From positions 20,685,984 through 20,749,983 of the forward strand of contig NC_092564.1 in the NCBI RefSeq assembly GCF_037975245.1: 64,000 nt of DNA. Direction: 5' to 3'. Position numbers and translations under genes: made by a program. This document shows positions 1 through 64,000 of the stretch, piece after piece. Under the pieces are notes generated by a model that was not told the DNA's origin, made no database searches, and saw nothing but the letters and a program-made list of their open reading frames with translations. Origin of the DNA: Apostichopus japonicus (Eukaryota > Echinodermata > Holothuroidea > Aspidochirotida > Stichopodidae). Within the stretch, counting starts at the first letter, position 1, and each line of letters opens with the position of its first letter.

Positions 1-1517
1 AAAGTGAGTTAAAGAGACAGAGAAAGAAAGCTAGTGAATTTCGTCAAGGAAATAAAATGTCGCAGGGAAGAGGGAGAGCTCACCGAGAGGAAGAGCAGGG
101 ATGCGTTAACAGCCTAACCCCTGTCGACCCTCATTTAGAAAGAAATGCTTTTAACTCGAAGCAGGACTGTTGATCTCTTTTTGTTTTTGTAGCAAATTAT
201 AATCCCTTTCTGTGACGCACTAATTCTTTTATACATGTACTTAGCAATGATTAAAATATCGTAAACTTAAAAGAAGTAGGATGTATGGAACATCAACTGG
301 ACACTATAAAAACTTTCAGATAAAAAAAAATAAAAGAAAGAAAGTCGGAAAAGAGGAAACTGTTTTAGTTGAATGAGAAAAGAAAAGATAGATCTTGTTT
401 ATAATTTGAGACCCGGATAACCCTTTTTTCACCTATACCTGAACGGATATGGGTGGATGCAAGATCTGATTTCACAGTATAAAGTGACCTAATTTATATA
501 TAAAATCAACTTAAGAAGGGGCAACGTAATAATTTTGTTCCCTCTGAAAAATAAAAGTAAAAACTTCTTTTGATGGACAAACTTTAAACATCTCGCGGTT
601 ACGACAATAATCATGGCCCGTTTCTCTTATTATTTTACGCTACAATCGGCTAAAACGGACACTCTTCGGTCTAACAGACAATGTGAAGGGAGGAAACCAT
701 TTCAAGTTGATATTTATATACATGAACAATTTCAGGAAAAATTATAACTTTTGGCGCCTAAACCTATATATTTTATTGTTAATAAAGCAAGCGATTTCAT
801 TTGTATAGTCATGTTTGTTTACGGTCAGTTATATATATGAACTATTTATTATATTAGTATCTATATAATAACGATTTGAGTTTGATTTGGCTAACCTTTG
901 AGATTTTAAAATTAACTTTATATACGTTTTTATTTAAGTAAAGTAAGGTTAAGTAAACTCTTAAAAATGATCTTCCAATTTATGATATTTACATTTTTTA
1001 TTTTTGCTTCTAAAAGGATGTTATTTATAGAGAGCGATCCTTGCGCTTTTTCAGTACATTTTTCACTTGACATTTGTAAGGAGCGTACTTCTTTCACCTG
1101 TTCTTTTCTGTTTATATAACTGTCAGTGAATGTTGAATTTGGACATTTGCGCCAGGCAATGACAGTGTTATGTTTATCGGATTTACGTACTCTCTTTTAC
1201 AACAATTTTCAGCCACAAACTTATTAAACGCTCTCATAATTAAGTAATCACTAACTAATTTACATTTATTATGCATATCATTTTGTGTTTGCCACAAGTT
1301 CACCGTTATAACAACGCGCATATGAACTGTTATCATGCAAGCGCCTAGAATAAAAAGTATTGAATACAATTTTACCAAGAATAATTTAACTAAATCCACT
1401 TTTTAATTAAATGTTCAAAATAACTTTATGATTCAGACATTATATTGTATTTAATTAATATTAAATAATCTAGCGATGTGCTAGTTGTCTTATTCTGGTC
1501 CTATGTCGGTTATTTAC
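1..1517. other. Evx second intron, left part, with no coding sequence seen
   Basis: This AT-rich stretch lies downstream, in minus-strand sense, of the Evx homeodomain exon. I looked on the minus strand for the missing end of the homeodomain (the WFQNR motif) and did not find it. The last Evx exon must therefore lie beyond the left edge, and this stretch is read as intron. Nothing else is recognisable. Confidence 0.6.
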
Positions 1518-1675
1518 CTTTATTGTAGATTCTGGAAGATTCAGAGAGGCAGCTAGCTCGCATCTTTTTGGCCTGGAGACGTAGTTTTCTCTCAAGAATT
1601 CCTCCTCTAGTCGACCAATCTGTTCTCTTGTAAACGCTGTCCGGTATCTTCTTATTTGACTGTTATCTCCAGAAT
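1518..1675 (-). CDS. Evx: Evx homeodomain exon (coding exon 2, partial homeodomain)
   Basis: This 158-nt exon carries homeodomain positions 1-46 of an even-skipped class protein. It starts after acceptor ATCAG at 1677-1676 and ends before donor GTAAAT at 1517. It completes a split codon (G|AT, Asp) from exon 1 and ends in phase 0 after Lys46. The residues [19 protein letters not shown], then [20 protein letters not shown], are diagnostic of Evx/Eve rather than of other Hox-related classes. Helix 3 breaks off after TIK, so the DNA-contacting WFQNR residues come from a third exon off the window. Evx proteins are nuclear DNA-binding regulators, mostly repressors, of axial and neural patterning. 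An apparent reading of the frame past Lys46 is intron and should not be translated. Confidence 0.95.
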
Positions 1676-4600
1676 CTGATGAGATAAAAACCACATAAAC
1701 ATACTAAGTACTGAATTTAGAATCATTTTCTTATAAATCATATAATTATTACCTAATATGGTATAAAAACCGGGTGTTGCAATATTTGGTCAATTCCATA
1801 ATCTCTCACATCAATGTATAATATTAATCTCTGAGCAGCTCCTTTATACTGACACGCATATATACATGGGCTTATGCAAGTCTTTGTACTCTTACCTTCA
1901 TCAATCACTTGTTTTTAAATTTTTATGATTTTATTTATTATTTTGCTAAACGTGGCTATCTGAGGGCCTTAGTGGAATCATTATCAACAATTTAAACACC
2001 TTTTTCTCAATGTTTCGAGATATAGAAATAATCAATATAGCATTGCTCCTGAGGAAATATTAGCAGCATTTTCAATAGGCGATTACCCATTGCTCTCCTC
2101 TCTTATCACGACTGGTCCACACCTTCCCCTCTCCGCAAACGAATATTGACAATTATTACATGTTCACTATTCCATAACCAGTTGAGAGAAACCAGCCCGT
2201 CTCAATTAAGTTGATATATATATGCATATTTATAAAATGTGACAGTTTTTATATTGATTGATTGCAACCGGGCTGGTTGAGATTAAAAATCGAATATTTG
2301 TCTCTATATAATTCATAGTTCATTTATTCCTTTAAACTATAGTTCGATTGATTCATTTTATTTAAATAATTTTATATATGATACGTTATTAGTATTTATT
2401 TCATGCTACTGGAGCGTATAATATACAATTATATAAAATGTAAAAAACATATACGTCTCTTTTACATTGTGGTGAATTAAAAAGTTGTACAAATTGTAGA
2501 AAATGACATATTTTGAAAAATCTTAAATATTTTTGAAGGGAAAAAAAATCTTTCTTACATTTTAATGTAGATAATGTTGCTATTTGAACTCTCAAACGAA
2601 AATAGTATTTTTGTTTAGAATTAGATATAGGTTTCTTTGTATTACATTTTGTTTATTTCAAAAACATTTATGTTTGCTTTATTTGTTTTCCAGTGCATGG
2701 GCTTTGGCAGGCTATAACAATGACACCATAACTTTCATAATTTGGATCATTTATTCATGCATGGAATAATCCAGACGCCTTTATGATGTTGGCATTTACC
2801 TTTTTTTTCATTTTTTTTCAACTTTTTTTCTCAGTATGTAATAACCTAAGTAATTGCTTAAAAGATAAGAGATATATCACAATCTGAAATATTCCTTACA
2901 ACCAACAAAGAGCGAGAAATATGAAGAGTCTGTGACATGGGTTTAAACATATATGATATTTCCACTTATATATAGAAACCACCAGAATTTGCAATTTTTT
3001 TTTAAATCTGATCAAATTTGACTAATGAGAAAGAAAGTGAGACAAGTGCATGGGGATCATAAGATTTTCACAATTTTTGAAGAGAAATTTTTGTACTGAA
3101 CATATAAAAACTCAAACAATACAAAATGTTTTAACCTTTCTAAAACAAACAGTATTATAAGATCTTTTACAATAATAATAATAATTATTATTATAATTAT
3201 TAATAGTAATATATTATAGATGTAATAGCAAAACCTCTTTTGACATAATTGTTAATAGATAATTCATTACCTCTGTTTCTCGATATATATCTAAATCTAA
3301 ATTTAATTTTAATTTTCTATTTCAAATTTATTTCTCACATGTTTGTACAAGTTAAATACAAAATTAATACGGTTGGAAAGTAATTATATGAAGGGCACTA
3401 GATAAACAGATAGGAGTGTTATCTAAGCTATAGTGACCATGTATAGAAAAATCAATACATTAAGGACAATACAAGAAGAAGATAGATCGGAAAGAGGAAA
3501 GAGAGAAGGAAACAGGCATGAGGGATAATAAAGACATAAAATATATAATGATAATAAGATGGTTGATAGTGAGTCAATTACATTCATTCTTATTTCTATT
3601 TGTATTTTATAATTAAAAAAGTACTTAACGGTTACACCGCATATTATGTGTATTTTGTTGTTGTCTAAGACCACCCCCCCCCCCAAAAAAAAAAAAAAAA
3701 TTAAAATGACATTTTGTAAATTTCTTCCTTGAGAAACATTTTTCGAAAAATTAGCAGATAAGACACAAAGTCAAGCAAACTCAGCAGTATTCAACAAATA
3801 TTTCAGTCTACAATGATAAACGTTTTTAGTAAACAATTTTTAGTTATAAATTATATATTGCAATTGTATAACGTAAATATTACCAATGTTTCTTAAAGAC
3901 CTAGTAAATTTTATTTCCGTATTCAATTACCAACTTTATTGATCACGAAGCAAATTTCTTATTTCTATACTTTCTGAAGAAAATTGTATTCATAAAATAA
4001 GGATTAATTTTTTTGTATTTTTGTGCATAGAAAACAAATATATTATTTATATAACTATCAAGTAACATGACGTTTTCATTGGCTTAAAAAGAAAATAGGT
4101 ATAATGTGATTTGTAAGAATTTTCAAATCGCTGCTCTTATTTTGTAAATAAAGGCGTCACTTTGCCGATGTATAAACTGATTTTAATAGTTGAATATTTT
4201 TGCAGAAGAAGATATTACATTGCAACATGGAATTTTTTTTTATCACCTTAGAAATTTTCTTAAACAGAAACTTCCATTTTCCAGAAATAAATTGATGGCA
4301 AATTCCCCCCCCCCCCGCAAAAAAATCTCCATTTCTTGATGTCTTGCGTAGTAAATTATGTATATATAGCCTCTCTGAGGTGAATTTCTTAAGTAAGACT
4401 AAGATATAATTCTCAATAATTACATCGATAATTGTTTCATAGATATATAGCTGCAGTATAAGAGAGGGGCTGCCTGAATGTTACCCCTTTCGCGTTCTCG
4501 AAAGTTTGTGGAAAGCAAGTTGTATAAATAAATTAATAAATGGTTTCACTAACGGAACAGAATATTTAGTACATGTTTTAACCATGCCAAAAGGAAGTGA

Positions 4601-4708
4601 ATAAAAGTTTGCTAAAGCTTTGATATTTCAATTGTTATTATTATTATTTCTTTCTAATTATATTTTTTTTACAGTTTTTAATAATTGATTCTGATAGGGC
4701 GAACTTAC
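1676..4708 (-). other. Evx first intron
   Basis: This 3.0-kb intron lies between the two Evx coding exons, with donor GTAAGT at 4708 and acceptor CAG at 1676. It is strongly AT-rich, with C-then-A homopolymer pairs near 3674-3700 and 4306-4326. No exon, RNA gene or mobile element was recognised. Short AT-rich open frames on either strand lack domain signal. Confidence 0.85.
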
Positions 4709-5216
4709 CGAGTATGGCATGACTTTCATAACTTGAGAGCGGGCTTCCAGGATCCCCTGATGACTTGTGCATCGCAAGCGACGAGTCCGCGGGCTTGGTT
4801 CTTCTCGCCGCCTCCTCGTCGAGCTTTGGTCGTTTTGGAGATGTACGACCCTGTTCGCCTGCAGGGTCCGTAGATTTGTCATCCCCCGTAATCATCCCGA
4901 TGGTTCGCTTCTCTCTGTTGACTGTCGCCGTCTCCGGAGATAAGATAGTTCGGGCCGAAGTCGCAGACCCTTCCGAGTTCGGTGATGGCATGCTGTCAGG
5001 AGACGAACGATCTTTGGGATCGGTGTGACTGGTCACGTCTACCGGTGGAGCTGGAAAGCCTGGATACCGCCAAACCGAAGGCAAATATGCCGGTAAATGA
5101 GGATATTGATAGTTCATGTTCCGTGTGACATTCTGGTTTGGCAATCCTGGCTCAGAATTTGCTGCCACGCTGGGGATGGCTAAACGTTCTGGCGATCGGA
5201 ACAACATATCTGTCAT
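4709..5216 (-). CDS. Evx: Evx N-terminal exon (coding exon 1)
   Basis: This first coding exon of the even-skipped gene codes for 169 residues plus one base. The chosen start is the ATG at 5216 (MTDMLFRSPERLAIPS). The open frame extends three codons further upstream but only to a TTG, and no other in-frame ATG is visible there. The exon ends at donor TCG|GTAAGT (4709/4708). The protein segment is low-complexity and rich in Pro, Ser and Asp/Glu, as usual N-terminal to an Evx homeodomain. A Tyr/Pro-rich patch lies near residues 35-57 (YQYPHLPAYLP), followed by charged Ser/Thr-rich sequence. Joining to exon 2 restores Asp170 and places homeodomain position 1 at residue 177. The exon is much richer in GC than its flanks. 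Two overlapping plus-strand frames here are its antisense shadows. Confidence 0.92.
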
Positions 5217-6633
5217 GCTGAGCAATTCCTTTTAGACGGAAATAATTTGTTAACTATTACTAGACAGAAAACCAAGTAAGAACGTTAATGCCTGTCTCTG
5301 CAAAATAAATCAAAAGAAAGTTCCTGTAAAATATTAGAAATTAATACTCTCTTCCAAGTTTCTCCGCTGAAGTCGACTTCTCTTTTGCCTTCCTGCTGAT
5401 ACTTTGTAACTTCAGATACTTAACTATGCGACGTAACTTCGAAAGTGAACAACTTGTAATGTACTGTGTAAAACTCTTAACTGAATACTTTATCAATTAC
5501 TCTAATCTGTTCAGGATTTTCCTTTGAAGAAAAAAGTTTGCATAGAATTCGGCGCGCCTTATGATGCGACCGTGATCGTGATAATGCCACTCATAAATAT
5601 TCATTTAAGATTCGTCCACTCTCTGATAGGTCAGTTAATAGAGACTCGAGTTGCCGACACACTTCTGGAAAACGTTCGTGAAGATTTCTCAGTTGCTTAA
5701 AAACACGTTATGTACTGCAAAGAGTATTTTCAAAGCTTTCTGGTTGAAATTATGAAATAACTTTAACAATTAGTATGATATTACGCGCTACAGTCATGAA
5801 TATGGGAATGAACTGGTCCAAATGCTATCACAACAAAACTGACGAGACTATCATTACCTATCCTAGCAGTGACTTACGGGCTCCGGTTGGGCGTTTCAAT
5901 GAGCGGAGTCATTGGGTCACAATAGACTTAGGCCTGACTACTCGCGTCACACTAACTATACAAAGTTGTAATTGCTATGAATGCAAACGTTACAATAGAA
6001 AGAATAGAGTTTGCTTCCGAACACAGGAGCAACACCTCAAGAATACAATAGAAGTCGGTGAATCTGAGGAATGGGCTTACCAATCATCATCTCTAAAGAC
6101 ACAAATTGGGTTATCTCTAAAGTCTTTTTGGCCCTTACCTTTCTGGTTGCCGCCGAGAAGTGTACCCTAGGGAGTTATCATATAAGGGGGGTTACAATGA
6201 AGTTGACTGGGTGCATGCTATTGATTTACACTAACGTATTGTACAGATGAACGAAGGCAACTCAGACATGTCTCATTAACTCTCAAAATGAGTCTCGGTA
6301 AAACCACTTATTTGGCCGTTTATGATAGGTTGTATTAGCCAATCAGAATCCCTCTACGTCGATTAATATCGATGTCGCTTAAGTGATCAACAAAACATAT
6401 ACATGCTAATTTGGTTATGAATGACAAGAGGGTATACGAAGTTAATTGGTACGCAGAGCTTAGCATAATCCTGTTAAATCGAGAAATCGTTTTGACAAAC
6501 TAATATGATAACTGTTTGGAGACTTGACATGTATACTTTCACGCATGGCATGTGACGGTATCGAGATGCGTAACGTAAACATGTCTATCAAAGACTTGGT
6601 CGAGTTAAACATAAATCAAATTATAACTTCGTT

Positions 6634-6753
<120 letters not shown>

Positions 6754-8190
6754 GTTAAGTTTAAAATAAAATCGTTCGGTTTATTAAAAGTGCCGCGTTC
6801 CATTTTGTTAGGTAGTATCGTTCATCTGTTTATTTAATAAATTGAAAACACTTTCTCGTTGTAGACAAACTAATTTGAATATTTTGCTTTGATATATATT
6901 TATAACAGTGCTGGTTCTTTTCTACATATGAAGGCAGCGGTAACCCTGAATATGGTTCCTCTTTGAATAAAGAATAAAAGCTCACTTTCTCCTCCACTTT
7001 TCACACATACAGCAAAAGTAGTACATTAACATTAGTTGCAAATGAAAAAAAAAAAAACCGGAAAGTTACTTATGCCTGATTGTACATAGAAAAACAATGT
7101 GGCGGGATAGGCCACAAATTGCAACAAGTGCAGTTATACCACCGGCGGCGAAGTTGGGGCCACGAAACAAGCGGAGAATTTAGCACGTCCGTCTGACACC
7201 TTTCGAAACCAAGAAGAAATCGGCCCATTTGGTAACAGAGTCGCACCGGTTCCGAGCCGATAAACCGGTGGGCCAATCCGATTCTGGGTGGGTTTTTTTT
7301 TGGGGGGGGGGGTGAGATATTACTAACTTGGCAATCATTAGCCATCGCGCCTTCCATTATTTAATTCCTTCTCCACATGAGATCATTTCATAATCAATAT
7401 CAAGATTACACTGCAACAAACAAAACACAGAATACAATAGGATTAGCTGGTAGTTATTTGTTGAAGGTGAGACAATCAATAAATATCAGACTCTGCATAC
7501 ATTAATGTCATAAACTGTTCTCAAAGACCTTGTGTGAATCAAAAGTGCAGTTTATTTATTCTCTCGGTTAAGTTTCGCAACAGTGAACAAGTTTGTGAAG
7601 ATAATGGGAGAAAGTGGGATAGAAATTTATATATATTTAATATATATATATGTACTCAAATGGCAGATTTTTGCGTTAATATTGACAAAATTGTTCGAAT
7701 TAAGTTAAAATGCCGTAACACTTTAATGTATATATCTTGAGTTCTTGACTATACTCAAATTTCCTTTCAAATGAACTTAAGTAAAAGTTGATTTGCGTGT
7801 TCATTCATTTCATTTCAATAGCTAAGAAAATGTTAACTAAATTTGGGATATCATAGACTTAATAGGGGAAGGGTGAATGTGATTTAGTCTAAATATGACT
7901 TGATCGATCGACATGTGGTGCAAGTTTTTACGTTTTCCTTTATGTATTACAATGTTTATTTATACCTAATCGCTGAATCTAAAATACTTAACTTCTTAAC
8001 ATAACATAATAATGACATTTGGTTTCAAAATAAGAAAAGATAAGCAACTTAATATAACATGTGTCAGATCCTATAGAAGCGCTGTGACATCACAGCTTTT
8101 AGACTTTTAAGTATATCTCCCTAGCGGAATTATATTTTACTTAATTTTAAACCGACTCATGTTAATTCATCATTTTCATTACAATTTACA

Positions 8191-8400
8191 GCCAGTTGGG
8201 ACAAGTTCATAATGCTAATACCTCTCTAAACTGTCCTCCAATATCATGCTTCAAAGCACTTGTATTGGCAGTACAAACAGTTCCTTACCTTTATCTGATA
8301 CAAACATGATATTCATACTGCTCATACTGCCAAGATGAGTGCTCTGAAAGCGGGACTTGACAAAACAGTATATAAAAAAGGTTGTCCCAACTACTGGGTG
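8191..8400. repeat. Imperfect 210-bp hairpin, MITE-like
   Basis: The two halves are reverse complements with mismatches. CAGTTGGGACAA at 8193-8204 pairs with TTGTCCCAACTACTGG at 8382-8397. The stretch at 8248-8280 (core AGCACTTGTATTGGCAGTA) pairs with 8319-8351. The loop is about 38 bp near 8281-8318. The outer pair behaves like terminal inverted repeats of a small non-autonomous DNA transposon. A structured RNA is possible but has no support beyond the fold. Confidence 0.65.
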
Positions 8401-10306
8401 ACACTTGAATTAACCATCACTTTGCTACATGAGTTGTTACTACCTGTAGGCATGCACATAAGTAGCCTTTCTTAACACACACATGAAATCAAGATAAATG
8501 ATTATATGTAAGTTGTCTTGCAGAAATAGACATGATCATAATACGGCCCTTACAGGAACTATAGTGTGTCAGCTGCAGGGATTCAGCCCCGGGGCGCAGA
8601 GTCAATAAGGGGGACCATGGGAAGAATGGGATAAATAATAATGTACCCTATGAAAACTGCAGTCTTCAAAGGGTGGGGGGGGGGGGGAGAGCGACACAGT
8701 TGGTGATTTTCCCTCTTTTTAAAGCCATACATTATTTGATTGATGTTATTTTTTTTTAAATTGGGGCTTTTTCCACGTTTTGAAGCCAATGTTATGTTTG
8801 CCTTGAATCCATGAGTAATTATGTTAACATAACATGGTTTTTGATGTACGAAAGATATGCATACTGAGGATATATATAGTTATGTTTAATGTACAGAAAC
8901 CTGGGTTGGTGACGGCTTATTAAAGCCTGAAAGAATTGAAAAAAATCGCAGTTATTTGACGAAAATTAGACTTAATATTTAAATCGATTTTAAGATTAAA
9001 AAAAAAATTATCTCACATTATGTTTGTCTTGAATTCATGCGATTTCTTTTTCAACTTGAAGTGGTCCTTGTGGTAAACAATTGATGAACAGATTATTAAG
9101 TACTGCATTTCAGTACCAAAATCATATCAACATATTCAATTTATGTAACACCATATATTCAACATATACATTTTCTCAAAAAAACAATAAAAAAGGAATA
9201 AACTTTGAGCTCATTGAATTTTGTTCCTAATTCGTACTATTAAACACAACAAGTGAGTCCCGTATTCATTTTTTATATTCTGTTAGATATAGCCCTGCTT
9301 GATTCTGAAAATGTTCTTAATTCAAGCCTCCCGTGTAGAATGTATGATGATGAAAACATTTCCTTTTTAAATGTATTTCAGTTAAGAGTTAAAAAATTAC
9401 TCTTTGGTTTAAATCAGTGATTAACAAATTCAATGTATTTTTTTTTTAAATCGCCAATCTCTGGAGCCCGGTGATGTAATCTCCCAGGGGCGACCTGGCT
9501 CTTATAAACCAAAATAAAACACCAAGTACCCTAATGGTGAAATAATATACTTTTGGAATTTAACTCAACGATTGATAACACCCCCCCCCCGACCCCCCGC
9601 TCTTTTAGAGACATTCTTGTTCTCCAACAAGAAAAACCTCCTAACAATTCATAAAGGGACAATAAGAAAGTGAAAAATAATATTATTATATTTTCAGGCT
9701 ATTTCATGATACAAATGATTCCCTCTGCAACCCCCTTCCCGATCCTACCCCCCCCCCCCTCATACAAAGGAGAGACAGAAAACATTGCGTGTCCGTAGTG
9801 CCGATCGAAGAATGATTGTACTTTAAGCAAACATGAACGCTGGAACCAAGAATCTGAACACGGCTCCTTAGTAACGCTACAGACAATATATACACATACA
9901 TTGATGTATATACACCGTGTCTCAATTAACAAATCCATAGTAGAAAAACAGCCAGCCCCGGGATGCAAAAGAAAGTAATCCAAGCGAAACCTGATCGATA
10001 TATTTATATAAAAAACGGGCTTTGTTCAGTTAACATTGAGATTGAGAAAAGAAATAAGCGATTGACTTATCAAAAGAGATTGAAAGAAAGAAAGGGAGGG
10101 TGATAAAGAGAAAGAGAAGAAGAAAGAGATATTCAAGAACATTATCTTATTGTTATCAATTGAAGAAAGGAGAAGAGGTAACATTAACTTTGAAAGATAC
10201 TCATGTGTTTAGAGGAGAGGTGTTAGGTTTCTTCAACGAACGCTAACTCCACGCTTGATTTTCTTCAACTTTTCTACAAATAATCGCGCACTCGACAAAG
10301 GATAAC

Positions 10307-13300
10307 ATGCTGGCATCGGACGTGCTAACCACGGAAGGGTATCCAAGGTAATAAAAAAAGAAATTGAATGTTAATTTGTTTTATAAATTTGTTTTCTGTT
10401 TCAATTCAAATTGTTTGTCGATTTTTGTTTTGAGGACTGTTGTAAATTGTTGTTGTCATGTGCGTTAAATTTAGGAGTGAAAGTTAACATTTCGGATTGA
10501 TATCTTAGAAACGTTTGACTTGTATTACCGATTCAAATCCTCTTAAATTAGAGACAACTCCAACTAAGTTTGTACCGAAGTCGTTCGGCACCTTGGAGAT
10601 GATAATGTAAAGTGTGACTATAGAATTACTCGAGTCAAGAAATTGTTAGAAACGCTCATGAAAAGGTGTGACTCGTTGGGCTCCTTGTATATACCAACTG
10701 ATCTTGTTAGGACTAAGGTTAGGTTATATAAAAAAAAACAATTTCACTGCAATACAGTCGCTATACATGTATCTAACCTCCTTCTCTGTTCAGTTACGCT
10801 ACCAAACTGTTAATATATGAACATTTTGCTTTTGGCTGTAATACTGTGCGTTTGAACGTAAGCAAAATTTAGATGACAAAGAACATGTTTGGTTTTGTAG
10901 ATATTTAAAGAGAATCCAGGATGAAGCAAGTTGTTCGAATCCAGTTTGACATCTAGCAGCAGCCTTTTACAATTGTTTTATTGTTTATGTTCTATTTCGT
11001 TTGTCGATTCCTGCTTTCAATGACTGTTGGGTTCATTAACAGGGTTTGCTTTGGTTTATATAAGCATAATAGAACTGTCTAATTAGAAAATAAACCACAA
11101 GCGACCAGAGTGAATGAATGAAAGGGGCATGATAGCACCTCATGGACGGGAAGATCTGAGGAGTTTGTGACTTAATCATATCAGATTAAGGTAACAGTTT
11201 AAAGATGAGATCAGAAACACATGTGCCGACGGGATTTAATTGTAAAGTAAGTAAATCAGTGGATTAACGAACCGATACAATAGAAATAGACTGGTGTTTT
11301 GCTAAACCACTTAATGAAATGATCTTTATGACAAAAGTGTTATTGTTATGACTTTGATTGAATCAGTCGGGTGGTGAATGGTAACCCATCGTTTGTTGTT
11401 AGTTTGTATAACGTAGTGACTTTGGTGTATGACATTGATACATTGGACAAGTCAACAGGTATATGTGATTGGGGAATCCACCGCACCCCATACCGCCACC
11501 ACCAATGAAGTCAGCTTCCACTTCCTCTGGCTGTTTTGTTGTCTATTATTGTTGTTGTTGCTTCCATTCTGAATAATTTGCTAATCTACTTTGCATCATT
11601 CTCTAGGTTCCACCTATTTTTCTGCTTTATATATCCGCCATCCTACATGAGATGTGCTTGTCTTCCTCCCCTGTCACATGACCTGGGAATCCAATGGCCT
11701 CTTGTGAATATGTTCACTGGAATATCTTGAGAAAGACGATGAAGGGGTGGGGATAGGGGTGGGGATAGGGTGGGGACAGGTGGTGGGGATAGGGGTGGGG
11801 ATAGGGGTGGGGATAGGGGGTGGGGATAGGGGTGGCGAAGACAGATAGAGACGGTTAATAGAATGGTATAAACAATAGACTAAACGGGAAAGGAAGGGAA
11901 GGGAATTGTAAGCAACATTGGAAAGAACAAAAGAGAATGGCAATTCGTACTTTAACATTAGGCCCGCGCGTGCTTGTATTTTTAACAAATCAACGCATAA
12001 ACAGACATTTGACATGTACGTGGGCCCTTGTTGAGGTGGGCTACTTTAAGTCATGCCCGTGTCATTCCGATATTGAATCATTCTTCCGGCAAACAATGTG
12101 TCTGCCTCTCTCATCCCACACTCTTGTAATTTGTTCTGACTATTTTCTTCATATTTATCCCATTTATCGACAAGATGAACATTGCTCTTACTACTCCGAT
12201 TACTCTACTTCTCAAAAGTAATCTCCTAACCTACTGTTACCCCCCCCCCCCCTAATAAATGCACTTATAGTAGTTTCAAAATGTGAGATGTTTACTCTCC
12301 TCTTTCAAACTTCTCTTCTCTCTGAAGGATCCCCTCCTGGGATCAAACAGGGTTACCATCATCATATCGTAGCGTGTTCTGTACGAGAAGTTAAGTCAAA
12401 GTGGTTCATTCTTGTCTCCCTCGATCAGTCCTTACGACTGGGAAGGGGAGGGTCGGGTGGGTGAGGGTGGGCAGCTCAAGGCCATGTGAAACATATAAAT
12501 AATAATGGATTCTGATATCATAATATACTTAATAATAAAAATGACTACGGGTGAATTCACATAATCTTCCCCAACCTATAGCTCTCGACCCCCTGCTGCA
12601 TGATATGCCGTTTCCTGCTGTTTTCAACATCATGTTGGATTAAATCAAGGTATCACTTTTTATTAACAATTTCTTCGTCAATTTATCACGACAGTTCCAC
12701 GAAAATGACCCACCCACACATCCTCTTCGGAAATCCTTTGGCGAGAATCGACAGGGTGTACGACACTGTTAGACCAGCCCCGTCACCAGACAGATTGAGG
12801 GAAATGGAAGATGGTTTTATCCTCGACTGTATCATCACCGATAAACTCCGATATAAATGGTCGGCTGACATCATACCGAAATACGACGCTAGGTTCGACC
12901 CGTACGCAGCTCATTATTTTAAATCACCGGCTGTTAATCTACTTTTACGGAAAACGATAATAAACGTAAGTTGATATTTTCCTTTCGATGACACACAGAG
13001 GTGGCGGTATTTTGATGAAGGGAATTGGAGGGATGGGGAGGAGGGATGGGGAGGAGCGGGCGGGGGGAGGCAGTTAACCGTAACCCATGCGGTGAGAATG
13101 ATTTAAACATCGAACTTTAATATTTTCTTCTGTATGAGAAAAGGGAAAACCATAAAACAGTATAACGAAAGATCTACAACGTTTAAAAAGTTTATTCACA
13201 TAATAATGGTTCATTAGTTCTCTGTGGCTGATTCGGGAGGAGCAGGGGATAAAGGGTCACTAGGGTCCATCGGACGGGTGTAATAGGGAGGAAACTCTCG

Positions 13301-16300
13301 ACTACTAGACATATACAGTATTCTAGAATTTTATTTAAAGTTGAATCGGTGGGAAACCTCAAACTTGCTTATTTCTTTTTGCGGCCCTTAAATTCACTAA
13401 AGTGATGGTGGTACTTGTTGGGGCGACGAGAGAGTGGGACGGGGGGGGGGGGTGTGAGTGCGATAGATTGTCACATGGAAGGAATAAGGTACGGTAACTT
13501 TGCTTTAAACCTTAAAAGCATATGCAAGTAAAAACAAAACACGTTCGATTTTGTATGTATGTCTTTACACGTAACCGTGAATGCATGCACAAATATAACA
13601 CAGATACAGAAATGAATTAATAGCGAATAAAATTTGTTTATTACAGACAGTAATAACTTTCCGTGCTCTAGAGGCCAAAGAAAGGTACCTTTTTCCCCTC
13701 TCGTTCAGAATGTCTTTATGGTTATTTATGCTTGTTATACACCGTTTAAAGTTATCTTAAAGTCCTGTCTGGGAAGATTCGCTAAATCAAGCCCTTCTAT
13801 ACCGTACGCAACCATCAGTAACTGATAACGAACCACGAGCCAAAACCCAAACAGAAGATAACTCAGACGTAACGATCAATTTACTTATCAAGAAAACGAC
13901 AAACAACATTTTCAAATATTGATAAATTATATAAACACGGCATTTTAAGGATAATTTACGGACGTTGTATCAGTTGTATATATATGTATGTATATATATG
14001 TGTGTAAGTTGAAAAGAAAACCGAGTGGAATTTATCAAGTTTCCTTATTTCTGAGATTTATTGGATTCAAGTTCTCTCATCCCCCCCCCTTCTGTTATGA
14101 TTATTTTATCGGTTGATGGCTGATCATTAAGAGGAAGAAGAAAAGTGTCATTTACAAAACCTTTTTTACGTTTCCTCATAAAAAAAATTGGCTGATGGAA
14201 TTATTTGTACAATAATAAGACATCATTGATACGCAAATTAACGAGTATAAATATTTCAAGTGATATAGCCGTTCTATATTATTTATGACTTTTTTTCATA
14301 AGACTATATGTTTTTAATCTTTTTTTAAGAGTCTGACGTGGTATAATTCATCTAATTTGAGAGATTTTTAACTGACATTTTTATACGTTTCACACTTGAA
14401 TATTAAAATGCGGTTAAAATATTAATGGTACACTTAATATATTCAGTTGGTTTCCATATTTCTCTTGTTTTGGATATGAATCGAGTGAATGGTTCATATC
14501 ATTCGACAGATAACTTTTTCCCCATTAAAAGTATATATATATTTATATTTCTCCTGGATTTAAATTAAGAAGGAAAAAACACCGAGGCAAGAAGCATTCT
14601 TTTAAAAAAGAAAATAAGAAGAAGAGAATTCAGAGCAGTGGAAGACACTGCCGAGGTTTATGTTTTACTATATATAGGACAACATTTGAGAGTGGTGGGT
14701 TCGAATTTTAAATGAAAATTAAATTAAATTTTCTCTTTCATTCCAATTGTTACATTTAAAGGTTCGATTGAAATTCTGAATATTTCTAACGTCACATCAG
14801 ATACTAGGGAGGGATTGAAACCCACAGACATATCCCAGGCAGACTTGTAGTAAGAGTACAATAGCACGGGTGCGGGTGGAACAGCATGAGTACGAATACA
14901 ACAGTATGAGTATGAGTACAACAGTATATACAAGTACAACAGCACGGGTACGAGTACAACAGCATGAGTACGAGTACAACATATACGACTACAATATCAT
15001 GAGTACGAAAACAACAGTATGAGTACGAGTACAAAAGCATGAATACGAGTACAACAGCATGAATACGGGTACAACAGCACGAGTTCGTGTACAGAATGAG
15101 TAGGAGTACACATAGAATACACCTTTGTATGAGTACGAGTATATAAGGCTAAAGTGATATTATGGTACATAATATATCTGTACTATCATTATTTCCAATG
15201 GACCCAAATTACTAGTACAACCACATGGCTAAGAGTACAATGAATAAGTGCAATTGTACCATCAGGTACCGTACTAATACAATGATCTATGTACGTGGGT
15301 ATATGATGAGTACCAACCTTAGTCTTGCATTATTGGCTACACTATATAGATCTCCAAAATACCCCAGAGTGAGAGTAAATTTACGTCATGATGGTGGGGG
15401 GGGGGGTGACCAGTTGGAGCACAGGTACAACATATATGCTATAACAATGTTGGGTATACACACAAAAACAGGTCAGGTTGGTTTAATTTCGATTAAAAGT
15501 TATGTATAATCAATAGCACCAGACGCGTTAGAGCATGTCTGGTGATGACATGTAGAATTATAGATTGACCAGTTTAATCTAAAAATATTGACTAGTGATA
15601 TTAATTTTCAATCTTCATTAATTTAAGTTATTATAATGGTTTTCATACTTTTCTATGCATGTAATATATTTCAAGGTAAAGAGGAAGCAATGGAAGGTAT
15701 CAGCAACAACTTTCAAGATAGCTTTCTTTGTTTAAGAATTGTTGACTGTTTCTGTAGCACTTGAAGTAGATAATAAGTTTACTTAACTAATGCATCTGCA
15801 AACCAAATTGAGTCGTTTCCATTGTACAAGTAATCCATTGGTCAATAAAACACGTAGACACAAAATATCATCTCCTTGTCCTTACAACGTGTCTATTTGT
15901 CATCGGGCCGTTGTTACAGATTTCTAGACTTTCTCACCAAAGTGTCAAACCATTTTTTTCTTTTCTGGAAAGATGGCTGTTTGTTCTTTTTTTTTTTACG
16001 AATGTCACGAGGTAGATGGCGCATTTATGGATTAGAACACTCAATATTTAAGTCCAAGTCGGTGTGTATTTGTGCATGAATATTAATTATTTTATGTCGG
16101 TGTCACGTGATACCGAAGGATCATTAATTGCGAAATTTAAGTTTTATAAGATATATTACTGTTTAAACGTTCTGTGTAATGACAACAATTAATGCTCTTA
16201 GGTCTACTTCCAAATGACTAACAGCCTATATATACATATTACAGTAAACTTTACCTTGCATTGTTCATAATGCAAGGTGGATTGGAGATTGTGGTAGAGA

Positions 16301-19300
16301 GGAAGGGGGAGGGGATAGCCGGTGACTAACCACATCTTACTAATAATGTGTGTATAAGCCTGTATGTTATTTTTGGTCTCTCTCTCTTCCGCGAATTTGT
16401 ACTTTCCGAATTCGTGGCGTGCACTTGGGGAGCTGGGTAAGAGGTGGAGGGGGAGAGGGGGTATTTGTTAAAAGGAATATAATTTTAGGTCTTACATCGT
16501 ATCGAGATTTCGGTTATTGGCTTTGGTTTTGTCCTGAATAAATTTTTGCAAGAAACCTTGTAAGTGATTCAGGTTATGGAAACACATATTAATGATACTA
16601 GAAAGTTAATTGATGTCACAAAAGTGAAGTAAATTAAATATCAAATTGGCAATACTTTTAAGGTAGACTATTGATCATATTGCGAGTTCCTTATGTTCAA
16701 AATTTATAGTATGTTGGTTGCAAACTGCTGAAAACTGAAGACAGTTAAAGCATCACAATTTTCAGCCAACCGCCTACAACCAGATGCACAAACGCCATAT
16801 TTTGTCGGGGTGGATGTTATGTGCCTCCCCCCCCAGAAAGGATCTAGGGGGATACTTCATCCTTTGAAAGAAAACTTTGGTTATATAAAGGGTGTTCGGC
16901 TTCAAGATGGTGCTACAGTTTGCAACTTTTGAGACATTGTTGAAGAATTTTATATTGGGAGGATTACGACTGTACATACATGTGTTATAGTTATGTATAC
17001 TGCGCAGACTGAATATACATGTGTTATAGTTACGTACGCTGTGCAGACTGCACATATATATGTTATAGTTATGTATACTGCGCAGACTGAACATACATGT
17101 GTTATAGTTACGTACGCTGTGCAGACTGCACATATATATGTTATAGTTATGTATACTGCGCAGACTGAACATATATGTGTTATAGTTATGCGGTATACTG
17201 TGCAGACTGTACATACATGTGTTATAGTAATGTATACTGTGCAGACTGTACATACATGTGTTATAGTTATAGATACTGTGCAGACTGTACATACATGTGT
17301 TATAGTTATGTATACTGTGCAGACTGTTCATACATTTGTTATAGTTATATGGATATTGTGTGCTAGGTTTTGATTCTTGTAATAATTATGTTATCTGCCC
17401 TTTTGGAGGGGGGGGGTGAGTCCCCTTGAGTACTTTTCTTGGAGAGGGCTGAAGTCCCCCTAGAATTGTATATGGTTAGCATCCTCTTTGCAACGGTACA
17501 CCCCGTTATGAACAACCTGTATGGTAACAATTGAGATTGTATTCCAAATAATCATTACCATTTTTCTTCTCCTCCTCTCAGGATATGAAACCAAGACACT
17601 GCACATCTACTCCGATAAAACCCTATCCATTCCATCGTCCTAAACTCCAAACTTTGACACTGTCTGGCAGAAAACGACTCCCTCCAGAGAAAACGCGAGA
17701 AGAGTTGGCAGAAAGAAGAGGGAGCTTTATTAATAACAGTGTTTTCATAACCAACCAGGTATGTGCATAGCCAGACACATTGGAAAGTCCGACCTCTATG
17801 GCGAGCCAACATGGCCAATAACGGTTGCCTAACATCTTGCTCGAAACAAGCAATCCGCAGCAGCATTTTCCTAAATATGATAAATACAACAACCTTATAT
17901 TGAATTGGATATCACACTGGATGATTCGAAGTTGTTGGCCCTTAGTTTGGGCGCGAATTTACAAATAGATAAAAATTAGTCTTCTAGTATACATAGCCTA
18001 CGTTTACACAATGCGTGGACACGGTGCACGCAACTTCTACTCTTGCATTACACACCAAGGCTTTCGAATTCTGTTAGGCAATGACAAACGTGTTACATGA
18101 GTGAAAACGCTGCACTGATTGCTTGTTTCGAGCACACGTAGAAGACAGCCATTTTATCCATTTTGGCTTGCCATACTATGATGTCGTTATAGATCGAGAT
18201 GTATATAAACATTTTCCAATTTTTCATCGACTGTTGAAAAGGGCAGAAAGAAATTCGAAGATATAAAATGTGGTTTGTTTGTACCAAGATTTCTTCGGGT
18301 GTGGGGATAAGGATGAAAAATATGTTTCAACTTAACCCTATAACCGTATACAAATATTTTTTATTATATTTCATCAGGTCACCAAACGAAAGCCACTCAT
18401 TGAACCATACGACGCACTCTACGATAAACACAGCGAAAAGTATTTCCGAAAATCAGCAGTTAAGAAGTTGTTAACCCAGACCGTGACATTTCCAAGACCT
18501 AGGGGTATACATCCTATGGTTTGTAAGGTAAGTTTGAGATTTGTTATTGATTGTCAACGTGAAGTACCATTGTGCGTTTGGTCAACAATTTTAGCAACCC
18601 AAAGAACATTTCTTATAAAAAAAGAAGAAGACAAAAAAAAATCGGCGAAATTGTGAAAATCAAACAAACTCCTAGATTAGTGCATCAAATGCCCGCTAAT
18701 TCGTGAGTCAAGAATGCATTCCATTCAAAAATCAACATTTCGTCGCCTAGACATTTTTCCATAAATAGTTTTACTACAAGTAAAATCAGAGTAGAAGATT
18801 TCGACTGTTAACCTCATTCCTTGACATTGAGCTGCACTATACAGACCTATACATCGATCTTATGAGGTTTTAGTTTCAAAAAGCATAAAATTCATCAAAA
18901 TTGATTCAAACAGTTGCTTGCAGATCGATCCAATAGGAATTCACTTCAATAATTGCTTTGGGAAAGTAAGGGATCAAATCGATGGGGTTAATTAAAAACA
19001 ATAATAACTTTCTCAACAACAACAACAACAACTACGAAACAACAATAACAACGAAGTCGACATCAACAACAACTTGAATTTACGAACGAAGGGTTTTGAA
19101 GGAGGAAATCCTGTAACATTTGGGTTGATAACTTGGTGTGTGTGGGTGAGGGGGAGGGGGTATAATGGGTGGAGGCATTGGGATTATACTTGGATCCCCA
19201 AAGCTCTACAAACTTTCTGTACTAGTAAACAAACGGTAACCATGCAAGTTGAATTATACAGTCTTCTCAAAGTTTCATTGAGGTGTGAAATCTTGGGTAA

Positions 19301-20319
19301 AGTTTGATTGCGGGTATGTAAACTTGGTAAAGTTTCATCGAGGTACATTCGATAAAATATTGGTAAAGTTTGTCAACAAAGTATAAAATCTTGCAATGTG
19401 AAAATTTCATCTGGGTACTCAATCCTACTATAAAGTTTCATTTAGGGAATTCTAATCTGAGAAAAGTTCCATCAAGGCGTGTAATATTGTTATAATTTCA
19501 TTGAGTGATACACCCTTGGCACAATGTCATTATATGGGCATGTAATCTTGCACGCATAAAAGAGTTATTGGTTATTGACATATGGCGGGATAAGAAAATT
19601 ATGGCTTACAATGCCTCCCAGATCGCTGGAAATGGCACTTCCCATGCCTTGTAAGTTGCATCTTAGCATTTTCTGTTTTGAAATTACTAGCGATATCATA
19701 AAAACATTAAAACAATTTTTTTTTAAATATGCTCAAGGGGGGGGGGGGCGGCTGATGAGAAGGGCTTCGCGCGTGCCAAATGTCGACCAAATGCCGACTA
19801 TGTGTCCTTAAATCCGAGTACACGTTATGTTGAAACTGCTCCTTCTCTTTAAAAATTATAGGCCTCATGCACTGAATAAATTACATGGCTAGAGTTTTAT
19901 GATATTTTGTCTCAGGACTGGGGTTTTAAATTACACGTTATTTACAATTTGTTAAGTTTAGTTGATAATCCAGACATCAATTTAGTCTTCTTTTTTTATG
20001 GCAATGAGTTGAGGAAAGTTTGCAATTGGAGAAAAACTCAATTGTTGTTTTATTGTAGTAGCCTTCAAATCTATCGCACACAGTACAACAAGTGCAAGAT
20101 ATTGATTATATACCAATCGATATTCTGTTTAAGTTCAAGGTAACAATGAATAATGCGTTGCTAAGACTTGCCAGGGCAAAGGATCATCAATTTAATCGAT
20201 CGTTCTGCGAGTTCCTTCTCTGGTCAGGGCTATACCGCCGACAAACAAGTGAACATTCTGTCCACGTCGGAAGCCAGTTAACGAAACTCAAATTATGCTC
20301 TAAGAATCATATTGTATAA
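10307..20319 (+). CDS. Unidentified protein, tandem paralog 1 (five coding exons, about 298 aa)
   Basis: I do not recognise this family. The coding exons inferred from splice sites and phase are 10307-10347 (MLASDVLTTEGYP, donor GTAATA), 12695-12965, 17582-17758, 18378-18527 and, less surely, 20062-20319 ending in TAA. Phases match at every join, giving 299 codons including the stop. Residues 55-101 hold a module FILDCIITD...IIPKY...D....YF...AV..LLRKT. A second related copy lies at 172-195 (EPYDALYDKHSEKYF followed by AVKKLL). Exon 3 is basic and Pro-rich. No signal peptide or membrane segment is visible. The same module occurs in the next gene in the same orientation, so the two are tandem paralogs. 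The composition (short, Tyr/Pro/Arg-rich, basic) recalls axonemal microtubule-associated proteins, which is speculation. The last exon is the weakest part. Confidence 0.65.
10348..12694 (+). other. Intron 1 of tandem paralog 1
   Basis: This inferred intron runs from donor GTAATA to acceptor CGACAG. It contains a G-rich tandem repeat at 11744-11835 and a C homopolymer near 12241. Frames between 11.5 and 12.2 kb show no domain and are discounted. Confidence 0.55.
11744..11835 (+). repeat. G-rich 12-bp minisatellite with G-quadruplex potential
   Basis: About seven imperfect copies of GGTGGGGATAGG sit in tandem. Runs of three or more G recur every few bases on the plus strand, which meets the usual sequence rule for G-quadruplex formation. 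The array lies in the first intron of the neighbouring gene, on its coding strand. Confidence 0.9.
14860..15110. repeat. GAGTACAACAGCATGAGTAC-type minisatellite
   Basis: Irregular tandem copies of a sequence built from GAGTACAACAGCATGAGTAC alternate with shorter GAGTACAAC pieces, and related scattered GAGTAC words continue to about 15310. Three overlapping minus-strand frames rich in Tyr, Cys and Thr derive from it and are not genes. Similar GAGTACAA words reappear near 37360-37440, but not as an array. Confidence 0.8.
16975..17345. repeat. 39-bp minisatellite, about nine copies, with alternating subtypes
   Basis: The word TGTTATAGTTATGTATACTG recurs every 39 bp (for example at 16983, 17022 and 17061). 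The early copies alternate between two variants (GCGCAGACTGAA and GTGCAGACTGCA), which gives a 78-bp higher-order period. Because 39 is divisible by three, several frames stay open on both strands. Those frames are by-products of the periodicity. Confidence 0.93.
19265..19555. repeat. Diverged tandem repeat, unit about 40 bp
   Basis: A degenerate unit resembling TAAAGTTTCATTGAGGTGTG followed by TAATCTTGG recurs about seven times with substitutions and small indels. It lies in the inferred last intron of tandem paralog 1. It looks like an old, decaying minisatellite. Confidence 0.6.
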
Positions 20320-20662
20320 GATCGTCAATTTTTTGGCCACATCGGTGATTTATTTGAGTTAAGTTGTAATGCCATATTTGTTGGCGTTCCTCGAAAGTGT
20401 TACATTTGATTGATTTTGTGAACGGCTCTGTGAGAACGTCTAACAACCCGGAAGTAGATCAATATTGGCGTTACTAGGCAACGAGCAGCTTTGCCGGAAA
20501 ACCACCTGTTGCAACAAATACAGTGTTTGTATATTGTCGGCCTACGAAGTTTTTCTGAGCTACGGAAATAAACACACGTTAGGCCTTGTTGGTTGCGAGC
20601 CTAGCCTAAGTTAGGTTTCATGTTGGAGAAAGCACCGTAGACGTATTGTCGAGAAACTAAAA
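20320..20662 (+). promoter_or_regulatory. Short intergenic gap, likely promoter and 5' UTR of tandem paralog 2
   Basis: Only 343 bp separate the proposed stop of paralog 1 from the first ATG of paralog 2. The gap is less AT-rich than its surroundings and shows no TATA box that I trust. Its regulatory role is inferred from position alone. Confidence 0.35.
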
Positions 20663-23089
20663 ATGGCTGAAAATGCAGAAGTGGAAAGTATCAACCAGGA
20701 GGGAAATGTAGACGGCGAAGTTGAAAACACTGGCAGCGAGGAAGTAGAGAAAGAAGCAAAAGACGAAGTGAGCAGACCTTCATCGCGAGTATCACAAACA
20801 GGAAAGAAAAAGAAGCAGAAACCACACAGAGGTCCACCATCACCGACTCCCGAAGAATTAGCAGATAAAGAAAAACATTTCCTTTTAGACTGCATAGCTG
20901 TGGATACAATTTGTAAAGACTTTTCACATTCACAACCAAAACTTGGCCCTGCAATACCAGCGTATAATTCACAAAAAGACAAGCATGTGAAAGTTTATTT
21001 TCAGCGAGAGGGTGTTGATGTTACTCTCAGAAAAACAGAGCAAGTATGAGCTGAAATTAAAATTTTGTTTGCTTCTCTTATTCCATCGCTAGCCTGTTAA
21101 TGGCTTAGCCAATGTTCAACATGTCTCCTTCAGTAATTTAGTGAATTAATTAAAATTCCAAATTCATACAGGTTACTGTAGTGTAGAGGTTGCCTCTTAT
21201 TCTTAAACTAGCCTAAGCAGGAAATCAATTGTAGGCCACCTGTGGGTTAATTAATTCACTGGATTGAAAAAGCTAGCATTAAAATTGGTGGAATAGATAA
21301 GTGCTACCCAGTTCACGTAGAAATGGCCTGTTCGATAAAGACCGAAGTTTGGTCTATTTGATAAATCTAAATTGACCCATTTCCTCTTCTCTGTGAATAA
21401 TTTAATTTGGGCCAGTATTTCCTTATCTTTGTACTGTTAACTTATAAATAAATTTACATGTTATGCATTCATATCATGGGAATGTTGCAAACATGCATGG
21501 AATTGCTGATCGATACAAACATAGCTGAACATGTCATGTTAACCTTACTGGTACATTGATGAATTTGGACTTCATTTCATAGAAGTGATGCAAGTTTATG
21601 AAACATTATGAAATATTCATTTTGTACTTCTGTCATCCTTCAACTATTCAATGGCAATTAGTGCATCACATCACATTTACCTCTTTGTTTATGATAGGTG
21701 TTGTACATCTGCAATGACGAATATTATCAATCCCTCCCCCCACCCCCTCCCCCCCCCAAAAATGAAGGTTTGCTTAGACAGCTTTTCGGGGAGAATGAAG
21801 AATTTCACGTACGGTACCTTGACATGTACTTTATATAACATATCAGAAACTGTAGTGCAACTTTGCTATGTTTTATATCTTTCAGGATAAAGGTGGGACT
21901 TCCATTGATGGTCCAGTGATTGATAGATTCATTGAGTCTGGTTCTGGTTACAGATACCTACATGCAAGGAATGAAGCTCCCCGAGCAGCTAAAGGTTTGT
22001 GGTTTGATGAAATTCATGATGTAAACTAGCTGATCTATGTTTGTCTCCAATCTTGGTTTAATAACGTGACTTGGTAGTTGATAATGGTGTTGGTAGACTT
22101 TCCAAAGTGAAGGAGGTACGTAGCAGGTACCAAACACGAAAAGTGCAATTGCTAATTTTGCCACAGACAGGAGTCACAATGTAACAATGGTGTAGTGTAA
22201 CCTGTTGATTCCCTATACTCTTGATTATTTGCGAACTTTTAATAAAAACAAACTGCAAAAATATGACGGCAGTCCATTTCCATTCTCCTTTTTCTCCAGC
22301 TCTCAGCAAAACAAAATTAAAATCCAGTCTACTGAATGTTTCTTCCAATAGGCAGACTTTAATTTAGCGAAGCCCTCTTTAAGTACTGAATTTTGAATGT
22401 TGAATGTCTCTTTCCTAAAATAACAAATTATCTATGAGAATGCATGGATTAATCAAGCTGATCAATGATCCGATCTGGGGTTGGTCCAAGTTTAATTAGT
22501 TGTACATCCAACATAGCTTCACATAGAGCTGTTGTGAGATCTACCTTAATAGCTCAACGTTACCCTAGCTCCCTAGGACCATTTACCACCCTCTGCTAAT
22601 ATATGTATTCTCCAAGCAGTAGTTTTCCATGTATAATAAAAGTAAGATAACTAAGAACCTCGTCTACACTTGCTCTCTTTCCATCTCATCATCCCAACGA
22701 TACTCAGTAAACATCAGATCTCATAGTTGAACTTGAAGCTAAGCCGTTTTGTGTGTTCATTGTGTACATCCACTGTTTGACCCCATCGGTAATATTATAA
22801 TAACTACTTCCGCTGTCCAGGTTGTAGAATCCTTGTGTACAATGGAAATGTCAAAATATTAGGATCCACCTTTTAAGGTTTTGCCTTTTCTTCCTACACT
22901 TTTTGTATATCTACATTTTATTTTGCAGCCGGTCATTCGCAAGATCAAGTCGATGGACACGGGCAGTTTATGTCAGATGCTAAACCTAATTTTGGTTACC
23001 ACGGTCAGTTTGGCTATCGCAGAAACACACCATGGCTCCGCAACATGCCATCTCCCTTCGGAGTTGACCCACGGTCACCCTTACATTAG
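20663..23089 (+). CDS. Unidentified protein, tandem paralog 2 (three coding exons, 216 aa)
   Basis: I do not recognise the family. The coding exons are 20663-21043 (donor GTATGA), 21886-21994 (acceptor TTCAG, donor GTTTGT) and 22929-23089 (acceptor TTTTGCAG, stop TAG). Frame is kept at both joins, for 217 codons including the stop. Residues 1-62 are acidic then Lys/Pro-rich and look disordered. Residues 72-125 hold the module shared with the upstream gene (HFLLDCIAVD, then IPAYNSQKDKHVKVYF, then TLRKT). Exon 2 adds SGSGYRYLHARNEAPRAAKG. The C-terminus has a compact aromatic/basic stretch, NFGYHGQFGYRRNTPWLR, ending about 20 residues before the stop. No signal peptide or membrane helix is seen. 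The ATG lies only 343 bp after the proposed end of paralog 1, so its promoter must be in that gap or in the upstream gene. A microtubule-associated role is a guess from composition only. Confidence 0.8.
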
Positions 23090-26000
23090 GCATAATTTCT
23101 TTTAAACTGGCAGTTAGCATGTGACCAGTAATATTGAACGTATACTTGTTAGTGTATGATCGTCTAAACTTCCATATTTCTCTCAGGTAAGAGGCAACAT
23201 TAACCAAATGCAACAGGAGAGTAGGGAATGTTGAAAAAATAACTTAATAACATCTAAAAATGTCATCATCTGCATTGCCCTCAAAATGTCAGTGCAAGAG
23301 AAACAAAAGTGTTTTGTTGTTTAGATTTTAACATCTCCTTAACAGGCAACTTCAAGGTGATTTGTGTTACCCAGATACCTGTATTTGTCTATAATTGCCC
23401 TCACCTTAAATCATGTAGGGGAGAATTTTTTTTAAAAGTTTGAACAAGTTTAGCTGTCTAAAATATCAGGGGCAATACATGTGTCCTCTTAATGTAAAAA
23501 AAATGAGCCCAAATTATATTTGAGGATTAGTTATAGGAAACAAAGAGAGATTGATTATATCTTAATTATGAGATGGCAAACAGATCCAAAAAACGTTTTG
23601 TAGGTCTTAAAGGCATGATATGTTATACCAGGAATTGAATTTTTCTTTTTACACATCTTTAGTTTTGGCCACTGTGAAAGTTTAAAAGCACTGAATAGCC
23701 TGGATATTGCTATCAGTATTGTAAGCAAATTTTAACCAAAACTCTACTTGATTGTGAGCAAACTGCATTGAAACAATTTATCTAACTTAATTAATTAATG
23801 GTAACTACAACTACAGTTTGAACATCAAAGAATACTTAAAGTGTGTTGTAGGGTTACAGCATTGTAGCCATTTTCTCAATTATCTCGAGATATTTCCGTA
23901 GTCACATTAATAAAGATGAATTATCACAAGACAAATGGGGAAGCAGGTATGTGATAAGAAACATCTCGTAAAGTATTTTATTATCAGTGGTTCGTTTAAC
24001 AGTAGACTTGTAATATACTATTGGTTTGGTATGAGTTGTGGTGTGGGGGGGGGGGGTTCAGAGGTAGTGTAATTGTGTAAATGAAAGTTCGGTTTAACAC
24101 CATCAGAGTCAGCTATATGACTGCTGGTAGTTTCATTCAGGTGAACCAAATGTCAGGTATCTAGCTTCTTGAGTGCCGTAATATATCTCTTCATTTAACA
24201 CATACCACCATGCCATTATGATTGCATATATCAGTGTTATCATATCGCCTTTACTGAAAGATCCAAAATGATATTTGAATCTGACTCACAGTTGCATAAA
24301 TATCCACTTTATGCAAGTAACCATACAAGGCCAGCAGTACTAAGAATTATGCAGAAGTTTTGCCTCGTGCATAAGCATCAGATGTTGCAACAGTAAAGTT
24401 TTTGTTATAATAAATTAGTAAGTATATACTGACATTAGCAATCAAACCAAACGTTTCGAGAATATAATTTTTCAGGTCAAGTGTTCTTTTTCTCTTTGAC
24501 TACTTTATTCAAGGAGAGAAAATGAAGCAACACAGAGATCACATGTTCAGTGTATAATTTATTAATGTCATCTATTGATCACTCTCAGCATGATCCCATG
24601 TCTTACCGATGATTTCCTTGAGGAGTAGGATTTGTGATTAATTGGAAGGGAAATTTTAAGGATTATTTGCAATATTTTCCTTCAAAGATTTGACTCTATC
24701 CCTCCTCTATATCTTAAATATTTTAATATGGATACATGTTTGTGTCATGTAAGGTAGCTTATACGGGATTTTCTCAGCTGTACCAGCCTTCTAGGCGAGA
24801 TATGATATATTTAAGATAAACCAAATAAACCACTAATTGTTGATGACGTCAGCCATAAATCCAGAAACGGTTAATTATGTAGACAAAATATTAAATTGTC
24901 TTCCTTATTAGTTATGCCCCAAAAGACTGATTTCAAGTTGCATAAGAGCGTTGCATTTTATAATATAAAGACAGTATAGATTCGAGGTAAAAGTAGATTG
25001 CTGATATTAAATTTTTGTCTTTGCCTCTGAATGTGAAGGAGGTGTAGGACTTTCCCGCTGCCCTTTTAAATTTACATAAAAGTTGGAGGACCTGGCGTTT
25101 TCATCCCATAGCAGGATCCTGCCTCTGATGAATATCCAGCTTAAATCGCAAGGCCGAGCCCCTCTTACTTTTATTATATACCTACAAAGGCTTTTGGAAG
25201 TAGATATGTGGTTCTGAACAATTCTATCTCCCTTTAAAACTTTATAAAGACAATTAGCTAGTCTCATCGTGGTCAAACTTTTAGCGGAAGTATATGGTCG
25301 TTAAAAACACCCCTGGAATTTATATTCAGCTTTCCAGATCATTCCTATTTCGAATATTAACTTTTGTCTTTTAAAGGAAGCCTCTCTTGGAGGATTAAAT
25401 GCATAAAGAAGGGAAAACTATTATCATTAGCTGACCGTTCAGGATCTTCTTACATATCTGGATGGAGAGTGGGGGTGGGGGGAGTGAGAAATACGGTTAA
25501 GTTGTAAATATTTTAAGTGTTCTAATTAATAATTAATATCATGTATACATATATTCTTCCATTCAAAGTTTCTTGACACTATTTCAAATTTCAATTTTTA
25601 GCTGTGAGAATACATTATGTTACTTCCATAGCATAGCAAGTCAGAATAAATCAGAAGACAAATATATATATATATTCTCTTTTGTTTTATTTATTAATTG
25701 AATTGGCAATGTTTACTATGAAAAATCAGATACCACCAACGCAAGCACACCATTACACCAAATCACTGAAATACTGTTTTTTAATACCGAGGATTACTAA
25801 CATCTGTATATAATAAGTTTAAAAGGACAGTTAGGACCATTGCGATATTTTCATATACACACGGTATATTAACACTTAATATGAAATCAAAATTATATCA
25901 ACAAAGCCTCATTAATGCGGTGACATTCCCAAACTTTACTGCGGGGAAAGACAATGACAAGTTAATTTCTTTCTTTTAATGTTAATGAGTTAGTATACAG

Positions 26001-28690
26001 GTCCTACTTGTGTTAGGATATTTTCAACATAACAGATGTGCAATCCCCTCCCTCACCCCACCCCTCACCCTTTAACCATACCTCCATGCTTTAATTTCCT
26101 TAAAGATCATTTTACATTACAAACATCACATGACAAGACCTTACATAAAAAAAACACTTTTCAAATATGATGCTTCTTGGTAAATTGAAACCCTGCTTTA
26201 CTTGTACTATTGTACTTGTATTTAGGTTGCTCCCTGTAGTGTCTGATAACTTAAACATATAAACTACTATGAAATTCGGCCAATAAGCTAGTGAGTCTAG
26301 TTGTAATCCTGGAGTCTTCAGATCATAGCTTACTGTTTCAGATGTCCTTGTTCATTAACATTGTCTTTCTATCGTTACTGTTTTACAAATAAATTAAGCG
26401 TTTATCAATGCTGTCAGAATCAGTCTCACTTGTTGTACCATTTGGTATGATATAATAAAGGTATCAGGTGGACAACACAAAATGAACCTCCCCTCCCCCC
26501 CCCCCCCCTCTAACATTTACGATCACCAAATTTGTATTATGTACATATTCACCATCAGGCAACATGTGTGATATATAACATGACGAAGAGGGAAAAAACA
26601 AAAATCAAAACATTCAGCCTATGTTCATGTTCATGATAAAAATATGGCAAGTAAATTTACCAGCCTGACAAATTGAAATGTAATATTGCACAATTTATAG
26701 AGGCCAGAGCAATTAAAGTAAAAGAAAAATAAACTGAAATGCCATAAGACAGCTAACTGCACATTTTACATCTTTTTATAGCCAACAGAAACTGGCAAAA
26801 AGTATGTATTTACTTTCAGAATTTTGTCCAGAATAAAAAAGAATGTAATACACATTATTTGAATAAAATGAAAATGATTGAAATGCTCCTACTAATTCCT
26901 GCTGAAAGTGCACCAGGCAAATATGATGAAGCAAGCATTAAAATAATAATGGCAAAATGAGATTGGAATTGTAAATGCATAGATAGATATTAAACAAACT
27001 ACGAAGAAGGAAAAAAAAGCAAGTTATTGCACAATGGTTAACACCTAGGGATAATAAATTATTATTGAATAAACTGGCAAGAGAAACATACTGAGATACA
27101 ACAAGTTTTATATACACAGATTACCAACGAAGAAACACAAAACTTGGGAAGGTTGAAGTGAGTTCCTCTCAGCTACTTATAATAAGTTCCTTGAAATTAA
27201 GTTTATAATTATGGGCTCCTATGATTCATGTCAATTTTTGGATAAAATATTTGACATGATTTTATACTGAATTCCTATAACATAATTCATTCCTTGAATA
27301 GTTTAATAGTTTTTCCTTTCAATTCTTTCCTATTTCATGTGACTGATAAATATAAATCAAGCTAATTATTCATTTATGCCATCACATATTATTGTCCTGT
27401 GGGTGTGCTCATCTAAATAAAGTGATAAAACAGCAAAAACTCATTTCTATGTGAACAACAGAACATGAGCGCTTTGATGCTGGGAGGTGACTCAATGTAG
27501 CTCGCCGATACACAAGCTCTGTTTGTATATTTTGGAAATCTCAGACTTTGCTATTCCTTAGAAAATATGGTACATTTAAGGAGAAATAAACTCTAGGTTT
27601 TTGCAGTGTACATGCGATAGGTGATCATTTTCAATGTTGTTAAATAGGAGCTTGTCTGGAAAATTGGAAAAAAATTGGAAAATCTGAAAACATTGGAATA
27701 TTGGTACAAACCAGTTTGAATATAACCTCTGACCAACCAAGCTTTGCTAAAAAATTGCAGGATTACAATTGGTCCAGACCAGACAACTAAAAATGCCCCC
27801 CACAACAATGAATACATTTACTGACTAAGTTTCAAATACATTTGGCTCATGAAACCTTTTTCTACAGATCGTAAGTTTTAACACACAATTTAATTACACC
27901 ATTCAATCCAAACAAACAAAACTCAAGCAATGCCAATACTATTTCAACATTTAGGATGGATGTTATGATCACTATGTATTGATATTAAACATTGGAACAG
28001 TGGTTTTTGAAGTGCATGAAAGAGGTGTAATAGTGAAAAATATTAAACAAAACTATTTAGACATTAGAATACAACTGACAATTCTTCTTTATATAAATAG
28101 CTATGAAGCCAACAACATTTTTGCAAAGCAAAATGGTGATAACTTTTATAGCATGTTATTAGCATGGCTAAGTCATACAAACTCTTAAGTTGTAGCATAT
28201 TAAACAAGGTGGAATGCCAGATGCAAAAATGTCAAAGTAGCTAAATAAAATTGGTAAATCCACTCCAGTAATTAGTAAACACTATGACCAGCTAGTATTA
28301 CACAATCAATTGATTCCACGTGACCAAGTTTAGCTTTGGTCTAAACATCAAATAAATACCTGAACGCCCTTTCGATCTTACTTTATTCCTGGCAGTGAAA
28401 CTTTTTGGTTTTGTATGAAAGAACAACAGGCTGTGAACTTCAATCTCTCAGTTTCGAGAAGAGAGATGAATAACAACCTAACTATACCTATCAAATAAAG
28501 ACAGCTATTTTCAGAAGCCTTTATTTTATTTTTTAAATTAAAATATGTAGATACATCTAGCAGTTCAAAATCAGTCACTTAAAGTTTTCTTCATGCAGAA
28601 CATACTGAGTAAAGTTTAATGACATCATAATGCAGATGCTATAAAAAGATGAATTGAAGCAGAATTTTCTTGTTGATGTATTCATAGTCA

Positions 28691-28691
<1 letters not shown>

Positions 28692-28724
<33 letters not shown>
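28692..28724. repeat. Poly(A) tract on the plus strand, about 33 bases
   Basis: This is a long pure A run flanked by AT-rich unique sequence. It could be a retroposed tail in plus-strand orientation, but no recognisable retroposed body precedes it. Confidence 0.9.
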
Positions 28725-28728
<4 letters not shown>

Positions 28729-30000
28729 ATTGTTATAATATTTCTTTTAGATGTTCTGGTTATCCAGACATTCACCTTTCAAATATGCTTAATATCTATA
28801 AATTTACATTATTGGCTAAACTGACTCCAGTCCTTCATACAGGACCAAAATAAAATATAATTTGGTTCTTCCATTGTTTTGTAAATTCCAATGAATAACC
28901 CAACAAATGCTCTTTTGACTTACATACAAACAACAGAACACCCATAGATGACACCCAACATCATTTTGTTCTTGGACAAAATTTGTGATGCACTGTAAAC
29001 ATGTTATTTTGAGGCCATCAAACGTCTGGTGTTTTCTCTATTTAATTTTGTAATGCTGCTTAGGAGAAGCTTTAAAAGAATAGTGAAAGGTTAACTATTT
29101 AATGTTTTTTTTCATTGGATACTTGACTGGTAACAGAGAAACATATGCTTAGGATTCTTCTGAGAGTTACATTCAATTTTCTACATAGTGTTACCGATAG
29201 AATATATAATTTTAATTTACCTATAATACCCGTACAACCCTGTACAAAGACTGAAGCTTATAGTATTGATTCTGAAAAATAGACCAAAGTAAGTTTGATA
29301 GTCCTACTCATTTGGAAGTTTGACTTTAACTTTATGGCATCAGTTAATTGATGTGGTAATCTAACTGACTGCCTCATTTGTAAAATAAATATACAGGTCC
29401 AATAGCAGAACTGATGTTAATAATCTCTATGGTAACATAAAATAAATCTGGCAATTGAAAATGGACAAAAATGAATACGATTGGTAGTTTGTAAAAGTAC
29501 TGTTAAAATCACAAAATATTCACAATATCTTCTACATAGACAAGTACACATAAAGCACTACAACAGTATTGTTGCCATAGAAACAAAGAATAATAAAAAG
29601 TGATAGAATTGCAAACATTTCTCTGATGGCAGAGAAGGGGTCTCTCGCGTGATAGACAAGACATACCACACGTCTCCTAGGCTCAGAACTGATCACTTGG
29701 AATCATATATAAAACCTCTATGAAGACTGACGCACGAGTGCAAAGATGTGTAGCAGGGATTTTGTACAAAGAACCCCAGCATTATCAGTATTTTCTGAGA
29801 AATCACATCAACAAATTTCAAAGCTGCTGCACAAAATGTAAACATCACAATATTCCCTGATAAAGCCCAAATCTTGTTCCATTTCTTGATAACTGGTTAT
29901 AGCCAGCTCATATTTAGTACATTAGGGAGTTTGACAGGCCAGATAAGCTCTCAACTGTTCCTTGAGCGATCTGTTAATTGATTGGGGTAGTCTATAGGTC

Positions 30001-30102
30001 ATGAAGGAGAGTTTCTGTTACAATGGTTTTGTTGGCATAGCTAACAGTTTCTGGAACTCTTTGCCATTGTATATGAAAACTGCTCCTATTGTTAATTCAT
30101 CC
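30001..30102 (+). pseudogene. LINE-like reverse transcriptase C-terminal fragment
   Basis: This 34-codon stretch reads FCYNGFVGIANSFWNSLPLY followed by MKTAPIVNS. The pattern (aromatic, Gly, W-N-S-L-P, then a basic/hydrophobic segment) is typical of the extreme C-terminus of non-LTR retrotransposon polyproteins of the jockey/CR1 type. It then runs into Pro-rich low complexity with no further family signal. It is a truncated relic, with nothing of the catalytic reverse transcriptase present. Identification rests on one short motif. Confidence 0.45.
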
Positions 30103-30198
30103 CACCCCCCTCCCCCAACCCTCCCTGGCCACCTCCAGCCTCTCACATTCTTCCTATCAACATTCACAGCTAGGACTCCCCCTTTCCTTCCTTTTAAA

Positions 30199-30294
30199 CT
30201 CCATTACTAATTACCTCCATTACTAATTACCTCCATTACTAATTACCTCCATTACTAATTACCTCCATTACTAATTACCTCCATTACTAATTAC
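30199..30294. repeat. 16-bp tandem repeat, six copies, each with TAATTA
   Basis: The unit CTCCATTACTAATTAC is repeated six times in nearly perfect register. Each unit carries one CTAATTA, the core recognised by many homeodomain proteins, so six such sites are spaced exactly 16 bp apart. Confidence 0.95.
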
Positions 30295-30597
30295 TTCAAT
30301 GTACTAATACCTCCCATTGTTACGCTCCTCAGAGTTGATCTCCACAGCCCTTGATCCTCTCATAGCTCTTTCCTTCATCTTACTTCTCCTTTGTTGTTGT
30401 CTATTTTAGCTCTATATTAATTGCTCATTTGTCTGTCTCTTAATGTGCTATTAGTCTGTTTTTGATTCAGTTAGCCTCTGAAGAAGATCATGCTAGGATC
30501 AAGATGTCAAGCTCTAGAAATTTTACATATTTACCTACACAGGCATTTTGCAGTAGATAAGCAGTTTGCTTACAGTTTTTTTCTCTCATAAATTCAT

Positions 30598-30966
30598 TTA
30601 AACGGCATTGAAGACTCGCCCCAAACCGTGTGCGGCCATCTGAAAAAGTTAACTTTCTGTTGCTTGCAAGTGACGTTTTGTGCGTGTCGCTACAAAATGC
30701 AGATAGTAATGAAACGTCATACCTTGTTATCTTTAGCTGGACCTGAGATGTCCATCGCTGTATCGTTTGTATACTGTGCTGTGGGTATTGACCGCAGCTG
30801 TATGTACTGACTGCACACTAGTGTCTAATTACCGACGGTAGCAAGCTGTGTGTGTATTTTCTGGGATCGATGGTGGTGTTTAACACTTCTGTTACACCTC
30901 ATTCGAAACTAGGTCAGATTACCGGCATAAGACGTTTTTTTTTGCGCGAGTCTTCAAACCCTTTAA
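30598..30966 (+). mobile_element. MITE copy 1 (about 369 bp)
   Basis: A second copy lies inverted at 41233-41603. The ends are inverted repeats: left TTTAAACGGCATTGAAGACT, right the complement of TTAAAGGGTTTGAAGACTCG. The element is bounded by TTTAA/TTAA-like sequence. It has no transposase. A 60-codon frame inside is shared with the other copy only because the two elements are similar. It lies 3' of the ARM-TIR-SAM gene. Confidence 0.8.
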
Positions 30967-31887
30967 TTTCGGTTCATATTTCGGTTGGTCAGTGCCATGA
31001 ACATTTTTTTCTGGAGATCAGTGCTTTAGAAATGCATATATTATCTATTATTGCTTCTGTGTCCCTATGCAGCCCTGCTACACATATGGTCAATTTGATC
31101 TATCTTCCCTCCGTTGCAAGTAAAGAAAATGTAAGAGAAGGAATTATTACTCATTCTGACATTAACACAGTTCACTTCTCACATCAACATCAGCTGGATT
31201 AATAACTAGTTATTAACAATCAAGAACTACTCATAACACATGCATGCTGTGTCTGTATTAAACATCCTGGGCTACGTCACACTTATATGTGACCTCCACC
31301 TGCACCCCCCCCCCCTGCACCCCACCACCCCTCTTCACTCCTTTAAAAGCAATTATCATTCTTTCCAGTTTTATTTAACAAAGTATAACAATTCTTATTT
31401 TCCACATGTTGTAATTTTGATACAAAATATTCCAAATAAATACCATTAGCAAGCTATGAATTGAGAGTCGTCCGTGGCCCTTTATTATTTATACAAGTTT
31501 CCCATCATCTCACTTTCTTTTTCTCATCATGAATTTAATTGCCAGAGCCATATTTCTGTTGTGAATTGAAATCCTTGAGGACTGTACCCAGTCATACACT
31601 CCGATGCAACGTTTACTTTCCATGTGACCTCAATGTATTCAGGTCTTGGTGGTGTGAGCATATGATATGTTAGCATCATAGCAGACACCTAGGCTACCTG
31701 CACTGCTAATTAATAACCAGCACTTACTTAATTTTATTAAACACAACAACCGTACATGTGTACCAGAGATTGTGACTCTACAGTTTGAACTCTCTCGAAA
31801 GCATTTGAAAGGTCGTGACAATGGGACAGAATGACAGATTGTTCTTTTCTGTTATCCTAGCAACAATACAAACAAGAAATACCAGGA

Positions 31888-33534
31888 TCATCTAATATCT
31901 TGTAAAGCCTCTGTAAACCTGAGAATGTCAAAGAAATTAGAAATACCCAGATCCTCTTTAAGACTCCTGAAGAAGAACTCGGGTGCTTCCTGACGGAGGG
32001 CTTTCATCTGATGAAGAAGCTTGCCGGTGCATTCTTGAAAGGAATCTCGGTACCTGAATGAGAAGATGATGCCAAATATTAAAATTGCTCAATTACCGAT
32101 GAATGCCGTTCCAAGAAGGTGATCAAAATGCATAATTCCATCAGCTTTATGTTGACTTAACAGAAAATCTCCAGATTCTTGGATGGAAACTGAGGCAGAA
32201 GTACAGAAAAAGGTTTCAAGGCTTACAGTCTTGTATGAAGGCAAGGCTTTCTCACAGGACTTTACAACATTTTTACTGCCTGGTCACTTGGTAACTTGTC
32301 ACAGCAACAAAACTCTGTTTGCACGATTCAAACAGTCACTCCCAACCGCATCATGGTAAGCCCTGTTATTCTTTGTTTGTGGGTTTGTTAATAACTGTAA
32401 AGGACATCTTTAGGCAGAATCTTAGTCTTGATATGTGCTAGGATTGCTTCAGTAGCTTTCAAGGTTTATCAAGATATTTGACACAATTTTGTCTTTGACA
32501 AAACTAACACATTATAAACAGGTCATTAGAGGCCATAAGCATCTTTTATGTTGTTTTTCCCATTGAATTTCGTGTTGTATTTGAGAAACTGATCTGGGTA
32601 TAGGAATATATAGTCCGGTCACTTAAGTTGACAAAATTTCACTTGTTTAAAGTGTCATGTTTCAAAAATGAAAAAGTGTTATATAAAGAAATGAAACTTG
32701 GACAAAAAAGTGATGTATTTTAATAATCTACAACATATCCAAATTAATTGTATGCCGGCCTTAGAGTCAAACTTTTAAATATGTAAAATATATTTGAGTT
32801 TTGTTTACAAATAACTGCTATAAATACATATATTCACATATTCATATTCATATATATTCATACATTCAGTTGCTATAGAAATTTGATTATCTTTGTACAG
32901 CAGGTTGTGAAACTACAGCAGATTTTTTTTGCTTATGATAAATTTGACTATGAATAATAATCCACATGGATGATGTATTAGAGAAAATATTAACAAAACT
33001 TGTTATGATTTCTTATCCTACGGTTAGTTTTATTATTCGACAGTAACTTCTCTCGTCATTCTGACCGAGTCATATAAAATATTTACTCAATGTTGGATTC
33101 TCCATCAATCTCACAAAGAGGGTTATCAGTTTACAAGAATTAATATGCTCTTAATTTAGCGATCACTAAGTCTGATACAGAGACTTTGTGTCCTGCAAGA
33201 ATTTCTTCTCATATTTTCCTGTATTTCTTTCGCAAAACCTTTGAAACATAACGTCATCCTTCCTGGTAGGAACTCGGTGGACTAAAAGTAACAGTTTATT
33301 TTTTTAATGGTAGATATTTCTTCTTAAAACACAGATTACGAATAAACGCAAATCATGCGGCAGCAGCATTAAGGCTGATGGGTTCTCACTTTTCAAGGTT
33401 ATGTTCCATAAGCCATGACTGTACGTCCTCTGCTCTCCAGTTCACGGTCCCTGGTGGTGATGCTTGGCAGCTTAGTTCACACGACTTGGTAATGTCTGGC
33501 TCAACGGTTTCTTCTACGAAGACAGAATCCGGAG
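31888..33534 (-). other. SAM-domain exons of the ARM-TIR-SAM gene
   Basis: Exon 9 (33534-33390) ends in phase 2 at donor GTGAGA. The next in-frame codon in genomic DNA would be a TGA, so splicing is needed to avoid termination. Exon 10 (32053-31888) completes Lys673 and continues YRDSFQECTGKLLHQM, then DLGISNFFDILRF, and ends after ALQDIR. The Trp657, EDVQSWL and DLGI positions fit the SAM helical fold. SAM domains often drive oligomer formation, as in the SARM1 octamer. Confidence 0.9.
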
Positions 33535-36500
33535 CTGATAATAGCAGGAAGGCAGAGAGAGAGAGACCAATACGACACCAGATTACTAATAAGAAGCTTT
33601 TTTTATTTGGCAATCAGATTCAGCTGATTTTATCAAGTATTGTTCAACAAAATTAAGGATTGCAACTGATCAAACTATTAAAGTCACCCTGCAAGATTTG
33701 TTTCGGCCAATGAAGTTGTATTTGATAACAAGTATTAAACTAACATTTGCATATTTGGTTCATAAGTCTTACTAACCAGTTGACGGCTCCATTCTGGGTA
33801 GAGAGAGACGTGTTAAATCCTAAAAAAGTATATGAGGAATAACACAATAGCAAGCTGAGAACAAATCGAGTGCATCTTTGTGAGAATTTTATCACAAAAA
33901 GAACAAAGGTAACTATACTGCCTTTAGTTCTGGATGGTTCAACCAAGTCGAAAACTATGAAATTCAATGAAAGTTTGTGGCTGTACATGCCTCTCTAACC
34001 AGCTATCAGTTAAAGATTTTAAACTCTAAATTAATTGCTAAACTTCAGCTTTTCTATAGAAGCCCCCTGTAAATGTAGGGTATTTGTACTTACTTTCAAA
34101 CGAACCCTTTGAACTATCCAGTTCTCTGGTTAGTTTCTGGACACTCTCTTCAAACGGCACAATTCCAGAGAAGTCCATATAGTACTTAGCTCCCAGAATG
34201 AGGCCGAGCCAGCCGTCTGGTTCGTAGTACATATCCATCATCAGCGGGATGATCCACTTCTGGAGCTGGTAGGCGTACTCTGCCTCTGTTGGTGGGAGAC
34301 AGAACCAGACACGGAATTTAATCGCTAAAACTGAAAGCAAACCAAGCTGCAGATATTTGCCACTTTGATCCTTTACACATTGTGTTTCGGCCACCTTTTG
34401 TTCCACTACTCCCACCCCCTTAGCAACTGAAAACCTCCTTCAGCCCATATTATACCAGCTGTGGATGAATGGTTTACATATGAAGCCTGGGGACCAAATT
34501 ATTGTTTATGCCTATACTTGCTTCACAACACCTCCCCCAGGGGTTAACTTGCAATCCAAGGGGGTGTGTGTTCTCAAGGTTAAGAAATGTTGCTTTATGC
34601 CCTTCAAAGACTTGGCCTCTTCCTTGTGCACTTTACCTACTTTACCAAGTTTCATTTGTATCCATGGCAGATGAAAAAACTATGTACTATTTCTTGTCTG
34701 ATCCTCCTCGCTTGAACCAAAATGACCATTGACCCAGGATATTTTAGTCCAATAACATCTCTAACATAGTTCAATAACAAATTCAAAGCTCTTCAACAGA
34801 AGTTTAGTCAGACAGACATATCGATTGCTTTAACATTTGGCTCTTTTGACCAGTCTTGACCAATTACGCTCTACATGAACTAAATAATAATAATATTCAG
34901 CAGTTATTTTTTGATGTTTAAGCGACCACAGAAGATGGAAAACCTGCAAGGGCTTATGGATTACAACTTACATGTTGGGTGGCTTCCAATTCAACATTTT
35001 AATTCAAATTTGAAGTCCTTTACAATTTAAGAAAGTCATTTCAGATGGGAAACCATAGATTGCTCTTGTATGATAAACCCACCTTACTATGACCGATTGC
35101 TAAGCATCATTGCTTCAAATGCCACCATCTTAATCCACTCGGCCACAGAACGGCTACAAATGAATGACTAACCCTTTTCATCATTATTCCCAGGGGATTA
35201 ACGAAAGCTACATCAAACGCGTGCTGTTTCATGCATGTTTTATATGGAAGGGATGTCTAATGCCGTGTGTAAAAAAATTCTGATTTGAGCATCAAGAACT
35301 GACAAAGAAAAGGCAAATTGATAGCTAGATCTGGCATTTCAATCCCAGCAGGAGGTTCATCCAGCCCCTCCAACAAGAAAGAAGGAAACTGATTGCAGAC
35401 TATGATAATTCCAAATATCTCAAAGTAAAGTAAAACCTCAACATCCAAACAAAATAATCCCACATAACAAACCTAAAATTATTATTTCATGTCCTCGTTC
35501 AATCAAGGGACTTAAAAATAGTCATGTCATCAGCATTGATGGAATCCCCCCCGCCCCCAACCTTAGTTTCTTTTGTTCTCAGGTAATTTGCATATTCATA
35601 AGTTGAAAGTACGGATCAGAACTGATCTTGACCAATGGTAACTGAGGGGTGGTACGGGCAGGGGGGGAGGGGGGGAATGGGCACGCACAACTCTCATGCT
35701 TAGATTACTTTGGTCTGTGGGAGTTCTGGTATCAGATGTTCTTGTGTAACATATGTAAGTGCACGTTGATTTTATATTTTTATGCCTTGCTAAAGGCTCA
35801 TATGGCTGTTATTAAATTCTTGTTGCAGGGTGTTGAAGTTAAAATGTACATTATACTTCAAGCTCATCTCAGGCTTGTATTTTTAATATAGCAGTCTATC
35901 ATTTGTATTTGCTTGTAGTCAGGTTTCATGAATGTAGCTGTAGTTTTTTCACCATTTAAGTTGTTCCACTTGATTTGTGCTAACTGTTTGATTTTTCAGT
36001 ATTATTATATATACTTTTTTTTAGTTATTGGTTCTTTATTGTCTATGATATTTCTGTATATTTTCCCAGAAAGCTGCAGTAAATCAGAAAATGTCCCCAG
36101 AGAAGCTTTGTATTGCTGGAAGCCATGCGCATGTTTCTTTTCCCTTCTAAGATTTGTAAGTTGTGACACACTGTTGTTTATACATGTATATTGTCAGCCT
36201 AGGTGAATGTTCATCAATATTATGGGTATGCACTTTTACTTCTTGCTGCAAAATCACTTTTCTGTTTCAAGCACATTTCCATATATGAAATTCTGTATGA
36301 TCTTCTGTATGATTTTCAATCTGATTCATAATCCTTGGGGTTGGGGAGGAGGAGGGGAGATAAATGATATGGAAAAAATATGCCCAAGACAAAAATAAAA
36401 GACTTTACCTGTCCTGCAATTAGGGCTCATCTTATATCCTTCTGACATACAGATGATAACTGCTGCAGCCTTTTCCACAGCTTCTGCCATCGCTTGGAGT

Positions 36501-39500
36501 GTTGAGCCACACATTCTGTCTACATCTACCCAGACTATATAGCCAGCAGCCTTTAAATGGAGAGGGAAAAAAATTATGTCTAGACATAACCTTTGTAAAA
36601 TATCCTGCAAATACAACAGAACTGATTCAAAGCAAAACCAAGCTAGTTTCCATTTGCAGTACAATTTCTCACGCCATAAAACATAATATCCCGAAGGAAA
36701 ATTTTGGATGAATATCGTTTTTTCTGCCATATGGATAATTCAAGAGATGTTTAAGGTCTGCAATACATTTCAAAGCAATCGTTGACGCATCAACAAAGCC
36801 TACCACACTATTACAACAGTTGCAACTAGCCTAGCCTACATACTGTAGCATACCAGTAGGATTACCGTACATGCCGTCCTTGGACATGTTTTCGACCTGA
36901 AGATGGAAGGCAAATTCAGTGATTGTCTATTTATTTACTTCCTTCCAATTGTTAAACTCAAGAGCAACTTAGATGGTAAACATTGCTTTCCTAAATTTTA
37001 GTATGCTAAAAGTTGAAGGAAGTTCTTCCTCTCCAAGTCAACTCCATACCTCTGCACAAGACACTGTAAATGTGGCAGTACACTATGAGTTGATGTATGA
37101 CCCTAGTTTTGAACAGAGCCAAGAAATGTTGGACGATTTAAACAAGATTAGTACCTTTGACCTCAGCAGACAGTTTGTGCGCCCTACTTACTGAGTAATC
37201 CAAACCATTTAGTAGGAGGCGATCCCTATGTAGCCATTCCCCTCCCTGGAGGAGCTAGTCAGTAACTACATTTCCTTGCATTCTATACTGTGTAGCCAGA
37301 GATCAACCCAGTTTATACAAAGAGTACTAATGTATGTCAACTTGTAGCACAAGTACAGACATATCATGAGTACTTCAGTAGAATTAAGCTTGGTTTTGAG
37401 TACAATTTACAAGTACAATCATCTAGGCAAGAGTACAATATTTTGCATTAAATTCCTACACTAGTAACGAATGCCAGTGCTCGTACAGAGCCCCTTACAA
37501 GTCTGGTAGGTATATCCTGTGGTTCTTTCCCAGGCAGTTTATTCTTTATTGTTGCATGTACATTGTATTTATCTATATCCTAACATAACATAACATACTA
37601 ACATATTCAGTGGAGGCCGTATATACTAATGACCTCTCAATCAAACTAACCACTAATACATCTCTTATTTTCAGCACCATCTTCTGAGAGCTCCACTGGT
37701 AACTGATCATCACATGAATCCTTCTTAAGCTGCTCTGTCTGGAACTCTTGGGTCTTCCTCTCTCTGAGCGAACGATACCATAAATTCAAGTTAAGCCATA
37801 TAAATATTTCAACAAAGAGTAATCATTTGCAAAAATCTGATTCTAATGTACATGTTTCAACACGTGCCACAAAGGACAGACCAAAAGTAGCTGATATAAG
37901 AAATTAAAGGGGAGAAGAGAACTTTTTACACCGATCTTTTATAAAACTTTTATGATTATTTGGAATGGTAAAAATGTCAGAACAAAAGCAATTGGACAGA
38001 TCTGAAGCATTGTTACAAAGCATAATTATATGTTAAGTGGAAATATTCAAAATATCCTGCTTGTATTAGAATTGTTAAGCTAAACGGCCAGTTAAGAATT
38101 TATGTAGTATAAAGAAAGAAACATGTCTGTAGTTGCACCACATTGGTTACTTAAGTGAAGAGAATTTTCGTTTCATAACAAAATCTATATATATATATAT
38201 ATATATATATATCTATATATATCTATATATATATATATATATATATACATATAGACCAGGAATTGAAACTTGTTATATAGAAGAATGTCCGCATGGTAGT
38301 GAAGTCACTGGAAATTACAGATTTCTGCTGGATTAGCAGAAGCTTTGGAAAATAGGATTATTTTCAATATGTATCAGATTATTTTAATCCGATTCCATAT
38401 ATTGAAATATATATATGTGTTCCAGTTAGATAATTTGTGTATTTGCCTTAAATGTTTTATTTCAGTAAGGCTTTCACTATGATTTGTGAAATTGTTGTGT
38501 AATACTTAGCCATATATACATAAATAAGAACCACTCATCATAAGGCAATGTGTTGATTGCTGCACTGATGAGATTCCCTCAAGAAGTTTTTGAATTATTG
38601 GGACTTCTTGATTGTTGAATACTAGGCAACAAAGATATTACAAAACAACGAAGTTCATTGTTAAGTTCAAGTCAGTACTGAATAAAGAAGTCCAAAATTT
38701 TGAAAATGTCTGATTCTATACATTACAAGATATGCAGTTAATACTATAACATGAATTTTTTCTGGCAGACACACTTTTCAAGATGGCAGGCAATAATGCC
38801 TATGTAACATTCATAAGGTGAAACCAGAAGATCAACAGGCTTTAAGTGATTCCTTGTCAGGTTTTTGAGAACTCTAGTTTGGGTAACTCTATTTTTCGAG
38901 AAAAATATTTAAATAAGCAAAGCTTCTTTTTTTGACAAAAATATATTTTTGCCTCTTTGACCTCCAAGAAATAAATTTTTGGGGACACCAAAATATATTT
39001 CTGGAAGAAAGAGACCAGCCAAAATATATATAGAAAATATATAGAATAAAGAGAGAACCAAAATACATTTCTCAAAAAGCAGAGATGTGAAAATATATTA
39101 CAGACATGCCAATAATATTTTTTTGCTCAGAGGGACTAATGAGCCATCGTAGAACTGTTTGCATTAACTTACTTTTACTATCAACACTGCCCTCGTCCTC
39201 AATACTCTTCCTGACTTGACGAAGCATCCACATTGTTCCCTTGGCAGACAATTCCACTGCTTTGTTACCGCACGACTGCAAATGCCTCAAACTGCTTAGA
39301 GCCTTCTCATTGGTGGACAGTAATTTGCATATAGAAGGATCAAATGATAAACTCCACAGAGCTTCTGTGGCGGCCTCTTGTTCTAATATGTCTTCACTGT
39401 TCAGCATATTGATGAAAGGAGGAAGCCCATTGGCTGATTGAATCTAAGAAATAAATAAAATGTAAAATTATCATCAGAAATATGTAAATGATGATCCCAA

Positions 39501-42500
39501 GGGAGAAATGACACACAAAATGGGATTTAAGTATAAAATTAAATATAAGAGCTAAATATATAATAACTGAGTTCATACATTAGACCTAACGTAATCACTA
39601 AATAGAACACCGACTGCCTGTAAAGTCCTTCAACTCACAAGTTTGCATTTTTGCAAACTCTACCACTCACATTCACAGCTTGGCATATTACAGTCCAAGT
39701 TTGTTAGCTCTTTTAACAATGCTACACTTAATATTTCTCCCTCAAATAATGGTATGATCAAACATCTAGCCCTGCTCTATAATTTTTGTTAAATTAAGAG
39801 AAAAAACCATTAAAAAATACAAAAACCCAACCTTTAATTTATTTGTATCATTGACAGCCAGCCTTCCGAGGCCATTAGCCAGTTCTGTGCAAGAGAGTCC
39901 CTGGGCTCTTCGATCTTCACTCTCCTGAGCCTCCTTCAGTAACTTTATCAAGAACTCAATAGTTCCTACATTGGCAAACAAAGACATAGTTAAAAATTCA
40001 ATTAGGTAACTTGTCTGAGGCCTGTTCCATCTGTCTATATCCTATCCATATATATATATGTTGATACCCTTCCATAACTTGTTTCATAATGAGTTTTGAG
40101 GTAATCATTCAATCACAAATAGTGTAACGATTAAAACAGTTGGAAGTGTTTCATATTTCGCTTCTGACCAGATGAGGGTTACCATATTTAGTCCGTAGTA
40201 AGTTTGACAAGCTGGTGATAAGTTTGCTGTTCAGGTTGTATTGCTGGTACAAGTTAAATACGTATGTATTGTACACTAGGTTTATTTATAATAGTTTGTC
40301 TGCCAGTGGGTGTGGTGGATGGGGGGGGGGGAGGGGAAGGAGGGGATGGCTGTTCAGAAGTACAAGTGGTTGCTGCCCTGATTATCAGACTTCTCTGTTG
40401 TTTCCAGGGACTAAAGCTTGAAGGAAAAAGAGGCACCAGTTGAAGGTACCAAAGTTCATTGGATATTCTCTGGCTCAGTGTATGCCAAAATATGAATACA
40501 CAAAGATTTTCCAAAATTATGAGTAAAATATATGCAAACAGATAATCTAAACCTTTCAAAGAAATGCTAGAAAATATGCTATACATGTTTTATAAATGTT
40601 ACGGCTATTTAGGCAGTTATCACCATTTTCCGTGTTGCTTTATACTCTTTAAATGTAACAAAATAACTACACAGGGTACCACATTACGCTGGTCTCCTGT
40701 AACAGACCTTTTTCATCTAATAAGCTTTCTTGATCTTCATCTACAATGTTGGCCAGAATCAGCATACATAGGGCCTTTAAGTATTTCTGATCAGTTGTGG
40801 TGAAAGGCAACAGTTTCTGGACCAGGTCGTTTTCTCGGAATTGTCGACGGTTTGCTGGAATCTTGGACAGGTTGTGGAGGATACTGAGAGATGCCTTTAT
40901 CAAGAACATTACATTCTGTTGGACAATGAGAAATATTTGACATCATTTCAATTTTCGTTGTCATATACTTGAAATAATTTCAAGCTAAATTGGCTAAAAT
41001 TGTCAAATTCTAGACCTGAAATGATTTTGCTACTTAAGATATATTTCATTAGTCAGTGTCTGTTCATTATTTCAATCCCTTTGAACTTTTACCATACATG
41101 TACCTCTTTCAACCAGATAAAACATGGTGACATAATTTCTTATTTCAACAGTATGATGGAAGGTGATTGCCCACAAAACTTTGCTTGCTAAATATACTGG
41201 CAAGTTTTGTTACTTCTTAAATGTTTTTTGCCTTAAAGGGTGTGAAGACTGGCGCAAAAAGAAACGTCTAATGCGGGTAATCTGACCTAGTTTCAAATGA
41301 GGTGTAACAGAAGTGTTAGACACCACCATCGATCCCAGAAAATGCGCACACAGCTTGCTACCTTCGATAATTAGACACTAGTGTACAGCCAGTATATACA
41401 GCTGCGGTCAATACCCACAGCACAGTGTACAAACGATACAGTGATGGACATCTCAGGTCCAGCTAAAGATAACAAGATATCACGTTTCATTACTGTCTGC
41501 ATTTTGTAGCGACAAGCAGAAAACTTCACTTGCAAGCAACAGAAAGTTAACCATTTTTCAGATCGCGGCACGCGGTTTGGGGCGAGTCTTCAATGCCTTT
41601 AAATACTATTTTCAAAAGAGTAAAGAAAAACTAATCAACTATGATTTCTGGCATCAAGACACAAACTGTCATGAATTTTATTTTCATTTTTATTAAACTA
41701 GGAAGATATTTACCTTCTTTTCTAGATGATCGATGTAGGGTTTATGCGCTACATTTGTAGCGCATAAACCAATTATTCCGCAGTCTCCTAAACTTGCTGC
41801 AAGTTCACTGCTTTCATCACTCAAGTTCCAGACAACGTTGTAGCAATAGTTGGCAGGATACCAAACGTTGTTCCTCTTAAACAGACCTTCTTTGCTGAGA
41901 GATTTCAAGACAGTCAACAAAATATCTGTAAACAGAGCGACAACAATACAAGTCAACCAATTAACACATTGGTATTTAACGTTTATACAGGCAATTTTAT
42001 AAAAACGTACGTACTTAGCATAAATCAGGATCAAATATGAGAATGGGGTTAATTTCATGTACTGTAGTAGAATTCTGGCAATTAATAAAATGGACATAAT
42101 TTCTTTTCTCTAAAAATGACTTGCCTCTTAGTTTAATAGTAAAACTTAAGCACAGTATAAACTTTTTTTTTCAGAAATCATATCTATAGCTTTTTGAAGG
42201 TTTGTCAGATAAGATCATTAAAATTAATCAAAACTACATTCCAGGTTGTCTGAGGCACCTAAGGGTAGTTTCCACTTGAAGTCCTCAATTATACATTCTC
42301 ACAAAGTATAAACCATATTTTGCTGATTTTGCTGTTCAGAAAATCTTTAAATAAAAGTTCAGGCTGTCCAAGGAAGACCAACAAACACTTACACTTTCAT
42401 ATTTAATGGTATGACAAGAACAACAAAACTATGATAGGCCTATCTTAATATCTGAGATACAGTTTCATTAATCCTTTAATGTGTCTAACAACTTTTTGAC

Positions 42501-43229
42501 CTTTACAGAAAATTTTACGATGACAGTGTATAGATATCGCTTCTACTGTAAACCTTCACTGAAAGGCCTATATATACTGATGTTCATATTTCATTGTTGG
42601 TACACATGCATGTTAGGTGAAAGCATACCTGCTCCTTGGACACCATCCACGGCTGATGCAATGCTCCCTCTGAATTGTGGATGTTGCCAATGGTGGTTAG
42701 CTATACCTTTTAGAATCTCAAGAGCTCTTTCTGTCGAGAACGTTTCCATTCCTCTAAGTTCTACCAACCAACTTTGAATCTTGATCAGGATGGTCTCCTC
42801 CAGTTGATTTTCCTCACTTTTCTCATCTGCATTTTCTGCTTCCTCTTCATCTGGCTGATGTTGACCCTGACCATCCTCCCTGCTGCTTGAAGTTCCGCCT
42901 CTTAAACCATCTATTTTGTTGTCTCCTTCTGTAGGTTCACTCGAAACCACCTCACATCTGACATCTTTAGCCTGACTGTTAACCTCACTCTCAGAATCAT
43001 TACTGCAGTGAGCGTTTTCATACAATTCTTTGTCTCTGCTTCCTTCAGTCACTCCATCACTCTCCCTTTTTGCACCATCAAAGGTGTTGCTTTCTGTTCC
43101 GGTGGATGTGGCTATAGATGATTCGCTATATTCACTAACATGACCTTGTTTCACTACCTTTTCCTGCTCTTCTTCTGAAGTTTGTCGAGTCAGTAATTTG
43201 GGAGCCAATGATTGGATGTTTCCTGACAT
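31888..43229 (-). CDS. ARM-TIR-SAM domain protein, SARM1-like parts in a different order (ten coding exons, 727 aa)
   Basis: The coding exons in transcript order are 43229-42629, 41925-41714, 40915-40708, 39965-39832, 39443-39173, 37763-37651, 36550-36409, 34285-34094, 33534-33390 and 32053-31888 (TGA). Every join preserves phase, and the total is 2184 nt. Residues 1-150 are Ser/Glu-rich and probably disordered. Residues about 155-475 are helical with armadillo-like character. A TIR domain spans about 492-620 (HVMISYQW, GYIVWVDVDRMCGSTLQAMA, CMSEGYKMSPNCR, PDGWLGL). A SAM domain spans about 655-725 (NWRAEDVQSWLMEHNLEKYR). Glu561, in NCRTEAEYAY, falls where SARM1 has its catalytic Glu642. SARM1 is ARM-SAM-SAM-TIR and 724 aa in human; here TIR precedes a single SAM. 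A cytosolic NAD-cleaving or immune/cell-death role is inferred from family knowledge. An acceptor at 43247 implies an upstream 5' UTR exon. Confidence 0.92.
33773..33819 (-). other. Possible alternative (truncating) exon in the ARM-TIR-SAM gene
   Basis: A good acceptor (TTTTTTAG) at 33820 is followed by 47 nt coding for RFNTSLSTQNGAVNW and donor GTAAGA at 33772. Inclusion would shift the SAM exon into a frame that stops after six codons. Direct splicing of 34094 to 33534 keeps frame without it, so it is left out of the main model. It may be a cryptic exon. Confidence 0.25.
34094..37763 (-). other. TIR-domain exons of the ARM-TIR-SAM gene
   Basis: Three exons (37763-37651, 36550-36409 and 34285-34094) build one TIR domain. 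The first gives beta-A (HVMISYQW) and its following helix. The second gives the GYIVWVDVDRM strand/loop and the SEGYKMSPNC segment. The third gives Glu561, the KWIIPLMM strand and PDGWLGL. The donor after the first exon is taken as GTG|GTTAGT because it restores the length expected for a TIR between KIRD and AAGY. A GTATTA donor six bases upstream is an alternative that would remove two residues. Confidence 0.9.
38186..38252. repeat. (TA)n microsatellite with two TC interruptions
   Basis: This alternating TA tract of about 65 bp is interrupted near 38212 and 38222. It lies in the intron between coding exons 5 and 6 of the ARM-TIR-SAM gene. Confidence 0.95.
39173..41925 (-). other. ARM-like repeat exons of the ARM-TIR-SAM gene
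   Basis: Coding exons 2-5 code for residues 201-475. The sequence is amphipathic, Leu-rich helices with armadillo-type wording: NVVWNLSDESSELAASLG, SLSILHNLSKIPANRRQF, EAATEALWSLSFD and GTMWMLRQVRKS. In SARM1 the equivalent region holds the TIR domains inactive and senses NAD+/NMN. Whether this one does so cannot be read from sequence. The donor of exon 3 is the unusual GTCTGT, chosen because it alone keeps frame with exon 4 (LLDEKG|TIEFL). Confidence 0.85.
41233..41603 (-). mobile_element. MITE copy 2, inverted relative to copy 1
   Basis: This is the reverse-orientation counterpart of the element at 30598-30966, with the same ends (TTAAAGGGTGTGAAGACT at one side, complement of TTTAAAGGCATTGAAGACTC at the other) and collinear interior. 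It is inserted in the intron between coding exons 2 and 3 of the ARM-TIR-SAM gene, away from the splice sites. The 66-codon minus frame inside is not a gene. Confidence 0.8.
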
Positions 43230-44839
43230 ATCACTGCGCTGATTCCCTGGAATATTAGAATATTAAAGAATAAATTTATATGCATGAGTGAAAAAAAAGC
43301 AGCTCTAATTTCTATGAAATTAGTGAATTTGATCAGCTTTGTGTGCAACTGTCTAATGGTGAGGTAATTGCAGGCACTATAGGGAAGAGGCCACAGGCAA
43401 AGTGTTCTGCATGCTGAGTACCATCGTACATGGTAAGATGCATACATGTCAGTGCAATTTATAGCCTATACATGTAGGCTATATAGATCTATAAAGAGAA
43501 TTTAATCATCAGATGTTGGATTTGAAGCACCAAAGATAGTTACTACTGCAAAGGAAAGCTTTTAAGTATATTTCTCTTTTTCCTTGTGCCTACATCTATG
43601 TCATTGAAATCCTTGCATAATGTTTCACACACACAAAAATATACTTTAAAGGCTATCCCTGATTTTCAATGATACTTAAGGTAGTTTCTTGTTTTACTTT
43701 CAAAAAAAAATAAAGTTTCATGGACCATCCCTAGATTAACAGGGTCCCTGGAATTGTCAATGACCATTACCAAATTTGGCTCAGAATAATGTGACTTTGA
43801 AAAAAGAGCAAAACATGTTTCTAGAGAATGTATTACAGAAAGGAGCTCGGCATTTGGCAATCATTCTTGAAACATAGCACTACCAAACCAAACTTTGAGG
43901 ACTAAAATCCGACTATCTCTTTAAACATATAGTGTAGATTCCACCCATTGATGAACATTAACATGTGGGTCACTATCAATATCATGTCTCCTGGATTTCT
44001 CAAAATTATGCATTGTCAACATATTTAACTGGATATTTAGCTTTGTGTTCAACATGTCATGTATAGGCTTGAATTTTTGCTGTTTTTTAAGAAATAACGT
44101 TCTTTGCATACTGTAGCTGTCTGATCAGGAGCTATCATTCTGGTCACTCACATTATCTACTTTGGTACAATTTTGTTATAAACAAATGAAACACTAGGAT
44201 CAAGTCGAGTCCTAGCCTAGGCCTAGATCAAGCAGCCTATTGTATTTCCCTGGTTTTGTTGATTCATTTATATATAAGGAGTCTTTTACAGCAACAAAGT
44301 TGTTTGACAAAACACTTGACTTCTGTAATTGTGCAGGCCTAAACTAGTCTTATTTACTAATTTATTATTAGTCAGGCCTAAAATGAGTGGGAGTAGGAGA
44401 TGTGAAATGTCTTTCTCAAAAGCATTTGAGAATGACAAACAACTTTGTGCTCACGAAGTATCCCTTATAAATAAAGTGAGCAATCCAACCGGGCGAATAT
44501 GAGACTTGAACCAACATTGGACAGTAAAAGAAGTAACATCTAGGAGGGAAATTTCGCGGAATTGGACCTCATACGATGAAAAGTAATAAGAACACAATCG
44601 TTGCGTTAGTCCAGTGAACGCAAAAGTAACTAGGCTACGCCATTAGAAGCCGGGAAATGAAGTTCACTAGTTTACCTAACCAGTGGTAAAATTACCCGTC
44701 ATCCAGTGTCAGAAAGCATTCCCAATATCGGCAGATCACAACTGGAACTCCTTAGTGGGTGCATTCAACCAAAATGTTAAAATACCAATGTGATACACGG
44801 TACGGAGAGGAATTATTTATCACTTCAGGGTACGGTATT

Positions 44840-45523
44840 GCCCGTACACAACGAGGTAAATGAATCTGGAGGAATCATGTCAATTGGGTGCGCGCGTACC
44901 ATGTATGGAGGGTCATGTGATGTGTTCCAGGGTGGTACTATACTGATATTTCTCTGTAGCAGTTCGAGAACAGTGTTAGTGACTTTGTGAAAGATTGGTC
45001 GGTTCGGACATGGGAACTAACGGCATAAGAAGGTACTGGTACTTCAGGCCTACGAAATAGTGCTAATATGCTAACGTTCAACCTTATTCTCTTGAATGAA
45101 GGCAGGCTTTCTACATAATCTTACTTATTAATACAGCTCTAGGGGCAAGCTTTGTCTCATATGGCCTAACGTTATTACTACACGCTATAAGTGAATGTAG
45201 AAATGGGAAATGTGGGGAAATGTTTAGTTCAGTGCAGCCACGGAATTCTCCATGGAACAGAGCCTAATGCTGCTCGACGGGAATATAGATATCACGTTAG
45301 GCTACAGGCACGGTTATTGCTAGGTAACGGGTGTCGTCTGCTGCTCTAAGCACGCAAACGCATTTACGTACTAGTTGGGTGAAATCATCACGCGTAATAG
45401 GGAGAGTAGTATATTAGTACCACCCTGGAACACATCACATGACCCTCCATACATGGTACGCGCGTACGCGAGTATTTACTGTGTGATAGTTTCTCCAGAT
45501 TCATTTACCTCGTTGCCCGTACA
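44840..45523. repeat. Foldback (long inverted repeat) with about 105-bp arms
   Basis: The left arm at 44840-44943 is the reverse complement of the right arm at about 45417-45523, separated by about 470 bp. A 48-bp block is perfectly inverted (left from 44891, right 45418-45465), and a second 21-bp block is perfect (left 44851-44871, right 45493-45513). The two blocks are spaced differently in the two arms. The spacer is unique sequence with no coding signal. Confidence 0.9.
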
Positions 45524-45713
45524 GCGGACGTATATTACTCCTGCACCGGTTAGCTGCATCCGTAATACCACAATATTGTACATATCCACAAGTGCAACGA
45601 AGGTTAGAATATGGTACATGATATCCACATCTGCAACGAAGGTACGGTATGGATCTACGACAAGGACGTCGCAACCGTGATCGCTACTAAGCGCTAATGG
45701 CGTGTGCAAAGGG

Positions 45714-45850
45714 GTGTGTGTGTGTCGGGATGGGGGGGGGGCAATCCCATCCCTCTTCCGAATGTCAGTCGAGGGAAAAGGTGTGTGTCGGGAGGGGGGG
45801 GGGGTGGGACAATCCCATTCCTCCTCTGAATGTCAGTCGAGGGAAAAGGT
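45714..45850. repeat. Tandem duplication of about 69 bp
   Basis: Two adjacent copies share GTGTGTGTCGGGA, a G homopolymer, CAATCCCAT and then GAATGTCAGTCGAGGGAAAA. They differ by a few substitutions and by G-run length. Confidence 0.9.
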
Positions 45851-46890
45851 TCAGTTGATAAAATTTGACCACGTAGTATACTACGGGTGTACACCCCCCT
45901 TTTCAACTTCATGCAGCCTTCATTAGCGAAACCCTGCGTTTTATGGCTACTTATATAAACTTCATTTATAATATAAATATTCCTTAGAACGCACCAGGTG
46001 ACTTGTAAGCTTTAACTATTATTTTGTAAGTGGACCCTATCCCCTCCCCCCCCCCTCTCATTAGATTCGTGTCAGCGTCAATGACACCATGCAAGACAGC
46101 ACCGAACCTTTCTAAAAAACTTGATCCGTATCTGGCCCTCTCATAAAGATTCATGTAGCTACCTAAATCAGTCGGGTGTTAATTAATATTTATAATAACA
46201 GTCTGGGGTTTAGAACTACACATTTCGTTTTCGCTTAAATTATAATCTAAAAATGCCTCAGAATACACCATTTGACTTTTTTAAGGAGGGGGGACACAAC
46301 ACCCCCTACATAGGAGTTGGCGTCGCGATGACCACAGTGCAGCCCCTCCTTTACCAAATCCCTTTCACTCGCCTTTGGCTCTTTCACAAGAGTCCAGCCC
46401 CTACATTAGACAGTCTGAGAAGTTTTGAATCTCAATCCCCCCCCCCCCCCTCTCGACGCGAACGAAATGGATGCCAGAAAAAGAGACCGACATTAAATAG
46501 TCGCTAGTAAAGCACGGCAAGGAAACCATCAAAGCTCGTCAAACTTACTGTATCGCCAATGATTCTTTGAAAACCCTTCTATGGAAGAATCCGACCTGGG
46601 AAAGATGATACTTAATCTGTATCCTTTTATGGGTTGGGAGGGGTAGTGGGTTTATGGTGGGTCGGTCGAGAAAGGTACCTGGGTATGTTCTCTAAAAAAC
46701 AAAAGCCTGACTCAAGCATGCTCGTTTGTATTCAGTTATAAGGAAGTAAAACGCATGGATCACGTGTCAAAGACACGGACGAAACTAGGCTTTTTTCACT
46801 GTTTTATGAGAATGTATGATGGCTGCTGTTTCCATTCACTAGATTGGAAACCACGGCGTATGGAACGTATAGATGGTTGTGAATATTCAT

Positions 46891-48160
46891 AACAAGAGCC
46901 CAAGGGCACTATGGTACCTTGCTTGTAAGGAATATTTACAGGGGAGCAGCACTGTCCTAAAATTGTTATGTGGTCCGATGTACACAACCAATATTCTTGC
47001 CAAAAATATCACAAATCCACTGTTGGTCCTTTTGAGAACCTGTTGAGGACCAGGTGTCTGATATGAGCAAGAGTTGGCTCTTTTTTACATAACTCACAGC
47101 AGCATCCTAACTGCACTTTTAAGAATTTTAACAAAACCAAACATTGGTCTCTAATAACTTAGCACACAAAGGTTGTAGAGAAGTCAACTTATGGACAACT
47201 TAGATCGGAATATGGCCACGATAATTCATATAATCAACTTGAAAGAATGTACACACACAAAGTTATTGCTATAAATGTATCAAAACCAACCTTTGGCCCC
47301 TTATAACTTGAGAACCTGGTGTTCGATTGAAGCGGGAGTTGATTTCCTCTATATAGCACACAGAGCTCTATCATATATCAAAATATTGACAAAGTTTTTT
47401 TGTTTTGCCCCGAATCTCCTAAAATGAGCATATTTTTTTTAAATTTGACCTGTGACCTTTTGGTCAGATGTAGTTTGACACGCTGATTCCAAAAAAGGAA
47501 TATGACAAGTCTATACAACCATCCTAACTGTATACTTATTAAAAAAACAAAATCTTGACCTCTGATAACTTCGCACACCATGGTCGCACAGGGTCAACCT
47601 ATGGACAATTTTGATCGGAAGGTACCTTTGAGATCCGATTATGGCCACGAAAATTCAAATAACCAAAGAAACTAATACAGGTCACCGGAGGTCAACCTGG
47701 GGTCAAAGGTGACCCAGATGCGAGTCGACTATTGGATTACAATAGCGTAACTCCCAACCTTGTCGTACATTTTGTTCTCAAGTTATTGCAAAAATACTAG
47801 TTTTTGACCCTAAGTGACCTTTGTTGACCTTGGATCACATGACCGTTATGTCTGGAAACGATCCCTTACCCATTCGCAGCTTGTCTCAAAATATTAACTG
47901 CATCAGAAATTTGCACTGGGAGTTGTTGCATTTTTAATATTTTGCAATTTTTGACCCTAACTGACCTTTGGGGGCACCAAAAACAATAGGGATCTTCCTC
48001 TCACCATATGATTTCCACCCACCAAGTTTGGTCATGATACATAATTTCCTTATTGAGATATTGTGTACACAAGCCAAGCGTCACATAAACACACACATAG
48101 CCAAGTTGAATGCATAGGTTCCATGCTTGGCAAAAATTTGTAAGGAACCAAAATGAGAGA
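46891..48160. mobile_element. Repeat element A (short copy of the GTGACCTTTGGTGACC family)
   Basis: It starts with AACAAGAGCCCAAGGGCACT and ends near GGTTCCATGCTTGG...AAGGAACC, the same ends as the longer element at 54530-57490. The interior is built from words such as TTTGACCT, GGATCACATGACCGTTATG and GGTCACCGGAGGTCA. The shared ends with a different internal repeat number mark two members of one dispersed family. No protein is coded. The class is unknown to me. Confidence 0.75.
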
Positions 48161-48853
48161 AGGTATTAAAGGTGAAATTTATGAAACCTTTCCTGTGTGG
48201 TCCGTTCCTTCGCTTTGCATCAAAGTTCACAAACTATTTGAGCCTTGATTAAGACTGGATCACTAAAGTACATTAACTAAAAGTTTGATGTGCGTCAAAC
48301 AGCAGTCTTGGAAGAATGAGCAAATTCTGTTCTGAGGGCAGTGAGGTGCTCCCTGTTTTGCTTCTGGTAGGCCTCATTGCTTGGACCAACCATTCCTGAG
48401 CAGTTGAAATAGTGATAATTTTACTCTTAGATAGTTGAAGTGACTTCTATGCACTCGCCATTGAATGTCTTTTTGCCAGGTTAATTGACATACACATGTT
48501 AATAGTAAAAATATAATATGGCAAGAAGGGGTTAGAATTTAGCGGTTGACTTTTCGAACTGACTTTTCGATGAACATAAAATCCCACCATTTTGCATGTA
48601 TGTAATCCTTAACTCACTCCAATTACATTGCTGTAATTAACTTTACCAATTTCGGACGTTAAATACGTGAAAATGGGGAAGACAAGTCAGCTTTTTAGGA
48701 AACCTATTTCAGACATTCCTGAAACATTCCTAAGACATCAGGTGACCATGACGTCACCGTTGGTATAACGCACTCAGAACAATACTTTTAGTGTGTAAAG
48801 TTGTATACTTGAGCTGCCAAAAACATCAACGATATTACTCCTTTTCCCCCGAA

Positions 48854-49043
48854 ATGCCACAATTCTGTGTTGTTGGAGGTTGTAGTTATACCTCAGCCAA
48901 CAAAAGCATCAGCCTTTTTAGCTTTCCGAGTAGAAGAACCGACGTATATAAAACGCCGTAGACTTTGGATCAATTTTGTGAGATCCACGCGGAAAGATTT
49001 TTCAGCACCGGAGTATCTCATGCCCATGAGTCCACATGCATGA
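48854..49043 (+). pseudogene. Frameshifted THAP-domain fragment
   Basis: An ATG at 48854 opens MPQFCVVGGCSYTSANKS followed by ISLFSFP, matching the start of a THAP zinc-binding domain: C-x4-C, then a hydrophobic strand and FP. This frame stops at TAG 48959-48961 after KTP. The next part of the fold, RRLWINFVRSTRKDF, continues in another frame from 48954. The usual distal Cys/His zinc ligands are not convincingly present. THAP domains bind DNA and occur in transcription factors and in P-element type transposases. With one frameshift and no further exons seen, this is a relic, though a mis-spliced exon of an unseen gene is possible. Confidence 0.7.
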
Positions 49044-49260
49044 CCCTGCCCTTGTGTATGCTGCAAATGTCTCATTCTGAGAAACTTATATACTTTCGAC
49101 AGCTGTGGCGGACATAGCTAATGTGAAATTGACCCTTTCAAGTCTCCTCGTAAACAAGCTCTGGACGTCCTTACATGTAACATTATATCACGCATATGTA
49201 GACCGTGTATATAGACCGTGCCTATAGGTAGCATTGTTAGTACATGTAGTGAGTTACAAC

Positions 49261-49913
49261 CAAGGGCGACGGAAGCACTTTTAATCTGGGGGGGGGGGGC
49301 ACCGACATCAAAGGGCACTTTGCAGAAATTCGATTGGACTGATGCAGCCTTATATTTAGTACCCTTTATAACTCTTATTGTATTACCTTATTTGCGTATA
49401 CAGATCACTCCATCAACGCCCCCCCCCCCCTCAAGGAAATTATGCATACTAGCACTGCAATATCCAATGTGCAAATTGGGAAACAAGGAACAAGTTTTCT
49501 TTTGAGACAAAATGACGGAAATCATGCTAGTTGCTAATGTAGGAATCTTCCGAATTAGAGTTTATTTCTTGTTAATATTTTAACAAATTTTTCCATTCGA
49601 AATAGCTTTGAGTTTCACCCACAGAAATTCATTAGAAGTCAGGGGCGTAGCCATGATTTGCAAAGTTGTATGCACGACTATCTGAGCGGAGCGCCACCAT
49701 CGGTTTGGCGCGGAGCGTACAAGAAAAATTTTGGTTTTACAAACCCCTCAGATGGCCGGAAACGGCCCTTCCCGAGTGTTCATTCTGGTTCCCTGGCCTC
49801 TTGCTAACTTGAGACACCTCAATTTTATGTAGAAAAAGGGCACATTTTTAACCTGAGGAAAAGTGGGGGGGGGGGGCACGTGCCCCCTGTGCCCCCCGGT
49901 TCCGCCGCCCTTG
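49261..49913. mobile_element. hAT-like non-autonomous element with 8-bp target duplication
   Basis: The ends are inverted: CAAGGGCGACGGAAGC on the left and the complement of CAAGGGCGGCGGAACC on the right, 14 of 16 identical. The octamer GTTACAAC flanks both sides exactly (49253-49260 and 49914-49921). An 8-bp duplication with CA(A/G)GGG(C)G ends is the signature of the hAT superfamily. The 653-bp interior has long G/C homopolymers and no transposase. An internal CAGGGGCGTAGCCA at 49640-49653 looks like another hAT-type end, so a nested insertion is possible. Confidence 0.88.
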
Positions 49914-52900
49914 GTTACAACTCCCATCGGGTATGTAAATAGTCATGTTAGGATTTCATCGCATTTATCCATGTCATTTGACGTATTTCAGGATCGTGAG
50001 TTCGTGATACATGTGTTATATTGTCCGTCAGTATGTTTGTTCCGGCATCTGCATGGTCCAAGGAGTGGAATAAAACGGTTCTATGTAGCGATCGGACGTT
50101 TTATTTCGTTAGTGACTGTCTTGTGATTGTGGGATGTTACTGGTCAAGGCCTGTTTCAACTAGACCTAACTCTATGGAATTACACAAAGTCACGGTAGTA
50201 TTTCGCCCAGGATTGAACGAGAAGCGTGGATTTGGATATTCACTGCTAAATTTGGTTTATTGACAGGATACTTTTTCTGTGTTTGTACTTTTGGATATTA
50301 AAACGAGTACTATGTTCAGCTGAAGCTTAGTCATGTATATGCTACCCTGGTCGATTCGGGCCAGCGTCTTCCCGTAGTTGTTCGATTATGTTTAGTGTTT
50401 TTTGTAGTGGGGTAATTCGGTGACAGTAACGTAAACCATTTTCCCGTCACATATCACGCATGAGGCATCTTTTAGGTCTATTCTTCTGTTCAGTTTGCGG
50501 TATTTTGCGATCAAATTGTATTACGGAATCGGCAAGCTGCTTGCATGTTCTACAGTATATTGTACCGTACGTACCTATTGACGCTCCGCTATGTAAACGA
50601 TGCCTTCAATTGAGTGGAAATTTTGCTAATGAAATAACCCATTTTACTAAATTTTCTGCTTAAAATTGTCTTTAAACTAGTTGTTTACCTTCATATGTTC
50701 TTGTTTTAAGCTAACAGCTTTTCAAACGCTCGAAATTGTAAGTCAAATACAGTACAATTGTTCGCTATCTGTGTATAAACAGTGCCTAGTTTAGCGTTTG
50801 ATTTTCGCGGTACACCAATTATGACGTCACACGGTGACCAGCGGCTCCTTTGGGTCAATCTCTGTTTTCAGACATTCTAGAGGTTCATGTCACGTGACTA
50901 CCCAAAATGTCCATTTTCGTGGTCGTTTTTTGATGGGTTATAGTAGGTTTTCGAAGATTATTATTTACACATGTTGATTATGGGTATGTAAACTCCCAAA
51001 TTAATGGAAACCCCCCCCCAAAAAAAAAAAAATTGTCTCCGTAGTTGGTCTTTAAGTACTCCACTACTGAAAAAAAAAGAAAAAAGTTATTAACCAACCT
51101 GCTTTTTCTACTGTAAAAATCCTGCGGATATAAATATATACAAGTTTGAGACACTGGCAATCCTTTGTTGATAGGTTCTTGTTCAAAGGCAGACTAACAA
51201 GAGGAATTTTCTACACTTGAGTATAGTAGAAATGTACATCCAAAGGGACCACCTCATAATTCTTCTTTACCTTTCCCTGGTTTGTTCATCAACCTATTGT
51301 TGCAGATAAAATGATACACAAATGGCACATACAAAAGACTTAATCATTTTCCTCACAAAAAATTTATTGTTCAAATCTACAATGAAAGTTGGAAATGTAC
51401 AAGTTAATAGGAATTTTCCAATAAGAATATTACTAGTAAATGAAAACACAAATTCAGAGCCGATACAATAATGATCACAAATCCTGATTATATACATGGA
51501 ATGATCCTCCAATGAAAAACCCCCTCTTGCTACACTGGAGTGGAAACAAATTTTTCCCTTATTTTCTATCTTACATAACTTTGGGAGGGTCTCACATGAA
51601 ATAAATAATAGAAGAAACCAAAATAAGAGGAATTGCAGGATACCCCCCCCCCCCAAAAAAAAAAACCATTAAATGAATATTCTTATTGTTGAGCTGAGGT
51701 AGTGGCAGCACACTGACTTATTAAAGTTGCTTCCAAATTCAATTCACAGGCTGCAAGAGGCAATGAACCAAACCCTTCTCACAAGATACTACACTAAACA
51801 AAAGTGTGAACTTCTAGAAATTCTTCTCAGATCAACTAATGGGCTCAAAGACCGTACAAGTCGTATTTAACCAAACGATCTGAATTTGATACACTATTTT
51901 CATGCTTCCCAAGGTTTTAAACAAATGAAATTCACAACTTTTTCAAGACACTACCATCATCTCTCAGAAATCTTTGAAGCCCAGTTGATGAAATCCTCAG
52001 AAAAGTAACTTTTGCTGATGTGAATAAACTTTCAATGTCTCCCTGAATATCCCCCTAGATTCGCTGTTCAATCTGTCGCCATCTATCCAATGACCATCGT
52101 TTACTGGTATACGACTTTTGCAAGGATCTTTGATGAACCTCTCCTGTCAAAGTTGTTGTGTGATCGGATATCAGCATGTACTGACACACCACTCGAATAT
52201 TTCTATATAAACACACATATAAATAGACATTGTACGTACCTGTACTATGTTTCCTCATATTTGACAATTCAAATTGTGTATAGGCTATTATTGTATGGAG
52301 CATAATGCCATTATGATTAACAAGCCATTGCAGATATAGAATTCAATAAACCCAGTTTATACCTGCCAGACAGTCACAGAGAATGTCCAGGGAATAATTT
52401 ATCTTGTATTGCAACAGCAAAATGGCCAAATTTGATACCCAAATGTAAAGGTGTAGAAGCATAGATATATATATAACGTGGAAATATGAAGACAGCATAA
52501 AAATTATTACCTGTGCAGCTTGAATCACTTTGTAGGCACCCGGAAGGTACTTCCTTTTAATCTTAAATTTGAGTTTTATTCCCTTTTTATTGTTGTTACG
52601 GTAGGTCGGGACTATTAGGTAACACTTGTTGCATGAAAAAATGTCCTTCAAAGTCAAGGGACCTGTTTCAGGTATTACCCAGTAATAGAAAAACAAAATT
52701 TATCTTAAACCCACACCCAGCTTCTTTGAAACATGATGTAATTCTTTTAACAACCTTTCGTTGAACACTCTGGACAAACGTTTATAGAGCCATTTCTCTT
52801 GAATTTCTGAAAACAGGTAAAGATATACCATGATCAAAGACCTATTCTTTTTTGTTCACTCACCCAAAACTAGGGAGTTATTCTGAACACACTTCAGAAA

Positions 52901-53738
52901 TATGAGTTAAATCAGAAACATGTTAGAACCACAGGATGGTTTTGGCACCGGTTTATTATGTCCCATCAAATGCTTTGTAAGATCACATCAAAAGCATTCA
53001 TCAATCACGTTATCTTTCACGTCACTTGTAGCCACACCCAGTATGCTAAGCTCGCCTTATCAATAACAATAATTTCTGGTTCAATATCAACCCATCCCCC
53101 TCCCCCCCCTGCCATAAGGAAGAGGTCAAAAAATATATATATATTGACCATTTCCTGCCAATATCAATGAATTGGTATTATTCTCTCACTTAAGGTCCTT
53201 TCATTGAAGAAATTTCCACAGGGCATGGATTTGAGATCATTTTTGAGTCTAATAAAATTAATCTTATTATGCCACTGGTACAAATTTTGTCATACCTCCC
53301 GGTGAACTTTCTTGCCTTCATACAAGAGTGAATCCCCCCCACGGTAAACTGAGGCACTGATTTGTTCGTTACCACTTCCAACGACGTTCCCAACGTTCGC
53401 ACATTTGCCCCGTTAGGTTTCATAAATCGATCATAAACTCGTCCTCTTATGTCTCGGTTTTTCTTCACCGACACAATTCCAAACGTACTCTTAGTGAGGA
53501 ACTAATACCCCTCCATATATGATGTCTCTTTGGCAGAACACTGTAGCATCTTAGTTACTCTTATCTTGTGATAGGACCCACAACGGCCACATCATACGGA
53601 GGTTTGACTAAAGTGTTATCGCATGCAAGAGGAGTCTCTTCTTCTTCTTCCCTGTCCTTGACTGAGACTAATCAGTGCATCCCATACGTCTCTCTCTCAA
53701 TGCTTCACCTACCGATGAGGAGGAGGAGGATGAGGATT

Positions 53739-56700
53739 TCATGATGGTTTTGTCATAGTTGGATACACCACAGAATACTTGATGGCCTTTCCATTGTGTG
53801 TAGTGTAATCATTCCTGATGGTGGTACAAGGAACAAGGCCGTCGATATCTCCATCGAACCACTTCTGAATATCGTTCTCCTGTTCCTCTGTGACATTTTC
53901 CTCTTTCCAGCCATTGTGCCATTTATCAAATTTTTGAGCCAGATGCTCTGTCACATATTGGTGAGCCTGTAAAATAATGGATGGCCAAATTTGTTTACAC
54001 CTTCATGATGCAATAAATAAGGTTTACATACAAGGCTATTCTCCAGTAGGGAGTCCTTAAATGAGTCTAATGTGTCAGAGAAGGGGGGAGGAGTGGGTAG
54101 AGGGAAGGTTTTAAGCAACTATCAGAGGCAATGTTAACATATTACACCTTGTTATGTTTGATTTCAACATTCCCTTATGATTGAGATGGATTTGGCCAAT
54201 TAATAGAATAGACCTCAAAACTTTTCTTTAATTTTTAAGAATGGAATATTCCCATCTCCCCCATCAAGTCTTGTCTCAGCAACCGGTACATTACTCTCAA
54301 TGTCACACAAGTCAACATCTGATATTGGTCTTAACATATTTCATGGAGGGATAAATTCAAATTAGTTGAAATGCATTTGTGTATGCCAAACTCATATGTC
54401 ATGGAACACCTAATTATGCCACTCACCTTGCCCTATGTCTGTCCATCTGATAATATGTCGCACAACATAACAAAATATATCAACAAAGAGAAGAATGCTG
54501 CCTATGATCATATCTATCATTACGAATTTAACAAGAGCCCAAGGGCACTGTGGTTCCTTGCTTGAGGTATATGACAATACACATATTATAAAGCAAGATT
54601 GGGCTCAAATAGTCCAAGTAATTGTGGTCCTACATGTACCCATAAAGTAACCAACACTATAGCCAACACTTTTGTGATCACAAAATGTGATCGGATTTTT
54701 GATCAAAAGGCACTTTTGAGATCTAAATATGGCGTCAAAAATGTAAGAAGTATGAGGTCACCAACAAGCGGGTCAACAGATATGATAACATTGGTGACCA
54801 CAGATGACATGACCTTTAAGTTTGAAAATGTTCCACCACCCCATTCACAACTTGTCCCAAATTATCAACCGTGTCACACCTTGGTATTGGGATTTAATTG
54901 CATTAAATGTCTAAAAATTAACTTTGAACTTGTATACATAACTTCACACACAAAGGTCACCCGTAGGTCAACCAATTGACATTTTTGATCGGTGAGACCT
55001 AAACGGAGCATCAAAACTGTCAAAATTCAAACATGTTTTCTTTGCCCATTTTCTCCCCCCAAAATACTAGTTTTTTTAACATTAGCTGACCTTTGGTGAC
55101 CTTGGATCACATGACCGCTAAGTTTGAAAATATTCCCCTATACCATTCGCAACTTGTCCAAAAAAATCAACCTTGTCACACCAGGCACTGGGAGTTATTG
55201 CATGAAATGTCTGAAAATTAACTTTGACCTCCTATAACTTCACACACAGAGCTCATCCAGGGGTCAACCTATTGACATTTATGATCAGAAGGTACCTTTA
55301 ACATCTAAAAATAGCATCGAAACTGTAAAAATCCCCAAAACATGAAAAGGTCACCAGAGGTCACCAGAGGTCAAGGGTCACCCAGATGTGGGTGGACAAT
55401 TGGATTACGTAGAACGGTAGAAGCAACTCCCAACCCTAACTGACAATTTGTTCTCAAGTTATCGCAAAAATTCTTGTTTTTTATCATTAATTGACCTTTG
55501 GTGACCTTGGATCACATGACCGTTAAGTTTGAAAATATTCCCCTATACCATTTGCAACTACTCCAAAAATATCAACCGTGTCGCACCTTGGAACTGGGAG
55601 TTATTACACTAAATGTCTGAAAATTAACTTTGACCTCATATAACTTAACATACAAAGGTCACCTTGGGTCAACTCATTGACATTTTTGATTGGTGAGACC
55701 TAAATAGAGCATCAAACTATACAAATTCAAACATTTTTTTCTTTGCCCATTTTCTCCTCCCAAAATACTAGTTTTTTAACATTAATTGACCTTTGGTGAC
55801 CTCGGATCACATGACCGTTAAGTTTGAAAATATTCCCCTATACCATTTGCAACTTGTCCAAAAATATCAACCACGTCACACCTTGGAACTGGGAGTTATT
55901 GCATTAAATGTCTGAAAATTAACTTTGACCTCGTATAACTTCGCACACAAAGTCACACGGGGGTCAACCCATTGACATTTATGATCAGAAGTTACCTTTA
56001 ACATCTGAAAATAGCATCGAAACTGTAAAAATCCACAAAACACAAAAAGGTCACCAGAGGTCACCAGAGGTCAAATTGAGGTCAAGGGTCACCCAGATGC
56101 GGGTTGACAATTGGATTACATTGAAGCAACTCCCAACCCTAACTGACAATTTGTTCTCAAGTTATCGCAAAAATACTAGTTTTTTATCATTAATTGACCT
56201 TTAGTGACCTCGGATCACATGACCGTTAAGTTTGAAAATATTCCCCTATACCATTTGCAACTTGTCCCAAAATATCAACCGTGTAATACCTTGGCACTGG
56301 GAGTTATTACACTAAATGTCTGAAAATTAACTTTGACCTCATATAACTTAACATACAAAGGTCACCTTGGGTCAACTTATTGACATTTTTGATCGGTGAG
56401 ACCTAAATAGAGCATTAAACTATACAAATTCAAACATTTTTTTCTTTGCCCATTTTCTCCTCCCAAAATACTAGTTTTGTAACATTAATTGACCTTTGGT
56501 GACCTCGGATCACATGACCGTTAAGTTTGAAAATATTCCCCTATACCATTTGCAACTTGTCCAAAAATATCAACCACGTCACACCTTGGAACTGGGAGTT
56601 ATTGCATTAAATGTCTGAAAATTAACTTTGACCTCGTATAACTTCGCACACGAAGGTCACACGGGTGTCAACCCATTGACATTTTTGATCGGAAGGTACC

Positions 56701-59700
56701 TTTGGTATCCAAATCTAGCATCAAAACCAAACATTTTCTTTTTTGCTCGTTTCCTCCCAAAATAAGCACATTTTTTCTAATGTGACCTTTGACCTTGGTT
56801 TCAGATGTAGTTTAATCTCCTGATTCCAAAAAACAAAACGACAAGTCTGTGCAACCATCCTAACTCCGACTGAAAAACTTTGACCCCATATAACTTCGCA
56901 CATAAAGGTCACACGGGGTCAACCTATTGACATTTATGTTCAGAAGGTACCTTTGACATCTGAAAATAGCATCGAAACTGTAAAAATCCCCCAAAACACG
57001 TAAAGGTCACCAAAGGTCATATTGAGGTCAAGGGTCACCCAGGTGCGGGTCGACAATTGGATTGCATTGAAGCAACTCCCAACCCTAACGGACATTTCGT
57101 TCTCAAGTTATCGCAAAAATACTACTTTTTTATCATTAATTGACCTTTGTTGACCTTCGATCACATTACCGTTATGTTTGGAAACGATGCTTTACCCCAT
57201 TCACAACTACTCCCAAAATATCAACCATGTCGGAACCTGTCAATGGGAGTTATTGCTGTTTTTAATATATTGGTTTTTGGCATCTAACTGACCTTTGGTG
57301 ACCTTTGCGGGCACTTAAAACAATAGGGATCTTCCTCTTACTATGGGCTATCCACCCAACAAGTTTCATCATGATACATCATTTCCTTATTGAGATATCG
57401 TGTACACAAGCCAAGCGTCACATACACACACACACACACGCCAAGTTGAACGCATAGGTTCCTTGCTTTGCAAAAAGCAAGGAACCAAAAACAATAAAAT
57501 ATTATGAAACTCAATGCCAACAATTAATCTCCTGGATGCCTAACAGAGTTGCCCACGTGACGACTGGTGGATTTTCATTCCCTATTTAAGTATCTGACAA
57601 TTCAAGACGAGGAGGTATTACTACCTATCAACAAAATTGCTCAAATTTGGTTCCCTTAAAAATTTGTTTCATGTTTGCTACAATCCATTAAAATTCTTAT
57701 TTCAAATGGGGGATGCACAACTCACCTCTCTGGCTTTCTTCAGAGACGACCTTCTGTACATGTAGTCCTCCGAGTCGACCACATAGACCATCCTGTAGGA
57801 GTTGAGGTTAAACTTACACTCCATATTGTTGACCATCTCTACCCCCTGGAGCTGCTTCACCGGCTTACCCCCGCTGTCAACTTCCATCTTAACCTCCTCC
57901 CCCTCCTCCAACGTGATAGTAGCACCTTCTTTTCCGTTTTCCTTCTTGCTCTGGTTATCAAAGCTCTCTTGCTGTTGCTTCTCCGAAGGGTCAGCTGCGG
58001 TTTCGGCTGCTTCAGTCTTCTCGTTACTTCCGCCTACTTTGCGTTTACTGGCGTCGTCGGCTCTCTCCTGCCTCTGTAGATTCTTGCTCCTGATTGGCTC
58101 CTTCAGAGATGCTGCAGCTTGAGTAGACATGGTCAGTAGGGACTCCTTCATTTGTCTTGACTGTCGTAAGTTTCTGTTGGGAGGAAAGGAGACGATTGTT
58201 GTTGAGTGGAGTTATTTGGCAGCAACTGTGATCTATTCAATAGGTGGAGGTACGTTACAGTGTCAGTCTCACAACCGCTGTGCTCATGGTGCAAATAAAC
58301 ATCCAGAACCAGAATATCTTGACCTGTTTAAAATTGCTCCTGTTTTGTGGAGCTGTCTTCTGTGGAGTTGGTATTCTTGTCTGTGATTTGGGTTTCAGGG
58401 AATCTGCTTTCAACTTTAGTTCCTCCTCAACTAATATTCTACTAAATTAATCTTGTATAAAAATTCTGTGTATGAATATTCTGTTTAAATGATTACATCT
58501 TACTTTGGGTTGTATTGAAAGCCACAGACAGAACTTGCTTGAATGGATTAAAAGCCACAACAGACAGATGTTATGTGGTTGGCTTGCAAACCTGAATGTT
58601 TAAAATCAACTAATATTCACCTCCTTAAGAAGACTGCTTTCTTTGACATGTCATCCTTCAATGTCTCTGAGGTATCTGTGCTGCTGACGTACTTCTGCAT
58701 GTAAGAGACCCACTTGCCGACCTCTACCGGATCATCGCTATGGTCCTCCTCTGTATCCAGTAGCTCTATGCCAAGGGCCTTATCTCGTTTCACCTGATGA
58801 AAATCATCACAAATTAAAATGTAAACAAAAGATATCCCTGAAATGGGATTGTGTATTCGTCATCCCTATCACTTATTAGCTTAGCAGTGTCCAATAAATT
58901 CAGCTTTGACTGAGAAGCTTTCATCCTCTGAACCGGAATATAATCTTGGTCTTTACGACATTTCAAACCTGTCTAACGAGAAACATGCAGCACAGTTTTC
59001 GGTGGTTGTAACTTTGTGAAAATGCAGTCAGTGTCTTGAACTCAATCAGAAGAGCTACACTTGCATATTTAGGGTGCATGTTTGGTATCTGTATGGGTGC
59101 ATGTTTTGGTATCTGTATGGGTGCATGAGGTGCTGTATTGGTGCATGTATGATATCTGTGTGGGTGCATGAGGTGCTTGTTTGGTATCTGTATGGGTGCA
59201 TGAGGTGCTGTATTGGTGCATGTTTGATATCTGTATGGGTGCATGAGGTGCTTGTTTGGAATCTGTATGGGTGCACGAGGTGCCGTATGGGTTCATGTTT
59301 GGTATCTGTATTGGTGGATGAGGTGCTGTATGGGTGCATGTTTGGTATCTGTATTATTTGCTGCCTGGGTATATTCTGTCTGTAAAACCCTCTAGGGATA
59401 TTATTGTGTTCGGTGAGAAAAAAAAACCCTCTTGGGATTCTTTGTTTATTTCACATCATTTGTATTCATTTCTTTGAATACTAGATGGTTTGCTGGATTG
59501 AAGAGATTCATTGTAGAGATTCAGCAAAACTCACGTAAGTAACTTTGAAGCAGTTTTCATCTGGTATTAGTTGTTCCACTTTTCTCTGGTAAGCAGATTC
59601 TTGTGAAACCCTGGCAGGGGCTGAAGCCATGGTGCCTCCTGTTGCACCAGTACCGGTCTCCGATAAATAAAAGTCAGTGATCTGTAGGCAGGTATCTTCA

Positions 59701-62700
59701 ACTACAAGATTCTGAAGCTGAAGAAACAATGAAATCAGAGAGTGGATTTAGTACAGAGTTGATACAGATTCTTATAGATTTCAACAAATCACAGTTAGCA
59801 TGATTTTCTAATTTAATATTAACATGAATTAGTAAGGACTACTTAAAAGCACCCTGGTTGTCGTCATCATCCCCCACCCCCACACCCCCCGTCATCATAC
59901 TTCATGTACATCTAAGTAAATTGTTATTTTCCTACATGTGAAAGCATAGGAAATATCCATGAATGCTGTATCACTACAACCCTCTGCCCACACAATAGTA
60001 AGTTGAGATGAAAACAATACGGCTAACATTACAGCAATGTCTCCTATGTAACATAGCTGACACAGAGAGGTACTTCTTTCCGCCCATCTCCAATAAAGCA
60101 AGCAAGCTGTTATGAACGTACCTGTCTGACGATATTCTGCACGACCTTATCAAGAGTAAAGGCCAAATAAGCGTGGATGCCAAACATTTCCCTGAGTTGG
60201 TCTTCATACACACTGCTCTCCATGTTGCCATCCAAAACATTCCTGACCATTTCTAGCAATGTGGAGTAATACCCCTCGGGCTCTACATCCACTGTTTGAC
60301 AAAGAAGAGCAATTGTAATTATTACTAACAATGCACACCACAAGGGAAGTTAAACAGATGTTTATAACAACATATGGAAATAGAGGTATGTAAATGCAGA
60401 TACGTAATTTGAAACTGGCTCTAAGACAAGGTCACATTGATGAGATGTCAACTCACAGTTGGACACTACCTTGAGTAACAACATTTGAAAACAAGTAATA
60501 GTATATGATCGGACTGAACCAAAGTTCTGCAACATGTCACGCTAATCCAGTTCAACATTTTTCTTAGAATTTCTTTAAATTAGAGCACATTCAACTACCA
60601 CACATTAAACAAATAGCAGTGCCCCTCACTCATGTCCCCCCCCCCCCCAGTAAGAACATTTTAGGGAACTTTACTGTGAGTGCAGAGTGCAGTTGTGACT
60701 CTGGACACAAAGACACCACAGGCTTATAAACAAAGAGTTCAAACAGATTTTATATTGAAATCATTTATTCAATACAAAACTCCACGTCCGAAATGAAATC
60801 CCCCAAATAATAGTATCATTGCATTAATATTAGTTTATATTTGTTGCGTGGTCACAGACTGATATAAGGCAAGAATCAGGTCTGGTGGAAGGTCACTTAC
60901 GAGGTGTTTTCAGGCCCAAGGCCACAGCAGTGGAGACTTTACTGGGCTTCCTCTGGCCTCCGTCTGACTCTGCGATAACTTCTGCTCTTTTCTTCATCTT
61001 GAGCAGTCTCTCACAGAGGATGGTGTAGAGCCGAAAGAAGAGGTACCAATTGTTGTTGGTAAAAAACACATGGTAGATGTTGTCCTGCATAGTTAATAGG
61101 AGTGAAAGGTGAGTCATCGTTAGCAGATACACAAATAACATCGTACATATGCCAGAGTTTGACTGAGTGGAATGTACAACGTTCACCATACTTAGCGAGG
61201 ACATCTCATACAATTCGATATTCCTACAATAGTAGCCTTCCATTAGAATAGAAATATCAACAGAAAACTTAAATACTGCATTTGACAATACTGTTCACTT
61301 ACCAGGATTTTAAATAAAAATAGAAATAAATGTGTTAAGTTTATTTCCCCATAGTGAGTGAGAGTGACTTGTATTGTTGTTACAATGCAGGGAATAATTT
61401 ATGAAGTATCACATAAATGCTACAAAATATGGGTAAATTGCTTTACAAATGCAAACATGTATAACAGTTTTGTACACAGGGACCATAGTACTTTACCCTT
61501 TCAGAAACTTTTAAATTGCTGCACAAAATTTAAACACTAGATTATTCCCTTCAATGTACAATTTAAACTTTAAATGCGAAGAACTCGCAACATGCAAGTT
61601 GGAAGACATCATTTGGCTCCCAGATGTCATCATTCATAACCCATTGATGAATGGCAGATGCAGAATCAAATTGATAACAAATTAAGCAGGAAAGCGAACA
61701 GAAAGAATGCATAAAGCAAAGAAAAGAATCGTAAAAAGAAAATTCTATACAACTCCACAACACATTCTTCTAGTTCTTTCATTCTTCTAGCCTAAAACTG
61801 ATTAAAGAACACATACAATGAATGGTGAGATATAGAAAACAAGATCATAATTTATTGAGGAAGGGATAGGATAGAAGACTGAGAGAGTATGAAAGCAAGA
61901 CTCACAGATGTCCACATGTGCTTATCTGCAGGTCCCCCAGCAAGCTTGGCTTTCACTTTCTTGTCAAACGTCTCCTTTCTTGGTGAATTAGATTCCTGTT
62001 CATCGGTTTCCATATCTTGGTGGGTAAAGACAAATCAGGAAACTTAATAAACACAATTGCTCCCTAGACAATTAATTTGACTATTGTTAAAAGCAAAGAA
62101 AATCTCAAAATGTTGAAAATTTAAGATACAGAAAATAAAATGTTAACAAACCGCTCTTCTACTGCGAAAGGCTGTACATGAATAAATAATAAAGGGGTCC
62201 TAGCATGATTTTCAGTTGAACCAAAAGGCTGGCAGAATAAGGACACACTTTAAATAGACAGATGGACAGACAAATTAATGGGACCAATGAATGTTACAAT
62301 ACCAGTTTGAATGAGCAAAGCAATTTTCAGGCACAATGGATTTCATCAACCAGTTAACAGGATAAGAAGTCACCTCGCTCTACCAACTATATAACCATTT
62401 CTTTCCTGGGGATGGGGCAGGGGGGGGGAACTTTTTTAACATGCATACCTTCATCATCGTCATCATCCTCGTCATCAGACAGCTCTCCTCTTTCAACAAA
62501 GAGAAAGTCTGGCAGGAAGTGATGTAATAACTGCTTGATCTTCTGTTTCTCTTCTTTATGTATCCCTGTAATAAGAGAACATTAAATGTGTATCAACGTA
62601 AGAAGAAAAAATTTATCAGATGAGTACCCACGTGAAATATAAAGAAAGCAAAGTACAACATAAATCACACGCACAACAAGGTTTTGCCCTTTCGAGACAG

Positions 62701-63847
62701 TAAGAGAGAGAGAGAGACATATGTCTCTTAAGTAAATCCCAAACAGATCTCTATTATTATGCCTCCAACCATCTCGTATGAACTGTCTCTAGTCAGTCCT
62801 GTGCTACTTCAATTTGATTTCTCCAAATCTTTTTGTTTCCTGCTCGGATTTGATAGGCTTCCATACTGGATCTAACAGCATTAAGTAGGTACTAAAATGG
62901 AACAAACTATTAAAAAAAAAAAAAACTTGGACCGACTGTAAGTTTCAGGGAAGTTGAAGAGAATGATGTAGTTTGAAGATTTTAAAGCTTATTATACTGT
63001 TAATACATTATCAAGAACACTAAATTACCGGTTTGCCTTTTGGCATGATGGATTATCAATGCTGCTACATCTTCCAGAATGCCTTTATCTGGATGTGTGT
63101 AGTTTAAGTGAGGACCAATCTTTGGGCTGTCACTCTCCTGCCTCTGTAAAAGAGTAACAAAAAATGCACAATGAAGTGAGACGAGAAAGGTCATGGGGTG
63201 AACACTATCTGCCAACCAGGGTAGATGTACCTCTTAGTATCATCCAATTATTATTAATGAGAACTAATCATGGCTGAAAGGAGGGTGGTGGATGTTGTGG
63301 GGGGGGGGGGTTGGCAAACTTCCTTCTAAGAATCTAGTCTTTTCTACTGCTTTTGGCACGTCACTTTTACGTGAAGAATAAAAATGTGCAAAATTGTGGC
63401 ACAAAAAGGTAGGAAAGGGTAACAGTTTGTCTTTAATGCTACTAAACTTAAACTTATCATTCAAACCAAGACACATTTTCTCTTTATCTGTATCAACTGT
63501 ATTAAATTTGATAAGATGTCAAGGTACCAAGTTTTCAAAATTTATGGAAAAGCAGCATCAAAAATATAACTTTCCTTTCCCAAAAGACCAAAGTACAATA
63601 TTATTTAACCCTTGTGAAAGAATAAAACAACTCAAGGCCCATGCATGAGCAAGAAAGCTTTACCTCATCAAATATGGTTTCTATGTCATTTAAAAGGCTC
63701 TTTGAGCGTAACTGTCTGACATCATTCTGCTTGAAGTTCAGCCCCTGATGGTCAAGTGATTTCAAGTAGTACTTCTCGTTCTGTTCTCGCCAGATCTTGT
63801 TGAAGCTTCTTTGAGCCTCCCGCCATTCATCGTCTTTAAGTTTTAAC
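53739..63847 (-). CDS. Sin3: SIN3 transcriptional corepressor, C-terminal ten coding exons (partial)
   Basis: SIN3 is the nuclear scaffold of the SIN3-HDAC complex. The coding exons in transcript order are 63847-63664, 63143-63029, 62565-62449, 62015-61906, 61084-60901, 60291-60122, 59711-59535, 58793-58621, 58173-57726 and 53966-53739 (TGA). All phases join, giving about 634 residues. The first exon belongs to the HDAC-interaction region ([20 protein letters not shown]). Then come [17 protein letters not shown], an acidic run, [35 protein letters not shown] with [32 protein letters not shown], and the C-terminal block [20 protein letters not shown] to GLVPCTT. These match animal SIN3A/B in order and spacing. 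The N-terminal PAH domains lie off the right edge. Exon 58173-57726 carries a longer Gln/Glu/Lys-rich linker than I recall for vertebrate SIN3A. Confidence 0.96.
54530..57490. mobile_element. Repeat element B with internal 405/297-bp higher-order tandem array
   Basis: The element fills most of the last SIN3 intron (57725-53967). It begins AACAAGAGCCCAAGGGCACT and ends in a perfect hairpin. The marker GGATCACATGACCG recurs near 55104, 55509, 55804, 56211, 56508 and (changed) 57158. The spacings alternate about 405, 295, 407 and 297, a dimeric unit of about 702 bp. Both unit types share AATATTCCCCTATACCATTT and AAATGTCTGAAAATTAACTT; only the long type adds GGTCACCAGAGGTCACC and the ACAATTGGATTAC segment. 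No coding capacity is seen. A shorter relative lies at 46891-48160. Confidence 0.88.
57457..57486. repeat. Perfect terminal hairpin of element B (13-bp stem, 4-nt loop)
   Basis: GGTTCCTTGCTTT pairs exactly with AAAGCAAGGAACC around a GCAA loop. The stem sequence GGTTCCTTGCTT also occurs at the opposite end of the element near 54552, so the hairpin arm doubles as a terminal inverted repeat. In element A the hairpin is degenerate. Confidence 0.9.
59070..59355. repeat. GGTGCATG/GGTATCTGTATG minisatellite in a SIN3 intron
   Basis: Alternating short modules, GGTGCATGAGGTGCTGTATT and GGTGCATGTTTGGTATCTGT, repeat about a dozen times in mixed order. The array lies between SIN3 exons at 59535 and 58793. 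The overlapping His/Thr/Pro-rich open frames on both strands come from the repeat. Confidence 0.92.
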
Positions 63848-64000
63848 CTGAGCAAGAGAAGCCGGCCGTATTCAAATCGTCAAGTTTTCAACGGGATATA
63901 CTTTCATATGAAACCAGTTCACGTGTGAATGAAACCAGTTATAACAACAGTAACAAGGATGGAACAGTGCAAAATTGTGCATAAGTAAGACATTTGTGAT

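Follow-up and report, generated by a model that had tools for sequence, protein, structure and literature searches.

A complete-looking ARM-TIR-SAM gene of Apostichopus japonicus and its relation to SARM1

Introduction

The locus described here raises the question of whether a gene encoding the three domain types of the nerve-degeneration enzyme SARM1 in another order is a reordered SARM1 or a gene of a different kind, and what its protein may do. It lies in a stretch of 64,000 nucleotides of Apostichopus japonicus DNA, which was analysed as a whole and is called the window. A sequence-only reading of the window had described a ten-exon gene for an ARM-TIR-SAM protein as the SARM1 parts list in a different order.

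According to the passages cited here, SARM1-type TIRs are described as C-terminal (PMC7075850), ARM-TIR proteins have been named in oyster (PMC4346834) and in Aplysia (PMC9334734), and a clam protein of ecTIR-DC family 6 contains ARM, Death and two TIR domains (PMC6836662). ecTIR-DC proteins were described in a placozoan study and are apparently absent in vertebrates (PMC6321704, in the passage cited), and an amphioxus TIR-SAM hybrid gene is presented as supported by cDNA (PMC2575513, likewise).

Results

Gene model and exon chain

The genome searched comprised 671,581,487 bases in 35 contigs, with the window on contig C4. The window gene is on the minus strand, from 43229 to 31888, and its ten exons (Table 1) give 2184 nt after joining, that is, 727 codons and one stop with no internal stop. 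The single 727-codon frame read earlier was thereby confirmed with exactly the same limits, and the phase agreement claimed for the nine splice joins was borne out, all nine introns being GT-AG (9/9) and eight of the phases recurring in the paralogue C4b described below. An acceptor-like CAG stands directly 5' of exon 1, where the frame is open, and a further 5' exon (UTR or coding) may lie upstream.

Table 1. Exons of the window gene, with positions in the window, the phase in which each exon is entered, and the basis of each assignment
Exon	Positions	Strand	Entry phase	Content	Basis
1	42629..43229	-		start codon, acidic N-terminus (residues 1-143), first ARM helices	ORF from ATG; donor gtatgc; phase 1 out; ARM profile match near end
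2	41714..41925	-	1	ARM repeats	GT-AG; ARM profile match; entry frame common to paralogue C4b
3	40708..40915	-	0	ARM repeats	GT-AG; donor gtctgt; ARM profile match; phases as in C4b
4	39832..39965	-	1	ARM repeats	phase as in C4b; ARM profile match
5	39173..39443	-	0	ARM repeats	ARM profile match; holds most of Pfam Arm 381-418 (1.3e-5)
6	37651..37763	-	1	basic linker and TIR start (HVMISYQW)	TIR profile match
7	36409..36550	-	0	TIR middle; end falls within Glu561 codon (equivalent of SARM1 Glu642)	TIR profile match
8	34094..34285	-	1	remainder of Glu561 codon and C-terminal TIR	TIR profile match
9	33390..33534	-	1	linker and first SAM part	SAM profile match
10	31888..32053	-	2	SAM remainder (APEFF motif) and stop	SAM profile match; Pfam SAM_1 support (1.4e-6)

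Domains of the window protein

The three domains assigned earlier were recovered by Pfam above the curated cut-offs and in the order assigned: Arm at residues 381-418 (E 1.3e-5), TIR_2 at residues 493-612 (E 4.6e-20) and SAM_1 at residues 656-726 (E 1.4e-6). The order of the window protein is ARM-TIR-SAM with a single SAM. A wider ARM match, ARM_ARMC5 at residues 246-427 (E 2e-9), was below its cut-off, and no LRR family appeared in the Pfam table of the window protein up to E 1. The acidic stretch that had been reported is present (34 D/E vs 14 K/R); it is not a tail as had been said, since it occupies the N-terminal residues 1-143.

All six-frame stretches of at least 15 codons in the window were compared with profiles of the three domains, and no extra ARM, TIR or SAM exon was found among them, the next best match after the known exons being at E 0.87; the SAM and TIR sequences of the SARM1 of this genome found nothing better than E 0.2 among the six-frame stretches of the window. 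Extra SAM or TIR exons were accordingly rejected for stretches of this length in the window, and the SARM1 order, which further exons of this kind were to have restored had the first reading been wrong, was not restored by any.

Elsewhere in the window, the SPMAP1-like (sperm microtubule) family was matched on the plus strand at 12582-12974 and 20615-21049, two neighbouring places that are probably tandem genes, and two Sin3a C-terminal domain stretches, one above the cut-off and one just below it, mark a conserved neighbour gene at 57702-61294 on the minus strand. A 324-nt inverted repeat (30643-30966 and 41233-41556, 93% complementary), probably an interspersed element, has its copies past the 3' end of the window gene and within intron 2. 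Scans of the window for tRNA and with Rfam were empty.

Paralogues in the genome

When the genome was searched with the window protein, the matches were the window gene itself, a place on contig C8, contig C4 at about 22.19-22.20 Mb and TIRs on contig C13. Match counts are lower bounds, and by similarity the window gene is a member of a family of at least three predicted genes in this genome (the window gene, C4b and C8). C4b (C4:22185898-22211829, nine exons) lies 1.46 Mb from the window gene; its predicted protein is 33% identical to the window protein, repeats the ARM-TIR-SAM order, with a SAM of the same kind at its end. No exon 1 was found for C4b; the first exon that was found is entered in the phase of window exon 2, and the eight introns between the found exons share the phases of window introns 2-9, the donor of the intron from exon 8 to exon 9 having been picked among candidates for its fit to the window gene. 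C8 (C8:42148673-42153514) was read as five exons, which encode 628 residues in the order ARM-TIR-SAM, and two choices fit its last acceptor. The window gene served as a guide when the joins of both paralogues were chosen for an open frame.

Pfam TIR_2 was found in both paralogues. For the other domains, Pfam support was weak or absent: on C8, SAM_3 scored 0.0018, which is below its cut-off, and Arm was not matched, and on C4b, Arm scored 0.022 and SAM was not matched. The assignment of ARM and SAM in the predicted paralogues rests on similarity to the window gene (C8 ARM 3e-18, C8 SAM 6e-13, C4b SAM 0.001). The APEFF motif is found in all three SAMs, and conserved TIR, ARM and SAM residues are shared by 3/3 members. 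With the C8 and C4b proteins as queries, no further member was found at E 0.01, the only other matches being the TIRs on C13.

That the gene is a prediction artefact, the TIR and SAM exons of two adjoining genes having been joined by eye, can be given hardly any credence: the chain was read from genomic DNA and the donor of exon 3 looks weak, but the matching exon of C4b ends at the corresponding place in the same phase, C4b repeats both chain and order, and C8 repeats the order. With the 5' end excepted, the exon chain of the window gene is judged from genomic DNA to be sound even before RNA-seq, because C4b keeps its order and phases and C8 keeps its order.

The N-terminus of the C8 paralogue, MGSSSSVQKKK, resembles an N-myristoylation signal, and this one member of the family may be located on membranes.

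Other TIRs were met in the same genome. On C13, similar TIRs occur in the gene at 25584214-25588731 and near 25.62, 25.65 and 25.68 Mb. These four places fit into about 100 kb and probably form a tandem array; in the gene that was read, two TIRs come after a Death domain (Pfam 4.8e-12). On C9, seven TIR_2 places were found on the plus strand at 23380741-23804538, their open frames ranging from 189 to 1058 codons; two of them (L006 and L008) are TLR-like by eye.

Comparison with the SARM1 of the same genome

A canonical SARM1 with the order ARM-SAM-SAM-TIR is present on contig C15. The TIR of ceTIR-1 as query gave a single match in the genome (1/1), at this place, and upstream of the TIR in the reading direction the second SAM, the first SAM and the ARM exon were found (Pfam SAM_2 4.4e-11 and 1.4e-9, TIR_2 5.8e-12). 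Against solved SARM1 chains, its second SAM scored 5e-18 and its ARM exon 1e-79 to 1e-87.

If the window gene were a diverged paralogue of SARM1, with one SAM lost and the other shifted behind the TIR, the identity of the three domain types would be accounted for. Comparisons with the SARM1 ARM, the NMN/NAD+-sensing domain, speak against such descent: the family ARM profile gave 74 ARM matches among solved chains at E 0.01 or better, with Vac8 first and no SARM1 in the best 60 of the 74, although the ARM exon of the resident SARM1 finds SARM1 chains with ease, and the hhalign probability of the family ARM profile against the ARM of the resident SARM1 was 0.3% (a three-sequence profile against one sequence). 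A likeness by eye of the start of the window ARM to the SARM1 site around Trp103, of the form W-x-x-P-x-F/Y, was considered and dropped, as it is absent in C8 and is without hhalign support.

The family TIR profile found as its best solved relatives ceTIR-1 (2.7e-5), Cat1 (5.3e-5) and SARM1 TIRs (0.004), and MyD88 behind these (0.076 at best). ceTIR-1, SARM1 and Cat1 are NADases, in part according to their PDB names. That ceTIR-1 comes first is a point for descent from SARM1, and so is the position of one intron: in the resident SARM1 the codon of the catalytic Glu directly follows an intron (phase 0 as read by eye), and in the window family this codon is itself split by an intron (intron 7 of the window gene, phase 1), at a distance of one nucleotide, which may be chance or a common intron that has slid. 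The SAM comparison says little on kinship, because the first value in the family SAM profile's list (liprin-beta-1 1e-6, SMS1 0.0013, others, then the SARM1 SAM at 0.014) is the sum of three weak matches of which the best single one is 0.72.

TIR phylogeny

The TIR tree (unrooted, ultrafast bootstrap) contained 13 sequences. Four of the five bacterial loci were entered, without L049, which is close to L048; the several TLRs were represented by one, and the C13 genes, at least four in number, likewise by one. The bacterial loci came from a single scan of a prokaryote genome collection with two TIR peptide patterns, by which 59 stretches were obtained, six of them relatives; 5/6 relatives are bacterial TIRs with 26-29% identity. 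The sixth, L046, on a contig filed as a Planctomycetota MAG, has a TIR that shares 46% identity with residues 3-127 of the query. It is taken as probably a misbinned eukaryote, because its two frames are divided by a GT-AG-like interruption and its protein is of an ARM-like-TIR kind. As in the family, ARM-like sequence precedes its TIR: hhalign aligned it with family columns 405-620 (last ARM repeats and TIR) at a probability of 99.9, and no ARM was named in it by Pfam. Unlike the family proteins, it ends after the TIR and has no SAM. Thin as one contig is, an ARM-like-TIR protein without SAM suggests that ARM-TIR came first and that the SAM was added later.

The window gene, C8, C4b and L046 were split from the other nine TIRs with a support of 92; within this group the supports were lower, at 67 and 68. 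In this small tree the resident SARM1 and ceTIR-1 joined with a support of 100, apart from the family. The one TIR included from a TLR of this genome lies far from the family.

The TIR of the family groups with the probable eukaryotic L046 and not with SARM1, and together with the ARM comparisons this makes a diverged SARM1 paralogue very improbable. By these comparisons, the window gene belongs to a separate gene family and a rearranged SARM1 was rejected. The earlier description holds for the domain types and their order and fails where it takes the gene as a reordered SARM1: a separate canonical SARM1 is present, the ARM is unmatched, there is one SAM and not two, and the TIR stands apart.

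TIR residues at the catalytic and interface positions of SARM1

SARM1 numbering was taken from PMC8635717 for D594, E596 and G601 and from PMC8266388 for W638 and E642, in the passages cited. Glu561 of the window protein, the codon of which is split by intron 7, aligns with the catalytic Glu642. Because an equivalent Glu is found in 13/13 aligned TIRs, the TLR included, Glu561 alone does not indicate activity. Two residues of the SARM1 BE interface, Asp594 and Glu596, are reported as functionally important (PMC8635717, in the passage cited), and in the alignment they are matched by Asp522 and Asp524 of the window protein; the TLR in the alignment has the equivalent of neither. G528 pairs with the SARM1 loop glycine in one alignment and is one column off in the tree alignment, and was not counted.

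The position of SARM1 Trp638 is occupied by Asn557 in the window protein, by Ser in C8 and by Asn in C4b. For the SARM1 mutants examined, W638 included, kcat is given as lowered about 100- to 400-fold, with W638 in the subset whose Km rose more than 4-fold, and W638 is counted among the multimerization residues (PMC8266388, in the passage cited). SARM1 Arg569-Arg570 is also replaced in the family, and Trp499 of the window protein occupies the position of Arg570. Positions 569 and 570 were counted on from Y568. Six aligned TIRs have the form ISYxW: those of the three family members, that of L046 and two from a single C13 gene. This group is defined by Trp at position 570 and its members are not independent; 6/6 of them carry Asn or Ser at position 638. 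Among the other seven, Trp is found at 570 in 0/7 and at 638 in 5/7.

These replacements are consistent with a non-enzymatic TIR adaptor, in which TIR and SAM would be assembly modules recruiting TLR/MyD88-type partners and the ARM a protein-binding scaffold. The loss of the equivalents of Trp638 and Arg569-Arg570 and the presence of the catalytic-position Glu in the TLR TIR would suit such a protein, and the placozoan genome study, in the part cited, mentions the hypothesis that ecTIR-DC proteins act as adaptors or regulators (PMC6321704). With ceTIR-1 and Cat1 coming first among the solved chains found by the TIR profile and the one TLR TIR of the genome far from the family in the tree, the adaptor is held to be somewhat less than an even chance. 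A TIR-type NAD+ glycohydrolase output of the window protein is plausible, and this reading is slightly favoured over a pure scaffold; its own chance is about even.

Discussion

The window gene is read as a complete-looking gene for an ARM-TIR-SAM protein of the invertebrate TIR-domain-protein kind (ARM-TIR / ecTIR-DC), probably cytosolic and presumably with an immune role. A switch mechanism is proposed for it, in which the ARM solenoid would bind a partner or ligand and hold the adjoining TIR in check, and the C-terminal SAM would cluster the protein or dock it onto another SAM protein; once the restraint was lifted, the clustered TIRs would pair and signal. This reading as a whole, mechanism included, is considered as likely to be right as to be wrong. 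The domain order ARM-TIR-SAM would also imply an assembly geometry different from that of SARM1, as had been proposed for the C-terminal SAM.

With SARM1/TIR-1 the window protein has in common the ARM, SAM and TIR types and the positions of Glu642, Asp594 and (as Asp) Glu596; unlike it, SARM1/TIR-1 has the order ARM-SAM-SAM-TIR, two SAMs, a kept Trp638 and an ARM to which that of the family was unmatched in our tests. The invertebrate ARM-TIR/ecTIR-DC proteins of oyster, Aplysia and clam resemble the window protein in having ARM repeats and TIR in one protein, but a C-terminal SAM is not mentioned for them in the passages cited. The amphioxus TIR-SAM protein is, like the window protein, a deuterostome protein with TIR and SAM, but no ARM is mentioned for it in the passage cited, the two being compared by description only. 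ARM-TIR and TIR-SAM are already described in invertebrates, and the new part is the ARM-TIR-SAM combination as a variant. No such order was found in the literature searched, a set without most subscription journals and the Gerdol 2017 survey.

A further reading is that echinoderms have, besides SARM1, a second ARM-restrained and SAM-assembled TIR enzyme, built independently from the old ARM-TIR module and a C-terminal SAM, in which the swapped tryptophan may serve; we regard it as rather unlikely. Sequence databases may already contain predicted proteins of the ARM-TIR-SAM order without a name.

If the TIR is active, the family would be a natural test of the features of SARM1, the domain types being the same and the order, the number of SAMs and the important tryptophan being different, and the set of ARM, SAM and TIR would have been assembled more than once. 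If the protein is a scaffold, it would be another cytosolic invertebrate TIR adaptor, of ordinary interest.
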